Shown here: piece by piece, positions 1 to 64,000 of the stretch
Layout: the number at the start of each line of letters is the position of its first letter
How positions within the stretch are numbered: position 1 is the stretch's first letter
NCBI GenBank assembly: GCA_005808665.1
Contig: SYLG01000012.1
Span: 1 to 64,000, forward strand
From: Planctomycetia bacterium
GTDB taxonomy: Bacteria > Planctomycetota > Planctomycetia > Gemmatales > Gemmataceae
Direction: 5' to 3'
DNA: 64,000 bases
Notes under the pieces: generated by a model
Databases searched by the model: none
Told to the model about the DNA's origin: nothing
The model's input: the letters and a program-made list of their open reading frames with translations, nothing else
Made by a program: the position numbers and the translations under genes

Positions 1-1039
1 ATGAGGCGGTGGTTACCGTTGATGCGGGATTTGGGGAACCGGCTGCGGGGGTTGTTTCGATAAGGGTTTCCTGGGAGGTTCCGGCATCCCGGGACTGAAG
101 GTAGAAATGGGTGTTGGCGACTGGCTCAAGGACCGCCGGAAAAGTGTTGTCTTGGCTGAGGAGGAGGTTGGGGATATTGGTGGGTTGATCGGAAAGGGTA
201 AGTTGTGACTGCCACGAAGTGGAAGTGGTATCGGTGGAAGCCTTGGAACCATCGGCAAGAATTTGGGTTGTCGAGGTGTAGGTGAGCGAAGATTGATCAA
301 TGGTCGAAAGACCAAAAGAAGTGTTATCGGAAAAGGTCCAGGAACCGTTCGTTAGAAAGGCAGCGGAATCGGACCACAAGACTTGATTCCAAGTGGTTTG
401 AGAATTCAGAAGGCCCGAAGCGGTGTAGCCCGGGGTGCCATTGGCTCCATCGAGCCCGAAATAGTGCAGGCCGTTTGTGTCCTCGGGGACCGTTTGGGAA
501 AACGGAATCACGGACGAAATGATTTGGCTTATTAAGGATCCGTTTTGGTGGACGGATTGGGAAATGGTCAGGGTTCCGGATTCGGTGACCGAGTTGGAAC
601 CAAATTGGACGGAGGATACGATTTGGACATCCAGGAAAACCTGTTCGCTTGGGCTTTGAGCGTTTAGCGTGTAATGACGCTGATAATTCCCGGAAAGCAC
701 AGACGAGGACAGGGTGGGGGTTACTGTGGCGGCGGGACGGGTGGTCGGAAAATGGAAATGGGAAAAATCGGAAGGAACCGCACCCGGTCCCGATAAGGGA
801 GGCGTAGGAGCCTCAAAGGGGACGAGCAATGAGGTGGACGAAAGGGGTGGAACGGAACCCGGAGGATGCAGCCATTGATTCCCGTTCCATTGGGGGAGAA
901 GTTGTGAGAATCCTTGGCCATCGGGAACAAGTCGGCTTTCGAGGGATTCAAGGGCAAGCGGTGAACGCTTGCTAATTGGGCCAATCGGAAAATAAAACCG
1001 ACGCAACCAACGGACGAAGAAAACCACTCGGGAGGACAT
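1..1039 (-). CDS. N-terminal part (346 codons, open at left window edge) of a large secreted/surface-type planctomycete protein
   Basis: Manual translation of the complement from ATG at 1039 is stop-free to position 1: MSSRVVFFVRWLRRFYFPIGPISKRSPLALESLESRLVPDGQGFSQLLPQWNGNQWLHPPG... Ser/Thr/Asn/Gln-rich. The LESLESRLVP motif near the N-terminus is typical of large exported planctomycete proteins. Absent from the ORF track because no stop lies inside the window. Confidence 0.85.
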   Translation of the reverse strand, partial: MSSRVVFFVRWLRRFYFPIGPISKRSPLALESLESRLVPDGQGFSQLLPQWNGNQWLHPPGSVPPLSSTSLLVPFEAPTPPLSGPGAVPSDFSHFHFPTTRPAATVTPTLSSSVLSGNYQRHYTLNAQSPSEQVFLDVQIVSSVQFGSNSVTESGTLTISQSVHQNGSLISQIISSVIPFSQTVPEDTNGLHYFGLDGANGTPGYTASGLLNSQTTWNQVLWSDSAAFLTNGSWTFSDNTSFGLSTIDQSSLTYTSTTQILADGSKASTDTTSTSWQSQLTLSDQPTNIPNLLLSQDNTFPAVLEPVANTHFYLQSRDAGTSQETLIETTPAAGSPNPASTVTTAS

Positions 1040-1672
1040 GCCTAAATCCCAGAGGTGATTAATATGTATACCAGAGTCAAGCTAATGGGGAAACAAGTTG
1101 GAGGCAAGCTGCCTTGGGCAATAAAGGGGATATTTCCTTGAAATGCAAAGGGCTGGAGGTGCCTAATATTATCCCAAGTTACGCAGTTAGGACCAAGAAA
1201 ACCCAGTTTTTCCTGGGGAATATTCCATTCAGCCTGCAAAAGTCGGGACTACAAATTCTCTTGTTTTCGGGAGGTGGTTCAACCATTGGCTAATGTTGCC
1301 CAATGGCTTTCATTCGTTTAATACACCAGATGCGGTTTGAGGCCGGCTTGGGAGCCTGCGAACAATTGCCCACTCCCTTCTTCCAATCGCACAGGTAGCG
1401 GGCAATATCAAGTAACATGGTGTGGACACCATGCCGTTTAGACCTCGACAAACACCAAAATCCCGGGAAAAAACCACAATCCGGGTTCCAGAATCGGTCT
1501 CAAAAGGGTAAAAAATCCCTCCAACTGCTTAACTTGTGTTAAAGCAAGTCATCCCCGGTTTGGGTAAAGCCTTCCAAACGGTGTTCATTCCCTTTTTGCC
1601 GAATCTACATCATTTCTTCACATTGGACTCCTAGGTTGGCTCTATAGTGGTTTAACGAGTCCTTTAGCCATT

Positions 1673-2518
1673 TTGGTCCCCATGTCGACCCTTACCTACT
1701 CCTCGATTATCTCGGAAAGGTCCCGAATTGGCAGGGGGCCAACCGGAATTCCCCAAGGCGAAACCACACCCAAATTCAAGGTGGATAATCTCTCGTTTTG
1801 GTATGGGGCCAAGCAAGCCCTTTTTGACATTTCCATGAATGTCCCCCAACATTCAGTCATGGCCCTGATTGGCCCTTCTGGTTGTGGAAAGAGCACCTTT
1901 TTGCGATGCCTTAACCGGATGAACGATTTTATCGAGTTGACGCGCCAAACCGGCCACATCAATCTGGATGGCGAGGATATTCATAGCCGGACCATCAACC
2001 TTGTGGCTCTTCGGCAAAGAGTTGGCATGGTTTTTCAGCGATCCAATCCGTTTCCAAAGTCGATCTATGAAAATGTCGTTTTTGGCCCCCGGGTTGCCGG
2101 CCTTTCCAACCGGACCCAATTGATGGAGATTTGCGAACGCTGCCTCCGTTCGGCAGCCCTTTGGGAGGAGGTGAAGGATCGGCTGAGTGAGCCCGCACTT
2201 TCCCTTTCCGGGGGACAATCCCAACGGCTCTGTATCGCAAGAGCCTTGGCCACCGACCCGGAGGTAATCCTGCTCGACGAACCGGCAAGTGCCCTGGACC
2301 CGGTTTCCACATCGCGCATTGAAGACCTGGTTTTTGAACTTAAGCGGGATTACACGATAGTCATCGTCACCCACAATATGCAGCAAGCGGCCAGGGTCAG
2401 CGATAATACCGCATTCTTTTTTCAAGGCAAAGTTATTGAGGTTGGCTCCACCGATCAAATGTACACCCGTCCCCAGGTGAAGCAAACCGAAGACTATATC
2501 ACGGGCCGCTTCGGCTAA
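1673..2518 (+). CDS. pstB: Phosphate ABC transporter ATP-binding protein PstB
   Basis: Walker [10 protein letters not shown], signature [16 protein letters not shown], Walker [15 protein letters not shown]; PstB-like LRCLNRMND and [16 protein letters not shown]. Start may be downstream (e.g. MSTLTYSS). Confidence 0.93.
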
Positions 2519-2550
2519 TGGGTTATTGAGACTGGAGATTTTCCCAAACC

Positions 2551-3231
2551 ATGTCAAAACACCTCTCCCGCGACCTGGACACCCTGCAAAAGGACATCCT
2601 TACCCTTGCAGGAATCGTTGAGGTTGCTGTCCATAAAGCCATGCGGTCCATCATCGAAAGGAGTTCCATCCTCGCCCAGGAAGTAATCGAGGGCGACGAT
2701 ATCATTGACCGTGAGGAAAACCATATTGATGAAGAATGCCTCAAAATGCTGGCATTGCATCAACCTGTGGCCACCGACCTTCGCCATATCACTTCGGCCA
2801 TGATGATTGTGGTGGATCTCGAAAGGATGGGTGACTTGGCGGAGGAAATCGCCCAACAAGGACTTCATTTGATCCAGACCTACGAATGGAAGGTGCCCGA
2901 AAAACTGCAAAAACTCAGCGACCTTGCCACTCTTTTGGTCCGTAATAGTCTCGATGCTTTTGTTCGGATTGACACGGAGTTGGCAAGGTTGGTGATCCGG
3001 ATGGAAAACCAGGCAAGCCTTTTGGTGGACGAACTGATCGCCTGGGTCATTCAAAGTATGCAAACCGGGGGCTCCACCATCAGCCCTGGCATTTCCTTTT
3101 TTACGATTACCAAAGCACTGGAGCGTATTGCCAATCACGCCACAAACATTGCCGAGGATGTAATCTATCTCGCCGAGGGTGAAGTGGTTCGCCATGCGGG
3201 TCAGGCAGACCCTTTGCGGGAACGGGAATAA
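2551..3231 (+). CDS. phoU: Phosphate signalling/transport regulator PhoU
   Basis: Two PhoU helical repeats (EENHIDEECLKMLALHQPVATDLRHITSAMMIVVDLERMGDLAEEIA; ITKALERIANHATNIAEDVIYLAEG). Confidence 0.93.
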   Translation: MSKHLSRDLDTLQKDILTLAGIVEVAVHKAMRSIIERSSILAQEVIEGDDIIDREENHIDEECLKMLALHQPVATDLRHITSAMMIVVDLERMGDLAEEIAQQGLHLIQTYEWKVPEKLQKLSDLATLLVRNSLDAFVRIDTELARLVIRMENQASLLVDELIAWVIQSMQTGGSTISPGISFFTITKALERIANHATNIAEDVIYLAEGEVVRHAGQADPLRERE

Positions 3232-3301
3232 CAGGAGTTTGCCTAGCTGTTTTGAATCTGCCGTCACCAAGGATCAACAAAGGACCCAAAACGGGGGTAG
3301 A

Positions 3302-4024
3302 ATGACCGAGACAACCGATTCCCATGGGAAACATAAACCCGAAACCATCCTCATCATTGAAGATGAAAAGTCGCTAGCCGATGTCGTTGCCTACAACCTG
3401 AAAAAAGCGGGTTTTGAAGTCCACATATCGCACGATGGGCGCGAAGGGCTGGCAAAAGCAAGGACGCTGATACCCCATTTCATCCTTTTGGACATCATGC
3501 TTCCGGGTATGCAGGGAACCGAGGTACTTCGGGAACTCAAGGCCAAAAAAACCACCCGGGAGATTCCTGTTATCATCATCTCGGCGAAATCCCAGGAATC
3601 TGATCAGGTAAGTGGGTTTAACCTTGGTGCGGAGGATTATGTCACCAAACCCTTCAGTGTGAAAGTGTTGATCCAAAAAATCCGGGTGCACCAAAAACGA
3701 ACCGGAGTTGTCGAAGAGTTGGGAGGCACGGACAAAGACACCATTGAACATCGGGGTGTCAAGATTGACCGGATCAGGCACAAAGCCTATTTGATGGAGG
3801 AGGAATTGGACCTCACCCCCACCGAATTCCGGATGGTTGAAATCCTCCTTCGAAATCCAGGCCGGGCGTTTAGCAGAAATCAACTCATGGCAAGTGCAAT
3901 CGGGGAAGGCGCCATTGTTTTGGAAAGGACCATTGATGTCCATGTAAAAACCATCCGGCGAAAACTGGGAAATCCTGACCTGATCGAAACCGTCCGTGGG
4001 TTGGGATACCGCTTTCTCGAGTAA
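3302..4024 (+). CDS. phoB: OmpR/PhoB-family response regulator (receiver + winged helix)
   Basis: Receiver ILIIEDEKSLADVVAYNL...FILLDIMLPGMQGTEVL...KPFSVKVLIQKI; C-terminal LTPTEFRMVEILLRNPGRAFSRNQL...RTIDVHVKTIRRKLG...RGLGYRF. Adjacent to phoU. ORF track start 3179 overlaps phoU; ATG at 3302 preferred. Confidence 0.88.
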   Translation: MTETTDSHGKHKPETILIIEDEKSLADVVAYNLKKAGFEVHISHDGREGLAKARTLIPHFILLDIMLPGMQGTEVLRELKAKKTTREIPVIIISAKSQESDQVSGFNLGAEDYVTKPFSVKVLIQKIRVHQKRTGVVEELGGTDKDTIEHRGVKIDRIRHKAYLMEEELDLTPTEFRMVEILLRNPGRAFSRNQLMASAIGEGAIVLERTIDVHVKTIRRKLGNPDLIETVRGLGYRFLE

Positions 4025-5059
4025 TCCTTTGAACGACCCAAAAAAATCCTCTTTATCCAACTACCCGACACTTTTAACTTGTAGGAGACCAGGCAAAAAG
4101 CTCGCCCGGATTAGGCATGGCTTCTCCAAATAACTACCGATCCTCCTTTTCCTGATAATTTATACCCGTACCACCTCTTTGAATGGATAACAATTCGGTC
4201 ATAACCTCCCTGATTTCCACTTCTCCCCCTTCCCCAGGGAGGTTTTTCAAAAGGATCTGCCAGACCAGATTTCCGATCAGGGCCAAGGCAGGTAAACGAC
4301 ATTTTTTTTTGGGCATCCTTATGAACAAATCCTGATTGGGCCTATTCGCTTTCATCCGAATCCAAATCCGACTACTTGAGGATTCCACTTCCACCGCAAC
4401 CTTGATGAACCTGTCCCGCCATGTGGTGAATGCGCCCTGCCAAGCGGATCCTGCTTTCGCCTTTCCCTTTGAAACCTTGTCCGTCCATCCCCCTGAGGGC
4501 CTCCCAAGGGGTTGGATACCTGTCGGTGTCCTCGTTCGGGATATGGATTTGGTTCGTCATTTATCCAGCTGGATTGGGAGCCATCCTCGACCTCAGTTTC
4601 CATAAACAATTGGCCTTGACCCGGCAACCATTCAGGTGATCCATCCCCAGCCCAGTCCTGATTTCTGGATTGCGATTCCAAAGTTTCATATGCATGGCAG
4701 ACTCATTGTAAATCGCCTCCTGATTCTGAATCACCTAAAGCAGGTTGGTCACCACAAATCCCTGATTGGGAAACACCGAATTGAATTCTGATTTGGCAAA
4801 CAACACCTTTGATCGATCCCAATTCCTCGCACGATTGTTGCAAACATGAAACACCCAATTCCCCAAATCGAACCCTTTTTCATGATCGTGATATAAACCT
4901 TGGGGGATCCAGCGATTTCATTAACCGATTGATTGGGTTTATTTCCATCGAGAATTGTAGATTTGGAAAGGTTTGGACAGTTTCGGTTCGAAATGCTTCA
5001 TGAAACGGAAAATGCTATGCTAAAGGGTAGGTAATCCGTGGTTCCACACCGGAGGAGTC

Positions 5060-6799
5060 ATGCCGAAAATGGATAGTGCAAACCATCCCATACGAATGAG
5101 CTGGTTTCGGCTTTTTATTTTGACTCCTTTGGCCCGCTTGCGGTTCGTCTTCATCCTTTTTCTTATTGGAATTGCCTTGGCAAAATGGGACACCCTTTTG
5201 GCCCATTGGGAAAAATGGTCCTGGGTAAAGTCTGGGACCGAAGCAGTGGCGGCCGGATTTGAATACTATTGTCCCATGCACCCGACCTTTACCACCGAAA
5301 AAAAGGGTGATAAATGTCCGATATGTTTCATGGGATTGAGCAAACGAAAAAGCGGTGTGGGTGGCGGTGATGTCTTGCCTGCCGGGGTTATCAATCGGGT
5401 CCAACTGACGCCCTATCGGGTAATCCTTGCCGGGGTCAAAACCCTTCCGGTCTCCTTTGTTCCCCTTTTCAAGGAAATCGCCACCGTTGGGACGGTGGAA
5501 TTTGATGAACGGGAACAGAAACATGTTGCGGCACGGGTAAAGGGACGGATTGAAAAGCTCCTGGTTAACCAGACCGGACAAATGGTCAACAAGGGAGATG
5601 AATTGGCCATTCTTTACAGCCCAGACTTGGTCATCACCGTCCAAAACTTGCTGGATGCAAGGCGCTCAAACAACCTGATTTTGGAAAAAAGTTCCAAAGA
5701 GCGATTGGAGTTATGGGGAGTGGGCAAGGAGGAGATCGACAACATCATCCGGACAGGATTGCCTGTAAAAACACTTACAATTCGCTCTCCCATCTCTGGT
5801 CATGTGTTGAAGAAATACCCCAAAGAGGGGCAATATGTCGATGAGGGAAGTCCCCTTTACGATGTGGTAAACCTGGAAAAGATTTGGATTCTTGCCCACA
5901 TATACGAGGACGACCTGGGGTTCTTTCCTGTTCTTCATAAACATGTCGTGGGCAAAAACCCTTTGGAAATTGCATGGGGCGTGAGTGCCACATCCCGTGC
6001 CTATCCGGAGGAGAAATTCAAAGGAATCCTGACCTTTATCTATCCTCATGTCGACCAGGAAAACCGGACCCTTGCCGTCCGCTTTGAGATGGCTAACCCG
6101 GGCAATCGCCTGCGTCCAGGAATGGCCATGCAGGTTCGGCTGGATACCAATGGTTTGGCACTTTTGACATTCAAGGGGCCTGAAGGAAAAACCCTTTTTC
6201 CGTTTCAGGTAAAGGGGGGCAAGATTCTGGCGATTCCCGAGGACAGCGTCATTGATACCGGGTCCCAAAAGGTGGTCTACAAACAGGAAAGCCCAGGCGT
6301 ATTTCAAGGAAATACTGTTGAACTGGGACCCCGGATGAAAATGCCCGATGGGCACTTTGCCTATCCCGTGTACGCAGGCCTCAAGGAAGGGGATGAGGTT
6401 GTTAGCCAAGGGGCTTTTTTAATTGACGCTGAGACCCGCCTTAACCCAAGTATTGGTTCCATTTACTTTGGTAGTACCGGGGCAAAAGAACCGGTTCGAA
6501 ATGTCAGGCCAACCACCCCATCCGATGAAATTGCAACAATCGCCTCCCATTTGGCAAAGTTGTCCCCACTAGACAAAAGCATGGCCCAATCCCAAAAACT
6601 ATGCGTGGTTCAGGAGAAATCCCAACTTGGTTCCATGGGTGTGCCCATCAAACTCCAACTGGAGGGACAAACCGTGTTTGTCTGCTGCGATAGTTGTGTG
6701 GAAACAGCGAAAGGCAATCCGTCCCAAGCCCTCAAACGATTGAAAGTCCTTAAATCGGCTCAATCCAATGGTAAGCCTGGGGAAGGACCTTCTCCATGA
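5060..6799 (+). CDS. cusB: RND efflux periplasmic adaptor (CusB-like) with N-terminal heavy-metal-binding domain and C-terminal Cys-containing domain
   Basis: GGAGGAG just upstream of ATG; HMBD motif YYCPMHPTFTTEKKGDKCPICFMGL; adaptor core FDEREQKHVAARVKGRIEKLLVNQTGQMVNKGDELAILYSPDLV; C-terminal VFVCCDSCVETAKGNP. Overlaps the next gene by ATGA. Confidence 0.88.
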   Translation: MPKMDSANHPIRMSWFRLFILTPLARLRFVFILFLIGIALAKWDTLLAHWEKWSWVKSGTEAVAAGFEYYCPMHPTFTTEKKGDKCPICFMGLSKRKSGVGGGDVLPAGVINRVQLTPYRVILAGVKTLPVSFVPLFKEIATVGTVEFDEREQKHVAARVKGRIEKLLVNQTGQMVNKGDELAILYSPDLVITVQNLLDARRSNNLILEKSSKERLELWGVGKEEIDNIIRTGLPVKTLTIRSPISGHVLKKYPKEGQYVDEGSPLYDVVNLEKIWILAHIYEDDLGFFPVLHKHVVGKNPLEIAWGVSATSRAYPEEKFKGILTFIYPHVDQENRTLAVRFEMANPGNRLRPGMAMQVRLDTNGLALLTFKGPEGKTLFPFQVKGGKILAIPEDSVIDTGSQKVVYKQESPGVFQGNTVELGPRMKMPDGHFAYPVYAGLKEGDEVVSQGAFLIDAETRLNPSIGSIYFGSTGAKEPVRNVRPTTPSDEIATIASHLAKLSPLDKSMAQSQKLCVVQEKSQLGSMGVPIKLQLEGQTVFVCCDSCVETAKGNPSQALKRLKVLKSAQSNGKPGEGPSP

Positions 6800-9700
6800 T
6801 CGAGCGCTGGATTGAGTTTTCCATCCGCAATCGGTTTTTGGTAGTGGTTGCATCCCTGGTCCTTTCCGGATGGGGCATTGTTTGCGTAATCCATACTCCC
6901 ATCGATGCCATTCCTGATCTGGGTGAAAACCAGGTAATCGTCTTTGCCGATTGGCCCGGTAGAAGTTCCCGGGAAATAGAAGACCAGGTTACCTATCCCA
7001 TTTCCCGGAAACTGCAGGGGCTTGCAGGTGTTCGGACCATTCGTTCGTCCTCCGAGTTCAATTTTTCGATGATCACAGTGATCTTCGAGGACCAAGTCAA
7101 TTTTTACTTTGCCAGGCAACGGGTATTGGAAAAATTGGCCGAGTCGGGGGATAAATTGCCCCAAGGAGTGGTCCCCTACCTGGCTCCCGATGCAACCTCC
7201 CTTGGCCAGATTTTTTGGTACACGGTAGAACCCGAACCCAATGCTCCTGTTGATATTTCCCGTCTCTGGGCTTTGAACAAATACCTCATTGCACCCCACT
7301 TGAATGCCACTTCCGGAGTGGCGGAAGTGGCCAGTGTCGGAGGAATGCCCATGGAATATCAGGTGGATATTCAAACGGAAAGGTTAAGGGCCTATGGAGT
7401 GACTTTGGGGGAACTCTATGAGGGCATTTCCAAAAGCAATATGCCCGCAGGCGGAGGCGTCATTCAAAAAAACAATGCAGAATACATCGTCCGTGGTATC
7501 GGCTGGATCAAAGGGAAGGAAAACATTGAAAACACGGTTATCCGCGAAGTCGATGGTATCCCGATTTATGTGAAAAATCTTGCAACAGTCCAGTTGGGAA
7601 CCCGCTTTCGCAGAGGGGTTTTCGAAAAAAACGGATCCGAGGTGGTTGGCGGTGTGGTCCTTATGCGCCATGGCGAAAACCCCATGGCTGTTACCGATCG
7701 GGTCAAGGAGAGGATTCGCGAACTGACGCCTAGTCTGCCACTCGGCGTACGCATTGTTCCCGCTTATGACCGTACCAGACTCATTCAGGGAGCCATCCAC
7801 ACCTTGGCGGAGGTGATGGGACATGAAATGGTCATAGCCGGCTTTGCAATCCTTTTGATTCTTGGCCACATTCGCAGTGTTTTCATCATCTGCGTTACCT
7901 TGCCTTTGTCCGTGCTTTTTTCCTTCACCATGATGTGGGTACTTAGGATATTGGGAATTGTCGACATCCAGGCCAACATCATGTCCCTGGCCGGGATCAC
8001 CATTTCCATTGGAATCCTGGTTGACCAAGCCATTGTCATGGTGGAAAACGCCACCCATCACCTGAAGGCAAAGTTCGGGGACAAGCCCATCCAGGGGGAC
8101 ATCGTCTCGGTAGTATTGCCAGCATGCATTATGGTGGGGCGGCCTGTTTTCTTTTCTGTATTAATCATGCTCCTTTCCTTTATTCCGGTTTTTCTACTCT
8201 CCGGTCGCGAGGGAAAACTATTCCATCCCCTTGCGTTTACGAAAAGTTTTGCCCTTATTGGGACCGCATTATTGTCCGTAACCCTTGTGCCTGCCTTGAT
8301 CCCCATTTTCCTCAAAGGGCGTTTGAAATCCGAGCAGGAAAACTGGATTGTACGCAGTTTCATCGGGATTTACCGCCCGTTCCTTTCATGGTTCCTTCCC
8401 AGACGCAATCTTGTTATGTGGTTATTCGCCGTATTATTGTTGCTTGCCGCGGGGCTCTTTCCCCTTCAGGCGATCCTCGGCATGGGAGCCTCGGAATCGG
8501 CCTGGCGTTTCCTGTTTCTTTCCGTCTTTGCCCTGGTGACCACCATCACCGTCCTGTCCACCCATGGGTGGTTGAATCAGTTTCTCTCTCTTTCGACCCT
8601 AATTTTGGTGGCTTTGTGGTCGTACGGTTTTCCCAAAATTGGGGTCTCCTTCATGCCCGCCCTCGACGAGGGAACCACTTTGGATATGCCGGTTACCGTT
8701 CCTAGGGTTAGTGTCACCCAAGCCATTGATGACCTCAAAGCCAGGGATGCCCTGATCAGGGGATTTCCTGAGGTGGAAAGCGTCGTTGGCAAGGCGGGGC
8801 GGGCGGACACCCCCACCGACCCCGCACCCCTTGACATGGTGGAGACCTTTATCAACTTTCGCCCCAAAGAATTTTGGCCTCGCAGGGTGCTTGCCTATGC
8901 CGACGCCCTTAAACAAACCACCATCACCATGCAAGAATTGGAAAGGGTCGGTTTGATTTCCCCAGGGTGGGATGCGGAAGAACGCTCTTCCCTTTTGAAC
9001 GAGGCAGCCCAAAAAGCTCTCGAACGCCACGATGAAGTGCTGAGAGAATTTGCCTCACTTCGGTTTGTTGAGGCGGAGAGGGACCTTGCCCAAAGGATGA
9101 GTGCGGAATTGGTTCAACGCATTGTAAATCATTGCGCAAATGGGTCCCAATGGCTTGGACCGGATAAAAACCCATCACCGGACCTCCTATCCGAAATGAA
9201 GGCACGATTGCTTCCAGGCATTGGAGTGGCCATGGCGACCCACCTTTCTCCGGGTGAATTGGAGAAACAGGCCCGCCTTTTGGCGGACGCCTTGGCAGAA
9301 AAAAAATGGATAACGGATACACCCTTAGCCTTGCAGGTAACCCCAAACCTGTTGGAAAAGATCAGAGAAAGGATTACGGGAAAGCCGATCGTCCTGGCCG
9401 ACAGGATGGTTGCCAGTTTAACCACCATCCGGGATCAATTTTGGCAGGAGGCCGTTCGCAACCTTGACCAAGAACTTTTTTATCTGGGAACCGGGACCTT
9501 TGTTTGGCAGGTTATCGAGGAATTGCTGGGTGGTTCGAGAGACCTTGGCAGGCAACCGGCAGGAGTTTTGGGACAGGAAATAACCGACTTTCTGGATGGA
9601 ACGCTTGCAGAAAGGTTGGGCAAAAGAGATGCAGAAAGGATTCCTTCACGCTTTGGCGACCTGCGCTCCAGCCTTGAAACCGATTTTCAAAAATGGGTGA

Positions 9701-11085
9701 TCCTTTGGAAAAGGCAAGGGGGGCCAAAAGGAGACCTGGTCGATGATGAAATGGGGAGGGTTTTGCAAATCCCGGGCTGGAGCAATATCTTCACCCAACC
9801 CATCATTAACCGGATTGAAATGCTTTCCACTGGTGTCAGGACGGATGTGGGTATCAAAGTGTTTGGCCCAGACCTTGCCACCATTGACCGCATTTGCAAG
9901 GAAGTGGAAAAAGCGGTAAAGCCTGTTCCGGGGGCAAGGGATGTGGTGGCCGCACCAATCATGGGAAAAGGGTATCTGGAAATTGAAATCGATAGGGAAA
10001 GGGCGGCCCGGTTTGGAGTCACCATCGAGGATGCCCAACTGGCCATTGAGGCCGCCATTGGTGGGCGGGAGGTCACCCAAACCGTCGAAAAACGGGAGCG
10101 GTTTCCGGTGCGCATACGCTATTCCCGTGTGGAAAGGGAGGATGAGGATGTTGTCCGGAGGCTCCTTGTTACTGGTTCCCAAGCCATCAATATGGAAAAG
10201 GATGCGGACACAGACAATAGGGTTGTCCCAAACGAAAAAAACCATCGAACCGGGTCGATTCATTTATCCGGGGGTAGAAAACTGGTCCCCCTGACCGCAT
10301 TTGCAGAAATCAGGTTGACCGAGGGCCCGGCCATGATCAAAAGTGAAAATGGCCAAATGATGAATGCGGTAACACTCAATGTTCGTGGAAGGGATATGGT
10401 TGGGTTTATTGAAGAGGCCAGGAGGATTGTAGAACACAAAGTCACCCTTCCGGAAGGGGTCCACCTCGAATGGAGCGGCGAATTTGAACATCAGGTACGA
10501 GCGGCAAGGACACTTTTGGTCGCCTTTCCAGTCGTTATATTAGTGATCTTTATTCTCCTTTATTTAACCTACAAGGATCTGATGGATTCCATGTTGATCA
10601 TGCTGGCATTGCCTGAAGCTTTGGCTGGCGGGGCTTTCTTCCTCTATTTTTTCCCGAAAATCCAGCATGGTTGGGACACCCCCCCCCATGACTTTAGTGT
10701 TGCCGTTTGGGTTGGGTTCATCGCCTGCTTTGGCATGGCGGCGGAGACGGGAATCATCATGATGGTTTACCTCCGCGAAGCAATCGACAAACGGGGTGGG
10801 CTCGAAAAAATCAAGTCCCTCGGGGAACTGAGGGAGGCCATCCTGGAGGGAGCCGTCCACAGATTGAGGCCAAAATTATTGACCGAGGGTGTGGCCATCC
10901 TGGCCATTTTCCCCATGGTGTTCGCCCAAGGGGTCGGGGCAGAGGTGCTTGCCCCTATGGCCCTTCCGGTGCTTGGTGGCTTGTTGATCTCGGATGAAGT
11001 GGTTGACCTTTTTTTGCCGGTTCGGTTTTACTGGGTCCGCCGGGCAAGGTGGTTAAAGCTTCATCCCGAAAAAGCACAAGGTTAA
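6796..11085 (+). CDS. cusA: Heavy-metal efflux RND transporter, CusA/CzcA family (enlarged, 1429 aa)
   Basis: MIERWIEFSIRNRFLVV..., IDAIPDLGENQVIV, EIEDQVTYPISRKLQGLAGVRTIRS, TM4 GISIGILVDQAIVMVEN, VSFMPALDEGTTLDMPVTVPRVS, NRIEMLSTGVRTDVGIKVFG. Longer than typical ~1050-aa homologues. Confidence 0.92.
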   Translation: MIERWIEFSIRNRFLVVVASLVLSGWGIVCVIHTPIDAIPDLGENQVIVFADWPGRSSREIEDQVTYPISRKLQGLAGVRTIRSSSEFNFSMITVIFEDQVNFYFARQRVLEKLAESGDKLPQGVVPYLAPDATSLGQIFWYTVEPEPNAPVDISRLWALNKYLIAPHLNATSGVAEVASVGGMPMEYQVDIQTERLRAYGVTLGELYEGISKSNMPAGGGVIQKNNAEYIVRGIGWIKGKENIENTVIREVDGIPIYVKNLATVQLGTRFRRGVFEKNGSEVVGGVVLMRHGENPMAVTDRVKERIRELTPSLPLGVRIVPAYDRTRLIQGAIHTLAEVMGHEMVIAGFAILLILGHIRSVFIICVTLPLSVLFSFTMMWVLRILGIVDIQANIMSLAGITISIGILVDQAIVMVENATHHLKAKFGDKPIQGDIVSVVLPACIMVGRPVFFSVLIMLLSFIPVFLLSGREGKLFHPLAFTKSFALIGTALLSVTLVPALIPIFLKGRLKSEQENWIVRSFIGIYRPFLSWFLPRRNLVMWLFAVLLLLAAGLFPLQAILGMGASESAWRFLFLSVFALVTTITVLSTHGWLNQFLSLSTLILVALWSYGFPKIGVSFMPALDEGTTLDMPVTVPRVSVTQAIDDLKARDALIRGFPEVESVVGKAGRADTPTDPAPLDMVETFINFRPKEFWPRRVLAYADALKQTTITMQELERVGLISPGWDAEERSSLLNEAAQKALERHDEVLREFASLRFVEAERDLAQRMSAELVQRIVNHCANGSQWLGPDKNPSPDLLSEMKARLLPGIGVAMATHLSPGELEKQARLLADALAEKKWITDTPLALQVTPNLLEKIRERITGKPIVLADRMVASLTTIRDQFWQEAVRNLDQELFYLGTGTFVWQVIEELLGGSRDLGRQPAGVLGQEITDFLDGTLAERLGKRDAERIPSRFGDLRSSLETDFQKWVILWKRQGGPKGDLVDDEMGRVLQIPGWSNIFTQPIINRIEMLSTGVRTDVGIKVFGPDLATIDRICKEVEKAVKPVPGARDVVAAPIMGKGYLEIEIDRERAARFGVTIEDAQLAIEAAIGGREVTQTVEKRERFPVRIRYSRVEREDEDVVRRLLVTGSQAINMEKDADTDNRVVPNEKNHRTGSIHLSGGRKLVPLTAFAEIRLTEGPAMIKSENGQMMNAVTLNVRGRDMVGFIEEARRIVEHKVTLPEGVHLEWSGEFEHQVRAARTLLVAFPVVILVIFILLYLTYKDLMDSMLIMLALPEALAGGAFFLYFFPKIQHGWDTPPHDFSVAVWVGFIACFGMAAETGIIMMVYLREAIDKRGGLEKIKSLGELREAILEGAVHRLRPKLLTEGVAILAIFPMVFAQGVGAEVLAPMALPVLGGLLISDEVVDLFLPVRFYWVRRARWLKLHPEKAQG

Positions 11086-11139
11086 TCCTTTAATGAAGGG
11101 CGGATACCTCTCCCCCTCCTGGATCCTCGTTCTTTGCGC

Positions 11140-12585
11140 CTAGGGGTGGGGATTGCTTGAAACTGAATCCATCCTTGTCCCACCGGTTGCCCGGTCAAGG
11201 GCAGCCTTTCGACGGAAGGCCTCGGCCTGGGCCTGATAATAGCGATCCTGGGTCATGGCCTGCTCCTTTTGAGCAGCAACCAAGGTCAAAAAAGGCACTT
11301 TACCTGTGATGTAGGAATCCTGGGCTTCACGGGCGTTGGCCTGTGTCGCTTTCAGAGTGGTATTCTGGAACAGTTCCAGGATCTGGCTGCTTTCCCGGAC
11401 TTGTTCCAGGGATTCCTGGACTTGAAAATGGATTTGGTCCACCAATTGGTCGTATTCCGCCTTGTGCTGTGCCAACCTCGATTGGGCCTCCTTAAGGGCC
11501 GCATACCTACGCGCCAAGCGGGCTGGTATATTCAACCGAACCCCCAATTGAAACTGCATTTGTTTGTCCATCCCCTGCCAAAAACTGTCATAGGAAGCCA
11601 TCGCTTCGTAGTCCGGGGAAAACTCCCTTTTTGCCAATTGAACTGCGGACTCATCGGCCCGGACGATTTCGGCCAAACTGAGGAGGTCAGGACGATTGGC
11701 CCGAGCCTCCTGGCGCAATTCTTCCCCATTTCGTTTTTCCGGTTGTAAGGAAATATCTTTTACAGAGGGGGGAATCGGTAAATCGGGTTCCAAATGCATC
11801 AGGGTATTGATCCGGGCCTTGGCAACATTTTGCATCCGCAAAAGAGTGATCGCTTTTTCTTTTTGCAGGCCTAGCTCCACATCCGCCTGAAGAATATCCT
11901 GCTGGGGAGTTTGTCCATTGCGGTAGCGAGTCTCCGCGTTTTGGCGAAATTCCACCAGGATTTTCCGGGTATTCTCGCTTACCTCAAGGGCCCTTTGCAC
12001 AAAATAGAGATCGTAAAAAGCATTGGAGGCGTTTTCCTCCAGGAGCAGGCGCAAACTTCCCAAATCGTTTTCGGATGCCTTTGCCTGGGCTTGGGCCATT
12101 TCCCCCCGTAGTTGGCGTTTGCCCCGGCCGGGCACCTTTTGCGATAATTCCAATCGCATGGCAAAATCCACCTGATTGGACCCAATCGTACCAGGGGCGA
12201 ACCACCCCCCCACGCTTGGGTCCTCAAGGGTAATGGCCTGAGGAAATTTGGCTTGGGCTGCCTGAAGGGCTTTACCCATTGCCACCAACGATTGGTTGCG
12301 TTGGAGCACTTCGGTCACGACATCGGTTGCCTGAATGCTCACCAGATTTGCAAAGGGCACTGTTCCCTGGGGAATGATCTCATTTGCCACCGGAGGCAAT
12401 TCCCCTGTTGGGTTGGGAGGGGCTACCAGGACCTTTGGGGTTTCTCCTTGATCATCGGAATGGTTGGTTGGCAAGGAGTGAATCGAATGATTGGGGTGGT
12501 TGGTAAAGGGAATTGAAACACACCCGGTCAAACCCCAAACAGGGGTAATCCAAAGCCCCAAAAGGAGTGGCTTGCCTCGTTTCAT
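11140..12585 (-). CDS. TolC-family outer-membrane efflux protein (CusC-like)
   Basis: Lipoprotein-like N-terminus MKRGKPLLLGLWITPVWGLTGCVS; coiled-coil OEP repeats (LRLELSQKVPGRGKRQLRGEMAQAQAKASENDL; RYRNGQTPQQDILQADVELGLQKEKAITL). Convergent with the cusBA genes. Confidence 0.88.
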   Translation of the reverse strand: MKRGKPLLLGLWITPVWGLTGCVSIPFTNHPNHSIHSLPTNHSDDQGETPKVLVAPPNPTGELPPVANEIIPQGTVPFANLVSIQATDVVTEVLQRNQSLVAMGKALQAAQAKFPQAITLEDPSVGGWFAPGTIGSNQVDFAMRLELSQKVPGRGKRQLRGEMAQAQAKASENDLGSLRLLLEENASNAFYDLYFVQRALEVSENTRKILVEFRQNAETRYRNGQTPQQDILQADVELGLQKEKAITLLRMQNVAKARINTLMHLEPDLPIPPSVKDISLQPEKRNGEELRQEARANRPDLLSLAEIVRADESAVQLAKREFSPDYEAMASYDSFWQGMDKQMQFQLGVRLNIPARLARRYAALKEAQSRLAQHKAEYDQLVDQIHFQVQESLEQVRESSQILELFQNTTLKATQANAREAQDSYITGKVPFLTLVAAQKEQAMTQDRYYQAQAEAFRRKAALDRATGGTRMDSVSSNPHP

Positions 12586-12783
12586 CCTATTTCCCCGAAA
12601 GCTTCCCCTATTTCAGGAAAGAAGGGCCCGCCCTAATGGGATGGAATCGACAGGAAGAATGGGGGATCTTTACGGATAAAACCGATTTTCTGGATTATTT
12701 CGAATTGTTTCTGATTAAAGCGATATTAACTTTGGCCCAATCCCTGTTTCGACCTGATGCGGCCGAATCGAAAACAACCGTTT

Positions 12784-13521
12784 TCAGAAAAATCGAACAA
12801 CAACCCCGGTGCTGTTGTCGGGAGATCCCTGTTTGATGGCGAGGGTGGTCAATTCCTTTGAAAGGGTTTGAGGATCGAGGCCTTTTTTCAGAAACCTGAG
12901 AACTTGGTCCTGTCGAATATGGTCCATCAAACCATCACTTCCCAAGAGAATGGTATCCCCGGGCAAAGGCTTGAATTCCCGAACATCGGAATAGAGATTC
13001 CTTGGACTTGCAAGGTCGGGAGATCCCAGGTATCGAACCAGCCTGTGTTTCAAGGGGGAAGTGGCTGCCTCCCGGACTGTCATGGCCCTTTGCCTCACCA
13101 TTTCCGCCGCCATAGTGTGGGTTTGGGATAACACTTGGACTTTTCCTTTGCGAAAAAGCCAAGCTTCACTGTCCCCCAGGTTTGAAATCCACCATTTATC
13201 GTTGATTTCTGCCAAAAGGACGATGGTAGTGCCCATTTTGCGGTGGCCAACCTCATTACCTTCCCCAAGGATTGCCCTGTTTGCGTCCACCAGCCCTTGG
13301 GCAAGGACCTCCTGACCCGAGGTGTTGGGAGAAATGTTTTGAAGGCAAAGGTGCAGTTGCCGAATGGCCAAAAGACTTGCCACTTCTCCGGCCTCGTGGC
13401 CTCCCATGCCATCGGCAACAGCAAATAACGACACCGCCGGATCAATGATAAATCGATCCTCGTTGTTCGAACGAAGTCCCTGTTGGGAATCAGCCCCGGC
13501 CAGGTAGCGGAGAGGTGCCAC
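12784..13521 (-). CDS. PP2C-family protein serine/threonine phosphatase (Stp1-like)
   Basis: SQQGLRSNNEDRFIIDPAVSLFAVADGMGGHEAGEVAS; WWISNLGDSEAWLF; DTILLGSDGLMDHI; GSPDNSTGVVVRF. GTG start in ORF track. Confidence 0.9.
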   Translation of the reverse strand: MAPLRYLAGADSQQGLRSNNEDRFIIDPAVSLFAVADGMGGHEAGEVASLLAIRQLHLCLQNISPNTSGQEVLAQGLVDANRAILGEGNEVGHRKMGTTIVLLAEINDKWWISNLGDSEAWLFRKGKVQVLSQTHTMAAEMVRQRAMTVREAATSPLKHRLVRYLGSPDLASPRNLYSDVREFKPLPGDTILLGSDGLMDHIRQDQVLRFLKKGLDPQTLSKELTTLAIKQGSPDNSTGVVVRFF

Positions 13522-13802
13522 GCCTTGGTCCCATGGAGATTAGGATGTATCCAACCTTGGGAATAGGTTAGGGGCCAAGGACAGGATGTCCCTGAAAAGG
13601 TTCCATTTGGGTTCTTTTGATGGGAAAAAAAATCGTCTCCAACGATCTTATCGACTGGGGTGTTGACAAATTGGTGGGGAATCCCGGTTCACCAACAAAA
13701 AAACGGTTGAATTGGGACTCTTTACACAGCAAGATAGACGAGAATGGAAAATTCTTTCTCAATTGCTGGCCATTTCAGGTCGGCAAACAAGAGGGCAGGC
13801 CT

Positions 13803-16800
13803 ATGTCTGCAAGCGTTCCGGGTGTTTGGGGTATTGACTTGGGTCAGGCGGGCTTAAAGGCCCTCCGCCTCCAAAGGGAAGGCGATACCGTTGTTGCCAC
13901 GGCGTTCGATTTGGTGGAGCACGCCAAACTTTTGAACCAGCCCGATGCGGATAGGGAAGCACTTATCCGTGAGGCGTTGGAAAAATTTCTTTCGAGAAAC
14001 TCCCTCAAGGGGGACCTGGTTTGTATTTCCGTGCCAGGCCAATCGGGCCTGTTTCGAACGGTCAAGCTGCCCCCGGTTGCTGAAAACAAGATACCTGACA
14101 TTGTCAAATTCGAAGCCAAACAACAAATTCCGTTTTCCCTCGAAGAGGTCGTTTGGGATTTCCAGAAGATCGGTGCGGGCATGCTGATCGACGGGATGGC
14201 GATCGATACCGAAATCGGCCTTTTTGCCATGAAACGGGACATTATTTTTCGGGAATTAGGCTATTTCAAGGATGTTGGGGTCGAGGTTCATCAGGTTCAG
14301 ATGAACTTCATGGCCCTATGCAACTTTTCCGTGTTTGATCAACTTGGTTTGGTGCCTCCCAAAGCGGGTGAAGAAGGGGACCTTCCCTCCGGGAAATGCG
14401 TTGCGGTTCTGGAAATTGGTTCAGAACTGACCAATCTGGTAATAAGTGATGGCAACAAGATCATCCTCCAGCGAACCATCAATGTAGCAGGTAACAATTT
14501 TACCAAGGCCCTGTCCAAAGACCTGAAATTAACATTTGCCAAGGCGGAACATCTCAAGCGTAATGCCACCAAGGCTCTCCCCAAGGAGGGACCTGACCTT
14601 AAAGCGATCCTTACCGCATTAAGGCCGGTTTTCAACGACCTACAAAACGAAATCCAAAGATCGTTGACCTATTTCCAAAACGCTCACCGTAATGCCGAAA
14701 TCACCCGTATCATTGGCCTTGGCAACGCCTTTCACCTTCCGGGTTTGCAGCGATTTCTCCAGGAAAAACTCCAACTCGAAATCCAAATCCCCAAATCCTT
14801 CCCCAAGCTGGGTGGGTCCGTCATTGGCGATGCCGCCTTCAAGGATAACATCCTGACTTTTGCCGTGGCTTATGGTTTGGCAATTCAAGGGCTCAAGTTG
14901 GCCAAAATCCAAACGAACCTGTTGCCTCCCGAAATCCGGATGGAAAGACTCATTCGTGCGAAGAAACCATGGGCCGCACTTACGGCCGCGAGTTTGCTCC
15001 TGGGCATTTCCACCTGCGGCTTCAACTCCTATATGCAAGCCAAACCCTACATCGATGGGGATGTTATCAAACAGGTCAAAGACTCCAAATCGGTCAAGGA
15101 TTTGGTGGACGGTGGAAAACGGAACTTTGATGCCCTGCTGGAAAAAACAAGTCAGGAAAAAGTCGCGGTCGAAACCATTGTTGCCGGACAGCAGGAAAGA
15201 GCCAATTGGTTGGAAATGATGGCGTTTCTACAGGATGCCATTCCCCGGCCTGACGGCTCAAACATATTTGCCGAGAAGGCAAAGCCCTACTTTATGGGAG
15301 ATTTGGACCCCACCACTAAAAAATATGTGGGCATTCCCGACGAATTCCGCAAACGCCGAACCCTTACCGGGAAACGGGCCTATGAACTCTATGCGTCAAA
15401 ACTTTCTGCGGGGGTGGAACAGGGCGAGATCGACTCGACTGCCTCTTCGGGTATTGATGATATGGTTCAGGTCAGCGTGACTTCGGTGGATTGCCGGTTT
15501 TTTGACAACCTGAACACCGGGTTTTGGACCACCGCAAAAAAGAAGATTGTAGACTCCAACCTGGGGAAAACCGTGGTCCGTCCCCTGAATTGCTGGACGA
15601 CCGCTCCGGATGGCAAAGGTTGGGTGGTCGAACTTAGAGGGTACACTTTCCATTGGAACAGTTCCAAATTTTTGACGGAAGCAGTCCTTGAGAATATGGT
15701 TTCCGTTGGCATGCGAAAGGCAGCATCCCAGGCGGCATCGCTTAATCCTCCTCCGGGGGGAGAGGCTCCCTTGGGTGAGGGGGCCGGGGCCGGACCGCCA
15801 GATATGGGACCCGTAATCAACCGCATTAGCCATCTAACCCTTTTCCGCTATTATCGCCATGCCAACATGAACCGGAACGGGTTCTTCCTTTTGGACAATT
15901 CCTATTTGGGAGATTTGGCCAAAGGTAGCGGCGGAGGGGCAAGCAAAGGCGGAATGGGAGGCATGGGCGGAATGCCTATGCCAGGTGCCGAAGGGGGTTC
16001 TGGTCTGAGTGGCGGAGCCGGTGTCGGCGCTGGATCCGAACGGTCCAGTTGGGTCAGTCTTTTAGGGGCTCGAGGTTCGGGTGCCGGCATGGGCGGCCCC
16101 AAAGCGGAGGGGGGCCCAGGTATGGCGGGGCCAGGGGGGATGAGTCGGGGCGGAATGATGTCGCCCGGCGGCGACGGGGGATCCTCTGCTCCCGCTGCTC
16201 CTGCAGGTGGTGCTGAACCCGGTGCCGGGGCCGAGGAAGAGGGCTCTGGCGACGGGGGAGATTCCACCGGGGAAATCATTCAAAAGGGTGCTCGGAAACG
16301 AACAGAATTTGTGATCTTTTTTGTGTGGAAGGAACCCACCCCATCGGATGCCCTTCGAGGCAGCATGGCAGGACCCGCTGCTGATGGTACAGCCCCGGCC
16401 CCAGATGCCCCGGCCGAGGGTGCGGTGGAGGGTGCCGCTTCGGGACCGAGCCTTTTTAGCAAAAAAGGGAGCCCGGCGGAACCTAGAACCGTGGAAAAAG
16501 CCAAAGCCCGCAAAGAGCGCCCCATTGGCTTACCCACCGGATCACCCCCTGCCCCGGAAATCAAAGTTTTAGCCACCCCCAAACCAAAAACTACCGATAG
16601 CGAAAACCCCATGGGTCAAGGGGAACCTGAGACAAAGGCCGGGAATAACCCCGCTCCTAATTCGCCCCTTCCGGCGGTGGGGCCAAAGCCTGCTCCACCG
16701 GGGCCTGCCCCTTCCACCCCGGGAACCGCACCTGGAGCAACTGCTCCACCGGATACCGGAAAACCGAACGATTCCAAACAACCAGAAAACCCCAAAAACA

Positions 16801-16805
16801 AGTAA
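13803..16805 (+). CDS. pilM: PilM-family type IV pilus assembly ATPase fused to a PilN-like membrane/coiled-coil region, with Gly/Pro/Ala-rich C-terminal segments
   Basis: PilM-type actin fold: VWGIDLGQAGLKALRL, ISVPGQSGLFRTVKLPPV, IVKFEAKQQIPFSLEEVVWDFQ, CVAVLEIGSELTNLVISDGNKIILQRTINVAGNNFTKAL. Then one TM (PWAALTAASLLLGISTCGF) and coiled coil, then low-complexity GGMGGMGGMPMPG and GAGAEEEGSGD. Confidence 0.82.
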   Translation: MSASVPGVWGIDLGQAGLKALRLQREGDTVVATAFDLVEHAKLLNQPDADREALIREALEKFLSRNSLKGDLVCISVPGQSGLFRTVKLPPVAENKIPDIVKFEAKQQIPFSLEEVVWDFQKIGAGMLIDGMAIDTEIGLFAMKRDIIFRELGYFKDVGVEVHQVQMNFMALCNFSVFDQLGLVPPKAGEEGDLPSGKCVAVLEIGSELTNLVISDGNKIILQRTINVAGNNFTKALSKDLKLTFAKAEHLKRNATKALPKEGPDLKAILTALRPVFNDLQNEIQRSLTYFQNAHRNAEITRIIGLGNAFHLPGLQRFLQEKLQLEIQIPKSFPKLGGSVIGDAAFKDNILTFAVAYGLAIQGLKLAKIQTNLLPPEIRMERLIRAKKPWAALTAASLLLGISTCGFNSYMQAKPYIDGDVIKQVKDSKSVKDLVDGGKRNFDALLEKTSQEKVAVETIVAGQQERANWLEMMAFLQDAIPRPDGSNIFAEKAKPYFMGDLDPTTKKYVGIPDEFRKRRTLTGKRAYELYASKLSAGVEQGEIDSTASSGIDDMVQVSVTSVDCRFFDNLNTGFWTTAKKKIVDSNLGKTVVRPLNCWTTAPDGKGWVVELRGYTFHWNSSKFLTEAVLENMVSVGMRKAASQAASLNPPPGGEAPLGEGAGAGPPDMGPVINRISHLTLFRYYRHANMNRNGFFLLDNSYLGDLAKGSGGGASKGGMGGMGGMPMPGAEGGSGLSGGAGVGAGSERSSWVSLLGARGSGAGMGGPKAEGGPGMAGPGGMSRGGMMSPGGDGGSSAPAAPAGGAEPGAGAEEEGSGDGGDSTGEIIQKGARKRTEFVIFFVWKEPTPSDALRGSMAGPAADGTAPAPDAPAEGAVEGAASGPSLFSKKGSPAEPRTVEKAKARKERPIGLPTGSPPAPEIKVLATPKPKTTDSENPMGQGEPETKAGNNPAPNSPLPAVGPKPAPPGPAPSTPGTAPGATAPPDTGKPNDSKQPENPKNK

Positions 16806-16817
16806 TCGGAGGCGATC

Positions 16818-19118
16818 ATGGCTATTAAGTTTGACAAAGAAGCCCTCCTCAAACACTATTTTTGGGTGGTTTCCTCGGTGTTTTTAATCCTCGTTCTCGT
16901 CCTTGCGGTCCTAGAGTTCCTGAATGAACCGGGATTGAAGGAAAAGGCCGAATATGAGGGTGCCCTCAAGTCGGTCAAATCCTTGACCTCGGGTTTTAAA
17001 AATGCCGATTTCCTACCGAAATGGGATGAAAGGCTAAAGGAGTACGAAAAGGACAAAAACGGGGCATGGGAAAAAGCATGGGCCCCCCAAAGCACCATCT
17101 ACGATTGGCCGGATGCCCTTCGGGAACGAGAGTCCTTTCTCAAGGCCGGTCAGCCGGTGTTTCCTACCTATCCCAACTACAATCTCTACGATGCTTCCGT
17201 TCCCAATATCATCTACCCGTCGATGGTATTCAACGATGATGAACGCCGTACCTTTAAAGACGCATGGTATGCGGAGGGATTTGATCGTGCCTGGGTGTTC
17301 ATGTCCAGTGCCTGGAAAAACCCTGAAATCATTTCCTATTCGAAAAAGTCCCAGGAAGGGAAAGCGGATGAAAATGCCCCGAAAGGGGACGAAAAGGGTA
17401 CTTTTATTACCTACGCCCGTTTCAGGCAGGATGGGGAGGGAGATGTCCTCCAGGCGAACCTGCCTTTCAAGCTGGCAGTTTCTTCCGCACCGACAGCGGG
17501 GGTGGGAGGAGCGGATGCAATGGGTGGCGGAGCCATGATTCCAGGAGGAATGGGTGGTAGTTCACCTGGCCCCGGCGGAGGGCCGAAAGGGGGCGGAGGT
17601 ATGGCTATGCCCGGTGCTGGTCCTGGTGCCACAACCACCCCTACACCCTCGGACCCTGCGGCCTTGGCCAAGGCGTCATTTTTGGCTACCATGAGGCAGT
17701 TTACCGCATGGCAGGTTACTCCCACCAAAGAAGAAATCTGGCTCTTGCAGGAGGAGTATTGGATCCGTCGCGAAATGATTACTCTCCTTCGGGAATCGGT
17801 TGCCAGTATTGCAACCTTTCACAAATCCGACAGCACGGATGTAGCTCCCGCGGGGGCGGATGGCCGGATTAAATTAACCAATGCCTTTTGGGAATTGGAC
17901 CTGATTCTTGAAAACGGTGGCCGACAAATCAGCAAGCGAAGTCGGATAAAAAACATCCACCTTCAACAAAGGCCCCAACCCTTGGCCGATCCCCGTACCG
18001 GGATCCAGGTGGAATTTGTTTTTTACCAAAATGGCTTTCGACGAACGGCTCAGGTAAAACTGGACGGGGAGGTGATTCCCTATGGCAAAAGTGCACCTTT
18101 TGCCAAGGATTTTGATGCCGGGGCCATTGATTTCAAAAAACCCTTTGATTTGGTCCAGGTATTTACTCCGGGAACCAGCCCGATCCGTATGGTGGAGGGT
18201 TTGGAACTTCCCTTCAATTCGCACCGAACCATGACTTCGAAATTGCTTGCCCGAAAAACGCTGAAAAAAGAGGGTGCCAGCAAAAGCGCTGACCCCACCG
18301 GCGCCCCGGGCGGAATGGCCATGGGGGGGGATACGGCAGGTGGTTCGGGTGGCCCGGGGGCTATGATGGGTGGCAGGGGCAAGGATGGTCCAGGGGGGGG
18401 CAAAACAGGCGATTTGACTCCTTTTAACAAGTTGGACCGATCGCGGTACATTATTTCTACCGATACCTGTCGCCATTTGCCTTTTGCCATGAAACTAACC
18501 CTGGACCAGTCAACCTTACCCACGGTGATTACGGCCTTGAGCAATTCCAAGCTCCGTGTTCAAGTCACTCAGGTCCAATACCAATACATTCCTTTCGGTG
18601 CCAGTCAATCCATTGGCGGAGGGATGGCCATGCCTGGAGCAATGGGTGGTGGTATGGCCATGCCAGGAATGCCCGGGATGCCCGGGATGCCCGGGGGAAT
18701 GGGCGGCGGAATGGCCATGCCAGGAATGCCTGGAATGCCCGGCGGTGCGGGTGGGGGAATGGCCATGCCCGGAATGGCCGGTATGCCTGGCGGAATTAGA
18801 GGTGGAATGGCTATGCCAGGAATGCCTGGAATGCCTGGCGGTGCGGGCGGTGGAATGGCCATGCCAGGCGGTGCACAAGGCGGTTCTGCGGCCATGCGGC
18901 CGGGGGGTAAAAGTGGGGACGATGCCGACACTGGTGGCGGCGGTGGCCCTGCGGGAGCAAGCGTCCCAAATGCCAATTTCAATCCCTCTGCCTTGGCAGA
19001 TGGCAATCTCATTGATGTTGCCCTTTACGGAATCGCGGTTCTTTATGAACGCTTCCCGGAAGACCCCAACAAACTGGCAGCAAATGCCCAAGCCCCTGCC
19101 ACCCCTAACACTCCCTAA
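16818..19118 (+). CDS. Single-TM protein with Gly/Met/Pro-rich repeats, second gene of the PilM operon (possible PilO-like role)
   Basis: N-terminal TM HYFWVVSSVFLILVLVLAVLEF; GGAGG-type RBS; GMPGMPGMPGGMGGGMAMPGMPGMPGGAGGGMAMPG region followed by LIDVALYGIAVLYERFPEDPN. 12 bp downstream of pilM. Confidence 0.75.
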   Translation: MAIKFDKEALLKHYFWVVSSVFLILVLVLAVLEFLNEPGLKEKAEYEGALKSVKSLTSGFKNADFLPKWDERLKEYEKDKNGAWEKAWAPQSTIYDWPDALRERESFLKAGQPVFPTYPNYNLYDASVPNIIYPSMVFNDDERRTFKDAWYAEGFDRAWVFMSSAWKNPEIISYSKKSQEGKADENAPKGDEKGTFITYARFRQDGEGDVLQANLPFKLAVSSAPTAGVGGADAMGGGAMIPGGMGGSSPGPGGGPKGGGGMAMPGAGPGATTTPTPSDPAALAKASFLATMRQFTAWQVTPTKEEIWLLQEEYWIRREMITLLRESVASIATFHKSDSTDVAPAGADGRIKLTNAFWELDLILENGGRQISKRSRIKNIHLQQRPQPLADPRTGIQVEFVFYQNGFRRTAQVKLDGEVIPYGKSAPFAKDFDAGAIDFKKPFDLVQVFTPGTSPIRMVEGLELPFNSHRTMTSKLLARKTLKKEGASKSADPTGAPGGMAMGGDTAGGSGGPGAMMGGRGKDGPGGGKTGDLTPFNKLDRSRYIISTDTCRHLPFAMKLTLDQSTLPTVITALSNSKLRVQVTQVQYQYIPFGASQSIGGGMAMPGAMGGGMAMPGMPGMPGMPGGMGGGMAMPGMPGMPGGAGGGMAMPGMAGMPGGIRGGMAMPGMPGMPGGAGGGMAMPGGAQGGSAAMRPGGKSGDDADTGGGGGPAGASVPNANFNPSALADGNLIDVALYGIAVLYERFPEDPNKLAANAQAPATPNTP

Positions 19119-19157
19119 TCGGTTTCGGAATTCAAGGACCTTACGAGGTAGCCAACC

Positions 19158-21671
19158 ATGAAATTACCCGACTTCAAAAACATCAATTGGACTTTGTTCG
19201 CCCTTGAAAAAGGACATTTCCTTGTGGCAGGGACGGGTGCCGTTGTCGGCGGCCTCCTCCTTTTTTACAGCTTGGGATCAGGCATTACCGCCCCTTCCCC
19301 TTCGGGTAATGAAGAACAGCTCAAAAAAGAGAACACACGGGTGAAAAACTCTTTTGCCGCAGCAAAACCGGATCCGACCAATTCGGGACCAACAGGAGAT
19401 TATCCCTCACTTACCAAATATGTTGGCATCGATCCTGTGGCTGACGATGCCGTCAAACCTATTGACGCTTTGGCCTATATGGCTGGGGAACCGTTGCTTA
19501 TCCCCGAGGATCCGGCAGAAATCAAACGACGGATGCCCAAAGTGCTGCAACCAATCGAAGTCAAAGTTGATTTTGCCCGGGTCCCCCTCAGAGCAGCCAC
19601 CTTCAATGAAGATTTTACCAAGGTCTATACTCTCGGTGGCAAACAAGGGCCCGGAGCAATAGGCGCCGGTCCAGGGGGCCCAGGTGGTCCCGCGGGCGGG
19701 CGCGGTGGTATGGCCGCCGGTGGCATGGGTGGAATGGGAATGGGCGGAATGGGGGGAATGGGCATGGGTGGCGGGATGGCAGGCGGCATGGGTGGCAGAG
19801 CGGGCGGAATGGGAATGGGCGGTGGCATGGTTGCCAACTATTCCCCAACCATTAGCCGAGTGCTCAAGGAAAAATACGAATCTGACCCTCGCCCGCCTGT
19901 ACCGCTTGCTCCTGTAAATGTGGACGATTTGGGAAAAAGCGGTGGGAAACCTGCCGACCAGGCGGTCCCCTTGCGGATGGCCGTCATTGCCGCTTCTTTT
20001 CCTTACAAAAAACAGCTCCAGGAGTTTCGCCAAAAACTCAAACTGCCCAATATACAAACGGTCCTTTCCGAACCTTCCTTTCATGTGGACCCACGAACCA
20101 AATTCCCCTTGCCTTCTTTTCGTTTCCTCAAAGTGGATTTGCAAAGGCGCACACAACTACCGAATGATTCTTTTTCACCATGGGAAGAAATCAAGCTCGA
20201 AGAGTCTTTTCGAAATTATGTCAATTTGGCCCTTGGCCGGGCCGAGGTGGAAGATGAGCTGATGGGTTTGGTTTCGTTTCCTGGTTTGGTTATGCCAAAA
20301 CTCCTTACTTTTTACTCCCAGGCAGATACTCAAGACGGATTGGCAAATAATCCGCCTTCTGGGCGGCCCGGAACCGCTCAACCGGGTGGCGTTGCCCCAG
20401 TTAAACCCAAAGGTCAGGACATGGCCAATCAACCCAAACTTTACCCTGAACCGGAAAAAGGCTTACCCAAACTCGCCGCAATGCTTAAAGAAGTTCAGGA
20501 TAAAAAGATGCAGGCGGCGATTTCCCAAACCAAACCCAAATTTTCGACCTCAAATTCCTTCGACATTTTTTCAGGGGGAACGACCCCACCTCCCGTAAGC
20601 GGACTCCAAGGGGGGGGAATGATGGGTGCCGGAATGATGGGGGGGTCCCCAACCAGTATGCCCGGTGGTGGAATGTTGGGGGGTGCACCCGGGGGAATGC
20701 TGGGGGGTGCCCTAGGTGGTGCGCCCGGGGGTATGCTGGGTGGAGCCCTTGGCGGAGTGGCAGGAGGGCAGGATGGCAATGTCGGTGGTTCGGGTGGCAT
20801 GCCCTTTAATCCTTCCGGTCAACCTGTTTCCACGGCCCTCACCCAAGCGGACCTTTATGCGGCCGACCTGGCTTTGGTTCGGGTTTACGACCCAACCGTC
20901 AAACCTGGGGAAACCTACCAATACAGGCTTAAAGTGGTGATGTTAAACCCCAATTATCGTCGGCAGGATGTTGCTTCCACCGGGTTTTCCAAGGAAGCTG
21001 AAATCATTTCCGAGGAATGGTTTGAAATCCCTGGTTCCTATTCCACTCCCTCGGACCTGAACTGTTTTGTAACCGAAGCAAAAACCTCATCGGACCAAAC
21101 CCGGGTAAACTTGGAGGTCTACAAATGGACTACTGCAGTAAAACGGGGCAATGTACCAATCAACCTTGGAGATTGGCTCAAAACGGTTCTTAATGTTGGC
21201 AAAGGCGAGTTTGTTGGCCGAACCTCACGCATTGAACTCGTTCCCTATTGGCGTGCCGATGTCGATGGATACTCCTTTGTGCCCATTACAATTCCCCCTC
21301 AGCCCAACGCCAAACGCGGTATCGATGTGGAATTCAAGCCCGATATTGGGGATAAGGGCGATTTCTTCCTGGTGGATTTTGAAGGTCCCAACTATCGCTA
21401 CGACAAGCTGACCCTAAAGGAGGGTGATGTTGTTGGTCGAACCGGGATAACCGAAAACGATCGCTCGGTGGAAATTTTCCTGATGGGTTCCAACGGGAAA
21501 CTTTTAATGCGAAGTAGCATCAACGATGAGGGTGACCCTGACCGGAAGCGCATGGAGGGCTTGGTGGAAAGCCACCGGACAGCCGCCAGGGACTCCATCA
21601 AATCCGGGAAAGGTAGTGGCACCCCCGCAGGGGGTGCCAGTGGTGGTGATGGAGCTGGAACAGGCAGTTAA
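19158..21671 (+). CDS. Single-TM protein with two Gly/Met-rich insertions, third gene of the PilM operon
   Basis: N-terminal ALEKGHFLVAGTGAVVGGLLLFYSLG; inserts GMGGMGMGGMGGMGMGGGMAGGMGG and GGGMMGAGMMGGSPTSMPGGGMLGGAPGG; conserved-looking C-terminal VRVYDPTVKPGETYQYRLKVVMLNPNY. Confidence 0.75.
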   Translation: MKLPDFKNINWTLFALEKGHFLVAGTGAVVGGLLLFYSLGSGITAPSPSGNEEQLKKENTRVKNSFAAAKPDPTNSGPTGDYPSLTKYVGIDPVADDAVKPIDALAYMAGEPLLIPEDPAEIKRRMPKVLQPIEVKVDFARVPLRAATFNEDFTKVYTLGGKQGPGAIGAGPGGPGGPAGGRGGMAAGGMGGMGMGGMGGMGMGGGMAGGMGGRAGGMGMGGGMVANYSPTISRVLKEKYESDPRPPVPLAPVNVDDLGKSGGKPADQAVPLRMAVIAASFPYKKQLQEFRQKLKLPNIQTVLSEPSFHVDPRTKFPLPSFRFLKVDLQRRTQLPNDSFSPWEEIKLEESFRNYVNLALGRAEVEDELMGLVSFPGLVMPKLLTFYSQADTQDGLANNPPSGRPGTAQPGGVAPVKPKGQDMANQPKLYPEPEKGLPKLAAMLKEVQDKKMQAAISQTKPKFSTSNSFDIFSGGTTPPPVSGLQGGGMMGAGMMGGSPTSMPGGGMLGGAPGGMLGGALGGAPGGMLGGALGGVAGGQDGNVGGSGGMPFNPSGQPVSTALTQADLYAADLALVRVYDPTVKPGETYQYRLKVVMLNPNYRRQDVASTGFSKEAEIISEEWFEIPGSYSTPSDLNCFVTEAKTSSDQTRVNLEVYKWTTAVKRGNVPINLGDWLKTVLNVGKGEFVGRTSRIELVPYWRADVDGYSFVPITIPPQPNAKRGIDVEFKPDIGDKGDFFLVDFEGPNYRYDKLTLKEGDVVGRTGITENDRSVEIFLMGSNGKLLMRSSINDEGDPDRKRMEGLVESHRTAARDSIKSGKGSGTPAGGASGGDGAGTGS

Positions 21672-21700
21672 TTCCAAAATTGTCCCAGGTTATTTTCCTT

Positions 21701-21734
21701 TCCCGTGCCGGGTTCTGGGCACGGGATTTTTTTT
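21701..21734 (+). terminator. Intrinsic terminator after the PilM operon
   Basis: Perfect 9-bp stem TCCCGTGCC (21701-21709) / GGCACGGGA (21718-21726), 8-nt loop, then T8. Confidence 0.85.
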
Positions 21735-21925
21735 GACCCACCCCTTCTTTCAACGGAGGGATCATTCCGGTTGTAATGGCCAGGGTGGGAGATTTGGGCC
21801 AATTCCCTTTTTATTTGTTTTTTTCCTTAAAGGTTTGACCGTACCATGGATAACCGGCCAAGGATGGATTCGGCCGTTTTTATGGTATTGCCAGGGAAGG
21901 TGGGCGCCTTGTTTGGTGTTCCCTT

Positions 21926-23098
21926 ATGGTCAAGAATCAAGAAGAAAACGCTTTCAATCCTTTTGGAAAAAAGAGGATCGTTTCCTGGCATAAACCCGCC
22001 TTTGGCGGTTTAATGCTGGTTGCCTGTTTTGCCGGAGGGTTTGTCGCCAACGGAATCCAACAGGTTCCCTCCCTTTTTGCCGATGTGCCCGCCGAAAACA
22101 GTCTGCTTCGCCTGGGAGAGCGATTTGAAAGTGTTTCGCGAAGAGTATCGCCCTCGGTTGTTTCGGTGGAAGCCTCGAAACCAACCAATGCGAATCGAAG
22201 GGGAACCCTGGAGGAGTCCGGGTCCGGGGTTATCATTCGGATTCCCGGGCAAACCGGCCTATTTGCCCTTACCAACAACCATGTCGTGGCGGAAGTTACT
22301 GCGGAACAAATCACCATAAACCTTTCCGATGGCCGCATTATCCGCCCCAGCCGGGTCTGGACCGACCCAGAATCCGATATTGCCCTTTTGAAACTCGAGG
22401 GTGACGAACGGATGCTGATCCCTGCCACCTTGGGGGACAGTGATGCCGTCCGGGTTGGACAATGGGTCCTGGCATTTGGCAGTCCTTTCGGCCTCAATCA
22501 ATCGGTTACCCATGGTATCATTTCTGCCAAGGAGCGTGGCCAGGTCAGTTTGGGAAGCACGATCCGGATCAAGGAGTTTTTGCAGACCGACGCTGCCATC
22601 AATCCGGGATCCTCCGGGGGACCACTCCTCAATTTGGAGGGCGAGGTAATTGGGATCAATACCGCCATCGCTTCCACCTCAGGCAACAACACGGGTGTCA
22701 GTTTTAGCATTCCAATCAATCTGGTAAGGAAAGTAACCAATGAATTGCTCACCCGCGGTTCTGTGGCGAGAGGTTATTTGGGTTTTCAGGTGGCCACAAC
22801 TTTTGAAGCAAGCGAAGCTCTCAAATTGGGTTTGGATCGGGTAAAAGGAGCTTTGGTGGAATCGGTTTTCCCGGAAACTCCTGCCGCAGGGGCAGGACTG
22901 ATTGCGGGGGATGTTCTCCTTCGCATTGACGGTAGTTCGATTAAAAACGAAAACCACTGCATTAACCTGATTGCCAACCTTCGGCCCGGGCAAAAAGTCC
23001 GGCTGGAAGTTTGGCGAAATAAACAAGCCTATGCGGTAGAGGCAACGGTCGGCGATTGGACCCAGGCATCCTCCCGGCTCAAAAGGACCCAAGGTTAG
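21926..23098 (+). CDS. HtrA/DegP-type trypsin-like serine protease with PDZ domain
   Basis: Catalytic motifs TNNHVV (His), DPESDIALLKL (Asp), NPGSSGGPLLN (Ser); PDZ RGYLGFQVATTFEASEALKLGL...GALVESVFPETPAAGAGLIAGDVLLRIDG. Confidence 0.93.
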   Translation: MVKNQEENAFNPFGKKRIVSWHKPAFGGLMLVACFAGGFVANGIQQVPSLFADVPAENSLLRLGERFESVSRRVSPSVVSVEASKPTNANRRGTLEESGSGVIIRIPGQTGLFALTNNHVVAEVTAEQITINLSDGRIIRPSRVWTDPESDIALLKLEGDERMLIPATLGDSDAVRVGQWVLAFGSPFGLNQSVTHGIISAKERGQVSLGSTIRIKEFLQTDAAINPGSSGGPLLNLEGEVIGINTAIASTSGNNTGVSFSIPINLVRKVTNELLTRGSVARGYLGFQVATTFEASEALKLGLDRVKGALVESVFPETPAAGAGLIAGDVLLRIDGSSIKNENHCINLIANLRPGQKVRLEVWRNKQAYAVEATVGDWTQASSRLKRTQG

Positions 23099-23244
23099 GT
23101 GAAACGGTCGCTGACGCCTAACATTGGACATGCTGAAAGCCAATAAGACTTCCAGGCTTGGCAGGGAAACCAACCGATGGTAGCCTTCTGATTATTCCCA
23201 TCAAAAAACAGGTAATCCATCGGAATCGAAGGGGATGGAAAGAA

Positions 23245-23274
23245 AACAACCTCCGGTGATTGACGGAGGTTGTT
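23245..23274. terminator. Hairpin between convergent genes, probable terminator
   Basis: 11-bp perfect stem AACAACCTCCG / CGGAGGTTGTT, 8-nt loop; followed on the minus strand by TTTTCTTT. Confidence 0.65.
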
Positions 23275-23306
23275 GGCGTTTTCGACCGATTTATTTTTCG
23301 ATCGGT

Positions 23307-25379
23307 TTATTTTCCTGCCGGGAAAGCCCGGGGCACTCCAGGTCGTGGCATCGACGGCGGCGTTGGCAAGGTAGTTCCCGTTTGGTGGAGGGCCGTTTCT
23401 GCCTCGGCACGAATGCGGGCATCGCCATCTTCCTTGAGGGTTCGTAGTGCTCCAAGGATTTGGGGATTGTGCCCCAACTTTAATGCCAGGGTACGGATGG
23501 CGCAAAGACGGACAGTTACCGCCGGATCCCTGAACGCTGCTGTCAACAAAGCGGATGCGGCTTCGTTTTGTTGACGAAGGTCGGTTTCCGCGATTGTTTC
23601 TATGGCCAACTCGCGTTCCGAGGGGAGCAAGGATTCGCGCAGTTGGCGAATCGGTAGATCAAGATTGACACGGGTGGATGTTGCTGCTGTCGTTACCAAA
23701 GAAGCGGAGGCCAACGGTGCCGACAAGGATGGAATGGAAACCACCTGGGGAGTTTCGGTGAAGGCGTTGGACACCCCATCATCATCAACCTTGGTTTTTT
23801 TCTTTCCCAAGTTCAGGGCAGCCGGGGCATTCCCAGGGAGGGATTGTAACGGAGTGGCTTGGTGGGGCATTCCCAATGGGTTGACGGGAAGATAGGGATT
23901 CATGCCGGGTAAAGGCAGGTTCACTTGGGCAACCGGAACAGGGCCGGGAACCGAGGGGGGGCTGAAGGCATTTTGCTTTACGGGCAAAGCTCCAAAGTCC
24001 GCAGGGATCGGTCTGGTAGTGCTGGTTGCTGTGAAAGCATTCGCTGCACCTGGCGAGACTCCCCGATCGGGAGAAGCCACAAAGGGATTGGATTCTGGCC
24101 CGGGGAGGTTTGGTGCATAGGGAGGCTTGGGAAGATCCTGAAAGGTCGGTGGGTTGGCTGGTTGGCCTCCCAACATGATGGGGAATCCTTCTCCTACTCC
24201 AAATTGACCTGCTATTCCCGCCGCTTCCATACTTCGACCGCCAGGTTGGCGTTCGCGGGTCGACCTCCGGTCTTTATTTGTGCCTTCCGCAGCATGGTTT
24301 GTGCTGGAATCGCCAAGTCCCAAGTTCTTGCGAAGTTTGTCCAACAAGGATGTCCCAGCTTCGGCTTTTTCATGGGTAGGTTTTTGGAATTCCATAGGGC
24401 TTTTCAGCGGGTCCGCTTCGGCAACACGGGAATGGGGAAGGCCTGTGGCATCAGCCTTGGCACCTTTGGTACCCGCATCAGCAGCTTTTCCTTTGGTCCC
24501 AGCGTCAGCAGCCTTGCCTTTGGTCCCAGCGTCAGCAGCCTTGCCTTTGGTGCCAGCGTCAGCAGCCTTGCCTTTGGTGCCAGCGTCAGCAGCCTTGCCT
24601 TTGGTCCCAGCGTCAGCAGCCTTGCCTTTGGTCCCAGCGTCAGCAGCCTTTGTGGAAGAGCAATGTTTACCCAATTTTAATCCTGCAAGGGATCCTTTTA
24701 GTCGATCAAGAAAACTTGGAGAACACTCGTCCGCAGCCTTGCCTTTGGTTCCAGCATCCGCCGCCTTGCCTTTGGTTCCAGCGTCTGCTGCTTTGCCTTT
24801 GACCTGGCTACCTTTCTCGGTATTACTTTCCACAACCGCACTGGAACCAATCGCAACAACGGCGGGTTGGACATTAACAGGTGCCAGGATGGGTGCCGGC
24901 GCTAGTCCGGGAAGGCTTAATTCACGAGGGACGGAGGCGGGAAGGGGAGAGAGTCCTTCCCGAATTGAAATACTGGGAAGGGGAGTTTCATTCGATTTTA
25001 TATTCGCCAGGGCAAGGGTTTCGGCCGGCCTATCGTCCTGGACCACCAATGAGGCGATCGAGCTTGGCGGTTTGCCTTCACTTGACCAATGATAGAATTT
25101 GGTAGGAGAAACGCTACCGTCAGGCTTTCTGGGGGCCTGTACCACGGTAATGCGATGTCCATCGTCGACTGCACTTACCAGGTAGACCCGACTTCCGTCG
25201 GGGAGGGTGCCTGTTTGAATAATGCGACACCGACGGGGAGTTTTCCCTTGTTCGGTAATTGTCATTAATCGTTCGCGTACGGCCACTCCGGTAGACCGCT
25301 CGGAAGGGCCTTGAGCCAAAACGGTAGTGCCGCCGGAAAGTGATAAAACGAGGGGACCTAACCACCATGAACGGACCAT
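23307..25379 (-). CDS. Exported protein with Lys/Ala/Asp repeats and a C-terminal HEAT-like domain
   Basis: Signal-peptide-like MVRSWWLGPLVLSLSGGTTVLAQG; (KAADAGTKG)n tandem repeat; C-terminal IRQLRESLLPSERELAIETIAETDLRQQNEAASALLTAAFRDPAVTVRLCAIRTLALKLG resembles HEAT repeats. Confidence 0.8.
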   Translation of the reverse strand: MVRSWWLGPLVLSLSGGTTVLAQGPSERSTGVAVRERLMTITEQGKTPRRCRIIQTGTLPDGSRVYLVSAVDDGHRITVVQAPRKPDGSVSPTKFYHWSSEGKPPSSIASLVVQDDRPAETLALANIKSNETPLPSISIREGLSPLPASVPRELSLPGLAPAPILAPVNVQPAVVAIGSSAVVESNTEKGSQVKGKAADAGTKGKAADAGTKGKAADECSPSFLDRLKGSLAGLKLGKHCSSTKAADAGTKGKAADAGTKGKAADAGTKGKAADAGTKGKAADAGTKGKAADAGTKGKAADAGTKGAKADATGLPHSRVAEADPLKSPMEFQKPTHEKAEAGTSLLDKLRKNLGLGDSSTNHAAEGTNKDRRSTRERQPGGRSMEAAGIAGQFGVGEGFPIMLGGQPANPPTFQDLPKPPYAPNLPGPESNPFVASPDRGVSPGAANAFTATSTTRPIPADFGALPVKQNAFSPPSVPGPVPVAQVNLPLPGMNPYLPVNPLGMPHQATPLQSLPGNAPAALNLGKKKTKVDDDGVSNAFTETPQVVSIPSLSAPLASASLVTTAATSTRVNLDLPIRQLRESLLPSERELAIETIAETDLRQQNEAASALLTAAFRDPAVTVRLCAIRTLALKLGHNPQILGALRTLKEDGDARIRAEAETALHQTGTTLPTPPSMPRPGVPRAFPAGK
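24462..24650. repeat. 27-bp coding tandem repeat, 7 copies (KAADAGTKG on minus strand)
   Basis: Plus-strand unit 'gcctttggtcccagcgtcagcagcctt' repeated with few third-position differences. Confidence 0.93.
24731..24800. repeat. Second short block (about 3 copies) of the same 27-bp repeat
   Basis: gcagccttgcctttggttccagcatccgccgccttgcctttggttccagcgtctgctgctttgcctttg; more diverged than the main block. Confidence 0.85.
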
Positions 25380-25679
25380 GTTCGCCACTCCTTGTGGGGA
25401 ATGCGCTTCTTGAAATGCCCCGGTCTGCGGGTCACGGCCCCCGGGTCAGAGGGGTTGGTTTGGCAAATCAAATGCACACCTTTAAGGGATGTATCGTCCT
25501 TGCCAGGCTTAACCTTCAGTCCGAATATGCAGGTTGTAAGGAGATTGCCGAAAAATCCCCTTTTGGGCATTATTTGCTCCCTTCTGAATTCCAGCACAAG
25601 TTCCCGCAATTGTCCCAAGATGTGTTGGACGGATTTAGATGTCGATGATTGGATTTCCAAACCGGATTAGGCACCCCCT

Positions 25680-26540
25680 TTAATTCTTGGCGATGGGTAG
25701 CAAAGGCTCGAGCAACCCCAAAAAAATTCCTGCAACCAAGCCACCCGCATTGGCCCAATTGGTAACGGGCAAATCCTTTTGCACAATTCCCAAGGCAAAC
25801 CAAGCCATCAGAATCAGGATCGTGGCCCCACGGAGGTGAAATCCTTTCGAAGGAGCCCGCACCGTTTGCACCCAAACAAAGCCCAATAGGCCGTAAACGA
25901 CACCGGAAAGTCCCCCAAAAATTTGCCTTGGTCCAAGGCCCGCCTCGACAAAATTCGAACCGGCGGCCAGGATCAAAAACAGGCCTAGAAATTGCCAGCG
26001 GCCCAATTTTTTTTCCACCTGGCAACCCAAATCGTGAAACATCAACAGATTGAAAAGGAGGTGGATAAAGGTGAAATGGAGAAAAACAGGGGTAATGGCT
26101 CGCCATGGTTGGCTAAAATCAAACGCAAGGGGAAGGGCCTCCCCTTGGACCAATGGGCCAAATGTAATTCTCTTAAACAAATCGTCCCGGTCTTCACCAA
26201 ACCAGGTGAGGATAGTAACCGCTACCGCAGACGCCGCCAGAATAGCTGAGGTAGGCTGCCAGCTGGGGCGAGCTACAACCGGATTTTGGGGGTTGGCAAG
26301 AGAAAGGGATTGGGGTTTTTCCTCTTGAGTACGGACCGGACTTCGAAAATCTTCGTGGTCCGGATGAGAAACAAAGCGGTGCCAATCCACCCGGGCATCC
26401 TTTACTGCGGCCTCGTCGAACACCCAGACTGCAAATTGGTCCGCCTCGGGTCGGACAATGGCCCCTTTGCCTAGTTGGTCCAAATAACCAACAAATAATT
26501 CCGCTTTTTGGGGGTCGGCAGTGATCCCGATCAAACGCAT
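25680..26540 (-). CDS. Rhomboid-family (GlpG-like) intramembrane protease homologue; catalytic His position reads Asn
   Basis: GlpG-like N-terminal domain MRLIGITADPQKAELFVGYLDQ; TM2 HFTFIHLLFNLLMFHDLG; catalytic Ser GGLSGVVYGLLGFVW; final TM VTNWANAGGLVAGIFLG aligns with GlpG ANGAHIAGLAVG. Confidence 0.9.
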   Translation of the reverse strand: MRLIGITADPQKAELFVGYLDQLGKGAIVRPEADQFAVWVFDEAAVKDARVDWHRFVSHPDHEDFRSPVRTQEEKPQSLSLANPQNPVVARPSWQPTSAILAASAVAVTILTWFGEDRDDLFKRITFGPLVQGEALPLAFDFSQPWRAITPVFLHFTFIHLLFNLLMFHDLGCQVEKKLGRWQFLGLFLILAAGSNFVEAGLGPRQIFGGLSGVVYGLLGFVWVQTVRAPSKGFHLRGATILILMAWFALGIVQKDLPVTNWANAGGLVAGIFLGLLEPLLPIAKN

Positions 26541-26588
26541 GGAGGAAATCCGGAAAAAAACAGGTTAGGCTGGAGATCTCCTTATCAT

Positions 26589-27410
26589 ATGCTAAATGGG
26601 GACAAAGGCATGGATAAATTAACAGCAATAGGTTGCACTAGTTTGGGAAAAAGTGGGAAATTTGCCCTACCTCGCACCTCTCTCCCCCAAGGAAACAAGG
26701 AAGGGGCCCTCCAAAACCAGGCCATCCTGCCCCATCCTATTACCTCAAAAACAAAACGGGGGCAAAAAAAGAATCGGGTCCCCCAAATCCTGGACATCCT
26801 GAAAAAACTTTATCCCAATGCCAGGTGTGCCCTTGACCATGAAACTCCATTGCAATTGTTGGTGGCCACGATCCTCTCTGCCCAATGCACCGATGTTCGG
26901 GTCAACAAGGTGACGCCAAACCTGTTCAGGAAATATCCCGATGCCAAGGCATTTGCTTGTGCCAACCCCCTGGAATTGGAGTCGCTGATCCAATCTACGG
27001 GGTTTTTCCGAAACAAAGCTGCCAACATTATTGCCTGTTGCCTGGAATTGGTTAAGGTTCATGGGGGCCTGGTTCCAAAAACAATGGTGGCCCTTTTGCC
27101 CTTGGCCGGAGTTGGCCGAAAAACCGCCAATGTGGTATTGGGCAATGCCTTTGGAATTCCTGGCATTACCGTGGACACCCATGTGGGAAGGCTGAGTCGT
27201 CGCCTGGGGCTTACGGTTGCCATCAATCCTGTGCATGTGGAATCAGACTTGATGGAACAAATCCCCCAACCCCTTTGGACGATTTTTAGCCACAGGTTGA
27301 TTTACCATGGCCGACAGGTGTGTGATGCCCGAAAGCCCCGTTGTCCATCCTGTGCCCTCCTTGGAATTTGTCCCCAGTCGGGTGTGGTAAAAAAGGAATC
27401 GCCCGGATGA
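26589..27410 (+). CDS. nth: Endonuclease III (DNA glycosylase/AP lyase)
   Basis: HhH-GPD LLPLAGVGRKTANVVLGNAFGIPGITVDTHVGRLSRRLGL, ILSAQCTDVRVNKVTP, and Fe-S loop C-x6-C-x2-C-x5-C (CDARKPRCPSCALLGIC). Start uncertain. Confidence 0.93.
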   Translation: MLNGDKGMDKLTAIGCTSLGKSGKFALPRTSLPQGNKEGALQNQAILPHPITSKTKRGQKKNRVPQILDILKKLYPNARCALDHETPLQLLVATILSAQCTDVRVNKVTPNLFRKYPDAKAFACANPLELESLIQSTGFFRNKAANIIACCLELVKVHGGLVPKTMVALLPLAGVGRKTANVVLGNAFGIPGITVDTHVGRLSRRLGLTVAINPVHVESDLMEQIPQPLWTIFSHRLIYHGRQVCDARKPRCPSCALLGICPQSGVVKKESPG

Positions 27411-27524
27411 AAGAGGCACAATGGTGAAAAAACTCATAGTGATATAATCACAAAGCTAATTCTGGTCGGGATGCGGAGGTAAAGTTGGTGTGGCGAATCC
27501 ACAAAACCTGACAAAGGATCCAAA

Positions 27525-27953
27525 ATGTGTACTGCCGTGGCATGGGTGTTAATCGGGGGAATGCTTTTTTTCCAAGATCCCCAACCAATCAAATGGTACG
27601 CCACCCCTGCCAATATCGAGGAGGAGCCCAAACGCTATCTGGACCGCGATGTGCACCTGGCCGGTTCGGATTTAAGCTTGTTATTTCGGGCAATGGAATC
27701 CTTCGACGGGGAGAGGCGGTCCTACACGACCGCCCAAATCAATGGGCGGGGCCATGTAATCGGTCCCAACACCCAATTTGTGTTTTTGATTCCAGGCCAG
27801 TTACAGCGCAACCTATTATTGGCCCATCCCCAAAAATTGAGCATTCATGCCGATATTCGGATCCATGTTCGAAAAAGCACAATCCTTACCCGGGGTGGCC
27901 AAATCCATTATGTGGGAGAAATTATCTCGGTAGTAGAGGTTACTCCCAGATAA
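27525..27953 (+). CDS. Hypothetical small exported protein
   Basis: ORF with hydrophobic N-terminus (MCTAVAWVLIGGMLFF); no motif recognised with certainty. Confidence 0.6.
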   Translation: MCTAVAWVLIGGMLFFQDPQPIKWYATPANIEEEPKRYLDRDVHLAGSDLSLLFRAMESFDGERRSYTTAQINGRGHVIGPNTQFVFLIPGQLQRNLLLAHPQKLSIHADIRIHVRKSTILTRGGQIHYVGEIISVVEVTPR

Positions 27954-27963
27954 TCTGCCAAGG

Positions 27964-30900
27964 TTATTTTCGTTGGAGTAAAAACTCCAGGAGGTCTGCC
28001 ATTTCCTGTGGGGGGATGAGTTTTTCCACTCCGGAAGGCATTATCGAAACCGTTCCAGGTTTCATTTCCTCGATCTGGTCCCGGGGGATTCGTTCCACGG
28101 CAGCGGGGCCTAGGGCGATTCGGACCCCCTCTGGACCATCCCCCTGCAAAATGCCCGTGACAATCCGACCCGTTTTGGTAGCCACGACCACCGGCTCATA
28201 GCTTCTCACAAAACTGGAATTTGGGGCAAGGATCGATTCCAGAAGGTCTATTTTGGTCCGGATTTGACCTATACGGCTAAGGTCAGGCCCAGCGTCGCCC
28301 CCTACATAGCCAATTTTGTGACATCCTGAACATGCTCCCTTGGCACCGTTAAAAACAAGATGACCGCGGGCCGAATTACCATTGGGAAGCTGGGCAAAAT
28401 AGTCCGCAAGGCGTTTGGCTTCCTCCGCCCGATTGGGATCCCTTTTACTCAAAACCAGTTGGGCTTTATCGCGTACTTTGGGGGAGTGTCTTTCCAGCAA
28501 GGCCCTCGCCATGGCGGGAGCAATCGACTCGGCAATTCCAGGTTGGTTGAGGGCCTCGATAAGGACAAACCCAACATCGTCCCCCCTGTTCGCCGCAAAA
28601 AGGTCAAGTATTCTTCCCCTGTCGGCAGGGCTTCCCAACGGAAGTGCCTCAGCTATTTGTTTGAGTTGCAAAAGATCGAGCCTGCTCTTGAACAAGGCAG
28701 TCAAAGCATCCGACCTCTCCATGGTAGACCTTGTTTGGTGAAGGGCCGAAAGGACAACCGGAAAAGTCTCTTTGGTCAAAACACTGCCTTGGGGGAGGCT
28801 GGCAAGAGCCCGTAACCGAATCGGCAATGGCCGGGTGGAATCCCCGGCCAGGGTATCCAATTCGTGAATCCAGCTTTTGGGGAGCGTGCCCTGCCCGGAT
28901 TGGACAACCCCCAGGGCCAAGGCGTTTTCTTTATCCCTCATTGCATTCGCCACCGGTTCGATCCACCCATCGGGAACTTTTGCTAATCGAGCCGCTGCCA
29001 TAGTTGCGAGGGCCCTGTTTTTGAAAACCTTTTGGGAGGCCCAAAGCCCCAAGAGCTGGGCCACTTTGGGTGAACCCGCCAAATGGCCCAGGGTTTCCGG
29101 ATCAAGGAGTTCGGGTTCGTTCTCAATTGCCTTGGCCAATTGGGTTCCCCATTCGGGATGATGACCAATGATCCAAAGCGCCGTTGGCCGAAGGGAAGGT
29201 CCACCCTTTTGCAGGAGTTCCCAAACCGGTTCCGGCCCTTTAAGGTTGCCCGATTGGTCCAATGCCACCAGAACCATTGCCCTCGATACCGGTTGATATT
29301 TCGCACTATAATCAAGGGCAATGGTCGCCCTATTGGATTGGCCTTGTAAAAGGTGACTTAGGGTTTGGGTAAGGGCACGGGCCAATACTTCATCCCCTTG
29401 AACCATTTCCAAACGGTCAAGGAGTGGTTTCAAAGCATTGTTTGCCTTGGAACGGGCAATTCCTTCGGCACCGATTCGGCAAATCGTGGGATCAGGGCTT
29501 TGCAACGCCTGCAAAAAAAATGGGCCAGATTCCTTATCACCATTGGCAATCAATGCCTGGAGATGAACCAATTGCAGGTTACGAGATCCGTTATTGGCGA
29601 AAGACATCAAGGCCAAACCGGAATCGTTTTCACCTATCTGGCCCATTGCCCATATTGCCCGCATCCGTTGCCCTTCCGCCAGGTTTGGATTGCCCGCAAT
29701 GGCGGCCAAGGACTTTGTATCCTTCCGAAGGATCAACGCCTCAAGAGCCCTAAGGCCAACCATGGGTCGGCGATCTGCCACCAGAGGGACCAGGTCGGTA
29801 TTTGGGTTGTTCCAATCCATTCCAAGGCCTCTTGGGTCGGCTAAATCCTGGGCGGGAGGTCCTGTTTTACGAATGCGATAAATGGTTCCTTTGGATTCTT
29901 CCTTTACCATTTGCGAAGAAGGACAACAAAGCTTGTACCAACCACCTGTATCCACCACAAGAATGGAACCATCAGCGTCCTCAACCACATCGGTGGGATG
30001 AAAGTCCTTGTGGTCGGAAACGAGGAGGTCGGAAGAATCGGCGGATTGCCCTGCCCCTTTGGAGGTTAAGGCATGAAGGCTAACCTTTTTCAGATTGAAT
30101 TGACAACAAGCAAGACGATCCCTGAATGCATTGTCCGGATGTTGGAAAAAAGCCATTCCGCAGGGAGCTGCAGGTCCCATTTCCACAAGGGGCGTGGCAA
30201 GTCCGGGGCCGGTTCGGTGGTGTTTTTGATCCTGAATTGGGGCATGGTCCTTACCAAATACCATGCCTGGGGTTGCATGAATGATGCCATCCCGTAACCC
30301 AAGATGGGGATGGTGGACAAAGGTGCAGGAAACAAACAAATCCCCCAAAGGGGAAAAGGCAATGCCAACCGGATTGTCCATTCCCCCGGTCATGTGGACT
30401 CTAAGGTCACTACCATTGGGTCTTGCACTGAAAACATGGCTGGCTTTGGTGACAAAGGGTTTGCCCTCAATGGTGTGTTTTTGCTCAGCAAAAGCACCCT
30501 TGGTCCAGTAAATACGCCCATCAGGTCCAAGGGCCGGACCGTGAAGGTCATTCATGCAACCGGTTAGGGTTCCACCATCGTGAAAAAGGATTCGCTTGTC
30601 CGCAACGCCATCGTCGTTGGTATCAATCAGCCTCCAAATCTGCGGAGGGGTTCCCACCCAAACTTCCTCCCGAAAGGTCATGATCCCTTGGGGAAGCATC
30701 AGATTATCGGCAAAAATGTTTTTTTTGTCAAAAACACCATCACCATCGGAATCGACCAGTTGAAGGATGCGATGAGGTTTCTTTTGGGCTTGAATGGAGG
30801 CAGGTTCATTGGATCCGGAAGATTCGGTCACATAAAGCCTACCCTTTTTGTCGAAAGCAGCACTAATTGGCCGATCGACCAATCCCGGTTTCAGTGCATG

Positions 30901-31020
30901 GGAAATCTGATGGCCCTTGGCTACACCAAAGTGGTGGGGTCCAAGGTCCTGGGTAGGAGGTACAATCGGTTGTCCGGGTTGGCAAGAGGAGAGCCAAACT
31001 ATTAAAGGGAGTATATTCAT
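27964..31020 (-). CDS. PVC-type membrane-bound dehydrogenase with HEAT-like repeats and C-terminal c-type heme (CxxCH) domain
   Basis: N-terminal beta-propeller FDKKGRLYVTESSGSNEP...DGVFDKKNIFADNLMLPQGI; C-terminal GHLVFNGAKGACSGCHKIGYVGGDAGPDLSRIGQIRTKIDLLESILAPNSSFVRSYEP. Confidence 0.9.
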   Translation of the reverse strand: MNILPLIVWLSSCQPGQPIVPPTQDLGPHHFGVAKGHQISHALKPGLVDRPISAAFDKKGRLYVTESSGSNEPASIQAQKKPHRILQLVDSDGDGVFDKKNIFADNLMLPQGIMTFREEVWVGTPPQIWRLIDTNDDGVADKRILFHDGGTLTGCMNDLHGPALGPDGRIYWTKGAFAEQKHTIEGKPFVTKASHVFSARPNGSDLRVHMTGGMDNPVGIAFSPLGDLFVSCTFVHHPHLGLRDGIIHATPGMVFGKDHAPIQDQKHHRTGPGLATPLVEMGPAAPCGMAFFQHPDNAFRDRLACCQFNLKKVSLHALTSKGAGQSADSSDLLVSDHKDFHPTDVVEDADGSILVVDTGGWYKLCCPSSQMVKEESKGTIYRIRKTGPPAQDLADPRGLGMDWNNPNTDLVPLVADRRPMVGLRALEALILRKDTKSLAAIAGNPNLAEGQRMRAIWAMGQIGENDSGLALMSFANNGSRNLQLVHLQALIANGDKESGPFFLQALQSPDPTICRIGAEGIARSKANNALKPLLDRLEMVQGDEVLARALTQTLSHLLQGQSNRATIALDYSAKYQPVSRAMVLVALDQSGNLKGPEPVWELLQKGGPSLRPTALWIIGHHPEWGTQLAKAIENEPELLDPETLGHLAGSPKVAQLLGLWASQKVFKNRALATMAAARLAKVPDGWIEPVANAMRDKENALALGVVQSGQGTLPKSWIHELDTLAGDSTRPLPIRLRALASLPQGSVLTKETFPVVLSALHQTRSTMERSDALTALFKSRLDLLQLKQIAEALPLGSPADRGRILDLFAANRGDDVGFVLIEALNQPGIAESIAPAMARALLERHSPKVRDKAQLVLSKRDPNRAEEAKRLADYFAQLPNGNSARGHLVFNGAKGACSGCHKIGYVGGDAGPDLSRIGQIRTKIDLLESILAPNSSFVRSYEPVVVATKTGRIVTGILQGDGPEGVRIALGPAAVERIPRDQIEEMKPGTVSIMPSGVEKLIPPQEMADLLEFLLQRK

Positions 31021-31106
31021 CTATTATAGCCTTATCGTTAGCAGGAAGTACACTGTAAATCAGGAATCTTTGCGGGTGGTTTGAGGCCAGCTTTCAGCCA
31101 TCATTC

Positions 31107-32498
31107 CTAGGGCGTTTGATTCGGGTCGTTTGCCACTCGCTTGGCCGCCTTCATCAGGGTAATCCCCAGGATAATACCCAGTCCAAGGATAATTGCGCCA
31201 AACAAGGCTTTGGATTTCAAAGGCCACAAAAACTCTAGGGGGCTGCCCGTATTCCCGGTCTCCTCCTGGATTTCGCCCAATTGGGCATTTTGGGGTTTGA
31301 CCTTTTGAAGGAGCAACTTTCTGATGGAATCGGTGTCGAATACTGGTGATTTTGCATCGTTGTCACCATACTCAAGGTGATATTTTTCTCCGGGTTGGGC
31401 CAGGAAAACCAATTGAATGCGGGGAACCAGCAGTTTCAGGCCTTCTATTTCAAGCGGTGGACTATCCTTGTTGTCGATGACAAGCCGCCATGGGTCCGCC
31501 CTGGTTTCGGCTACATCCAATTTCAAGGACTGATTTTGATGCCCCTGAAAATCCAATCGGCTTAAAACTCCGGTGGCCTTGGATGCCCATCGATGCTCGA
31601 TCCCGGTTTGATACTGGGATTCCAAATGGACATCACGGCGAAAATTGGCCGAATGGGGAAGCAATTTCACCCCGGCAATGGGGTTATTTCCGGTAACAAA
31701 TTCCAAAACGGTTTGTTTGGTTTTGGAGTCTTCCAAGATTTTGAGCGACAAGGGAGGCATTTCATCCAAAATAGCAACCCCGGCCATTTGAACCTCTTCA
31801 GGAATTAGGAAATCCACCCGATCCACGCGGAAAGGCCGCCTGAGGATATTCAACTTTTCAAGGGGTGCGGTTCCGGCCTTCCGGCTGAGTTCAAGAAGTG
31901 TCGATTCCTGTTCAAGTGTCGGTTTCTGCACCACGATTTTGAATTGGGTGAAATCCTTTGGGTTGAAATTGATCCAATCCACCCGGTAATCGACTACGCT
32001 TTTGTAATCGCAAAGGTTGCCTTCCGCCAGGAGTTCTTCCTTGCCTGAATGGTCCAATCCTTTTACTGTTATCCTGTTTTCGAAGTCATAAAGTGGCGTA
32101 CGAATCCTAAGGCCATTGGGTGTGGGCATTTTGGAAGGAAGTGGAAATCGTTTCGAGTCGATCCGGAAGACGATTTGAAATCCACCTCCTTCGATAGGCA
32201 TTGCCGAAACGGTTTCGGAGGCGATTTCATTTCTTCTGGTGACGGATTGGGAATGGACTTGGCGCCATTCGAAATGGGATTGTACACCCCCCCTGGAATC
32301 CTTGATGCGAAGATCCCTGAATTGGGTTGCCGCCTTCAAAAATATGTCCTGATCCAGGGTAATCGCCACCAGACTTGTCTTGTCCGAATCGGCGAAATGA
32401 ATGGATCGGGAGCGAACGCCAAGAGTATCCCTTGCCCAGACAAAAGGAACAATGAACAAAACAAGGGTAAAAAAAAGGACCTTCCATTGAGGTTTCAT
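31107..32498 (-). CDS. DUF3999-family protein
   Basis: Exported N-terminus, C-terminal TM (LFGAIILGLGIILGITLM); adjacent by ATGA overlap to the DUF2339 gene, the usual DUF3999 neighbour. Confidence 0.75.
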   Translation of the reverse strand: MKPQWKVLFFTLVLFIVPFVWARDTLGVRSRSIHFADSDKTSLVAITLDQDIFLKAATQFRDLRIKDSRGGVQSHFEWRQVHSQSVTRRNEIASETVSAMPIEGGGFQIVFRIDSKRFPLPSKMPTPNGLRIRTPLYDFENRITVKGLDHSGKEELLAEGNLCDYKSVVDYRVDWINFNPKDFTQFKIVVQKPTLEQESTLLELSRKAGTAPLEKLNILRRPFRVDRVDFLIPEEVQMAGVAILDEMPPLSLKILEDSKTKQTVLEFVTGNNPIAGVKLLPHSANFRRDVHLESQYQTGIEHRWASKATGVLSRLDFQGHQNQSLKLDVAETRADPWRLVIDNKDSPPLEIEGLKLLVPRIQLVFLAQPGEKYHLEYGDNDAKSPVFDTDSIRKLLLQKVKPQNAQLGEIQEETGNTGSPLEFLWPLKSKALFGAIILGLGIILGITLMKAAKRVANDPNQTP

Positions 32499-35008
32499 AG
32501 TGAGGATCCTTCCTTGTCCTGGATTGCATTCTGGTATTTTAGATATAAAAACGATCCAATAAGAAGTAAAACTCCAAGAATGAGAAAGGCGATAATCCTG
32601 TAAAAAGCATCAAGTTCGGCAAGGTCGTTTACAAACACCTTGATCGCAACTATGGAAAACAAGGACAGACCGCCGTAGCGAACCAACCGTTCCCGGGTAC
32701 GGATTCCCCAAAGGACCATTCCCAGGGCGAAAAGGGTCCAAACAATGGAAATGGCACCTTCCTTCATGCCATCCATCGCCAAATAGTGGAAGAAGTTTCC
32801 CGTTTCGGTGGTGGTCAATACCAGGGTCAAAAGGACCCCTGCGGTTCCAAAGGCAGGCCAGGCTCTGGCAAAACCCAATCCGGTCAGGAACCAGCCTCCA
32901 AAACCAAACAGGCCCACAACCGCCGCAAAATCAAAGAACCTAAGGATTCCATCGCGAGGGGTCCAGATCGTTTGGTTTCCCAAACCGTCTGTTATGCCAA
33001 GGTCCCAAAAAAGCAATTTCACCCCAAGGACTCCTGCCAATATCGAAATCCCGGTTACCATGGCATGACGGCCTACCCAGAATTCTCCGGTGCAAAGGAC
33101 AAAGAACCCAAAAAGAACCATGAGCCAAGTCAACCCGGGAAGGCGCAGGGGCGACCAAAGGAACCCCAGGGTCTGATTGATTTCGAGGAAAAGGAACCCA
33201 AAAAGAAGCAGGGCTCCCCCTACCGCCAGAATACGAATGACGATGGTTCTGGTGATATACTCCTTTGCATCGTTTGAGGGATCCGGGATCGGGTTTTGGT
33301 CTTTACCATCTTTACTTAATAGCCAACCTGCGCCAAACAACGAGGCAATCGGAATGCCATACTGGACAAGCCGAATCAACAACTGTCCGAGGTAAACGGA
33401 AAGGGGCATGTCCTTGTCAAGCAGAAGGTTGGCACGGTTTCCCAAATCCACAAAAACATAACGGCCCAAAACCACAATTATCAAGAGGTAGGCAAGTTGT
33501 CTCAAAAACCGGCTTCCCAGTTGTTGGGAGATCCAAACCATAACCACCGCCTGGATCGCCCAACTGGAGGTGAGCCAAGTGGTGGTGAGAAATAAAGGCA
33601 TGGTAAGGGCAAGGAACGCCGAGGCCAACCCCAGGAACGATACCACCATGGGGCGATCGGCTATTTTCAAACGCAAGTAGATAACCGCATGGAGGGAGTA
33701 AAAGGAGGCCAAGGCCAGGCTAAGTGCGGCCGGACCATTTTCCTTTAACCAAATGTTGTAATCGCCTGTCGGCAGGTTGGATAGCATTTCATAACCCAAA
33801 AGAAATGAAATGGCCGCATTGGCATACAATCCACTGAGGTCAAGAAGGCTGGAAGCCTGTTTCGTCCGGAGGCTGTAAAGAAAGGGCATTGTTGAAAAGA
33901 GCAGGAAAAAACAACCTGCAAACGGAAGGGCGGCATAATAGCAATTGGGACCAAATTTCAATATGCTTGAGCTGAAAAGGAGGTAATGGCAAAGGAATGC
34001 AAGAAAATGGACCAGGGGCCATTTTCTGCCCGCACACACCCCAAGTATTCCAACGGCCAGGATCAGCATATAAGTGTGCAGGGTGGGCAAGCTCGGATTG
34101 TCGCTTTGTATCAAAACCGGGGTGCCATAGCCGCCCAATACTCCAAGGACGGCCACCAGAATCGAGGAAAAACCAATGGCGATGGAACCTGCCAAAACGG
34201 TAACCAATGCCATCAAGGCAAACGCCAGGGTCGGAGAAATCAAATGGTAAAAAGCCTGGGCCGCAAACACGCTAAAATAGAGGGTTATCAGTCCGCCACC
34301 CATGAGTCCCTGGCCAATGATTTGGTATTTGCGACCTAGTAACTGGGTGCCCCCGACAAGGAATCCCATTCCCACCGAGGCGGTCACCAGGACCCGGACC
34401 TCTTTGGAAATCAGATCTTGTTCAATGGAATATTTCACATAAAATCCCATACCCAACACCAGGATAAGGATGCCAATGCGCAGGAGCCATTGACTGGCTA
34501 CCGCAAATTCAAGGGAATCACCCTTGGCCAATTTCTCTTGTCCAAAGAGAATCCAGTTGCCTATTTTTTGAAGGGCTTCCTGGGCCGCTTTTTCGAATGC
34601 GGATGATTCCCGTTTGGCCGCAACCTTTGGACTTTGAAAAAGGGGTGCGACCGGGGAAATGAGGGAGGGAACATCAACCGGTTTTTCCGTTGGAGTGGGT
34701 GGCTTTCCGCTGATGGGACCTTCGAAATCAGAACCCTTGATCGCACCTTCAGGAACCCTGGGGATGAATTCTGAAACCGGTTGGGCGATGAAAGGGGGCG
34801 AATCTTTGGGCAATAGGCTGATTTGCGAAGGCTCGGGTTTGGGTTGGAGGGTTTGGCTTGGGGTTTTTTGGGCAACAAGCTTGCGCAGTGTCTCCTTTTG
34901 CGATGCCAAATCTTCCCGGATTTTGGATAGCAATATCATGGAGGCAATGGGATGGACAAACAACCAGATTAAAAGGACTAAACCAATAAGTAAAGCGATG
35001 GTATCCAT
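32495..35008 (-). CDS. DUF2339-family polytopic membrane protein
   Basis: Many TM helices; ASQWLLRIGILILVLGMGFYVKYSIEQDLISKEVRVLVTASVGMGFLVGG typical of DUF2339. Confidence 0.85.
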   Translation of the reverse strand: MDTIALLIGLVLLIWLFVHPIASMILLSKIREDLASQKETLRKLVAQKTPSQTLQPKPEPSQISLLPKDSPPFIAQPVSEFIPRVPEGAIKGSDFEGPISGKPPTPTEKPVDVPSLISPVAPLFQSPKVAAKRESSAFEKAAQEALQKIGNWILFGQEKLAKGDSLEFAVASQWLLRIGILILVLGMGFYVKYSIEQDLISKEVRVLVTASVGMGFLVGGTQLLGRKYQIIGQGLMGGGLITLYFSVFAAQAFYHLISPTLAFALMALVTVLAGSIAIGFSSILVAVLGVLGGYGTPVLIQSDNPSLPTLHTYMLILAVGILGVCAGRKWPLVHFLAFLCHYLLFSSSILKFGPNCYYAALPFAGCFFLLFSTMPFLYSLRTKQASSLLDLSGLYANAAISFLLGYEMLSNLPTGDYNIWLKENGPAALSLALASFYSLHAVIYLRLKIADRPMVVSFLGLASAFLALTMPLFLTTTWLTSSWAIQAVVMVWISQQLGSRFLRQLAYLLIIVVLGRYVFVDLGNRANLLLDKDMPLSVYLGQLLIRLVQYGIPIASLFGAGWLLSKDGKDQNPIPDPSNDAKEYITRTIVIRILAVGGALLLFGFLFLEINQTLGFLWSPLRLPGLTWLMVLFGFFVLCTGEFWVGRHAMVTGISILAGVLGVKLLFWDLGITDGLGNQTIWTPRDGILRFFDFAAVVGLFGFGGWFLTGLGFARAWPAFGTAGVLLTLVLTTTETGNFFHYLAMDGMKEGAISIVWTLFALGMVLWGIRTRERLVRYGGLSLFSIVAIKVFVNDLAELDAFYRIIAFLILGVLLLIGSFLYLKYQNAIQDKEGSSL

Positions 35009-35082
35009 GTTGGATTTCCCAATGGATGCGGGTTTAAGCTACTTTGGTTAGGATAGGCTTCCCAGGACAAACCGGGTTCCGA

Positions 35083-36585
35083 TTAGCCACAAATTTCCCG
35101 GATTGGGGTTCCACCATCGGGCAATAGGTGAAGCGGGCGAAGGATGGCATCCGGGTAGGTAGAATCCAAAGGTATACCAAAATGGTGGTAAATTGTAGCC
35201 GCAATATCACCAGGCAAGATTGCACGGTCATTGATATACCCCCCTTCTTTGGTGCTGGAACCGATTACCTGGCCATGGCGCATTCCGCCTCCCGCCAGCA
35301 ACATTGACATGACATTGGGCCAATGATTGCGACCGTCGGTACTCCCCTGAGTTCCCAACTGGGGGGTACGGCCAAATTCTCCCATGGCGACAACCATGGT
35401 GGTTTCGAGCAACCCCCGTTGAGCCAAATCATCCACAAGGGTGGTGACCAAGTGGTCAAAGAGGGGCAGTAATGGTTTAAGGCCTTTGGAAATACCACCG
35501 TAGGGGGGAATATTGTCACCATGGGTATCCCAGGTTCCCGATGCAGTGTGGTAACTAAGATCAAGCGTTACAAAGGGGCACCCTGCTTCCACCAATCTTC
35601 GGGCCAGGACCGCCTGGCGGCACCAAAGGTGGGTGCCAAATTTTTCCCGGACGACAAGAGGTTCCTGCTCATAATTCAGGGCTAAACGAACCCGACCACC
35701 CAACAAAAGGTCCATGGCCTTTTGCCCTGTTTCGGTCAAAAGTGGGGCGTCCCTCCGGCTGGACTGGCCTTCCGTGTCGGCACGGACCTGATCGAATTTT
35801 TCCAATAAAGATCTTCGTTGACCCAGACGGGAAACAGGCATATTATTAGGCAGGCTTAATTGGCCTGGAATCGACATTCGTCCCGAATCCTTGCCAACCA
35901 GGTCATAAATAGGCAGGCTGGCGGCTTCATTGGCTAAAAAGGGGTCGTGAACTTTGCCTGCATAGCCGCCAAACGCCAAGTGACTCCGGGAGCGCATAAA
36001 AGCAGCGTAACCGGGCATGGCAGGGTGGTTGGGGCCATGAAACTTGCTCACCAAGGCACCCATAGCCGGGTATTTGTCCGATTCCGGGTTGGTTCGTGCT
36101 TCGGCTTTATGGTTGGCCGTTTGCATGACTGTATTGGGTTCATGATTACTGTGGCGGCAATCGACAGAACGCAAAATCGAAAAGCGATTGGCCATGGCCG
36201 CCAATTTGGGTAGGTGTTCGCAAACGATAACTCCCGGTATTTGGGTTTGGATCGAGCCAAAAGGGCCCCGGTTTTCCGGGGGGCGATCGGGTTTGGGATC
36301 GAGGGTATCAATCTGGCTAGGCCCCCCCGCCATCCACAAAAGGATCAACGATTTCCCTGATCCCCTTGGTCCTGAATTGGCCAAAAGCCGTGGCAGGGTA
36401 ATGCCCCCTATGCCTGCTACCGATGCTTTTAGCAAATTCCTCCGGGAAATTACCAATCCCTCGGGAAGCCTTGCCCTTAAAAAGTCAAAAGAATGCGGAT
36501 GGAAATGGGACAAGGTGGCCTCGGAAAATAAGGCGAGAACAAAGGAGGAATGTTCCCTTCTATTTTGTCGGATTTGGAAACCCAA
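35083..36585 (-). CDS. DUF1501-family protein (sulfatase-like fold, Tat-type N-terminus)
   Basis: SRRNLLKASVAGIGGITLPRLLA; LLWMAGGPSQIDTLDPKPDRPPENRGPFGSIQTQIPGVIVCEHLPKLA; MVVAMGEFGRTPQLG. Start uncertain. Confidence 0.92.
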   Translation of the reverse strand: MGFQIRQNRREHSSFVLALFSEATLSHFHPHSFDFLRARLPEGLVISRRNLLKASVAGIGGITLPRLLANSGPRGSGKSLILLWMAGGPSQIDTLDPKPDRPPENRGPFGSIQTQIPGVIVCEHLPKLAAMANRFSILRSVDCRHSNHEPNTVMQTANHKAEARTNPESDKYPAMGALVSKFHGPNHPAMPGYAAFMRSRSHLAFGGYAGKVHDPFLANEAASLPIYDLVGKDSGRMSIPGQLSLPNNMPVSRLGQRRSLLEKFDQVRADTEGQSSRRDAPLLTETGQKAMDLLLGGRVRLALNYEQEPLVVREKFGTHLWCRQAVLARRLVEAGCPFVTLDLSYHTASGTWDTHGDNIPPYGGISKGLKPLLPLFDHLVTTLVDDLAQRGLLETTMVVAMGEFGRTPQLGTQGSTDGRNHWPNVMSMLLAGGGMRHGQVIGSSTKEGGYINDRAILPGDIAATIYHHFGIPLDSTYPDAILRPLHLLPDGGTPIREICG

Positions 36586-36961
36586 GGCAAGTCGCTTTTC
36601 GAATCAAACCTGGTTTCCCAAGGATTTATTCTGGCCCCAATCAGGATAATAATCGGCCACCCACCTCGGCATGATCACTCTTTTCCCTGGGGACTTTATT
36701 ATCAGAAATGGGTTCCCAGGGTCAGGTCGGGATATCAACCATTCCAAACGGGTTTAATCCTTTCAAAGAGGTTAAAAGCTTCGGAAAAACGAGGACGCAG
36801 GGAAGAATAATCCTTTCCGGAACTCACGATGGGAATGGCATACTACCAGGCCCCAAAGCCAAAAATGAATTCTTCCCAAAGGGACAGGGTTGGCCAATGC
36901 CTTACAAATTCTTATCAATCCCAAAAGCCTTCCACCCCATTTCATGCAATGGAACCCTTCC

Positions 36962-38668
36962 ATGACAACCCGGTTATTTTGCGTCCTGATCCTGGTCGGG
37001 CTCACACCTTGGACCATCCTTGCCCAAGTCCCCAAGGGTGAAGTCCAACATTTCACCTTTGAAAAGAGCAAGGTATTCCCGGGTACTTTTCGCGACTATT
37101 GGGTCTATATTCCCACCCAATACGACGGAAAAACTCCCGCCTGTGTTTATGTCAACCAGGATGGGGTTGGTTACAACGCCCCACAAGTTTTCGACAAACT
37201 GATTCATGAAAAAAAGATGCCTGTAACCATAGGCGTGTTTATCATGCACGGTCGTGTCAAGGCGAATGGCCCCAATGCCCTGGACCGATTCAACCGCAGT
37301 TACGAATATGATGGTTTGGGTGATGCCTATGCCCGGTTTTTACTGGACGAACTTTTGCCGGATGTGGAAACCAAAAAAACCAAGGATGGCCGTGCCATTG
37401 TGCTTTCCAAAAGGGGCAACGATCGGGCCATTGGGGGAGCATCAAGCGGGGCGATTTGTGCTTTCACCGCTGCCTGGGAAAGACCTGATCAATTTAGCCG
37501 GGTTTTCAGTGCCATTGGTACTTATGTCGGACTTCGGGGAGGGCATAACTATTCCACCCTGATCCGGAAGTTCGAACCAAAACCCTTGCGGATCTATCTC
37601 GAAGACGGTTCAATGGACCTCAATATCTATGGCGGGGACTGGTGGATGGCCAATCAAGCCATGGAGCGATCATTGGTTTTTGCAGGGTATGAGGTCACTC
37701 ATAACTGGGGGGATGGCGGCCACAACGGCAAGCATGCCACCGAGCTTTTCCCTGAAGCGATGGAATGGCTTTGGAAGGGTTGGCCGGAACCTGTCAAGGC
37801 AGGCAGGGGCAGCCCCCAGCTCAAGGAGATCCTGAATCCAGGGGAGGATTGGAAACTCGTTGGGGAGGGGTACGCATTTACCGAGGGTCCTGCGGCCAAC
37901 GCCAAAGGGGAATTGTTTTTCAATGATGTGGGAAAGGGTAAGACCTATCGGGTCGGTGACGATGGAAAAGCATTGGTTTGGCTGGAGGATTCCAAACGCG
38001 GGGATGGCCAGAATTTTGGCCCGGATGGCCGACTTTACGCAGCATCAGGAGCCGAGAATGCCATCCTCGCCTGGAACGAAAAAGGGGAAAGTACCAGGAT
38101 TGCGGGAGGCTGGCGAGGAAACGACCTTGTTGTCAATTCCCTTGGGGGGATCTATGTAACCGAACCGGGTTGGGATGGCAGATCTCCGAGCAAAATCCAC
38201 TACATCAACCCCAAGGGAGAGGATAAAATCGTGGACACCGGATTGAAGTTTTCCAATGGACTTTGCCTCTCCCCTGACCAAACTCTCCTTTATGTTGGGG
38301 ACATGAAAAGCCATTGGGTTTACAGCTATCAGGTTCAGAAGGATGGCAGCCTATCCCACAAACAAAAGTATTACCATCTGCACGAGCCAGACACGGCGGA
38401 CGACAGTGGGGCGGATGGTATGCGCGTGGATAAAAATGGCCGGCTTTATGTCGCCACCCGGATGGGCATTCAGGTTTGCGATCAGGCGGGGCGAGTCAAT
38501 TGCATCATCCCTACCCCTAACGGTAATGTGTCCAACCTTGCCTTTGGCGGAGCAAATGGTGACCTGCTTCTGGCTACTTGTGGGTCCAAGGTGTATTTGC
38601 GCAAAGTCAAAACCAAAGGCGCACTCAATTTCCTGGCGCCAACCAAACCAGCGGCTCCAGGATTGTAA
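36962..38668 (+). CDS. Fusion of an esterase-like (alpha/beta hydrolase) domain and an SMP-30/gluconolactonase-like beta-propeller
   Basis: Signal peptide MTTRLFCVLILVGLTPWTILAQ; hydrolase part AIGGASSGAICAFTAAWERPDQFSRVFSAIGTY; SMP-30 part EGPAANAKGELFFNDVGKGKTYRV...GLCLSPDQTLLYVGDMKSHWVYSY. Confidence 0.87.
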   Translation: MTTRLFCVLILVGLTPWTILAQVPKGEVQHFTFEKSKVFPGTFRDYWVYIPTQYDGKTPACVYVNQDGVGYNAPQVFDKLIHEKKMPVTIGVFIMHGRVKANGPNALDRFNRSYEYDGLGDAYARFLLDELLPDVETKKTKDGRAIVLSKRGNDRAIGGASSGAICAFTAAWERPDQFSRVFSAIGTYVGLRGGHNYSTLIRKFEPKPLRIYLEDGSMDLNIYGGDWWMANQAMERSLVFAGYEVTHNWGDGGHNGKHATELFPEAMEWLWKGWPEPVKAGRGSPQLKEILNPGEDWKLVGEGYAFTEGPAANAKGELFFNDVGKGKTYRVGDDGKALVWLEDSKRGDGQNFGPDGRLYAASGAENAILAWNEKGESTRIAGGWRGNDLVVNSLGGIYVTEPGWDGRSPSKIHYINPKGEDKIVDTGLKFSNGLCLSPDQTLLYVGDMKSHWVYSYQVQKDGSLSHKQKYYHLHEPDTADDSGADGMRVDKNGRLYVATRMGIQVCDQAGRVNCIIPTPNGNVSNLAFGGANGDLLLATCGSKVYLRKVKTKGALNFLAPTKPAAPGL

Positions 38669-38685
38669 TGATCATAGGTCGGCAA

Positions 38686-38739
38686 AAAAGGAAAAAGGAC
38701 CGGGGTGCCCATTTGAGGGGACCGGTCCTTTTTCCTTTT
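38686..38739. terminator. Bidirectional intrinsic terminator between convergent genes
   Basis: Perfect 18-bp stem AAAAGGAAAAAGGACCGG (38686-38703) / CCGGTCCTTTTTCCTTTT (38722-38739), 18-nt loop, A/T-rich on both outer sides. Confidence 0.85.
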
Positions 38740-38752
38740 ATCAAAAGTAAAG

Positions 38753-39397
38753 TTACTTTCCCTTGGCTTTGATTTCTTCAAGCGTTTTTTCGATCTTTTC
38801 CAGCCGTTTGAGGATGGCTTCGAGATTTTTGGTTTCGGTGGTAGAGCTAAGGATGATGGAACCGTTGAGTCCAGTAATGGCATTGCCACCACTCCCCAAC
38901 TGGATTTTCTTCCCCTCTTTGATGATCTCGATGTTTTTGCCCTGTTGCTTTAGAAGGTCCTTTTGGATCTGGTCCAGCAACTTGGCCCCTCCCGGAATCT
39001 CAATCTCAATTGCCTTCCCTTTGGTTTCATTGGTTTCGGTGCGAATGACCTTGCCGTCTTCACCGACGACAATTGTAATGACCTTGGAATGGGCTTGGCC
39101 TTCAGGCAAGGTAAACGCAAAAGCCTTTGCCTCAACCTTGGCACCCTCTTTGGGATGAGCGATAACAATGGTTCGTTTTTCCCCAGTGCCTTCCGCTTTT
39201 TTTTGAATTTCAATCTTCAGTTCCACAGGTTTCGGGACGCTCTCGAGTTTCCCTTCACCTTTGCGTATTTCGCGTTTTTGAACCCGTATTGCTTTGGGTC
39301 CTTCCTGGGCACTCGTCGGCGGAGTGTCTTGAGCCATAATTCCAAGGGCCACTAGCCCCAATCCAGAAAATGCCAATCCGAAGCGAAACATAACCAA
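38753..39397 (-). CDS. Hypothetical exported protein with C-terminal coiled coil
   Basis: Signal-peptide-like FGLAFSGLGLVALGIMAQD; C-terminal TETKNLEAILKRLEKIEKTLEEIKAKGK. Confidence 0.75.
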   Translation of the reverse strand: MVMFRFGLAFSGLGLVALGIMAQDTPPTSAQEGPKAIRVQKREIRKGEGKLESVPKPVELKIEIQKKAEGTGEKRTIVIAHPKEGAKVEAKAFAFTLPEGQAHSKVITIVVGEDGKVIRTETNETKGKAIEIEIPGGAKLLDQIQKDLLKQQGKNIEIIKEGKKIQLGSGGNAITGLNGSIILSSTTETKNLEAILKRLEKIEKTLEEIKAKGK

Positions 39398-39771
39398 CCC
39401 TCCTTTTGTAAATAATCCGAAACAGATTAGGACAGTCTATGCCCCTTGGGACGGATTTCGCAGATTTCTCCTAGGCGTTTCATTTTTGGAATTCCGGTTC
39501 CAGCCAATTCTTTTTGGGACGAAATCCCCGAAATAAGTTGAACCCATTTCCCCCTTATGAGGGTATCCTTCCCAAGAGACAATCAGCCCAAAAAGAGGAG
39601 CGAGGATTAGGTTACAATTCGAAAAATGGCCTCAACCCGAATTCCCCAGTCTTTCTATTTGGTTCTTTTGCTATAATGACCTGACCACCTGGCTGAATCT
39701 TTTTCCTCGCCTTTTTGGAAAATCGGTTCACGGGACCCTGCCTCATTTTCCCTTCCCCGGATGCATCTGCC

Positions 39772-41259
39772 ATGAAAATGAAATTGAGTATTGCCCTTGG
39801 TTTAGGGCTTCTTGCGGGAAATCCCGGGGATGCGGCGGATACTCCCAAGCCTGGCGAACCCACGGCAGCGGTTAGTTATTTCAAACAAATCCGTCCCATT
39901 TTTCAGCTGAATTGCAACGGATGTCACCAACCCGCCAAGGCCATGGGCGGCTTTCAAACGACTTCCCATGGGGAACTTTTCAAAGTGGCCGACCGGGGTA
40001 CCCCCGGGGTTGTATCCGGAAAACCGGAAAAAAGTACGCTTTTGACTCAGCTCCTCCCAGTAGGGACAAAGGCTCCCGAAATGCCCAAGCAAAGGGAACC
40101 ATTAACAGCAAAAGATGTCGAATTGGTCAAGCGCTGGATCCAGGAAGGGGCAAAAGACGACACCCCAACCAGCGCACGAGATCCGATTGATGCCGAGCAT
40201 CCCCCTGTTTATCGCCTTCCTCCGGTGGTTACAGCTATCGACTATTCCCCGGATGGAACGATATTGGCCGTTTCAGGATTTCATGAAATCCTCCTGCATA
40301 AGGCGGATGGAGGGGCCATCCTGGCCCGCCTTGTGGGTGTTTCCGAGCGGATTCAAGCCTTAGCTTTTTCCCCGGATGGAAAATTCCTGGCGGCCTCGGG
40401 AGGGTCACCCGGGCGCTTTGGTGAAATCCAGATATGGGATATTGCCAAAAAGAAGATCCGGACCTCAGCATCTTTTACCGGTGACACTCTCTATGGGGTT
40501 AGTTGGTCCCCGGATGGTGCAATTGTCGCTTTTGGCGGATCGGACAACAACCTCCGGACAATCGACGCTGTAAGTGGCAAGCAGATCCTTTTTCAGGGTG
40601 CCCACAGTGATTGGGTTTTGGGAACGGCCTTTGGCCGTGACGGCAAATACCTCCTCTCCGCAAGTCGGGACCGAACCCTGAAGCTAACCGATGTTGCCAC
40701 CCAACGCTTTATAGACAATGTAACCAGCATCACCCCGGGGGCCCTGAAAGGGGGTCTTTCCGCCCTTGCGGTCCGCCCTTTCCCCAAGGACAAGGATAAA
40801 AAAATCAAAGCGAGCTCCATAGCCGTGGGAAGTACCGAGGAAAAACTGTACGAGGAAATACTCATCGGCGGGGCGGACGGAATGCCAAGACTTTACAAAA
40901 TGCACCGCGAAACCAAACGGGTGATTGGGGATGATGCAAACAAAGTGAGGGAATATGCAGCCCTTCCTGGTCGGATCTACACCGCCGCATTTCGTCCGGA
41001 TGGAGCCGTCTTTGCGGTGGGTTCAAGCCTTGACGGAAAAGGGGAGCTGCGCCTCTTCAATACGGACGATGCCAAGCAATTGCTCAAATTCGACACAGGG
41101 CTTGCCGGAATTTATACCCTGTCATGGAGGGCAGATGGCAAGGAATTGGCCCTTTCCGGATTTGATGGCATCGTCAAGGTATTCGATCCGGTAACGGGCA
41201 AGTCGATCCGTCAATTCCTGAGTGTGCCTATTACCGCAAATGCTACCGCCCAAAGGTAA
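39772..41259 (+). CDS. Exported c-type cytochrome domain + WD40 repeat protein
   Basis: KQIRPIFQLNCNGCHQPAKAMGGFQTTSHG (CxxCH); WD40 blades (VTAIDYSPDGTILAVSGFHEI; IQALAFSPDGKFLAASGG; LGTAFGRDGKYLLSASRDRTLKLTDV). Confidence 0.9.
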   Translation: MKMKLSIALGLGLLAGNPGDAADTPKPGEPTAAVSYFKQIRPIFQLNCNGCHQPAKAMGGFQTTSHGELFKVADRGTPGVVSGKPEKSTLLTQLLPVGTKAPEMPKQREPLTAKDVELVKRWIQEGAKDDTPTSARDPIDAEHPPVYRLPPVVTAIDYSPDGTILAVSGFHEILLHKADGGAILARLVGVSERIQALAFSPDGKFLAASGGSPGRFGEIQIWDIAKKKIRTSASFTGDTLYGVSWSPDGAIVAFGGSDNNLRTIDAVSGKQILFQGAHSDWVLGTAFGRDGKYLLSASRDRTLKLTDVATQRFIDNVTSITPGALKGGLSALAVRPFPKDKDKKIKASSIAVGSTEEKLYEEILIGGADGMPRLYKMHRETKRVIGDDANKVREYAALPGRIYTAAFRPDGAVFAVGSSLDGKGELRLFNTDDAKQLLKFDTGLAGIYTLSWRADGKELALSGFDGIVKVFDPVTGKSIRQFLSVPITANATAQR

Positions 41260-41454
41260 TTTCCGGTTGTTAGCCGGGTGCCTGGCCAATCCCATGTCGT
41301 TGGCCAATTTTTTCTGAAGCCAATCGGTTACAAGGATTGGGAAGGGTTTTTCCCAAAAACCATTTTTCCCCTTCAACGAATTGAGCTTGAACCGGCCCCC
41401 GGTTATTGCAATGGGGGCTTAACGGCCATCCCTTCACCAGGGAGAAGTGAAACC

Positions 41455-42435
41455 TTACGGCAAAACGCTTCCCTCGATGAGCAAAACAAGCGGTTTTTGG
41501 GAAATATTGGTATGAATCTTTACTTCCTGGCGAAATGGGCCCACCCGGGATGGGCGGATGCCAAAGGCAATCGTCTGGGTTGGACTTTCCACCGTGGGAA
41601 GAGCCGTTGTCGCCTGAATATCCGGATTCGGTGATTCCACCTGGGTAACCGAAAATGGCCTGGTTCCCCGGATGACAACCCGGCGAGTCAAGGGTTCGGC
41701 CATTTTTACCTCGACAAGGTTCAAAATCGGCGGGGTAAGGCTGAGTTCCGAGGCGATTCCGCCAAGGACCAACAGGGGGACAATGGGTGCCTGATTGTCA
41801 TTTGTTTTGAGATAGATAAAATCTTTGATTGTGCCCTGGGGAGCATCCGGTTTCAAAGTGACACTGATTTCATACCCAACCTGCCCGGGACGGCGATAGA
41901 GTTCCTTGAAGGTGGCGAGCACAGGTAATGTCCCCACCGTCAATTCCGAAATGGACCAATTGAGCGTTCCGGCATATTCAACATCAATTTTGGCTGTGGG
42001 CTGGGCCCCACTGGAAACGGTGCCAAGGTTGATCTCACCAGGATTAAACACCACATCTGCCCGACTTGAGGCACTAACCCGGATTTCGGCACTTGACAGA
42101 AATTCGGGACCAACCGAAATACGAATTCCAACGGTTTTGGGGCCAACGAAACGACTGGCGTCCATCCGGATATCCACCGTTACGGTTTCCCTGGGATCAA
42201 GGGTTCGCTTGGGAATGGTGTAACTGATGCAACTGCAACCCGGCACCACGGACATGATTTCCATGGGAACCGCATAGATATTGGTTACCGGGAATTTATG
42301 GACCAATTGGGCACCTCGGGGAACCGTTCCAAAATTATGGCTTAGCCCCTCACGGAACATTTTCTCGGCCCAGCCCTGGGCAAAAACCCCACCTTGGGTT
42401 GCGAAAAGCGCCACGAGTATTCCAATGATGCGCAT
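41455..42435 (-). CDS. DUF1573-domain exported protein
   Basis: MRIIGILVALFATQGGVFAQ signal peptide; SHNFGTVPRGAQLVHKFPVTNIYAVPMEIMSVVPGCSCISYTIPKRTLDPRETVTVDIRMD. ORF track extends upstream without ATG support. Confidence 0.87.
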   Translation of the reverse strand: MRIIGILVALFATQGGVFAQGWAEKMFREGLSHNFGTVPRGAQLVHKFPVTNIYAVPMEIMSVVPGCSCISYTIPKRTLDPRETVTVDIRMDASRFVGPKTVGIRISVGPEFLSSAEIRVSASSRADVVFNPGEINLGTVSSGAQPTAKIDVEYAGTLNWSISELTVGTLPVLATFKELYRRPGQVGYEISVTLKPDAPQGTIKDFIYLKTNDNQAPIVPLLVLGGIASELSLTPPILNLVEVKMAEPLTRRVVIRGTRPFSVTQVESPNPDIQATTALPTVESPTQTIAFGIRPSRVGPFRQEVKIHTNISQKPLVLLIEGSVLP

Positions 42436-42561
42436 GGTGAAACCCTGTAAAAAGTCGTTGGTTATCCTACGGGCTTTGGCCGATTGGCCTAACCCTTGGG
42501 CTTTTTCAATAAAATATGTTAGGATATCCTTGTAAAGCAAGCTGATAGTTTTCAAGAAGCT

Positions 42562-44223
42562 TTGCCAATACTGCTTGGATTGAGGTCGATTGTGGATACA
42601 CCTTGCCCCAAGGCCAACCCCGATTCCAATGAAAAATTGGCAGGTTATAACACACCCAGGTCGGATGGGAAACCCTTCCCGGGATCCCAAAAGGATGGGC
42701 TCAAAAAACCGGCGATGGATCGTCCCAGCTTCTTGCTTGAATCTGAAAACCCAAAGGAAATCGGCAAACTCGGCGGGTATGGGATCCTTGAAATCCTTGG
42801 CCGGGGGGGAATGGGAATGGTTTTTCTTGCCCATGAACGATTGCTCGATCGGTTGGTGGCGATCAAGGTGATGTTGCCCGAGGTGGTCACCCCTGATAAT
42901 AGGGACAGGTTTTTTCGGGAAGCCCGGTCCACTGCAGCTCTTCATGACGATCATGTGGTTCCCATTTATCAGGTCGGGGAAGAAAACCGTATACCCTTTT
43001 TGGTAATGCCCTACCTTCAGGGAGAGCCACTCGATCGGCGGTTGGCCCGGGAACGGAAGCCCCCCTTAAGGGAAACACTTCGAATCATTCGGGAAGCGGC
43101 GATGGGCCTCATGGCGGCGCACGCCAAGGGGATGATCCACCGGGATATTAAGCCCGGAAACATATGGTTGGAAGGATTACGGGGCCGGGTTCGCATTCTG
43201 GATTTTGGTTTGGCCTTAACCCGGTCTACCGATGTTCGCATCACCCAAGCGGGTGCCATTATGGGCACTCCAGCCTACATTGCCCCCGAACAGGCGTCGG
43301 GGCGCGAGGTGGATTTTCGGGCCGACCTGTTTTCGCTTGGAGTCATTTTTTACGAAATGTTAACCGGTGGCCGACCTTTTTTGGGGAGCGATACCCTTGC
43401 CATCCTCAGTGCCCTCCTCACCACCACACCCATCCCTCCTTCTGCCTTGGATCCAACCATTCCCAATGCGGTCACCCAATTGGCGATGTCCATGATTGCA
43501 AAGGATCCGGCCAATCGTTCCAGGACTGCCCGCGAGCTGGCTTCAGAACTTGCCCAATTGGAAAGGGCAACCCCCGCATTGAAAAAGGAATCTGTACGCC
43601 CCTTGCCAGGAAATCTGTCCACCTTGGCAAACCTCACTCCCAATCCAACCCCCATGGAAAGGGATCGGATATTCGACACGAAAATGATTGGTGAGGCGAT
43701 ACCCGAAGACATCATCAGGCTACTGCCAGATCCTGTCCTGGCCAAAATGGCGCCAGCGCCTGTGATGCTTACCCTGGAATTGCTTGAGGCGAATGCCCCT
43801 CCCAATCAGGTGCGAGGGGAAAAGATCCAGGTCGGTCGGGGGGTGGGAAGCAAACTCAGGATTCAGTCCACCCAGGTTTCCCGTGTTCACGCCCAAATCC
43901 TTTGGCGAGTCCAGGACTGGGGCTATTACTCCATTCAGGATCTTGGTAGTACTAATGGAACTTTTGTCAACCAACACGCCATCAATCAGGTGACTCCTCT
44001 TTTGCCAGGCGATGAGCTCCACTTTGGAACCTTGGGTTTCCGGGTCCAATACCCAATAAATCCTGAAACCCTAAACGCTGCCAAGCGCATACAGTCTGGG
44101 CTGCTTGGGGGAGAACACACTTCCAAGGAAGCCGTAGACCAACCCATCCTGGCGATTGTTGTCGATGACAAGGAACCACTCCATCCCAAGACACCGGAAA
44201 AACCACCCCCCAAACGGCCCTGA
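42562..44223 (+). CDS. Serine/threonine protein kinase with C-terminal FHA domain
   Basis: Kinase YGILEILGRGGMGMVFLAHERLLDRLVAIKVM, HRDIKPGNIWL, ILDFGLAL, GTPAYIAPEQASG; FHA VGRGVGSKLRIQSTQVSRVHAQILWRVQDWGYYSIQDLGSTNGTFVN. Start may be ATG 42715. Confidence 0.93.
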   Translation: MPILLGLRSIVDTPCPKANPDSNEKLAGYNTPRSDGKPFPGSQKDGLKKPAMDRPSFLLESENPKEIGKLGGYGILEILGRGGMGMVFLAHERLLDRLVAIKVMLPEVVTPDNRDRFFREARSTAALHDDHVVPIYQVGEENRIPFLVMPYLQGEPLDRRLARERKPPLRETLRIIREAAMGLMAAHAKGMIHRDIKPGNIWLEGLRGRVRILDFGLALTRSTDVRITQAGAIMGTPAYIAPEQASGREVDFRADLFSLGVIFYEMLTGGRPFLGSDTLAILSALLTTTPIPPSALDPTIPNAVTQLAMSMIAKDPANRSRTARELASELAQLERATPALKKESVRPLPGNLSTLANLTPNPTPMERDRIFDTKMIGEAIPEDIIRLLPDPVLAKMAPAPVMLTLELLEANAPPNQVRGEKIQVGRGVGSKLRIQSTQVSRVHAQILWRVQDWGYYSIQDLGSTNGTFVNQHAINQVTPLLPGDELHFGTLGFRVQYPINPETLNAAKRIQSGLLGGEHTSKEAVDQPILAIVVDDKEPLHPKTPEKPPPKRP

Positions 44224-44509
44224 TTCACCTTGGGTTCCCTACAGTTTTGGTTTGAAATAGGCTGGCCAAAAGGATTCAGGGTTTTTCAATCTTTCTTTGA
44301 GCCTTTAGCCCCCAGGTTGGCCTGGGGACAACCCGGGAACCGGTATGTGATTTTCGATGGATGGCATCAACGAAAGTTTTCGGCACCTTCCCGGATACCG
44401 GAATAATTCGTTTTAAATGATACTTTGATAATAAGTTAGGTTGGCCCGAATGCGGTACAATAGTGCTTGAAACCGTTCCATTTTTGTAAACGACCTGGCG
44501 GAGCTTTCG

Positions 44510-45949
44510 ATGGTTTTTTATTCTTCACGAAACAAATATCCAATCATTTTGCAACTCATAGCCGGGTGTGCCCTGGTGGGAGGGGCCGGTTATGGCCTCG
44601 CCGCAGAATTGCCCAATGCGGCCGCTGTTTTTGCTCCAGGAAAGGTGTGGCAGGTTCACCTTACCCTTTCTCCTGAGGAATATGCCGCCATCGAACCCCG
44701 CCGGGTTCGTGGGTTTCCTGGTTTCGGTCCCCAACCGATGCCGCCCGAGAAACCGGTTGCCCAAAACCGGGATGTCCGCCGTAATAACTTCAACACAGAT
44801 CTTGCCTGGGGAACTGGGTCAATTGTCATCGGCGGACACACCTTTGAGAAAGTGGGTATCCGCTATAAGGGTAACGGAACGATTTTCGACACGACCCGTT
44901 CCATCAAAAAGTCTATCAAAATCGACCTCGATAGAGACGGTGGGAAAGGTCAATTTGGTGGGTCCAAAACGATCAACCTTCATTGTGGGGTCACCGATCC
45001 GTCGAAACTTCGGGAATCACTCGGGTACCAGCTTTATCGGGCGGCCGGATTGCCTGCCCCCCGAACGGCTTTGGCGGAAGTGCGCCTTTCCGTTTCGGGA
45101 AAGTTGGACAAGGAATTGCTTGGACTTTACACACTCTGTGAGGATGTGAACAAGCCGTTTTTGAAAGGTCATTTCGGGGACGAAAAAGGGCTCCTGATGA
45201 AACCAGAAGGATTGCGCGACTTCGTCTATCAAGGGGAGGATTGGGATAAGTACAAAACATCCTATGCGCCCAAGCGGGAGGCCACTGCTGAGGAATCAAA
45301 GCAACTGATCAAGTTTGCGAAACTCGTCGCACAAGCCGACGATACGACTTTTCGTAAAGAGATCGGACAATACCTGGACTTGGACAACTACCTACGGTTT
45401 TTGGCAACGACGGCTTTCGTGGCAAATACCGATAGTTTTTTCGGCTTGGGTCATAACTACTACCTGTACCTGCACCCAAAAACAAAAAGGCTGCATTTCA
45501 TTCCCTGGGATGTTGATCGGGCGTTTGCCAATTTCGGGAACGCAACCCAGACCATGGACTTGAGCCTGAAACACCCTTATGGCGGCGCTCACAGGCTGAC
45601 CGAGCGCCTACTTGCAGAACCAAATACAGGGGAGGCATATCAAAAATTACTCAAGGAACTTGTCTCCACGACCTTTGCAAGGGATCAATTCTTTAAGGAA
45701 CTTGAAGTCCTTGAAAAGGTAGTCAAAGGGCCCCGGGAACGGGATGCCAAAGCCGCAACGAGCCGTCGTGAAAACGAAGGAGGATTTGGACCTCCGGGTG
45801 GTATGTTTGGTACGCCGCCGGAACTGGATGCATTTATCAAGGCCCGAACGGAATCTGTGACAGCCCAACTCAATGGAAAAACCCAAGGTTACATACCTCA
45901 GCCTAACAGATTTCCGGGGGGATTCAGACCGCTTGGCGGGCGTTCGTAA
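44510..45949 (+). CDS. CotH kinase-family exported protein
   Basis: KVWQVHLTLSPEEYAAIEPRR; KKSIKIDLDRDGGKGQFGGSKTINLHCGVTDPSKLRESLGYQLYRAAGLPAPRTALAEVRL; LHFIPWDVDRAFANFG. Confidence 0.88.
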   Translation: MVFYSSRNKYPIILQLIAGCALVGGAGYGLAAELPNAAAVFAPGKVWQVHLTLSPEEYAAIEPRRVRGFPGFGPQPMPPEKPVAQNRDVRRNNFNTDLAWGTGSIVIGGHTFEKVGIRYKGNGTIFDTTRSIKKSIKIDLDRDGGKGQFGGSKTINLHCGVTDPSKLRESLGYQLYRAAGLPAPRTALAEVRLSVSGKLDKELLGLYTLCEDVNKPFLKGHFGDEKGLLMKPEGLRDFVYQGEDWDKYKTSYAPKREATAEESKQLIKFAKLVAQADDTTFRKEIGQYLDLDNYLRFLATTAFVANTDSFFGLGHNYYLYLHPKTKRLHFIPWDVDRAFANFGNATQTMDLSLKHPYGGAHRLTERLLAEPNTGEAYQKLLKELVSTTFARDQFFKELEVLEKVVKGPRERDAKAATSRRENEGGFGPPGGMFGTPPELDAFIKARTESVTAQLNGKTQGYIPQPNRFPGGFRPLGGRS

Positions 45950-46176
45950 AAAAAATCGGCTGGCTGCCTGGGTGGCTGTGGTTAAAATGCGGATGTGGAA
46001 TCAAAATCTCCAGGAGATAGGGATCAGCATCCAAATGCCCTGGTCAAGCCTTGAAGGTACGGTTCCATGTCGATGGGAGGTTTCATGGCTTGAAGACAAG
46101 ACCCCTACCCATCCATCATAATGGGGGTCGTTTGGATCCTGGGAACGCCAAACTTGTCCTTGTTGGCCTGTCCTAT

Positions 46177-47127
46177 CTATCCAATCCGTCCTGGTCGCTC
46201 GACCCATTTGTAAGCCTTTTTGGCGTTCAGGGAACAGAAGTGGGCCGTGGCATTTTCACCCTTTTCCAAGGCATATTCCATGACAATCCGTTGAAGTATC
46301 CCATAATCGGTAGCCAATTCGGACACCGGCCAATTGCTTCCATAAATCACTCTTTCCTTTCCAAACGCATTCCAAACGACATCAATGTAGGGGCGGTAAA
46401 AAGGAAGGTCCTTGGGAGGGCGTTTGCCATCCCTTGCCGCCCCTTCCACGAGCGCTGAGATCTTGCAAAAAACATTTGGACTCAATCCTGCCATTTGGAT
46501 CCCCTTGCTCCAATCCAGGGGAGGAACCCCGGCAGTAATTTGGACATTGCCGATGTGATTCAGGACGATACGCAGCTTTGGGATTTTCTTGGCCAAAATG
46601 GCCAAAATCGCAGGGGTTTCCGGACCGCCATTGACATCTAGCGCCAAGTCCAAATCCGCCAGAATTTTGAAATCCCCCAAGGTTTCTTTTTCCAACATAC
46701 CCGACACCAAATGGGAAGAAACCCGAATACCACGGAAAAGGGGATTGCCCGCAAAGCGTTTTATTTCCTTGCCAAAATCCTTCGATCCAGGTTCTATCCT
46801 GCCCACAATTCCCACGATGAAGGGATCCTCCCTGGCAATGTCCAAAAGCCACTGGTTGTCCTCAAGGCGCGAACTGGCTTCGACAATAACGGTACCTGTT
46901 ATCGGCCGAAATACTTTGAGGGCACGAAGGTCCTTGGGCAAAACCGTTCGGTACAACGAGGTTCCTTTTGCGGGCCAGGGGACACCCCCGGGGCGAGTCG
47001 GGTCATAGAAATGGGTGTGACAATCAATGATGTCAAGGCCCACTTGAACACTCATTGCAAGGCCGCCAAAAAGGTTTCCACCCACAATCCCTGTAATGCC
47101 TTCGGTAAGCCAATCCCTACGGTTCAT
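46177..47127 (-). CDS. Amidohydrolase-family TIM-barrel hydrolase
   Basis: MNRRDWLTEGITGIVGGNLFGGLA; DIIDCHTHFYDPTRPGGVPWP; LRIVLNHIGNVQ; RVIYGSNWPVSELATDYG. Confidence 0.88.
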   Translation of the reverse strand: MNRRDWLTEGITGIVGGNLFGGLAMSVQVGLDIIDCHTHFYDPTRPGGVPWPAKGTSLYRTVLPKDLRALKVFRPITGTVIVEASSRLEDNQWLLDIAREDPFIVGIVGRIEPGSKDFGKEIKRFAGNPLFRGIRVSSHLVSGMLEKETLGDFKILADLDLALDVNGGPETPAILAILAKKIPKLRIVLNHIGNVQITAGVPPLDWSKGIQMAGLSPNVFCKISALVEGAARDGKRPPKDLPFYRPYIDVVWNAFGKERVIYGSNWPVSELATDYGILQRIVMEYALEKGENATAHFCSLNAKKAYKWVERPGRIG

Positions 47128-47282
47128 GGAAAAGTTCCTCCTGAAAGACAATACAACAGGATTGGTAATCGGCCAGGACTGGGTAGGTGGCATAACCAAG
47201 GCAACAATCCTGTCCTGCCAATTGACCTCTGACATTAACGAATAGAAGGAAAAACGGGGGGTTATATTGAGAAATCAACAAG

Positions 47283-47355
47283 TGCCCGCGGCAGGGATCG
47301 AACCTGCGACCGACGGTTTAGAAAACCGTTGCTCTATCCACTGAGCTACGCGGGC
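47283..47355 (-). tRNA. tRNA-Arg (anticodon UCU)
   Basis: Complement GCCCGCGTAGCTCAGTGGATAGAGCAACGGTTTTCTAAACCGTCGGTCGCAGGTTCGATCCCTGCCGCGGGCA: 7-bp acceptor, D-loop, ACGGT/ACCGT anticodon stem with loop TTTCTAA, GGTTCGATCC T-arm; no encoded CCA. Confidence 0.96.
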
Positions 47356-47591
47356 TGGTCACTTAACTACTTTGGGCAAAAAAGGGTAATATTTCAAGGG
47401 TGGATGCCCGTTTTTCTCAGGAAAAACGGCCAGCTGACAGAGAAAAGGAGAATGTAAAAAAAACATGGGTTGAGGCTTCGATTTTCTTAGGTTTTAGGGT
47501 GCCAATTTCCTAAAAAAGACTCATTGGAAACCCTTTCCAGAAGGCACCATTTCAAACGCCTTTTTTGGGGCTTTTTCCCGAGGAAAACACT

Positions 47592-50462
47592 TTGGCCACC
47601 ACACCTTCCCCGCCTTCGAATGTCCTTGGAAGTTCCGAGCCCCTGAATATTTCCGATGAGCTTCGTGACAGCTACCTGAATTACGCAATGAGCGTCATCA
47701 TTAGCCGTGCCCTCCCTGATGTCCGGGACGGTCTGAAACCTTCGCAGCGTCGCATCCTTGTCGCCATGAACGACCTCAACCTGGGTCCTTCCTCCTCGAC
47801 CACAAAGTGTGCCGGTATCGTTGGCGAAACGATGAAGCGTTACCATCCCCACGGGGAACAGGTAATTTATCCCACCCTGGTGCGGTTGGCCCAGGATTGG
47901 AACATGCGCCACCGCCTCATCCACAGCCAGGGAAATTTTGGATCCATCGCCGGCCTACCTCCCGCTGCGATGCGTTACACCGAAGCAAGGTTGACACCGG
48001 TTGCCGCCGAATTGCTGGTGGACCTTGATAGTGACACGGTGGATTTTATCGACAACTACGATGGAAAATACCGCGAACCGCTTGTCCTTCCAGCCCGCTT
48101 TCCCAACCTTTTGGTAAATGGGTCCGACGGCATCGCCGTCGGCATGGCAACAGAAATCCCCCCGCATAACCTTCGGGAAGTCTGCGACGGGGCCATCAAA
48201 CTGATCGATGATCCCTCCGTTTCGATTTCAGATTTAATGGAAATCATTCCGGGGCCAGACTATCCAACCGGCGGCATCATTTGTGGTCGACAAGGAATTT
48301 TGGACGGGTATACGACCGGTCGCGGCCGAGTCACCTTGCGAGCCCGGTGTGACATTAAAGAAGAAGGACGCAGTGCCCAGATCATCATCCGGGAAGTTCC
48401 CTTCCAAACCACCCGTAACTCTCTCGCTGAAAAAATCAGCGATTTGGTGAAGGATGACCGAATCAAGGGCATATCCGATGTCCGGGATGAATCGAGCCAA
48501 CGGGGAGGCGAACCTGTCCGGTTGGTGGTGTACCTCAAACAGGGCCATGACCCCCACCTTGTCCTCAATCAGCTTTACCAATATTCCCCTTTGGAGCGAA
48601 CGGCAAGCATTATCCTTTTGGCTTTGGTGGATGGCCGACCCCGGGTACTCACCATCAAGGAAATGCTGGACAGTTTTGTGCGCCATCGTGTTCAGGTTAT
48701 TCGTCGCCGGACCGAACATGATTTGCGCGAGGCCAAACGCCGTTCGCACATCCTTGAAGGGCAACTCATTGCGATAGCCAGCCTGGACGAGGTGATTTCG
48801 ATCTGCCGGAACAGTCCAAGTCGATCCGAGGCGCGTGAGCGACTTATGGGGCTTGAGGTTTCCGCTGCCCTGATGGAGCGGGCCCTTGGAGGTGTGGCCT
48901 TTGCCTCGCTAAGGCGTGAGCTGGGTCAGGTATCCAGCTACCACATGACCGAGGTTCAGGCCGAGGCCGTTCAGCGACTTCAAATTGGCCAACTGGCGGC
49001 CCTTGAGCGGGATGAAATCCTCAAGGAATTCCAAGGCCTCCGGGGAAAAATCATTGGTTGGGAAACACTCCTTTCCGAGGACCGGAACATCCTTGCTTTG
49101 GTCCGGGCCGACCTCGTCGAAATTCGGGACAAATTTGGCCAGGACCGACGCACCGAAATCACCGGTGAAGCACCCCACCTTGGCCGGGAAGACCTTATCG
49201 AGGAAGAAACCCGGGTGGTCACACAAAGTCATCAAGGATACATCAAAAGCCAATCCTTGAGCGACTATCGCACCCAACACCGTGGAGGCCGTGGGGTTTC
49301 TGGCGGGATGACCCGCGATGATGATTTTGTTGAGCGGTTTTTCGTGGCCAGCACCCATGCCTACCTTCTTTGCTTTACCAACACTGGCCGGGTCTATTGG
49401 ATGCGCGTTTTCGATGTTCCCAAACTGACCCGAACAAGCCAGGGCCGGGCCCTTGCCAATGTCCTTTCCCTAAAGCCTGAAGAAAAGATCTCCGAAATAT
49501 TGGCCGTTTCGTCCCTAACCGAAACGGAAGGGCAATCGGTCATCCTTTGTACACGCAGGGGAATCATCAAGAAAACCCCCTTGGCGGATTATTCCCGTCC
49601 TAGAACGGGAGGTATCATTGGCATCAACCTTAACGAGGAAGACAGCCTGATTGCCAGTGCCATTGTCAAGGATGGAGACCATATCATGGTCGCCACCAAG
49701 TCAGGATTGGCCATCCGTTTCAAAGAATCGGACACCCGCGACCTTGGACGGAATAGTCGGGGAGTCAAAGGAATTCGCCTGGTTGGCCAGGATGAGGTGG
49801 TTGGCATGGTGGTTGTCGATCCTGAAGGATCCCTCCTTACCATTTGTGCCAATGGCTATGGCAAAAGGACACCCTTTGGCAATTCCGTGGCAGAGGGTTT
49901 GGACGAAACCGGAAATGGCGGAGCAGGTTCGGATCAGGATCTTGCCGACGGACCGGAGACCTCCGGGGATAGTATTGACGAAACCGGAAATGGCGAGGCG
50001 GATACCGAGCGGGAGGTTGGCGAAGGTATGGTGGAAGAATCCGGTGAGGATAACGAAGAAACCAATAGTCCCTCCGGTATGGGGTACCGCCCCCAACGCA
50101 GGGGAGGCAAGGGTGTCCGCAATATCAAAACGGATGAACGAAATGGTCCGGTGGTTGGCATCGCCGCAATAAAGGGTGATGAAGACATCTTGCTCATTAG
50201 TGCCGGAGGCATGGTTCAGCGGACTCATGTGGCGGAAGTTCGCCAATGTGGACGGAATACCAAGGGCGTTCGCATTATGAACCTTAAAGAAAGTGACCGT
50301 GTAGCCAGTATGGCCAAGGTTCCTTTTGAAGAGGTATTACCTGAAGCATCTGGGGATAACAGCCCTGTCGAGGGAAATCCTCCCGGGATTACCCCTTTGG
50401 CGGACACGGCCTTGAATGGCTCTCCCGATTCTCCTTCAAAAGAAACTCCTCCAAAAGCTTGA
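47592..50462 (+). CDS. gyrA: DNA gyrase subunit A (GyrA-type topoisomerase subunit)
   Basis: ISDELRDSYLNYAMSVIISRALPDVRDGLKPSQRRIL; catalytic Tyr in AAMRYTEARL; CTD QHRGGRG and QRRGGKG boxes. TTG start preceded by GAGG; ORF track uses an earlier TTG at 47565. Confidence 0.94.
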   Translation: MATTPSPPSNVLGSSEPLNISDELRDSYLNYAMSVIISRALPDVRDGLKPSQRRILVAMNDLNLGPSSSTTKCAGIVGETMKRYHPHGEQVIYPTLVRLAQDWNMRHRLIHSQGNFGSIAGLPPAAMRYTEARLTPVAAELLVDLDSDTVDFIDNYDGKYREPLVLPARFPNLLVNGSDGIAVGMATEIPPHNLREVCDGAIKLIDDPSVSISDLMEIIPGPDYPTGGIICGRQGILDGYTTGRGRVTLRARCDIKEEGRSAQIIIREVPFQTTRNSLAEKISDLVKDDRIKGISDVRDESSQRGGEPVRLVVYLKQGHDPHLVLNQLYQYSPLERTASIILLALVDGRPRVLTIKEMLDSFVRHRVQVIRRRTEHDLREAKRRSHILEGQLIAIASLDEVISICRNSPSRSEARERLMGLEVSAALMERALGGVAFASLRRELGQVSSYHMTEVQAEAVQRLQIGQLAALERDEILKEFQGLRGKIIGWETLLSEDRNILALVRADLVEIRDKFGQDRRTEITGEAPHLGREDLIEEETRVVTQSHQGYIKSQSLSDYRTQHRGGRGVSGGMTRDDDFVERFFVASTHAYLLCFTNTGRVYWMRVFDVPKLTRTSQGRALANVLSLKPEEKISEILAVSSLTETEGQSVILCTRRGIIKKTPLADYSRPRTGGIIGINLNEEDSLIASAIVKDGDHIMVATKSGLAIRFKESDTRDLGRNSRGVKGIRLVGQDEVVGMVVVDPEGSLLTICANGYGKRTPFGNSVAEGLDETGNGGAGSDQDLADGPETSGDSIDETGNGEADTEREVGEGMVEESGEDNEETNSPSGMGYRPQRRGGKGVRNIKTDERNGPVVGIAAIKGDEDILLISAGGMVQRTHVAEVRQCGRNTKGVRIMNLKESDRVASMAKVPFEEVLPEASGDNSPVEGNPPGITPLADTALNGSPDSPSKETPPKA

Positions 50463-50472
50463 GAATTTACCC

Positions 50473-51450
50473 ATGCGTGTATTGGTAACTGGTGGTCACG
50501 GATTTGTAGGGGCCTGGATTCTGAAGATTCTCCACGCCCGTGGTGATGAGCCAATCGTTTTTGACCTCCACGATAACGCCAGACGGCTAGAGGTCCTATA
50601 CCCCATTGGACAAACACCCCAATTTGTGTTTCAAAGCGGGGATGTCACCAAGCTTGAGGATCTCCTTAAGGCGATCGACAGCCACAACATCGAAAAAATC
50701 ATCCATTTGGCCGGTCTCCAGGTACCCACTTGTCGCCAAAACCCCCATTTGGGAATGTCGGTGAATGTGGGAGGGACGCTCAATGTATTGGAAGCAGCCA
50801 GGCTTCGTCGGGACATGGTAAATCGGGTGGTGTATGCTTCGAGTGCTGCTGTTTTTAGCCCAGCCGAGGCCTATCCAACCGGTCCATTGGCGGATGATGT
50901 TCCGCTTAATCCGGGCACCCATTATGGCTGGTTCAAGATCTGCAATGAAGGCAATGCCCTTGTCTATCACAGGGAACATGGCGTTCCAAGCGTAGGCCTA
51001 AGGCCATGGACCGTATACGGCGTGGGCCGTGATGTAGGCATGACAAGTGAACCGACCCGTGGACTCAAGTGTCTGGCCCTGAATCGTCCCCACCTGATCA
51101 ACTACGGCGGCTGGCAGGATATGCAGTTTGTTGAAGATGTGGCCGCAGCTTTTGTCGCATGTCTGTCCGGTGATTACAAAGGCCCCAAAAGTTACAATCT
51201 CCGGGGAGCGGTTGTGGATATGCAACAATTCCTTGATGCGGTTGCCGAGGTTGAACCCGCCTCAAGGAGGCTTCTTTCCTTCAAGGGTGGTCAACTTCCC
51301 ATTGCCTGGGATCTATGCGACCGGGCGATCCAGACGGATTATGGCCCGATCCCGGCGGTTTCCCTTGTCGAGGGAATTCGCAAAACCTTGAATGCCTTCC
51401 GCAGCCTTGAAGCGGAAGGCCGGCTGGATAAAAACGACCTCGGTGCATAA
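50473..51450 (+). CDS. NAD-dependent epimerase/dehydratase
   Basis: MRVLVTGGHGFVGAWILKIL (GxxGxxG); IIHLAGLQ; VVYASSAAVF; HYGWFKICNE, a YxxxK variant of the SDR catalytic motif. Confidence 0.9.
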   Translation: MRVLVTGGHGFVGAWILKILHARGDEPIVFDLHDNARRLEVLYPIGQTPQFVFQSGDVTKLEDLLKAIDSHNIEKIIHLAGLQVPTCRQNPHLGMSVNVGGTLNVLEAARLRRDMVNRVVYASSAAVFSPAEAYPTGPLADDVPLNPGTHYGWFKICNEGNALVYHREHGVPSVGLRPWTVYGVGRDVGMTSEPTRGLKCLALNRPHLINYGGWQDMQFVEDVAAAFVACLSGDYKGPKSYNLRGAVVDMQQFLDAVAEVEPASRRLLSFKGGQLPIAWDLCDRAIQTDYGPIPAVSLVEGIRKTLNAFRSLEAEGRLDKNDLGA

Positions 51451-51494
51451 TTTCCTTTTGGTGGAATGATCCCTCCGGCAGGCTTTATCGTGCC

Positions 51495-53498
51495 TCAATT
51501 GGTAAGGATTTTATTTGCTCCAGGAATCCGTTCCCAAAGGATTCTAAGGCCGTTAAGGCCGACAAGGACTGTGCTTCCTTCGTGACAAATAACGCCCAAC
51601 CAGAGCGGCAAATCAAGAAAGGTCCCCACGATCAGGATCCCAATCACACCAAATGAGAATTTCATGTTCTGACGAACACGCTTGCGAGCCAACCGACTGA
51701 TGCCTAAGGCGAAAGGCAATCCGGCGAGATCATCCCGCATAAGGACCACATCCGCCACTTCCAGGGCAACATCGGTCCCGGCCCCTCCCATGGCAATTCC
51801 CACCGAGGCAGCCGAAAGTGCGGGCGCATCATTGACCCCGTCTCCGACCATGGCAACGACGGTTTCGTTTTCCTTGAGGCGGGCCAATTCGAAAACTTTT
51901 TGTTCGGGGAGGAGGCCTGCCCTTACCTCATCCGCACCTATTTCACGACCGATGATTTCTGCGACCCGTTCATGATCCCCTGTAAGTATAATCGTTTTCT
52001 TTATGCCCATTTGCCTTAGGGATTCCAGGATACCTATTGCCTCGGGCCGAATTTGGTCTGCCACCCCAATGACACCGCAGGACAAGGGAGTGGTTTCACC
52101 TGTTTTGTGACTGAGGACGAACAGTGCCGATTTTCCCTCCCCACGAAAGCGGTCCGCCTGTTCGGTAACATCCAAGGGGAGGTCCATTCCCCTGGCCAGG
52201 AAAAGGGATTCCCTTCCAATCCCAACCCAAAACCATGGCTGTCCCGGTTCCTGAACCCTGGCCCAGACCCCCTTGCCCGTGAAACTTTGAAAACTGTCCA
52301 CAGATAATGGGGAGGGGAAAAGACCTTTGGCCTTGGCTTCCCTTACCAAAGGAATACCGAGGGGATGTTCGCTATGGTGTTCTACCGCCGCTGCCAACCG
52401 GAGGAGGCTATCGGCATTTTTTTCCATTGTCTCCTTTTGGACCCAAATGTCGGTAACCGACGGTTTCCCCATGGTAATGGTGCCCGTTTTGTCAAAGGCG
52501 ATCGATTCCACCTTGCCTAGCGTTTCCAAATGGAGAGCACCTTTGAACAGGACCCCATGGCGGGCGGCCCGGGCTATGGCCGAGAGCATCACCGAGGGGG
52601 AGCTAAGTACGACGGCACAAGGTGAGGCAGCCACCAGCAGCACCATGGCATGATAAAAAGCGTCATGCCATGATTGGGTGTGGATGAGTTTCCCACCGAA
52701 TAAAGCGATAGATGCTCCAAGCAAGACTCCTACCACATAAGGCCTTTGCCAGGATTCCACCAACCGCTGGGTGGGGGTTTTTTGGGCTTGGGCTTCATGA
52801 ACCATTTTTACGATCCGGGCCAGGGTCGAATCCTCCCCCGCCTTGGTCATCCGGACGATAACGCTACCCTGACCGTTGATGGTGCCTGCGAAAACGGCTG
52901 ATCCGACCGGTTTCAGGATCATTTCGCTTTCCCCCGTCAGGGTGGATTCATCGGCCCAGGTCTCACCCTCGAGGATTTCACCATCTACCGGAAACAGTTC
53001 CCCGGGCCGGACCCGGACCAGGTCATTGATTTGTAACGATTCCGCAGGGATCAACCGTTCTCCTGTCGCTTCCAACAGCATGGCTTCCCGGGGGCGAAGG
53101 TGGATCAGCGACTCGATGGATCTTGTTGTCCGGTACATGGCGAAGGATTCAAGCGTTCCTGAAAAGGAGAAAAGGAATAAAAGGATTGTTCCTTCCATCC
53201 AATCCCCAATGGAAGCGGCGCCCAAAGCGGCAAAAACCATGAGGAGGTCAACATTGATTTTGCCGCGAGGGAGACCCTCCAAAGTGTTCAGGGTGGGACT
53301 CCACCCACCGGCCAGGAAAGCAATGACGCAAGGAACAATGAATACCCAGGAAGGCTGTTGGGAATGTGCGGCCCAAATTGCGGTGGATCCAAAAAGGGCA
53401 CAAAAACAGGTAGAGAGGATACCCGCCCATGGAAGCGTAGCCTTGGAAAGGTTTCTTTTGAGGGGCGCCGATTCAGGTGGATTGGAATCTTGATTCAT
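51495..53498 (-). CDS. Heavy-metal P1B-type ATPase, P1B-4-like (SPC / HEGST)
   Basis: DKTGTITMGKPS, TGES, GDGVNDAPALSAASVGIAMG; TM6 motif SPC (AASPCAVVLSSPSVML); TM8 HEGST (CHEGSTVLVGLNGLRIL); no N-terminal CxxC domain. Confidence 0.93.
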   Translation of the reverse strand: MNQDSNPPESAPLKRNLSKATLPWAGILSTCFCALFGSTAIWAAHSQQPSWVFIVPCVIAFLAGGWSPTLNTLEGLPRGKINVDLLMVFAALGAASIGDWMEGTILLFLFSFSGTLESFAMYRTTRSIESLIHLRPREAMLLEATGERLIPAESLQINDLVRVRPGELFPVDGEILEGETWADESTLTGESEMILKPVGSAVFAGTINGQGSVIVRMTKAGEDSTLARIVKMVHEAQAQKTPTQRLVESWQRPYVVGVLLGASIALFGGKLIHTQSWHDAFYHAMVLLVAASPCAVVLSSPSVMLSAIARAARHGVLFKGALHLETLGKVESIAFDKTGTITMGKPSVTDIWVQKETMEKNADSLLRLAAAVEHHSEHPLGIPLVREAKAKGLFPSPLSVDSFQSFTGKGVWARVQEPGQPWFWVGIGRESLFLARGMDLPLDVTEQADRFRGEGKSALFVLSHKTGETTPLSCGVIGVADQIRPEAIGILESLRQMGIKKTIILTGDHERVAEIIGREIGADEVRAGLLPEQKVFELARLKENETVVAMVGDGVNDAPALSAASVGIAMGGAGTDVALEVADVVLMRDDLAGLPFALGISRLARKRVRQNMKFSFGVIGILIVGTFLDLPLWLGVICHEGSTVLVGLNGLRILWERIPGANKILTN

Positions 53499-53563
53499 GT
53501 AAAGGCAATTGTATCGGCAAGCCCTGTGGTCATAAAGCGTTTATCTGATGGTTGCCCTAAACA

Positions 53564-55000
53564 TCAAGAGAAGAGTCGCTCAATAGGGTCTCCAGCAGCA
53601 AGTCGAAGGGGCCTTCCCGCCTGATCGTGGATTTCGGTGGCGGGATCAATGCCAAAACGCCAATAAATTGTTGCCGCCAGGTCCCCTGGAATGACAGGAA
53701 ACGAGGCGGGATACGCTCCTTGTCGATCGCTTGATCCATAAACCGCCCCTCCTCTCACTCCCCCTCCAGCCATAAGGACGGTGTAACAATCCGGCCAATG
53801 ATCGCGTCCCCCCGTGGTGTTGATGCGGGGGGTTCGGCCAAATTCTCCAGTCACCATAACCAGGGTGGATTCCAAAAGTCCCCGTTCCTCGAGATCCTCA
53901 ATAAGTGCGGAAATGGATCGGTCGGCCATGGGAAGAAGAGCTTCCCGGTGTTGGCGAAACCCATCAGCATGGGCATCCCAATTTTGGCCCTGTTGTTTAA
54001 AATCGTTTACTTGTACAAATGTTACTCCAGCTTCGATTAACCGCCTTGCCACAAGGAGGTTTTGCCCACGCATTTGGCGGGCATGACCAAGTTCTGCCGC
54101 AGACCCCGCCGGTTTTGGTTCAAAATCGTACCCATACCGTTCGCGAATCGATTGCGGTTCCTTGGTCAGGTCGAGTGCTTGGCGAATATCCGCATTGGCC
54201 AAAAGTTCATAGGCTTTTTTGTAAATCGCATTTTGAACATCGGATTTATCGATAAGAGATGGTTTGCCTGAAAGGGCCTGAAAAAGGCCATCCCTTGTTT
54301 TTTGGCGGTCTGCTCCAAGCTCTGCCGAGGGTATCAGGCTTTCCACCGCATAACGCTTGTCGTTGACATCCACCTCGATACGGAGGGGATCTGCATTTTT
54401 TCCAAGGATGCCCCCACCTTGGCTGGGAGTAGGAACCACATTCTGATAGGTGAAAGGAAGGGCTGCAAAAGGAACCTGTCTTCTGTTGGAGTGGAACCTG
54501 GCCACTGCACTCCCCATGGAAGGATAGACCTGGGGTAAAGGAGCGAAAAGTTCACGATCCTGCCCATCTAGCGGCCTGCCGGTAAGTGCATGAATGGAGG
54601 CCGAATCGTGAAGCCTGGCGGTATGGGAAACGCTCCGGATGAGGGCAAACTTGTTGGCCAACCGAGCCAGATTTGGCACATGTTCCGTTACCCTTAGCCC
54701 CGGAACGGGGGTGGCGATGGTTTTGAACTCTCCACGAATTTCGGCAGGTGCATTGGGTTTGGGATCAAAGGTGTCGATATGGCTAGGACCACCATATTGA
54801 AAGATCAGGATGCAGGCACGAATCGGTTTGGCAACGGTAGCAAGGGGTTGATTTCCTGCCACGGCCCGGGCTTGAAGCAGGTTCCCAAACCCCAATCCAG
54901 CCCCCAACCCAAGGCGGACAAAGCCCCTCCGGCAAAGCATCTGGAAAGCCTTGGCCTCCGGGGCACACGGGTCCCAATGGTTATTTGTTTGCCGTTTCAT
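53564..55000 (-). CDS. DUF1501-family protein (paralogue B)
   Basis: ACILIFQYGGPSHIDTFDPKPNAPAEIRGEFKTIATPVPGLRVTEHVPNLARL; VMVTGEFGRTPRINTTGGRDHWPDCYTVLMAGGGVRGG. ATGA overlap with upstream paralogue. Confidence 0.93.
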   Translation of the reverse strand: MKRQTNNHWDPCAPEAKAFQMLCRRGFVRLGLGAGLGFGNLLQARAVAGNQPLATVAKPIRACILIFQYGGPSHIDTFDPKPNAPAEIRGEFKTIATPVPGLRVTEHVPNLARLANKFALIRSVSHTARLHDSASIHALTGRPLDGQDRELFAPLPQVYPSMGSAVARFHSNRRQVPFAALPFTYQNVVPTPSQGGGILGKNADPLRIEVDVNDKRYAVESLIPSAELGADRQKTRDGLFQALSGKPSLIDKSDVQNAIYKKAYELLANADIRQALDLTKEPQSIRERYGYDFEPKPAGSAAELGHARQMRGQNLLVARRLIEAGVTFVQVNDFKQQGQNWDAHADGFRQHREALLPMADRSISALIEDLEERGLLESTLVMVTGEFGRTPRINTTGGRDHWPDCYTVLMAGGGVRGGAVYGSSDRQGAYPASFPVIPGDLAATIYWRFGIDPATEIHDQAGRPLRLAAGDPIERLFS

Positions 55001-56403
55001 GCCAATAGCCCCCGAACCACTTCGCCATGTACATCGGTTAAGCGAAAATCCCGACCGGCGTAACGGAAGGTTAATTTTTCATGGTCAAATCCCAACAAAT
55101 GGAGCATGGTTGCATGAAGGTCATGGACACTTACAGGCTTTTCCACCGCTTGGAATCCAAAGTCGTCGGTCGCCCCATAGGCGGTACCCCCGCGAACCCC
55201 ACCCCCGGCCATCCAAACGGAAAAACCATAATGGTTGTGGTCGCGCCCCGACAAGGCGGGCATCTCGGCAACTGGGGTCCTGCCAAACTCACCACCCCAT
55301 AGCACCAGGGTGTCTTCAAGCATTCCCCTTTGCAACAGGTCATCCAGGAAGGCACAAATGGGTTGATCCCAACTTCGTGAAAGGGAGCGGTGTTGGCCCT
55401 CCAATCCGTCATGGTTGTCCCAAGGTTGGCCTCCGCCGCTCCATACCTGGACCATGCGGACCCCCCTTTCCAATAACCGCCTGGCAAGCATGAGTTGGCG
55501 ACCATGGGTGGTATCACCATAGCGGTCTTTCAGGATCTTTGGTTCATCGGCGAGATCCAAAGCCCCAAGTGCCTCCGCCTGCATCCGATACGCCAACTCA
55601 AACGATTCCATCCGGGCCTGCATGGCGGCATGGGCAGCATCTTTTGACGGATGCTTCGCCAAATGGTCCCGGTTGAGGTTGGCGATCAAATGCATTTGTT
55701 CCTGGCGATCCACCGGATTCCATTTTTGGTGCTTGAGGTTTTCCAACAACCGGGTGGGATCGGTTTGGGATGTATCCAGATGGACTCCCTGAAATGCCCC
55801 CGGGAGAAAAGCACTACGCCAGTTTTGAACACCAACTATGGGCAATCCCCCCGGGCAAAGCACAACAAAGGCGGGCAGGTTCTCCCCCTCGGTGCCTAGT
55901 CCATAAAGCAACCACGACCCAAAGCTGGGCCGTGGGAGGCGGCCATCGCCTGTGTTCATCAACATCAAGGAGGGTTCGTGATTGGGGACTTCGGCAAACA
56001 TGGACCTAACCACACAAAGCCTATCCGCATGGCGCATTCCGGTAAGCTGGAACAGTTCACTCATTTCGAGCCCGGATTGGCCATATTTTTGGAACTTGAA
56101 CGGCGAACGCATGACGCCCGCAGTCTTTCTTTCCGTCCGGAGTGAGGCTTCCGGTACCGGTTTGCCATGGTACTTGTCCAGCAGTGGTTTGGGGTCAAAA
56201 GTGTCTACCTGGCTTGGGCCCCCATTCATGAACAGGTGAACGACCCGCTTGGCCTTGGCGGGAAATCGGGACGGGTGGGGGGTCAGGTCGCTGGCGGTTG
56301 CACCCTGGGTTAGTGCCAAGGCGGTGGCACCCAGGCCATAGGGAAGGGCCGACAGGAATCCCCGGCGATTGACAAACTCCAAAATCGATCCCTTTTGTTT
56401 CAT
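54997..56403 (-). CDS. DUF1501-family protein (paralogue A)
   Basis: RRGFLSALPYGLGATALALTQGATA; VVHLFMNGGPSQVDTFDPKPLLDKYHGKPVP; VLWGGEFGRTPVAEMPALSGRDHNHYGFSVWMAGGGVRGGTAYG. Confidence 0.93.
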   Translation of the reverse strand: MKQKGSILEFVNRRGFLSALPYGLGATALALTQGATASDLTPHPSRFPAKAKRVVHLFMNGGPSQVDTFDPKPLLDKYHGKPVPEASLRTERKTAGVMRSPFKFQKYGQSGLEMSELFQLTGMRHADRLCVVRSMFAEVPNHEPSLMLMNTGDGRLPRPSFGSWLLYGLGTEGENLPAFVVLCPGGLPIVGVQNWRSAFLPGAFQGVHLDTSQTDPTRLLENLKHQKWNPVDRQEQMHLIANLNRDHLAKHPSKDAAHAAMQARMESFELAYRMQAEALGALDLADEPKILKDRYGDTTHGRQLMLARRLLERGVRMVQVWSGGGQPWDNHDGLEGQHRSLSRSWDQPICAFLDDLLQRGMLEDTLVLWGGEFGRTPVAEMPALSGRDHNHYGFSVWMAGGGVRGGTAYGATDDFGFQAVEKPVSVHDLHATMLHLLGFDHEKLTFRYAGRDFRLTDVHGEVVRGLLA

Positions 56404-56410
56404 TAGAATT

Positions 56411-59050
56411 TCAATCCACAAAGGTAAATTCATTGGAAGCCAAAAGCGCCTGAGCCGCCCGGACGGGTCCCTCGGGTCCCTGTTTCGTCAAAAAATCCTT
56501 GATCGTGGTCAATTCTTCCTTGCTTGGGGTCCTTTGCAAGGCAATTCGGTAAAGAGCATTGGTCCAGACATCCGACTTGGCCGGGTCACCCGCCCTTTTG
56601 GCAAGGCCCTCGGCACAGGCCATTCCGAACGGATTATTCAGGAGCCAAAGGGCCTGAATGGGGGTCGTTGTTTGGTCCCGTTTCGGGGAGGTGGCATCCG
56701 GGGAGGGAAAATCAAAATTCCTTAAAAAGGCCGGAACCTGGAGCCTGTCAATGTGCAAATACATGGTCCGCCTTGGCGCATTGAAATCCTTGGAAGAGGG
56801 ACCGCTCACCGAGGGGTTTAACCTTCCTGAAACAAGGAGCATGGAATCGCGAAGGGCCTCAAAATCAAGCCTTCGTGCAGATTGATGGGATAATAATCTA
56901 TTTTCGGGATCTTTTTCAAGGGACCCGGTGGGAATCTGTACAGACCTGGACCAGGTCGCACTGGATAAAATGCGCCTGAGCAACCGACGGGTGGACCATC
57001 CATCCTCGATAAAGGAATGGGCGAGATAGTCAAGCAACTCAGGGTGGGTGGGAGGATCACCCCGGCTACCAAAATCCCCCGGGGTTCGCACCAGACCTTC
57101 GCCAAAGCAGGTCATCCAAACCCGATTCACCCAGACTCGCACCAACAAAGGGTGCTGGGCATGGGTGATGGTCTCAGCCAATTCAAGTCGCCCTGATCCT
57201 GAGGTTACCGGGACAGACCTTCCAACGCTTGGTGGAATGATCCTGGCCGCCTCTGGGCCGGGTCGCAAAGGGTTGCCGCGCAGGTAAATTCGACCAGGTT
57301 TGGGATCGGGGATATCCACCAGGGCATGGGCCCTGGGAGGGGCACCTTTGCCATCCATCCTCCACTGTTCCACCTTTTTTCGTAAATCCTGCAAGACTGC
57401 CTGGGAAGCCCGATCCGGAAAAAGCTCAAGGTCTGTAAACGCTGCCTGGGGAGTATTCCAGGGTGCATTCTTGTCGTTTTGGTCAAGGGTTTTGGCAACC
57501 ACGCCCGAAAAGGCCTTGGCAGCATCGGCCAACGAATTGGCCTTGGCCATTTTTAACCCTTCCACAAGCTCCTTATTCGAGGAACGGTGGTCCCCCCCAA
57601 GAAGTAGGGCCAATTTTTGGCCAAACCCCTCGGGAGGTAGGCCTTCAATTTTCCACCAAAGCCCCCAAATCGGATCCGCTTTTTGAGCGGGGGCATCCAA
57701 CCACACCCGCCACCTTTTGAGAAGGGTAGGATTGGGTTCATTGGGATCCGTCAACAGCATAAAATCGTCCTGGGCCGGTTTGGCCCGAAGCGTTTGAAGG
57801 GCAACCAAATGTTCCCCCAATCGTTCTTTTGCCGAGGCCAAATTTTTCAGATGCTTTTCGCGGATCAAAGTCCCAAGTTTTTCCTCCCGGTTGACAAGTT
57901 CCTTGCGAAAGGCTTCGTATTCCGGGGTCGAAGGCGGCGTCCCAAAAAGCGGAGGTACTTCGGGCTCCACCGAGTTGGCAAAAACCGAGTGCAGGCTGTA
58001 ATAATCCGCCATGCTTACGGGATCGAACTTGTGGTCATGACACCGGGCACAAGTAACCGTTAGTCCCAAAAGCCCTCGCGATACAACATCAATGCGGTCA
58101 TCAATAATGTCATGATTGTTGTTCATAAAGCGACCACCAAGAGCCAGAAAACCCAAGGCGGGCAAATCCTCTTGCGGCCCACGCCCTGATTCAAACAGTC
58201 GATCGGCGGCAATCTGGGCTTTGATAAAACCATCAAATCGCCTATCCTCCCGAAATGCACGAACTAGCCAGTCCCGATACGCCCAACTCCAGGGATATTG
58301 GCCATCTTGAAAGAAGACATAGCCTTTGGTATCGCTGTAACGCGAGACATCCATCCAATGGCGGGCCCATCGCTCGCCATGGGAGGTCCCCTCGAATAGG
58401 TCCTCCAAAGCCCATTGCCATGCATCCGGACGTTTATCGTTGAGGAATGCTTCGACCTTTTCATGGGTGGGAGGAAGCCCGGTGAGGACATAAGCGGCCC
58501 GTCGGTAAAGGGTACGGGGATCGGCGACCGGAGCCAAAGCCAACCCCTTCTTTTGGATCTTTTCCCCAATGAACGAGTCAATCGGGTCCCTGCAAAGCAT
58601 CGAGGTTGCCAGTTTGGGAACCGGGGGGGCAATCGGGGGTTTCAGAGCCCAAAGTTCGGACGCCTTGGCAGCCCCCCCAACCGTATCTTTGGGCCAATAG
58701 GCCCCTTTGGAAATCCATTCACCGATTTTTGCAATCTGCTCCCTGGAAAGAGGGTTTTTGGGAGGCATCCGCTTTTCAGCTTCGGGCAACAAGTGTTGGT
58801 AAAGGAGGCTGGCTTCCGGTTTTCCCGGAACAATAACCATACCCGATTCACCACCGCCAAGGGCATGATTGCGGCTATCCAACCTCAAAGAGGCTTGCTG
58901 TTTTTTTGGTCCATGGCAAGTAAGGCAATGTTCCACAAAAAGGGGGCGGATATGCTTTTCAAAATCAACACGGTCCTCACCCATGGCATGAAAACTCATG
59001 GTGGCCAAAAAGGCACAAGCAATCAGACCAAGGTGGGGTTTACAGGCCAT
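56411..59050 (-). CDS. PSD1/planctomycete cytochrome protein with DUF1549 and DUF1553 domains
   Basis: FEKHIRPLFVEHCLTCHGPKKQQASLRLDSRNHALGGGESGMVIVPGKPEASLLYQHL; DUF1549 GERWARHWMDVSRYSDTKGYVF; DUF1553 HPLLVRVWVNRVWMTCFGEGLVRTPGDFGSRGDPPTHPELLDYLA. Confidence 0.95.
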   Translation of the reverse strand: MACKPHLGLIACAFLATMSFHAMGEDRVDFEKHIRPLFVEHCLTCHGPKKQQASLRLDSRNHALGGGESGMVIVPGKPEASLLYQHLLPEAEKRMPPKNPLSREQIAKIGEWISKGAYWPKDTVGGAAKASELWALKPPIAPPVPKLATSMLCRDPIDSFIGEKIQKKGLALAPVADPRTLYRRAAYVLTGLPPTHEKVEAFLNDKRPDAWQWALEDLFEGTSHGERWARHWMDVSRYSDTKGYVFFQDGQYPWSWAYRDWLVRAFREDRRFDGFIKAQIAADRLFESGRGPQEDLPALGFLALGGRFMNNNHDIIDDRIDVVSRGLLGLTVTCARCHDHKFDPVSMADYYSLHSVFANSVEPEVPPLFGTPPSTPEYEAFRKELVNREEKLGTLIREKHLKNLASAKERLGEHLVALQTLRAKPAQDDFMLLTDPNEPNPTLLKRWRVWLDAPAQKADPIWGLWWKIEGLPPEGFGQKLALLLGGDHRSSNKELVEGLKMAKANSLADAAKAFSGVVAKTLDQNDKNAPWNTPQAAFTDLELFPDRASQAVLQDLRKKVEQWRMDGKGAPPRAHALVDIPDPKPGRIYLRGNPLRPGPEAARIIPPSVGRSVPVTSGSGRLELAETITHAQHPLLVRVWVNRVWMTCFGEGLVRTPGDFGSRGDPPTHPELLDYLAHSFIEDGWSTRRLLRRILSSATWSRSVQIPTGSLEKDPENRLLSHQSARRLDFEALRDSMLLVSGRLNPSVSGPSSKDFNAPRRTMYLHIDRLQVPAFLRNFDFPSPDATSPKRDQTTTPIQALWLLNNPFGMACAEGLAKRAGDPAKSDVWTNALYRIALQRTPSKEELTTIKDFLTKQGPEGPVRAAQALLASNEFTFVD

Positions 59051-59420
59051 TGGGGGTTTCTGGGGAGAGATTCAGGCAGGTAATACTATTCCATTCTACA
59101 CACCCTGGGTTGTCCATGGTAAATCGGCACAATTCGAAGGAAAGTCCATGGGTTCCATTGGGGACCAAAAGAATAGTGCAAGGTTTGGAACCTAAATTTC
59201 CCTGGAAAGAAGAAAGGGGTGAAGCTTTTATGCCCTGAGAGTCAATCTGGACCGATTGGGGAACCAACCACCCTTTAATATTTGCAATCCGGTGCCTAAA
59301 AGAATTCCTGGAGGATGAACTTTGCTTTGGGCAAGAAGGGAGGAGAAAAGGGGTCTTGGAATTGACAAAGAGAGGGTGAAGGAGCTATTATTTGTTTGAA
59401 CAACTATCGGATCCCATTTT

Positions 59421-60686
59421 ATGGTTCACTCTTTAACCAAACACCCTCAAATCGTGGTCATCGGTGGGGGACCTGCCGGGGCAACCGTGGGGACAATCTG
59501 CGCCCAAGCGGGCTTTTCCGTTCAAATTCTCGAGAGGGAGAAAGGCCCCCGGTTTCATATCGGTGAATCCTTGATGCCTGCTACCTATTGGACGCTCAAG
59601 CGGTTGGGTGCCCTCGACAAGATGAAAGCCAGCCGCTTCCAGAAGAAATATTCCGTACAATTCATATCGGAATCAGGCAAGGAATCGCAACCGTTTTATT
59701 TTTTCGAAAACAATCCCCACGAGGCCTCGCAAACCTGGCAAGTTGTTCGGGAAGAATTCGATTCGATGCTCCTTGATAACGCCAAAGAACATGGGGCAAT
59801 GGTGAGTTACGGCCTAAGGGCCCTGGATGTGCTAATGGAAGGAACCAGGGCCGTTGGTGTGCGTGTCCGGGATGGAAATGGACAGGAAAAAGAGATTAAT
59901 TGTGATGTGGTGGTGGATGCCACCGGCCAAAGTTCCCTCATCATGAACAAACTGGGGCTCAAGGTGGCGGATAAACACCTTCGAAAGGCATCCCTTTGGA
60001 CCTATTACAAGGGTGCATCGCGTGAAGAAGGCCTTGATGAGGGGGCAACCCTTGTTTGTGCAACAAAGGATAAAAAAGGGTGGTTTTGGTATATACCTCA
60101 ACACAACGATATGCTCTCGGTGGGAGTAGTATCGTCCATGGATGAACTTTTTGGTCCCGAATGCGGCACCCACGAAGAGGTTTTTCTTCGGGAATTGGAG
60201 AGGTGTCCTGCGGTAATGAAACGCATTCAGTTAGGGGAAAGGGTTGGCCCATTTTACTCCACCAAGGATTTTTCCTACCAATCGAAACAGATTTCCGGGC
60301 CGGGGTGGGTGCTTGTCGGGGATGCCTTTGGTTTTTTGGATCCGATCTATTCTTCAGGAGTGTTTCTTGCCTTGAAATCGGGTGAAATGGCCGCCGATGC
60401 CATCATTATGGGCTTTGCCCGGGGAAACCTTGACAAACATACGCTTGGTTCTTGGGAGGGCGAATTCCTTCAGGGAATGAATCGGATGAAACGCCTTGTT
60501 TATGCGTTTTATGAGGGCTTTAACTTTGGGGCATTCATCCGGAAACACCCGGAAATGAAGAGGCACATCATTGATCTTTTGGTGGGCGACCTATTCAAAA
60601 ACTCGGTGGACGAAGTTGCCCTCCCCATGGATGCCATGAGGCGGGAACTTTGTGACGCATCGGGAATGGAATTTGCCCAAGTATGA
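59421..60686 (+). CDS. FAD-dependent oxidoreductase, flavin-dependent halogenase-like
   Basis: GGGPAGATVGTICAQAGFSVQILERE; GESLMPATYWTLKRLGAL; KKGWFWYIPQ (WxWxIP); GPGWVLVGDAFGFLDPIYSSGVFLAL. Confidence 0.85.
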   Translation: MVHSLTKHPQIVVIGGGPAGATVGTICAQAGFSVQILEREKGPRFHIGESLMPATYWTLKRLGALDKMKASRFQKKYSVQFISESGKESQPFYFFENNPHEASQTWQVVREEFDSMLLDNAKEHGAMVSYGLRALDVLMEGTRAVGVRVRDGNGQEKEINCDVVVDATGQSSLIMNKLGLKVADKHLRKASLWTYYKGASREEGLDEGATLVCATKDKKGWFWYIPQHNDMLSVGVVSSMDELFGPECGTHEEVFLRELERCPAVMKRIQLGERVGPFYSTKDFSYQSKQISGPGWVLVGDAFGFLDPIYSSGVFLALKSGEMAADAIIMGFARGNLDKHTLGSWEGEFLQGMNRMKRLVYAFYEGFNFGAFIRKHPEMKRHIIDLLVGDLFKNSVDEVALPMDAMRRELCDASGMEFAQV

Positions 60687-60761
60687 CCAAAAGCTGCCCA
60701 AAGCAAACAACAAGACCCTCTTGCCCAATACGGGACCGTTCCGGATGGATGCAGCTTCGGA

Positions 60762-62129
60762 TTATAAATTTCGCCTAAGGCCAATGGGGCGGAGTCCGGT
60801 GTACGCCGCAGCCAAGGCTTCGACGGGATGCCCAACCCAAAATTGGGGTTTCTGCTCCCTGATGTGGCGAATCATCTGCAAAAGGCACCCAACATTTCCG
60901 CTAAGAACACCATCGGCACCGGTGTCCAGGACATTCCGGGCTTTGCGCACCCCCAGGGTATGGGACATTTCCGGTTGGGTAATGTTGTAGCTTCCTGCTG
61001 CCCCACAACAAAAATCGGATTCGTTCAGGGGTAAAAGTTGTAATCCCTCAATGAGAGCGAGCATTTGCCTGGGTTGGCTCCGAATTTTTTGGGCATGGGC
61101 CAACCCGCAAGCATCGTGGTAGGTGGCCTTGAGCTTGAGGGGATATTTGGGTTTGACAGGGCCAAGTTCGGCCAAAAACTCCATGATGTCCTTTGCCTTT
61201 TTTCCAAAAATGTCCCCTTTTGAAGGACCTTCACCTCCCGCCAACAGGCTACCATAGTCTTTGATGACCGGGCCACAACCGCCTGCATTGTTGATAATGG
61301 CATCACAATCCGCCAAACTGCCAAGGGCTTTGTCAAATACAATGCAGTTTGCCCGGGCCAGGTTGGCTGCCTCCTTGTCCAATCCCGCATGTTTGTGCAA
61401 GGCCCCACAGCATACCTGGGATTTGGGGATGATAACATCGCAACCGTTGTGTTGGAGAACAAGGGCTGTGGCCAGGTTGGCTTGGGGAAAAAATGCATCC
61501 TGGGCACAACCGAGCATGAGACCTACCCGGGCCCGACGGGGACCAATGGCAGGAAGAAACTCTGGCAGGTTATGGTAGGAACGGAGGGTTGGAACGATTT
61601 CCTGCATCGTCCGGAGGGACTTTGGCAGCAGCTTGGCCCCTAAACGGACAAGAGGACCCAAACCCAACATCTGCAAAAACCGCAAAGGCAAAAGGGCCCA
61701 CCGCATACGATCCCGGAAAGGAGTAAGGTTAAAGAGCATCCACCGTTGGAGTGGCGTGACGGTTGGAGCGGGAGTGCCTATCCGGGCGGAATCCTCCTTG
61801 AAGGAGTGGATAATATGATGATACTTTACCCCCGAAGGACACGCTGTCTCACAGGCCATACATTCCAGGCAAAGGTTGAGGTGCCCTTGGGCTTCGGAGG
61901 AAAGTTCCGCACGGCCATCGGTAATCGCCCGCCACAGGTAAATCCTCCCACGGGGGGAATCGTTTTCATCTCCTGTGATGACATAGGTCGGACACGATCC
62001 CAGACAAAGCCCGCAATGAATGCAATTCATGAACAGTTTATAATCGATATTTGAACCCAGGAGTTCCCCCCCCGTTTGGGGGGAATTCCCAACCAGTGGA
62101 AGGCTTTTTTTGGTGTCAATTGCGTTCAT
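60762..62129 (-). CDS. glcF: Glycolate oxidase iron-sulfur subunit GlcF
   Basis: Two 4Fe-4S motifs (CIHCGLCLGSCPTY; CLECMACETACPSGVKY) and CCG-type motifs (CCGALHKHAG; CCGAAGSYNITQPEMSHTLGVRK). Confidence 0.93.
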   Translation of the reverse strand: MNAIDTKKSLPLVGNSPQTGGELLGSNIDYKLFMNCIHCGLCLGSCPTYVITGDENDSPRGRIYLWRAITDGRAELSSEAQGHLNLCLECMACETACPSGVKYHHIIHSFKEDSARIGTPAPTVTPLQRWMLFNLTPFRDRMRWALLPLRFLQMLGLGPLVRLGAKLLPKSLRTMQEIVPTLRSYHNLPEFLPAIGPRRARVGLMLGCAQDAFFPQANLATALVLQHNGCDVIIPKSQVCCGALHKHAGLDKEAANLARANCIVFDKALGSLADCDAIINNAGGCGPVIKDYGSLLAGGEGPSKGDIFGKKAKDIMEFLAELGPVKPKYPLKLKATYHDACGLAHAQKIRSQPRQMLALIEGLQLLPLNESDFCCGAAGSYNITQPEMSHTLGVRKARNVLDTGADGVLSGNVGCLLQMIRHIREQKPQFWVGHPVEALAAAYTGLRPIGLRRNL

Positions 62130-62171
62130 TGGTCAATCCTGTCCCGGCAAAACTCATTGGGGTTTTTGGAA

Positions 62172-63473
62172 TCAAATGCCCGGTAGAAAACGGCCGGGGT
62201 TAAAAGTCCCTTTTGGGTCCATCTCGCGGTGGATCCGGCGGGAGATTTCGTGATCTGGCCTGGGGGTGCCCCAAACAGGGATACTCCTCCGCCACGCCAC
62301 CGGACCTGATTCAAGAATCAGGTTCCCGCCCCGTTTGAGGGCTAAACCCGAAAGTTTTTCCGCCATTTCCACCACATTTTCCAAAGGCGTCTCCCCGGGA
62401 AGGTGAATTCTGGCCACGCCATTTTGCAAATGTCCGGTGACCAATCCCGTTTTGGCGATTTCATTGGCAAGGGTTAATACCATGGACAATTCTGACGCCC
62501 GTGCGGTTGCCTTGATTGTGGCGTAACCAGACCCTTGTTCGAGGTTATTCAATTCCCTGGAGGAATGTCCTAACGAGGTAAGCCCCTGCCAAAAGGACTC
62601 CTCCTGGCCTCCTTCCATAACCAGAGGTTTCCAAATAGCGACCTCTTGACAAAGGGTATCCACTTGCCATTGGACTGCCAGGGAATTCTCTTCAAAGCCC
62701 ACAGCCACTATCCACCCCATCCGTTCGGTGTGGAGCGGGTCCGGATTGGAAATCCCACGGTTTGCCAAGGCAATCATGGCTCGTGCATTGAGTACATCCA
62801 CCGAAACCGGCCTCGTTTGGGAGTTATGCAAAGTATCGGCGGCAGCCTCGAGATTTGTCGAAAAACAGCGTAAAAAAACAATAGCCCTAGCCTCATTCAA
62901 GGGGCGAAGTTTCAGGGTAACCTCGGTGATGACACCTAAAGTTCCCAAGGCTCCCGTATGCAATTTGCAAAGGTCATAGCCTGCCACATTTTTCACCACC
63001 CGCCCGCCCGCTTTGGCCTCATCCCCTCCATCGGTCAGGTATTTGATCCCAAGGACATAATCCCTTAGTGTCCCATGACCCAGGCGCCTTGGTCCCGAAG
63101 CATTGGTTGCAATCATTCCGCCAATGGTTTCCTTTTCCGGGTCGATCGAATCAATCGGGAGCCGTTGCCCTTTTTCCGAAAGTATTCTTGCCAGTTTTCC
63201 AAAGGTGATTCCTGCCTGGACAGTAATGGTCATATCTGCAACGGGATGGTCAATGACAGCATCCAAGGCAGTCATATCCACCGCCGTCCCAGGTTTTTCA
63301 GGAATACGACCCAAGGTGGATCGGGTTTGTCCACCAATGGGATAAAGGGCGGTTTGGGTCTGGACAGCCTCTACAACCAGCCTGGAAAGTGCAGCGATTG
63401 TGAGAGGTCGCATCAAGGGAAGATCAAGGTCGCCCAGGAGGATCCGCCCCGTTTGTGTGCAATCATTGCTCAT
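62172..63473 (-). CDS. glcE: Glycolate oxidase FAD-binding subunit GlcE
   Basis: ATG at 63473 overlaps glcD stop (ATGA); FAD_binding_4 LPIDSIDPEKETIGGMIATNASGPRRLGHGTLRDYVLGIKYLTDGGDEAKAGGRVVKNVAGYDLCKLHTGALGTLGVITEVTLKLRP. Confidence 0.92.
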   Translation of the reverse strand: MSNDCTQTGRILLGDLDLPLMRPLTIAALSRLVVEAVQTQTALYPIGGQTRSTLGRIPEKPGTAVDMTALDAVIDHPVADMTITVQAGITFGKLARILSEKGQRLPIDSIDPEKETIGGMIATNASGPRRLGHGTLRDYVLGIKYLTDGGDEAKAGGRVVKNVAGYDLCKLHTGALGTLGVITEVTLKLRPLNEARAIVFLRCFSTNLEAAADTLHNSQTRPVSVDVLNARAMIALANRGISNPDPLHTERMGWIVAVGFEENSLAVQWQVDTLCQEVAIWKPLVMEGGQEESFWQGLTSLGHSSRELNNLEQGSGYATIKATARASELSMVLTLANEIAKTGLVTGHLQNGVARIHLPGETPLENVVEMAEKLSGLALKRGGNLILESGPVAWRRSIPVWGTPRPDHEISRRIHREMDPKGTFNPGRFLPGI

Positions 63474-64000
63474 GGCGAGGCCTTCTTTCCGGTTACCATT
63501 ACTTCCAATCCATTGCCATGCTGATGGCCATTCTCGTTGCATCCCCCTGCCGTGGGAAGCATTTTGCCCGGGCTGCACAGACCCTCCGGGTTGAAAGCGT
63601 TGCGTAACCGGAAAAACATACCCAGGTCCACCGGGCTGAACAACTTGGGCATAAAACTGATTTTCTCCACACCAATTCCGTGCTCCCCTGTCACCGATCC
63701 ACCCATGGCCAGACAGGCATCCAGGATTTCCGTACTGGCATCAAGCACTTTTTTAACCTGTTCAGGATCTCTTTCATCGAATAACAATATCGGGTGAATG
63801 TTGCCATCTCCCGCGTGAAACACATTGGCAATCCGGATGTCGTACCTGGTACTGATTTCCTGAATCGTCCGCAACATTTCAGGAAGCCTGGTTCTTGGTA
63901 CGACTCCATCCTGCGTACACAAACTCGGCGCAAGTCGGCCCACCGCACCAAACGCCTGCTTGCGGCATTTCCACAAGAGGAGCCTTTGATCCTCGGTGTC
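63470..64000 (-). CDS. glcD: Glycolate oxidase subunit GlcD, C-terminal part (open at right edge)
   Basis: DTEDQRLLLWKCRKQAFGAVGRLAPSLCTQDGVVPRTRLPEML...IRIANVFHAGDGNIHPILLFD...GGSVTGEHGIGVEKISFM...RNAFNPEGLCSPGKMLP. Reading frame continues to the window edge. Confidence 0.93.
   Translation of the reverse strand, partial: DTEDQRLLLWKCRKQAFGAVGRLAPSLCTQDGVVPRTRLPEMLRTIQEISTRYDIRIANVFHAGDGNIHPILLFDERDPEQVKKVLDASTEILDACLAMGGSVTGEHGIGVEKISFMPKLFSPVDLGMFFRLRNAFNPEGLCSPGKMLPTAGGCNENGHQHGNGLEVMVTGKKASP

Follow-up and report, generated by a model that had tools for sequence, protein, structure and literature searches.

A predicted all-alpha domain inserted into the PC1 subdomain of a CusA-like metal efflux pump of planctomycetes

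The gene for a CusA-like metal efflux pump in a planctomycete contig encodes an additional domain of about 280 residues within subdomain PC1 of the pump's porter module. The contig (SYLG01000012.1, assembly GCA_005808665.1) comes from Planctomycetia bacterium of the Gemmataceae, and the stretch analysed here, the 64,000 nucleotides from position 1 to 64,000 of its forward strand, is called the window throughout. We regard the anatomy, an extra domain in a pump of the CusA type, as practically certain. The best overall explanation, to which we assign a probability of about 0.45, is a CusA-type metal/proton antiporter with an accessory domain at its substrate cleft on which the adaptor docks.

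The pump gene (6796..11085; this gene and all features within it are on the plus strand) is a single uninterrupted ORF of 1429 amino acids, so that the frame is intact, as the preliminary description of the window had said. The protein belongs to the CusA/CzcA family, with a TIGR00914 score of 927.4 bits against a curated cut-off of 701.45; it also matches PF00873, and CusA structures were its top matches both by sequence and by fold. The gene overlaps by 4 nt with that of a 579-residue CusB-like adaptor (5060..6799, plus strand; PF16576 and PF19335) with an N-terminal HMBD motif and a C-terminal CCxxC module, and it is convergent with a gene for a TolC/CusC-like outer-membrane factor (11140..12585, minus strand; PF02321). 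E. coli CusA (PDB 3k07) and SilA, which have the RND fold in common with the window pump, are likewise encoded together with an adaptor of the CusB type and a TolC-like factor. Elsewhere in the window, an ORF of 1062 residues (13617-16805) has, by eye, a PilM-type actin-like look in its N-terminal half and ends in a long Gly/Ala/Pro-rich tail.

Alignments and an AlphaFold model of the domain alone place the inserted all-alpha domain at 8884..9729 (residues 697-978). When the pump was compared with E. coli CusA structures by phmmer, it aligned in four pieces with a query gap from residue 695 to 979, opposite which just four CusA residues were skipped (construct 644 to 649). In an alignment of 80 sequences, CusA W636 corresponds to W694 of the window pump and CusA residue 651 to R988; the interval between these positions is 293 residues long compared with 14 in CusA, a net gain of about 279 residues in PC1, where CusA and SilA have a short turn. 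TDPAP and NRIEML are spaced 331 residues apart in the window pump versus about 52 in SilA. An insertion of ~280 residues at 8881-9730, mostly charged and helical, had been proposed from the sequence. The coordinates were right, the stretch encoding residues 696 to about 978, and both the predicted structure and the alignment of members agree with the charged, helical character. No paper on such an insertion was found in the literature library that was searched.

We modelled the insert alone with AlphaFold (AF2) from 44 relatives and ran DSSP on the model, in which residue i is pump residue 690+i. The model has a pLDDT of 91.3 and a pTM of 0.83; the insert is also the best-predicted region of a 1200-residue pump model, in which the pTM of the whole pump is just 0.55. 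Nine main helices are predicted (701-717, 727-781, 795-802, 809-815, 819-835, 852-861, 867-916, 924-940 and 951-967), two of them 50-55 residues long, and the whole domain stands on a short two-stranded stalk. The chain enters through stalk strand 1 (8881..8892; residues 696-699, RRVL, from DSSP) and leaves through stalk strand 2 of the model (9703..9711; residues 970-972). Long helix A (8974..9138; residues 727-781) carries the conserved pattern R..DE..R...R..E (R744, D746, E747, R750, R756 and E759), and long helix B (9394..9543; residues 867-916) the family pattern W..RV...NWELFD. The short-helix portion between them (9178..9378; residues 795-861) falls within a stretch that is absent from two gemmataceous pumps (L079 and L080), and because these lack the middle of the domain, short helices included, this portion appears to be dispensable. 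In two further members (L061 and L067), part of the long-helix-A region is present in an additional copy. By this prediction the insert would fold independently of the pump; with a pLDDT of 91 and conserved positions, it is neither predicted to be disordered nor unconserved.

Searches with the insert against Pfam, NCBIfam and PDB sequences gave nothing significant. Foldseek found no match in the PDB or among viral folds: the best E-values were 0.32 and 0.19, with a TM below 0.2 for both top matches (about 0.14 for the best PDB fold, E 0.32). The insert is therefore an undescribed domain, and its predicted fold is possibly new with respect to solved and viral structures. A likeness of the first helices to MarR-like winged helices (E about 0.005-0.1, in few members) was not supported by the predicted fold, and we took it as chance. 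The single candidate for a stand-alone copy of the domain, a frame of 528 amino acids (G403, L183:5230-6840), is a broken pump remnant. In this remnant, from a relative of the same family, the N-terminal part runs straight into the insert and the C-terminal half is gone.

The insert was recovered at 50 loci when 84,980 species genomes were scanned, all from MAGs titled as planctomycete or just as bacterium, one of them Candidatus Kuenenia, which is also a planctomycete. The scan was keyed on the conserved PGW-type flank with the insert as query, and its apparent absence outside the phylum rests on this one pattern scan. The insert lies within a pump frame at 50 of 50 loci, a figure that is no evidence against easy loss since the insert was the query, and it is mostly 240-290 residues long, with extremes of 175 and 384. 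Within the phylum, a single-sequence search found it in 9 of 294 planctomycete genomes (its own genome counted), a profile of nine sequences in 21 of 392 sampled, and a profile of 44 sequences in 13 of 41 close relatives. The recurrence of the same domain at 50 independent loci and in these 21 genomes rules out an artefact of assembly or a frameshift. Presence is patchy even in the genus, where one 90%-complete genome is without the insert and another has it. No insert was found on plasmids; the best plasmid match to the pump, a CusA/CzcA pump of Pelobacter propionicus (NC_008607, L157; 43% identity), has the same triad and relay and no insert, only the usual short loop (WRPGMKKADIVAELD).

Other CusA-type pumps, those of the same phylum included, mostly have 3-5 residues at the insertion site, which disposes of the concern that most homologues might have the same length, and most sampled planctomycete CusA relatives are without the insert. 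We built a tree of 80 pumps with FastTree from core columns only, the insert columns having been removed. The 26 insert-bearing pumps tested fell on one side of a branch inside the CusA/SilA-like group with a support of 100, on a scale that is optimistic in FastTree. Presence of the insert is a single change on this tree, and the clade has no insert-free member sampled. Comparison of planctomycete homologues, as suggested in the preliminary description, thus found the insert to be specific to one clade, and because the insert-bearing pumps form one clade on the core-only tree, it was likely gained once.

Planctomycete CusA-type pumps outside this clade (L126, L134 and L140-L156) have 15-110 residues at this position of PC1, with chance-level scores against the insert profile. 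At -2.1 bits, the 110-residue segment of L134 gives no support for homology with the insert. Unrelated segments of 80-110 residues occur at this site in L134, L141, L149, L155 and L156. The site in PC1 would appear from this to be an insertion hot spot in planctomycetes.

The insert follows strand beta3 of PC1 and the equivalent of CusA Trp636 and precedes helix alpha2, and it splits the strand with the M623/E625 equivalents from the helix with residue 651. PC1 and PC2 form the substrate entry cleft, the porter helices are on the external side, and PC1 is a continuous fold in known RND pumps (PMC8277102). This continuity, which is common among RND pumps but is not required by the family model, is interrupted here by a domain of about 280 residues. 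For CusA, the switch between the binding and extrusion states has been measured by how far N651 lies from R705 (PMC8092243). As the insert adjoins the helix that holds CusA residue 651, the domain should emerge near the opening of the cleft, and we infer from its position in the sequence, the whole-pump model (pTM 0.55) being too poor for placement, that it sits beside the entrance of the cleft formed by PC1 and PC2.

The functional roles of CusA residues, those of the methionine relay included, were taken from PMC8092243. All equivalents of the CusA-type periplasmic Cu(I) site, M573, M623 and M672 with E625, are kept in 26 of 26 insert-bearing pumps. In the window pump these are M631 (8686..8688; M573 of the Cu(I) triad), M681 and E683 (8836..8844), and M1009 (9820..9822), the last of which follows the insert. 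The proton relay D405/E939/K984, which like the Cu(I) site is common to CusA, SilA and the window pump, corresponds to D410, E1317 and K1360 and is identical in all 26. The D671-K678 latch is represented by E or D (N in one pump) and by R.

The transmembrane methionine relay is thought to carry metal from the cytosol. Among its pairs M410-M501, M403-M486, M391-M1009 and M271-M755 (CusA numbering), just the equivalents of M391 and M410 are kept in the window pump; those of M403, M486, M501, M1009, M271 and M755 are L, I, F or E. We file the pump as CusA-like, not CusA, because most methionine relay positions are lost. The natural reading would be a soft-metal pump loaded chiefly from the periplasm.

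The window pump also differs from CusA and SilA in two respects that the preliminary description had missed. One is a hydrophobic stretch added between TM6 and TM7 (8452..8589; residues about 553-598), recognised from alignments, hydropathy and the model. Hydropathy and the model indicate that TM7 is preceded by one or two hydrophobic helices more than in the HME-RND plan of 12 TM helices, and the stretch is probably an added transmembrane hairpin. It is missing in CusA, SilA and some insert-bearing pumps (L038-L041 and L078) and is still larger in others (L043, L057 and L065), and so is not strictly tied to the insert. The other difference from CusA and SilA, residues 1126-1161 (10171-10278) in the C-terminal docking region, is a short low-complexity length variation that differs across the family.

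The rate of evolution of the insert is several times that of the pump core. Between the window pump and its closest relative (L076), dN was 0.184 and dS 1.05 in the insert, a dN/dS of about 0.18, compared with a dN of 0.036 and a dS of 0.86 in the N-terminal half and a dN/dS of about 0.02-0.04 in the core. Mean identity to the window pump is 28% in the insert and 71% in the core. By these substitution rates the insert is under purifying yet relaxed selection. Conserved positions include W694, P695, R697, D703, D746, R750, R756, E759, E893, F964 and W971, and there are invariant W, P, R and D positions. No conserved Met, His or Cys was found inside the domain among 44 members, in which Cys makes up 0.2%, His 1.5% and Met 1.5% of its residues. 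Fast evolution, the losable short-helix portion and the range in length from 175 to 384 residues suggest that any strict function is confined to part of the insert.

Where a locus includes enough upstream sequence, the gene immediately before that of the pump mostly encodes a CusB homologue. All 40 of the 40 full-length adaptors have an HMBD-like motif, and each also has 1-3 CCxxC and/or further HMBD-like motifs; in the window adaptor the CCxxC motif (TRASH/YHS-like) is at 6683-6697, residues 542-546. Related adaptors hold up to three CCxxC modules, an unusual load of metal-binding modules. Open frames of 2103-2117 amino acids that looked like pump-adaptor fusions (L039 and L080) have the adaptor in another, overlapping frame and are not fusions.

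We compared adaptor divergence with that of individual pump segments after removing the signal shared with the remaining core. Among the 30 shallower sequences, with pairs that are non-independent, co-divergence with the adaptor was 0.46 for the insert, 0.41 for the DN-containing and 0.49 for the DC-containing segment, compared with -0.10 to 0.09 for the PN, TM, PC1 and PC2 segments. The contrast was weaker in the full set (insert 0.40, TM2-6 0.35), and we take the insert-adaptor co-divergence as a hint. The preliminary description had assigned the extra residues to the second periplasmic loop, where they could form a domain near the adaptor or funnel. The loop placement stands, and contact with the adaptor is plausible, with the weak co-divergence as indirect support; nearness to the funnel was not borne out, as the domain lies in PC1 beside residues of the cleft and not in the docking subdomain DC.

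In the explanation that we favour, PC1 would have acquired, in a single event and probably in a planctomycete ancestor, a stand-alone all-alpha periplasmic domain of about 270 residues between beta3 and alpha2. The short two-stranded stalk of this domain would keep it on the outside of PC1, at the opening of the PC1/PC2 cleft where periplasmic metal enters, and the partner adaptor would dock on its surface and be guided by it. The domain may thereby keep the HMBD and other metal modules of the adaptor close to the cleft and aid the hand-over of metal to the Met triad, a role made likelier by adaptors that carry HMBD and further metal-binding modules. This specific role in adaptor docking and metal hand-off is a tentative assignment.

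The two helices of 50-55 residues could also be read as a long arm that steadies the pump trimer or anchors it to the planctomycete envelope, through peptidoglycan, membrane or another partner, with no part in metal transfer. The domain is found solely in genomes titled planctomycete or bacterium, and its conserved residues are charged or aromatic and not metal ligands, both of which speak for this reading; however, its co-divergence with the adaptor in the shallower set matches that of the DN- and DC-containing segments, and since most sampled planctomycete CusA relatives have no insert, the envelope itself does not require the domain. We consider this unlikely. A domain that itself binds metal or acts as a metallochaperone to load the cleft, in effect a built-in CusF, would suit an insert situated between the sequence parts that supply the Met triad and beside the cleft helix, but across 44 members no Met, His or Cys is conserved and the metal motifs are in the adaptor instead, which makes this reading very improbable.

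The domain might also be a tolerated decoration, a foldable segment taken up at the PC1 hot spot and kept for solubility or by drift with little function. Its far faster evolution than the core, its variable length with the middle lost in some members, and the unrelated segments, up to 110 residues long, that further planctomycete pumps have at this site are all in keeping with this. Yet the dN/dS of about 0.18, the invariant W, P, R and D positions, the high-confidence fold and a clade without an insert-free member sampled, which argues against easy loss, make it unlikely in our judgement.

The domain is of interest for CusA-type pumps, in which the route of metal from adaptor or chaperone to the cleft is not fully settled. 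It is possible, with the odds somewhat against it, that the insert defines a new periplasmic family with a new all-alpha fold, a built-in arm for adaptor docking and hand-off; such an accessory domain is not known from RND pumps. The insert also shows that an RND porter module can accommodate a domain of this size where its moving cleft ends. With a domain beside the cleft, adaptors rich in metal-binding modules and most of the methionine relay gone, this clade may offer a natural test of periplasmic loading alone.
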